Source: Synechococcaceae cyanobacterium RL_1_2
Lineage (GTDB): Bacteria > Cyanobacteriota > Cyanobacteriia > Cyanobacteriales > JAAUPO01
Direction: 5' to 3'
Assembly (NCBI GenBank): GCA_012033095.1
Contig: JAAUPO010000029.1
Span: 1 to 11,047 of the forward strand
Length of the DNA stretch: 11,047 bases
Of the stretch, positions 1-11,047 are shown piece after piece. The first letter of the stretch is position 1. Each line of letters starts with the position of its first letter. The notes beneath the pieces are model-generated. The model was not told the DNA's origin. It saw only the letters and a list, made by a program, of their open reading frames with translations, and ran no database searches. Position numbers and translations under genes: made by a program.

Positions 1-190
1 TGCCGCAGATCTTGCAGCGATGATAGAACTCGGGCTGTTTGCCGCTGGCTCCGAATCGTGCGGCCTGGCTCTCCATGTGGCGACGGCCCAAGCGCATTTC
101 CTGCAAGATTTCCGTACCAAAGAACACGAAGAAGTTCGCCACCGCTGCCAGGACGGTCCACTTCATTGCCCACGGTTCAAACAGCAACAC
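1..190 (-). other. Foreign coding fragment joined to the cyanobacterial sequence (possible membrane protein, rhomboid-linked type)
   Basis: Read on the minus strand from about 190 to 2, one frame is open to the window edge. It gives a hydrophobic helix ([20 protein letters not shown]), a basic linker (RLGRRHMESQAARFG) and then YHRCKICG, which looks like the first half of a zinc ribbon. From memory, a last membrane helix followed by a CxxC ribbon occurs in some rhomboid-family proteins of Planctomycetes and Verrucomicrobia; this assignment is tentative. The frame differs from that of the adjoining ATPase. The stretch is GC-rich and has none of the HIP1 octamers common elsewhere; the first one is at 200-207, just beyond the join. 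A chimeric assembly join is more likely than a natural fusion. Confidence 0.5.
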
Positions 191-1281
191 ATAGCCGTAG
201 CGATCGCGATGAGTAACACCCCCGGCACAAACCACGCGGTAACGCGATCAACTAATTTTTGAATGGGAATTTTTGAATTTTGGGCAGTTTTCACCAAATC
301 AATAATTTGAGCTAACACCGTATCCTGGCCCACTTTAGTGACTTTAAATTCTAGGCTACCGGTTTGATTGATGGTGGCCCCAATTACCTGATCCCCTGGG
401 TTTTTAGTAATGGGTTGGGATTCTCCGGTAATCATGGATTCATCCACCGTGGATTTCCCTAAAAACACTAAGCCATCGGTGGGAATCCGCTCTCCAGGCC
501 TCACAATGACATGATCATCCATGACCACTTGACTGAGGGGGATTTCCTGTTGCACCCCAGCCCGAACTACCCTAGCGGTCTTACTTTGCAACCCCCATTA
601 ACCCTTTGATGGCCGCGGAGGTTTTACCCCGCGATCGTTCTTCGAGCAGTTTCCCCAATAAAATTAGGGTAATGACCACCACCGCCGGTTCGTAATAGTA
701 AGCGATCGCGAGATCCCGTTGGGTTAAAAACTGGGGATACACTGTAATTAATACCGAATATAGATAAGCGGTGCCAGTGCCTAGGGCCACTAACGTATTC
801 ATGTCCGAGGTACGATTGCCGAGAGCTTGCCATGCCCCCTGAAAAAAACGACGGCCACTCCACGCCATTACGGGGGTACTCAGCACCAATTGCAACCAAG
901 GATGATGTAACCAATGGGGGATTATGGGGACAGGAAGATTGGTCATGGCAGGGATCGAACCCACCACTAAAATTCCACTCGCGATCGCAGCAAAATTAAT
1001 TGATGCTTTAAGGCCTGGTCAATGCCTTCCTCACTGCTTAAAAAATTCCCTAACGGATCATTCTGCTCCACCGCGATCGCGTCATAGCCCAGAGCTTTGA
1101 TTTTTTGAGCAATCTCCGCCGAAGTGAGCCGTTGGGGGTCAAAGTTAATCACCCCTTCATTAAGGGCATAGCTCACCTGACAATCCTCAATACCTGCCAC
1201 CTTCCCTAGGACTTGTTCAATCTTTTGGGCACAACTCACACAGCCCATACCTTTGATGTGAAAATAAGTTGGATTTGCCAT
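191..1281 (-). CDS. Heavy-metal (probably copper) P1B-type ATPase, N-terminal part, two frame breaks, 3' truncated
   Basis: This is a membrane pump that exports or delivers heavy-metal ions using ATP, similar to cyanobacterial PacS/CtaA copper ATPases. Residues 1-70 form an HMA metal-binding domain with KGMGCVSC (Cys14, Cys17). Membrane helices follow ([55 protein letters not shown]), then the actuator domain with DESMITGES near residue 284, then the start of the next helix ([15 protein letters not shown]). The CPC metal site, DKTGT phosphorylation site and ATP-binding domain are absent because similarity stops at about 191, where foreign sequence begins. One base is missing near 1006 (AAG|GCA). 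One extra G lies in the G5 run at 592-596, so the frame reopens at TTG 591. The chosen start is the ATG at 1281, directly before the HMA fold. Metal specificity cannot be read without the CPC region. Confidence 0.85.
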
Positions 1282-1377
1282 GGCAATTCACAAGACGCTA
1301 TTGCTTGAAAGATAAGAAGTTTGAGTAAGTTTAATCACCCTGAAGACCCTCTAAAAACTGTAAACGTTTGAGCTGTG

Positions 1378-1478
1378 ATATCAATTTTATCAAATAGAAC
1401 AGACAATAAAGTTGTGAAAGCTTTGCTGTATCATCTTTTCAGAAATTCATCGGATGCCGATTCAAGCCAATTTGGGAT
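1378..1478 (+). repeat. 101-bp MITE-like element, copy A
   Basis: This stretch aligns without gaps to the reverse complement of 3591-3691. By hand count 84 of 101 positions are identical. Its ends are imperfect inverted repeats (ATATCAATTT at the start, AATTTGGGAT at the end), the degenerate form of ATACCAATTT/AATTTGGTAT in copy B. No coding capacity is seen. It is probably a non-autonomous element or another dispersed cyanobacterial intergenic repeat. Confidence 0.75.
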
Positions 1479-1569
1479 CAGGTTGGATGAGCTGTTAGCC
1501 CATTTCAATCATATCGGCCACAGAGAAATATCCCTATAAAACTAGCCTAAGACTGGGGTTCAAGGGAGG

Positions 1570-1590
1570 CTTTTCAAACACCCTCTTAGG
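1570..1590 (+). repeat. Solitary repeat tip of the TAAGAGGATGTTTGAAAAG type
   Basis: CTTTTCAAACACCCTCTTA matches the right tip of the element at 7404-7542 and the tip at 8727-8745, with one or two differences. No matching left end is obvious nearby, so this is a solo or truncated end. It lies about 105 bp beyond the ABC transporter stop. Confidence 0.55.
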
Positions 1591-1695
1591 AATGTAACTT
1601 AGAAATGTGTGGAATCTCCTTCGAGGGAGCCGATCTCCATTTAAGTTTTAGATTTTATTAAATCCTCCTTCCTCAGTTGTAACTTGGTTTGGGGG

Positions 1696-3447
1696 CTAGG
1701 CTTGGAGAGCTTGTTCTAGTTGATAACGATCCCAGAGGGATTGATATAAACCAGTTTGGGCAATTAATTGCTCATGGCTACCGCTCTGGATAATTTGACC
1801 TTGATCCATCACTAAAATGCGATCGGCGAGGGCGGCGGCGGCCAGTTGATGGGAAATAAAGATAACCGTTTTTTCTGAGCTCCACCATTGAGTTGTTGCA
1901 AAATGTCCGTGGCGGTTTGATTATCGACGCTGGACAGGGCATCATCTAAAATCAACACCGAAGAATTGACCGTTAATGCCCGGGCCAGGGCCGATCGCTG
2001 TCGTTGGCCACCGGAGAGGGTAATGCCCCTTTCCCCCACGAGGGTTTCGTATTGCTTGGGAAAATTAAGAATTTCGGGGTGAATTTGGGCCGATTTCGCC
2101 GAAGCCTCGATCGCGGGTTGTTCTAAAAAGGGATCACCGTAGGCAATATTATTTTTAATGGTGGTGCTAAATAAAAAGCTATCCTGGGGTACGTAGGCGA
2201 TCGCTTTACGCAGTTCATTTAATTTTAGGGCGGTAATATCTTGGCCATCTAAAAACAATTGGGCCGGGCCAATGTCAATTAACCGAGGAATGGCATTAGC
2301 CAGGGTTGATTTTCCTGAACCAATGGAACCCACGATCGCAACAGTTTCACCGGGGTTAATGGTAAAGGTTAAATTGTGCAGGGCGGGAAACTTACTGCCT
2401 GGGTAAGTGAAGGTTAAATTACGGGCTTCAATGGCTCCTGTCACTGGTTCAGGTAGGGAAGTAGCATCTAATTCATCTTGAATGGTTGGCTCCACTTTAG
2501 TGATGGACTCCACGCGATCGATACTGATGATGCCCCGTTGGTAGGCGGTGATGGTAAAACCCAGTAATGCGGTGGGAAATACTAATCTTTCCACAAACAA
2601 CAGCAACGCAATAAAGTCCCCCACGGTAATAATGCCCTTCGCGATCGCGCCGACACTAAAGGCCAACAAAATTAAAGAACTCGCTTTAGCAATACTTTCC
2701 ACTAGGGGAAACAAAAAATTACGGGTGAGGGCAAGTTTGAGGTTAGCGTTGAGCAAACTATCATTTTTTTCTGCAAAGGCCCGCTTTTCATTTTCCTCTT
2801 GGGCATAGATTTTGATCAAAGACATTCCACTCATATCTTCTTGGATCAACTCGCTCATTTCCGAAAGTTTTTCCTGCACGTCCCGCTGACAAGTTTGGAG
2901 TTTGCCGCTAAATAACTGCACCACCATCAACATAATGGGATAAACACTGATCGCGAGTAAACTGAGTTTCTCATTTACCAACAACATTGCCGGCAGGGTA
3001 AACCCATAGGCTAGGACAGTATTTGCTAAACTTAACACCGCAAATCCCACCAAACGCCGAATATTATCTACATCGTTGGTGGCTTTACTGATTAAATCCC
3101 CAGAGCGATTAGTGGAAAAATAGGCCGGCTCTAAGGTTAATAACCGTTCAAAAATTTCCTGTTTAAGATCAAATTCAATTTCACGACCCACCCCAAAAAT
3201 TACCAGGCGGGAATACATTCTAATGCCCCACATGATGGAAGCTAGTACTACCAACGCGATCGCCGTTACAAAGAGGGTATTAACGGAAAAATCATCATTG
3301 AGGGTATCAATAATGTCCCTAATTTTGAGGGGAATATAAATACCCAGAATGTTCACCACAAATAGGGCCCCAATGCCCTGGGCAATCTTTTTTACGGTAG
3401 GGGTATAAGTAACCGAGAAGTTTTTTGAATCGTGATTGTTCTGCCAT
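1696..3447 (-). CDS. ABC exporter half-transporter (fused membrane and ATPase domains), two frame breaks
   Basis: An inner-membrane ATP-driven exporter subunit of the MsbA/MdlB/heterodimeric multidrug type; the substrate is not readable. After correction it has 583 residues, a normal length. Residues ~20-310 are the membrane domain (ISKATNDVDNIRRL, EEDMSGMSLIKIYAQEE-like coupling region). The nucleotide-binding domain follows: Walker A GSIGSGKS near 372, Q-loop YVPQDSFLF, signature LSGGQRQR near 476, Walker B LILDDALSSVD near 497, and the switch His in IFISHQLA. The residue after the Walker B Asp is Asp, not the catalytic Glu, as in the degenerate-site subunit of heterodimeric exporters. The chosen start is ATG 3447 (MAEQSRFKKLLGYLYPYRKK). 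One extra A in the A6 run near 3385-3390 shifts the frame, and an A6 run near 1870-1875 needs one more A to read on to TAG at 1696. The gene appears monocistronic. Confidence 0.88.
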
Positions 3448-3476
3448 AGGTCAAATTTAACAATTTTTAGCTATGG

Positions 3477-3497
3477 TTTGTAAACTTTTCTTACAAA
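3477..3497. promoter_or_regulatory. Inverted repeat upstream of the ABC transporter gene, possible operator
   Basis: TTTGTAA-N7-TTACAAA is a perfect 7-bp dyad about 30-50 bp before the ATG at 3447, where a transcription-factor operator could overlap the promoter. It is AT-rich with no T-tract context, so it does not look like a terminator. No clear -10/-35 pair could be fixed beside it, and the regulator is unknown. Confidence 0.35.
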
Positions 3498-3545
3498 AAA
3501 CTTTATTAGACCTAGGCCCAAGGCCCTCAATTTTGCAGGAAAAAG

Positions 3546-3580
3546 GGACTTAATTACAATTTGAATTTTTGTGTAAGTCC
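3546..3580. repeat. Short relic of the GGACTTACGCA repeat family
   Basis: GGACTTA (3546-3552) and TAAGTCC (3574-3580) are 7-bp perfect inverted arms 21 bp apart. The right end, TGTGTAAGTCCT (3570-3581), matches 11 of 12 bases of the tip TGCGTAAGTCCT of the 122-bp element at 10598-10719. This is probably a shortened or internally deleted copy. Confidence 0.5.
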
Positions 3581-3590
3581 TGATGTTGTT

Positions 3591-3691
3591 ATACCAAATT
3601 GGCTTGAATAGGCAGCCTATGAATTTGTAAAAAGACGATATAGCAAGGATTTTACTATTGTATCGTCTGTTCTATTTTATAAAATTGGTAT
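3591..3691 (-). repeat. 101-bp MITE-like element, copy B
   Basis: This is the opposite-orientation partner of 1378-1478, of equal length, with 17 mismatches and no gaps. Its ends are ATACCAAATT and AAATTGGTAT, imperfect inverted repeats. Inside, AGACGATA and TATCGTCT (as read on the minus strand) form an 8-bp inverted pair, so the transcript could fold. The two copies bracket the ABC transporter gene. Confidence 0.75.
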
Positions 3692-3694
3692 TAC

Positions 3695-3757
3695 TTCATA
3701 GATCTAATTTATTTCATATTTCATAGATCTAATTTATTTCATATTTCATAGATCTAA
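3695..3757. repeat. 25-bp direct tandem repeats overlapping the 3' end of the replication gene
   Basis: Two exact 25-bp units (3695-3719 and 3720-3744; TTCATAGATCTAATTTATTT then CATAT) are followed by 13 bases of a third (3745-3757). The third contains the end of the replication gene: its TGA stop is at 3748-3746. Each unit has the 8-bp palindrome TAGATCTA. The repeats may be iteron-like, or simple duplications of the gene terminus. They lack spacers, so they are not CRISPR. Confidence 0.85.
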
Positions 3758-6731
3758 AGCTAACTGTACATAATCACCGTTATTGTTGGGGCCATTATTT
3801 TTGCCGTTGGGGGGATGATCGACCAAAGGACTCCAATGGCGAAATTGGTTAAACGATCGCCGATCGCGGTTCATCCAAATATGAAAGATCACTTCCCGAC
3901 CGTCCTGGGGGGGATTGATCGCGAATACTTTGACCCGTTTTTTGTCGATGGTTTGGGTGCGCAAAGGTTTGAGATGATAGCCTAACTTGGCGAGGATGCG
4001 ACGGACAATGGTGGGGGCACTATGGTTTTTAGCAATGCTAACCCCCAAGACTGTTTTTAAATAACTACGGTTGGCGATCGCGATCGCTTTCAAGTCATCT
4101 AGCTCCTTTTCGTTGCTATGGAGTTCGGGGGGAATGCGTTCTAGGAGTAATTTAACCCCCAATTTTTCTAAGGTACCAATTTTGATGCCTAGTTGGGATT
4201 GGTTAAAATCAGGCTGAAAAATGCTCCCTTCCCCTTGCTGAATTAGTTTATTCGCAGAAATATGGTCGCGATCGCTCAAAAATTGACGACCCCAAGTTAA
4301 AAAATAATGGAGCTGTAATTGTTGATACCAGCCCTGATCATCCTTAGTGACCAGTTGGGGGGTGACGGGGATATTATAACGAGCTTTTAACTCGTACTTT
4401 CTTAGACAACGACGCTGCTCATTCGTTTTAATTAACCGCTTTTGTAACAGTTCATATTCCTTGTCTTTAATATCCTTTGCCCCGGCGATCGCATCACATT
4501 CGGCTTGATAATTTTGCTCCTGGACTTCTTCAATGACCGCAATCAAATCCCCATCAATTTTTGTCACCGGAGCAGCTATGGACTGTAAAATTTCATGGCC
4601 ATCCTCTTCTAGGGAAGCTAACACCGCACTACGGTAACATTTCATTCCGGCATTGAGGCGCACAGACATTTTGGCCCAACAGAGTAAGGACTCCGCCTGA
4701 AATTCCGTATCCACATCATCCAACCCGATAAAATCCGATTGTTGCAACAGACGGATATTGGCCTGGGTTAAACGTTTACCAGAGCTAAGCAATTGGGGGA
4801 TCGAGGTGGAGCCATTACCCACCCGATTAAAACCAGAGGTGGCAATCCACACATGGCGGGGGATATTGGCCCTAATTCTTGCTAAGGATTGACAGACCGC
4901 CAGGCTGCAGATTGCACTCTGGCGATCGCCAGACAGAGGTGAAATGGTGATCCAGCTCAATACTTACTCCGGTTTCAATGGCGGGACTTGCCAGCACTAG
5001 ATCGTATTGTTGTAACACCCGATCTAATTTCGGAATGCAATTGTAGGCCCCATGCTTCGGATCAGCGATGGATTCAGAATCAATCCTGAGAATATTGAGG
5101 TGGGGAAATTGCCGTTGAAAATAGGATTCTAAGTTTGAGGGTTCCCCATTTACTGGTAATTTTTTGGGCCGATAGACACACAAAGGGTTTACCCCCTTGG
5201 CGAATATGGGTTTCCAAGGCATTGACTAAATTTTCTGGGTTGCGATCGTCGTAGTTATACACATCCCAACCCTGTTCTGGCTGCCATTGATTTTTAATCA
5301 CATAGGGCTGCAATTTCACCCCGGCCAAGGCCATTAAATAATCTAAGGACGTATCCGTTAAATCTGCATCGGCCACATATACTTGGCCACCTTTTCCCAA
5401 AACATTCTGCATCAAGATTTTGAGGGATTTTAAAATGGATACCCGACGATCCTTGCAGGTCGGGGAATTTAATCCATGCCATAGTACCTGTTCCACTTCG
5501 TCAATAATAACGACTCCATCCTGCCAAGAGTGAGCATCAAATTGGGCTTGGGATTGGGGGTGCAGGGAGTCAATACAAAGGCCAAATCCCTGGCGATATA
5601 CTTGGTTATAGTCGCTTACATCCTTAATGTAGGGCAATTTAAAACGATCGCAGAGGGATTGCACCAACTGCACCCGATGGCCAATGACCAAGACCCATTT
5701 ACCTTGGCGATGGGCTTGCCGCACCACTTTTTCTAAAAGCTTAGTTTTTCCAGTGCCCTTGGGGGATTTAATTGCTACTAATTTTCCCCCTGGGGTAGTT
5801 TAATTTTGCTGAGGTAGCGATCGCTAATTTCCCGCCGGGGGCTATAGGTTAATCTTTCTAGTAGGCGCGCTTTCCAGAGATCAAAGGGGAGAGCTTGTTT
5901 ATAGAGTTGATCAAACTCCTCCTTACCATGGTTAGCAATCAGATCATCTATCCCTTTGCCTTTGCGATCGTCCCAGGTAATAATTTTGACCGTACAATTC
6001 CGTTGCTCCAGTAAATAGGCCGTACGACGGATGGCCCCATTTACCGCTTCAACGGTTTTGGGTTTATGATCCTGGTCAAACACTATATATAGGGGGCGGT
6101 TTTGGTGGGCCAAGGGCAAAAGTTGGGCAATCAGATCGGCCCGACCTTGGAGGTTGCCATCTTGATCTTGATCGCGACGATAACCACCATGGACTCCTGG
6201 CAGGCCAATGGCCACATAGCCCGCACTTAATAACGCCCCTGCTTTCTTCGCTCCTTCTGTCAGACAAAGGGGAATGGAGGGATGCTTTAAATACCATTGC
6301 CAAAAACCGAGATCCGCCCGATATTCATTGATGTCATCGGGGGTTAATTCAATGCCATGGTGTTTCGCGATCGTTTCCCAGATCGCGAGGGGCACTTTGA
6401 GGGCAAACACCCCCGTCTTAGCACAGGGAGGATGTTCATACTTGATGGTTTTATCGCGATCGCGATCGACCCTCGGTGCGTTGGGTTTAAAGCACCCCCA
6501 TAATTCTTCCTCACCGCTGAGAATATCTACCCCAGAACACCACCATCCCCCTTTTTCCGTATGGGCATAACGGTTTAAAATTTGATAAGTAACCCGACCG
6601 TCGTTCCGTCGAGGCAAGCGATCGCCGTAGAGCAAATAGTCTAATGGCTCCGTCCCCTCCAGGGCAACAACGTTCATGGCAGTTAATTCATGGGAAACAG
6701 CACTGTCTCCCCACTCATCGAAATAGTTCAT
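3746..6731 (-). CDS. Plasmid replication protein, CyRepA1 type (DUF3854 TOPRIM-like domain plus helicase domain), frame-broken
   Basis: This is an initiator protein of cyanobacterial plasmids, about 995 residues after correction, the size expected for CyRepA1-type proteins. Residues 1-310 are the DUF3854 region: RRNDGRVTYQILNRY, GGWWCSGVDILSGEE, GCFKPNAPR, then a TOPRIM-like acidic set, with Glu in LTEGAKKAG near 160 and DxD in VFDQDHKP near 220. The helicase part follows: P-loop SPKGTGKT near 325, GHRVQLVQSL, motif II VVIIDEVEQ near 408, VADADLTD, motif V SPAIETGVSI near 584 and motif VI VCQSLARIR near 612. The C-terminus is basic and ends DYVQLALDL. The chosen start is ATG 6731 (MNYFDEWGD); there is no Shine-Dalgarno. 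Frame breaks: one base missing after GEN near 5783 (GAAAATTA); one extra A near 5146; two bases missing at about 4900-4935, between motifs V and VI. With these corrected the length is exactly 996 codons. A real pseudogene cannot be excluded. Confidence 0.88.
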
Positions 6732-6738
6732 GGCACAC

Positions 6739-6797
6739 TACACTATATCTAGGGTCATTATATGACGGATTTAGCAATATGCACTAGATATAGTGTA
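6739..6797. promoter_or_regulatory. 14-bp perfect inverted repeat enclosing the replication gene promoter
   Basis: TACACTATATCTAG (6739-6752) and CTAGATATAGTGTA (6784-6797) are perfect inverted copies separated by 31 bp. One arm covers the expected start of transcription and leader; the other covers the -35 region and beyond. The -10 box lies between them within a second dyad. This fits paired operators for copy control or self-repression, or an origin element. It starts 8 bases before the gene's ATG. Confidence 0.7.
6757..6762 (-). promoter_or_regulatory. Probable -10 box of the replication gene promoter
   Basis: On the minus strand the sequence is TATAAT, the exact sigma-70 consensus, 26 bases before the ATG at 6731. 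Initiation near 6750 would leave a leader of only about 20 bases. The -35 region, around AGTGCA at 6780-6785, is poor, as expected of a regulated promoter. The box sits inside the small palindrome GTCAT-TAT-ATGAC (6754-6766). Confidence 0.5.
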
Positions 6798-7403
6798 TTC
6801 GTCAATATTTCGTAAAACTTTTGTTGCCCTCATCTACGGCAATGGTCAATGGTAGTCCCACGGTAGGGATAGTCGTTTTACCTTGGACTCGTTGGGTTTA
6901 AAAGAATCAAAAATTTCTAGGGGCTGCAGTTTAAGCGATCGCGTTGAGCCCCAAAGAAAATTGCGATGGAGATTTTGCCCCAGGTGTTATCAAACAAATT
7001 GCTTGGGCGATGGGTTCTATTCTACCCCTTAAAAATAAAGGCGGTTATTAAAAAAATACGAGGGTTTAAAATTGATAATGCTATGGTGTTTTTCGGTGAT
7101 TGAGAAATCCTATAGTCTTTCTGAATAATTATGGGAAATAAGTAGAGCTGAAATCATTCTATAGCCATCCCAAATAGCTTGTGGCAATTGAGTACATTGA
7201 AAGCCAAGTCTAGGAAGGATCTTCATGTTATGGCCTAGTTAGAACTGCTATATGGCAAGAAGAAAAAATCCCACACTAAATCCAATTGACTATAAAATTT
7301 CAATAAGTTCAAAAATTCGTCCTAAAAACTCAACCGTTGATTATTGCAACAAACAATAGATTAAATCTCATTGTTATTGTCGCGCTTTGACTCCGCTCAG
7401 CCC
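6798..7403. other. Intergenic stretch upstream of the replication gene, no convincing gene
   Basis: This is AT-rich, with stops in all frames. The longest candidate is a 38-codon frame on the plus strand (6935-7051) with no good start. One HIP1 site lies at 6935-6942. Because it lies upstream of a plasmid initiator gene it could hold origin functions or a counter-transcribed RNA, but no iteron array or clear promoter pair is visible. Confidence 0.5.
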
Positions 7404-7542
7404 TAAGAACGTATTTGAAAAGTATCAACTGTTGTGGAGTCGCCCCCTAAATCCCCCAATTTGGGTGACTTCATTGGTTAAAATCTAGGTGATTTCCACC
7501 AAAATCGGGGGCATGGGGGGCAGCTTTTCAAACATCCTCTAA
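7404..7542 (+). repeat. C/G-rich MITE-like element, copy 1
   Basis: The outer ends are imperfect inverted repeats: TAAGAACGTATTTGAAAAG (7404-7422) against CTTTTCAAACATCCTCTAA (7524-7542), 14 of 19 paired. Just inside are GCCCCCTAAATCCCCCAA (7442-7459) and TCGGGGGCATGGGGGGC (7505-7521), able to pair imperfectly. There is no coding capacity. It lies 36 bp beyond the stop of the DUF2232 gene, so transcripts of that gene would run into it. Confidence 0.65.
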
Positions 7543-7578
7543 GCATTTAATCCGTAACCTTAATCTCAACATTTGATA

Positions 7579-8305
7579 TTAATAATCTAAAAGGGATTCC
7601 ACCCACTTAGGAGGGCGGGGGATGGGATTACCTAAGCGATCGAGTACCAGTAGAGCGACCAAATGTACTACAAATAAATATAATAAGTTGTTGATGATAA
7701 CAGCCAAAACCGACACGCTTTGGATGAGCCACAGCTCTGGTTGAACTAATAATCCTAAACGATCAAAAATGCCTTGGAGCAATTCCGTAATTTGGGTGGT
7801 TACATATAGCCACAGGTCTTCCCCTACTAGCAGGGAAAAGAACCAAAATCGGAAAAAGAAGCCGATCGTGCCGATAATAGTGCCGATGGACATTGACCAT
7901 AGCCAACTTTTTTGCGATCGCCATAGTCCCCCCAACTGCACCCCCATCCAACCGTAGGGAATCAGGAAAATGAAACTTCTGGGCCCCATCAAAATCGTTA
8001 ACAATAAGCCCGACACGATCGCGGACATCACACTGGCCCGTCTTCCCCAACGGAGGTAAACGATCGCCATGGGAATGGGAAAAACATGCGTAGTAGAGGG
8101 CCAAGGGGAAATAGTAATTAATTAACCAAATTAAACTGGCCGCACTAGCTAAAAAGGCAGTTTCTACCAAGGCCAGGGTTTCAGGGGGCGCAATATTAAC
8201 TTGGCCCCCATGGAAGGGCCCATTAGCTGGGGAGTTATCGGCCCCATCCTCTTCTCCTTCATCAACCCAATTATTTTCAGCAAGATCATCGGGGGTCATA
8301 GCCAT
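7579..8305 (-). CDS. DUF2232-type multi-pass membrane protein, one frame break
   Basis: An integral membrane protein of 241 residues once corrected; its cellular role is not known to me. An acidic, soluble N-terminus of about 45 residues (MAMTPDDLAENNWVDEGEED) is followed by several membrane helices: ETAFLASAASLIWLINYYFP, FPIPMAIVYLRWGRRASVMS, IVSGLLLTILMGPRSFIFLI, LWSMSIGTIIGTIGFFFRFW, and VLAVIINNLLYLFVVHLVAL. It ends in a short cytoplasmic tail, PPKWVESLLDY. The core PIPxAxVYLRWG...MGP is what I associate with DUF2232. The chosen start is ATG 8305; GCCATGGC context, no clear Shine-Dalgarno. A T5 run near 8081-8085 (minus-strand GTTTTTCCC) shifts the frame; removing one T joins YYACF to PIPMAIVY and gives exactly 242 codons. 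Confidence 0.75.
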
Positions 8306-8363
8306 GGCATGGAAATTAATTGGTAATAATTGAATAGGGCCATCGTCATAGATATTAGACCAT

Positions 8364-8393
8364 TTTATTAATGACTTATTTATTAATGACTTA
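8364..8393. promoter_or_regulatory. 15-bp tandem direct repeat upstream of the DUF2232 gene
   Basis: TTTATTAATGACTTA occurs twice back to back (8364-8378, 8379-8393), 59-88 bp upstream of the start codon at 8305. On the minus strand it is TAAGTCATTAATAAA twice, followed by TAATAT (near 8353-8358), a possible -10 box. It may be paired activator or repressor sites, or simple duplication. Confidence 0.4.
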
Positions 8394-8419
8394 AAAAGCT
8401 TGTTCCGTAAGCCTTTTAA
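8391..8419 (-). terminator. Hairpin, possibly terminator-like, upstream of the DUF2232 gene
   Basis: TTAAAAAGCTT (8391-8401), a 7-base loop and AAGCCTTTTAA (8409-8419) form an 11-bp stem with one imperfect pair, which is G-U in the minus-strand RNA. The A/T-rich outer stem resembles a bidirectional terminator, but the stem has few G-C pairs. It overlaps the tandem repeat by three bases. Confidence 0.3.
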
Positions 8420-8441
8420 GCCCGAATGTTAAAATCAGGGA

Positions 8442-8577
8442 TTAGAAGCTGTTTATAAAATCAATTTAATTTGCATTTTGCCCCCTAAATCCCCCAAAGT
8501 TGGGAGATTTTTAATGATTTTCCAAGAATTTCTCCCCCAGCATTGGGGGCAGGGGGGCTTTATCAATCAGCTCTTAG
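8442..8577 (+). repeat. C/G-rich MITE-like element, copy 2
   Basis: It has the same architecture as 7404-7542. Imperfect outer inverted ends (TTAGAAGCTGTTTATAAA near 8442-8459; TTTATCAATCAGCTCTTAG near 8559-8577) surround the identical 18-bp block GCCCCCTAAATCCCCCAA (8480-8497) and the G-rich arm TTGGGGGCAGGGGGGC. The two copies flank the DUF2232 gene in the same orientation. Confidence 0.6.
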
Positions 8578-8726
8578 GTTATAAGTTCAAATCGCTAGGG
8601 TTGAGACAAGTCAAAAGCCTAGCTATTTGAACAAAAGTTAATCTATAGCTGTAACTTTTTGATTTGGCTTAATCAAGCCCTCCAAACGCAGGGGATGTAA
8701 GGGGTAGTATTACGTCACTGCTTGAA

Positions 8727-8745
8727 CTTTTTAACCATCCTCTTA
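8727..8745 (+). repeat. Repeat tip just beyond the solute-binding protein gene
   Basis: CTTTTTAACCATCCTCTTA differs at only two of 19 positions from the consensus CTTTTCAAACATCCTCTTA, derived from the tips at 1570 and 7524. It starts 12 bp past the stop codon at 8758. No clear partner end was found in 8580-8726, which otherwise shows no gene. Confidence 0.45.
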
Positions 8746-8757
8746 AAATTTGGGGTG

Positions 8758-10390
8758 CTATTCCTTCGTAATTAGGGTAAAAGGAATGGTTTGGGATGGA
8801 TTCAAATTAACCCCTTTAACCGTGTTTTGGTAAAAGAGATAATCCTTCGTTTGCCAGAGGGGAATATAGGGCACATCCTCGGCAACGATGGTTTGTAGTT
8901 CTCCAAATAGGGTGGTGCGCTTGGTGGGATCAGCTTCCTGCCGTTGTTGATCAATTAGGTCATTCACCTTGTCATTGTAATAAAAAGAGCCCTGGGTTTG
9001 GGAGCCACCGGAAACGCAACCAGTTTCTGGTGAGCCTTCAGCACAATCAATGAATGGCTGTAAAAAGTTATCGGGATCAAGAAAGTCAGGATACCAATCC
9101 ACTAAAGCCGTTTGATAGGAGCCTTTCCCAATATTGCCAAAGAAAGAAGTTCCTTCTACGGTTTTGGGTTCAAAGATTAATGCCCCACCTAATTCTTTGT
9201 CTGCTAAGGCTTTGAGGGTACTAGCCACTACCCCTCTAGTTCTAGAGCCGGAGGGATACCATACTTCAATGACCGCCGGTTTTTCTGGGGTAAATCCTGC
9301 TTCCGCTAATAGTTGTTTGGCTTTTTCCCCGTCGGCATCACCATACAGGGTTTGGAAGGTGGGTTGATAACTAGTAAAGGCTTTGGGGATGAGACTATAC
9401 AATGGTTCCCCCTGGCCATTTAAGACCCGCTCATTAATTAATTGCCGATCGAGCATGGCCGCGATCGCTTGACGCACCGGTTTTTGATCTAGGGGAGCTT
9501 GATTACGATTAAGGGACATAAAACTAACGGAGGTGCCTCCTACTTCTAGCACTTGACCTTTACCGTTGGTAACATCGGCTTCTAAACTTTTGACCTGTTC
9601 TGGATCAAGGGAAGAAGCGGTTAAATCCACCGCTCCAGTACGGAAACTATTAAATAAATTAGCGGCGTTATTATCGTAAATTTGAATATCAATACCTTTA
9701 TTTTTGGGTGCTTCGCCCCAGTATTCCCCAAAGGGATCGAGGGTAATGGTGTCGGTACTATACTGGGCAAGGCGATAGGGGCCTGTCCCAATTAATGTAT
9801 TCGGCTCGAACTTCCCAGCACCAATTTCATAACTTTGGGGAGAAACCGCCCCAGTACCAGCAAAGGCAAGCAAAGAAGTAAACGCAGCGAAGGGTTTTTT
9901 TAGAGTGATGGTGATCTCATAATCTCCGGTTGCTTCTACTTTTCCACTGCGTCACTGAGTAAAATGAAGGTTTCCCACCATTGGTCATAAAGCGATCGAG
10001 GGAAAATTTCATTGCTTCGGCATTAAAATCTGCTCCGTCATGGAACTTAACCCCTTCCCGCAGAGGGATTTTATAGACTAAACCATCTTCGCTAATGGTG
10101 GGCATCCCTGTGGCTAATAGCGGTTTAAGTTCCGTGGTACCCACTTCATAGGTATATAGGGTTTCGGTGACATTATAAATAATATTGAGACCAGCCACCT
10201 CGTAGCTATCCGCTGGATCGATCGTGCGGGGTTTTGATGTGCTTCCAACTATGACCCGTTCCGATTCATTTCCCTCTGAGGTATTTGGATCAACGTTATT
10301 TTTTACTTGATTACCACAACCTACGCTTAGGGCCATAATTAGGGGTAACGCTGAACCAAGTTTGATCAGGGAAATTGATTTTAAAGCCAT
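8758..10390 (-). CDS. Family 5 solute-binding lipoprotein of a peptide/nickel-type ABC importer, two frame breaks
   Basis: A periplasmic lipid-anchored binding protein of the DppA/OppA/NikA family, 544 residues after correction, a normal length. The ligand is not determinable from sequence. Residues 1-24 are a lipoprotein signal peptide with lipobox LSVGC (Cys25), then a polar linker. Recognisable family segments are PRTIDPADSYEVAG, NVTETLYTYE, REGVKFHDGADFNAEAMKFS, IGTGPYRLAQY, PVRQAIAAMLDRQLIN, LLAEAGFTPEKP and VPYIPLWQTKDYLFY. The chosen start is ATG 10390, directly before the signal peptide. Two single-base losses near 9957-9961 (T4 for T5) and 9938-9941 (A4 for A5) break the frame; restoring both gives KPSFLLSDAVEKVEATGDYE and exactly 545 codons. 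No permease or ATPase genes are adjacent, so the transporter is encoded elsewhere, as is usual in cyanobacteria. Confidence 0.88.
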
Positions 10391-10437
10391 AGGAAATGAA
10401 ATTTTGCTAAGGATTAATCGACATAGTAAAAGTTAGG

Positions 10438-10600
10438 TCATTCTAACCTGTTTACTTCAGAAATTACCGGAGGCCGATCGCGGTTCTGATGGCGAATAAT
10501 TTCACCCATGGGAGTTTCACCATCCCCGATCAATTGTTCTCCTTGGTCAAAAATAGGTTTCAGACTTGACCTGACCCCCTTAGTACCGGACAAAAACAGG
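10438..10600 (-). pseudogene. C-terminal fragment of an unidentified protein, cut by a MITE
   Basis: One minus-strand frame reads KPIFDQGEQLIGDGETPMGE then IIRHQNRDRPPVISEVNRLE and stops with TGA at 10440-10438. Composition and the polar/hydrophobic pattern look like real protein, and a HIP1-like GCGATCG lies in it. Upstream the frame meets a stop in the end of the 122-bp element (10598-10719), and nothing coding continues on the far side, so the 5' part is lost or moved. It ends 48 bp before the start of the solute-binding protein gene. I do not recognise the family. Confidence 0.45.
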
Positions 10601-10719
10601 ACTTACGCAAAAATTTCGATTCTGTCTCCTGGGAACCATGATGTTTGGGGATATTTGGGGATAATCGTTCAAGCAAGTCCCCAAATTTGGGGGATTTAGG
10701 GGACTTGTGCGTAAGTCCT
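10598..10719 (+). mobile_element. 122-bp MITE with 12-bp perfect terminal inverted repeats
   Basis: AGGACTTACGCA (10598-10609) and TGCGTAAGTCCT (10708-10719) are perfect inverted ends. Inside are a tandem 10-bp repeat, TTTGGGGATA (10644-10663), and a hairpin with 9-bp arms, CAAGTCCCC (10674-10682) and GGGGACTTG (10699-10707). Ends of this type recur in cyanobacterial intergenic regions. There is no coding capacity, so it would depend on a transposase in trans. No clear target duplication is visible. Confidence 0.75.
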
Positions 10720-11047
10720 AAAAAATCAACAACAGAAGACTAAGATCGGTTATAAGATTTACGAGATAAGGCTTTTGAGCTTATTAGGCTAAATTCTTGT
10801 CGAGAAAACCTAACTACAGGACAAAAACCTTAAACCCTTGCCACATCAGCACTCTAGTGAAATCGGTTGTAATCTTTACCGTGTAAAGCTCCCAGACCTA
10901 TTTACTGTTTTGGTAGTCCTATACAAGTAAGGATCAGGAAGATTAAACCCCTTGATAATCAATTATCCTGGGTCTAAATATCCTTACAGCTTTAGCACTA
11001 CCACCGTTTTTTGCGCAACTTGTGTCCTAGTAGTTAGCGGGTACTAA
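10720..11047. other. Terminal stretch without recognisable features
   Basis: All six frames are interrupted by stops and no tRNA or known RNA signature was recognised. The only structure noted is an 8-bp inverted pair, GTAAGGAT (10927-10934) and ATCCTTAC (10980-10987), of doubtful meaning. Confidence 0.5.

Follow-up and report, generated by a model that had tools for sequence, protein, structure and literature searches.

A chromosomal-type CyRepA gene with paired upstream dyads in a Synechococcaceae cyanobacterium, a candidate for an autoregulated replication helicase

The window, by which we mean the whole analysed stretch of 11,047 nucleotides, is one complete contig (C484) of the draft assembly of Synechococcaceae cyanobacterium RL_1_2, which amounts to 2.88 Mb in 495 contigs and is 61.7% complete. 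It carries a gene of the CyRepA family (Table 1) between an ABC exporter and a DUF2232 gene, neighbours that the original prediction had named correctly, and a heavy-metal P-type ATPase and an oligopeptide-binding protein are also encoded there. Dispersed repeats of about 100–150 bp were found at 1375-1478, 3591-3694, 7402-7542, 8429-8578, 10594-10727 and 10911-11003; these repeats are MITE-like. The first two stand in inverted orientation (83%) on either side of the ABC exporter, and others occur elsewhere in the assembly, on contigs C6, C36, C239, C351, C362 and C466. A 25-bp tandem pair (96%) at 3692-3741 lies immediately 3' of the CyRepA stop codon.

Table 1. Positions of the CyRepA gene, its parts and the associated dyads in the window
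Feature	Position	Strand	Remarks
Chromosomal-type CyRepA gene (TOPRIM-like DUF3854 + SF2 helicase + C-terminal winged-helix-like region)	3746..6731	-	four frames, three indels
DUF3854 / TOPRIM-like domain	5919..6305	-	PF12965, E=4.1e-50, residues 143-271 of first piece
Helicase motor part 1 (Walker A SPKGTGKT, DEVEQ)	5080..5784	-	NF042913, 182.6 bits
Helicase motor part 2 (ETGVSI)	4929..5198	-	NF042913, 61.9 bits
Helicase end (Q..ARIR) and C-terminal region	3749..4900	-	NF042913, 186.7 bits; fold of orthologue's equivalent region
Dyad 1 (consensus CACTA-N4-TAGTG)	6739..6756		score 21.0; 41 bp from dyad 2
TATAAT, possible -10 box between dyads (by eye; putative promoter)	6757..6762	-	-10-like words cluster beside dyad in clade
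Dyad 2	6780..6797		score 21.3
Third dyad match, in TOPRIM-coding part	6079..6096		score 22.2, highest of the window

The motifs LTEGAKK, FDQD, SPKGTGKT, DEVEQ, ETGVSI and ARIR, from which the original prediction had recognized a CyRepA protein with a DUF3854 module followed by a helicase, are all present in the sequence, and this assignment was upheld when the pieces of the gene were searched with the two profile models. The piece at 5778-6731 matched PF12965 (DUF3854) with 169.5 bits, the cut-off being 23, and three pieces matched NF042913 (CyRepA1) at model positions 24-208, 204-271 and 282-593 of 595, each with a score below the cut-off of 200 and all three with a sum of 431, which exceeds it; three intact orthologues reached 509, 539 and 558 bits with the same model, and DUF3854 was found in 48 of 48 orthologues. 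Because five intact relatives match the window gene through four frames from near its start to near its end (48-63% identity), the gene is complete except that its frame changes three times, near 5784-5790, 5119-5198 and 4900-4929, and the length of 995 residues predicted after correction is consistent with those of intact relatives, about 950-1050 aa.

In structural comparisons, from which L118 was left out because of stops in its frame, the top and longest match of the helicase part to a solved structure was the viral origin-binding helicase UL9. HSV-1 UL9, which binds an origin according to the entry titles, has the SF2 helicase fold in common with the CyRepA protein, but the identity is 15%, the rmsd is 15.6 A over a long alignment, and the aligned part begins after the DUF3854 domain. 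The C-terminal region, judged from its equivalent in an orthologue, is putatively winged-helix-like and gave no clear fold match. Two intact orthologues showed weak matches to PriA-type and IGHMBP2-type helicases, and the helicase part of L086 matched phrog_4913 of PHROGs (replication; E=2.1e-34), a helicase type common to phages. The DnaA model gave no match in profile searches of the window pieces and intact orthologues, and the Rfam search gave none at the gathering score.

The C-terminal piece matched 27 of 40 genomes including its own, several of them single-contig, and the closest match was about 50% identical. A scan of a collection of genome contigs found 224 relatives, of which the best 80 were kept, a choice that favours close ones; these 80 have identities of 51-94%, and among them are records titled chromosome from Picosynechococcus PCC 7117, Planktothrix rubescens, Arthrospira PCC 9108 and diatom endosymbionts; the gene occurs on 16 single-contig genomes of 1.4-7.9 Mb. 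For tree construction, the window protein was read through column by column across its frames. In three trees of 107 rows, 108 rows (20 redundant rows removed) and 53 chosen rows (the careful tree), the window gene is nested in one clade with a support of 100 (100/100 in the careful tree), inside which none of the plasmid CyRepA1 proteins (0/15, 0/15 and 0/13) was placed. Moorena, most Spirulina, Okeania with Trichodesmium, Planktothrix, and Microcystis each form a group within the clade, and Crocosphaera joins genomes of UCYN-A size and next the diatom endosymbionts; since these groups broadly follow taxonomy, descent has been mainly vertical. The window gene attaches to Pleurocapsales with modest support (89, 93 and 89/55) and has a long branch of 0.8. 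A locus recorded as Candidatus Gracilibacteria (L070, MAG SU_1_2) stands beside Hydrococcus in the tree and is probably a mis-binned cyanobacterial contig. We also asked whether vertical descent could be proved from the genes around CyRepA, and rejected this route: a run of neighbours was conserved only in G009 and G037, with at most single shared families elsewhere, and because shared neighbours were too few, descent was judged from the tree instead. Assignment of the window gene to a chromosomal lineage is well supported by these trees, and what we regard as new is that one large set of chromosomal CyRepA genes constitutes a separate and chiefly vertical lineage.

A second chromosomal lineage was found in Nostocaceae-type genomes (f33, probably the Nostocaceae) and in the searched families f21 and f31, whose copy is 38-41% identical over about the first 730 residues. 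These copies form a separate 100/100 clade, and plasmid proteins lie between both chromosomal clades, a topology which implies at least two captures by the chromosome, or escapes onto plasmids. In f21 one genome has a clear dyad pair 31 bp apart. Each of three f31 genomes has a single dyad (scores 13.7-15.6), whose partner at 32 bp is very weak at best. At the f33 loci L227-L234 the dyads are replaced by another conserved upstream sequence, CCGATGTATC...GAAGTA, plus GCGTGCTAAGGTTTTA near the start, as seen by eye.

Most genes of the main clade are preceded by a palindrome. The pattern CACTA-N4-TAGTG with at least 8 of 10 half-site letters occurs within 200 nt upstream of 71 of the 81 clade genes, as compared with 29 of 405 shuffles and 53 of 779 control windows. 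The two best sites are 39-42 bp apart, mostly 41, at 68 of the 81 genes (6% in shuffles), and 31 bp apart in Picosynechococcus and Limnothrix; in the window both members of the pair, for which we required a spacing of 31 or 41 bp, are strong and intact. Among the 68 second copies, 28 score at least 10, 17 score 5-10 and 23 score below 5, and because this copy is often degenerate, the spacing is the main evidence for it. Spacing by whole helical turns suggests that two bound dimers may touch each other. When matrices were trained without the tested group (groups were made by hand), a site scoring at least 15 was found at 67 of the 81 genes versus 9 elsewhere in 1.42 Mb; the weak groups were Okeania/Trichodesmium (5/9), the Hydrococcus set (3/5), the mixed rest (13/16) and Planktothrix (0/5). 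Words resembling a -10 box occur at fixed offsets beside the dyad at up to 21 of the 81 loci versus up to 9 in 100 shuffles. The third match of the window, within the coding region, is probably due to chance, since no site of 17 or more was found inside the gene across 80 clade loci.

None of the 14 plasmid CyRepA1 loci compared, which were taken from 232 plasmid records, has a site of 15 or more (top 10.4). Outside the clade, a site of this strength does occur at L046 (15.1 at -187), and a weaker one is seen in the pAQ1-like plasmid L049 (13.4). At the Planktothrix loci L088, L092, L093, L099 and L123, and at L221, L222 and L224, the dyads are gone and another shared upstream sequence is present instead; G138 and G251 (the genomes of L093 and L092) and G202 are without dnaA too. 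Dyads elsewhere in the genome as marks of a second origin were also considered and rejected as background only, because in 25 genomes of single or few contigs the exact pattern matched 69 times and its reversed control 51 times. Reckoned from gene starts, the gene itself accounts for 22 of these 69 matches, and another 2, in G274, precede it by about 1.1 kb. No account of the dyad pair was found in the largely open-access literature searched, published papers that included PMC10899382, PMC9978351, PMC7198777, PMC10079941 and PMC13126801; a literature search with four exact dyad words gave an unrelated match only.

Among 13 genomes tested, four diatom-endosymbiont chromosomes and P. rubescens keep the gene without having dnaA. 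The same holds for G287 (1,443,806 bp) and G299 (1,491,611 bp), which are sister to Crocosphaera in the tree and which we take, from this position and their sizes, to be UCYN-A, the former size agreeing with one known for UCYN-A. Between these two genomes, dN and dS of the gene are 0.065 and 0.80 (NG86) or 0.061 and 1.07 (YN00), and these rates indicate that the gene is under purifying selection in the DnaA-less symbionts. We rejected the idea that loss of dnaA predicts presence of the gene, since the two are not associated order-wide: among 388 genomes it is present in 19 of 64 dnaA-minus versus 126 of 324 dnaA-plus genomes (p=0.20; p=0.16 when the window's genome is added), and 126 of the 145 carriers have dnaA as well. 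Presence was defined by a threshold of 1e-130, set after a gap had been seen (450 versus 424 bits), above which 145 genomes lie; the window's genome (2.2e-63) falls below it because its gene is in pieces and was counted as without the gene. The dnaA-minus set is the complement of the 324 dnaA-plus genomes, with which the 20 negatives listed agree. A search with the full protein (E 1e-5) found no CyRepA homologue in the dnaA-minus genomes G013, G016 and G129, and so CyRepA is not a universal replacement of DnaA. These three genomes are nearly complete, and another route of replication start probably exists in them. According to the accessible part of PMC7198777, dnaA has been lost or has become dispensable several times in cyanobacteria, and no replacement is named there. 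With the DnaA-oriC system, the protein studied here has only the proposed role, chromosome initiation, in common.

As to an origin at the gene itself, which we tried to locate by skew and could not uphold, no switch of strand composition was found. The flanks change in the expected direction at 13 of 40 loci (those of the 80 with at least 8 kb on each side), the skew in the genomes of UCYN-A size is not significant (p=0.27), and in PCC 7117 neither the GC skew (0.012 before the gene and 0.000 after it) nor the share of plus-strand genes (84/162 and 59/115) changes at the gene. This test is weak because irregular skew has been reported for species of this group (PMC7198777). The same paper places the origin of PCC 7002 near dnaA. 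In the related PCC 7117, about 233 kb separate the gene from dnaA, and taken together the results speak against its own locus being the main origin there.

The closest known systems are CyRepA1 (Slr7037) of the Synechocystis plasmid pSYSA, a proven replication protein (PMC9978351), and the Rep protein of pAQ1, which likewise have DUF3854 followed by a helicase (PMC10079941). They share the match to NF042913 with the clade, whose member L034 is 38% identical to both, and differ from it in that the clade is chromosomal, forms a clade of its own, has paired dyads upstream and is without ssr7036, which in pSYSA belongs to the copy-control locus (ssr7036/asRNA1) upstream of the replication gene. 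Among the 80 clade loci, the 14 plasmid loci and the window, ssr7036 (E<=1e-3) was found only in pSYSA; since the other 13 plasmid loci are also without it, this gene is a feature special to pSYSA. Ohdate et al. (2024) had already noted chromosomal CyRepA homologues, present in 80 of the 145 cyanobacteria they surveyed, and asked that their function be validated (PMC10899382); the window gene is very probably one of these homologues. The portion of that paper accessible to us gives no clade or control element, and DnaA, UCYN and endosymb occur 0 times in its main text. Likewise, no account of CyRepA as a chromosome initiator was found in the largely open-access papers searched, nor was the link to DnaA-less symbionts.

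We propose that the window gene is a chromosomal CyRepA gene of mainly vertical descent, interrupted here by indels of the assembly. Its predicted product joins the TOPRIM-like DUF3854 domain to a superfamily 2 helicase and ends in a winged-helix-like region. The protein, probably as cooperating dimers, would bind both palindromes of its own promoter, which are spaced by 3 or 4 helical turns; binding would keep its own expression low and may mark the place, or set the level, for DNA opening by the protein, which may then help to prime replication of the polyploid chromosome without DnaA. Comparative results support the family, the domain order, the chromosomal clade, the gene-tied dyads, and retention with purifying selection in DnaA-less symbionts; we infer that the protein itself binds the dyads, controls its own gene, and acts in chromosomal initiation, priming or restart. 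Regarding the whole, an autoregulated chromosomal initiator or primosome-like helicase, our belief and our doubt are about equal. A bolder form, in which CyRepA would be a DnaA-independent chromosome initiator, a plasmid-type protein captured at least twice (in the main and Nostocales clades), having made DnaA dispensable and working in DnaA-less endosymbionts including UCYN-A/nitroplast, is offered tentatively and seems rather unlikely to us.

Instead of an initiator, the gene may encode a repair or restart enzyme of the chromosome, namely a vertically inherited primase-helicase that rescues forks in a PriA-like manner without a fixed origin, the dyads being the operator of a separate regulator. 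The lack of an origin signature at the gene, the weak PriA-type and IGHMBP2-type matches of two intact orthologues, the position of the dyads next to -10-like boxes, and the existence of lineages without the gene agree with such an enzyme, but dyads tied to one gene would be unusual for a separate regulator, the plasmid relative Slr7037 has a proven role in replication (PMC9978351), and the longest match to a solved structure is an origin-binding helicase. We consider this explanation a real possibility, while leaning against it.

The three frame changes and the long branch could also mean that the changes are real and that the window copy is a decaying pseudogene. Against this, in a survey that used reading frames of a genome of UCYN-A size as queries, 8 of 26 genes were broken on 20 sampled contigs and the window contig (5 of 22, by subtraction, when the window is removed), whereas two gene sets from other assemblies gave 1 of 41 and 0 of 46; frame changes are assembly-wide and none is special to the CyRepA gene. 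The dnaA gene of the same genome also appears as two matches, and both dyads of the window are intact, and we therefore regard decay as very improbable.

Also very improbable is the view of the original prediction, which places the gene on a large plasmid or in a chromosome with a (recently) integrated plasmid replicon, for which speak the NCBI family name (plasmid replication protein), the two plasmid proteins that are the nearest outgroup of the clade, and a ParA homologue in one of 80 clade loci (L054, the only one found at E<=1e-3 with partial ParA queries and unequal flank lengths), and against which stand a broadly taxonomic clade without plasmid members that is represented on the single-contig genomes, the records titled chromosome and the chromosomes of reduced symbionts, the lack of ssr7036 matches in the window and 80 clade loci, and a distance of 0.27-3.2 Mb on one large contig between the exporter and the DUF2232 gene in at least eight relatives (G007, G009, G012, G013, G016, G032, G037 and G039), so that the order in the window is not an ancestral pair split by insertion. 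In PLSDB, 232 plasmid records match a clade member, all with less than 60% identity (best among the 60 listed, 49.5%), and a plasmid location of the window contig is unlikely.

The gene is a concrete candidate for how replication starts in cyanobacteria that lack DnaA or are indifferent to it. Its DNA element is defined, Picosynechococcus offers a tractable host, and strongly reduced genomes that lost dnaA have retained it. Even if the protein is not an initiator, the gene is still a widespread chromosomal one, whose plasmid name at NCBI can mislead plasmid calling based on contigs.
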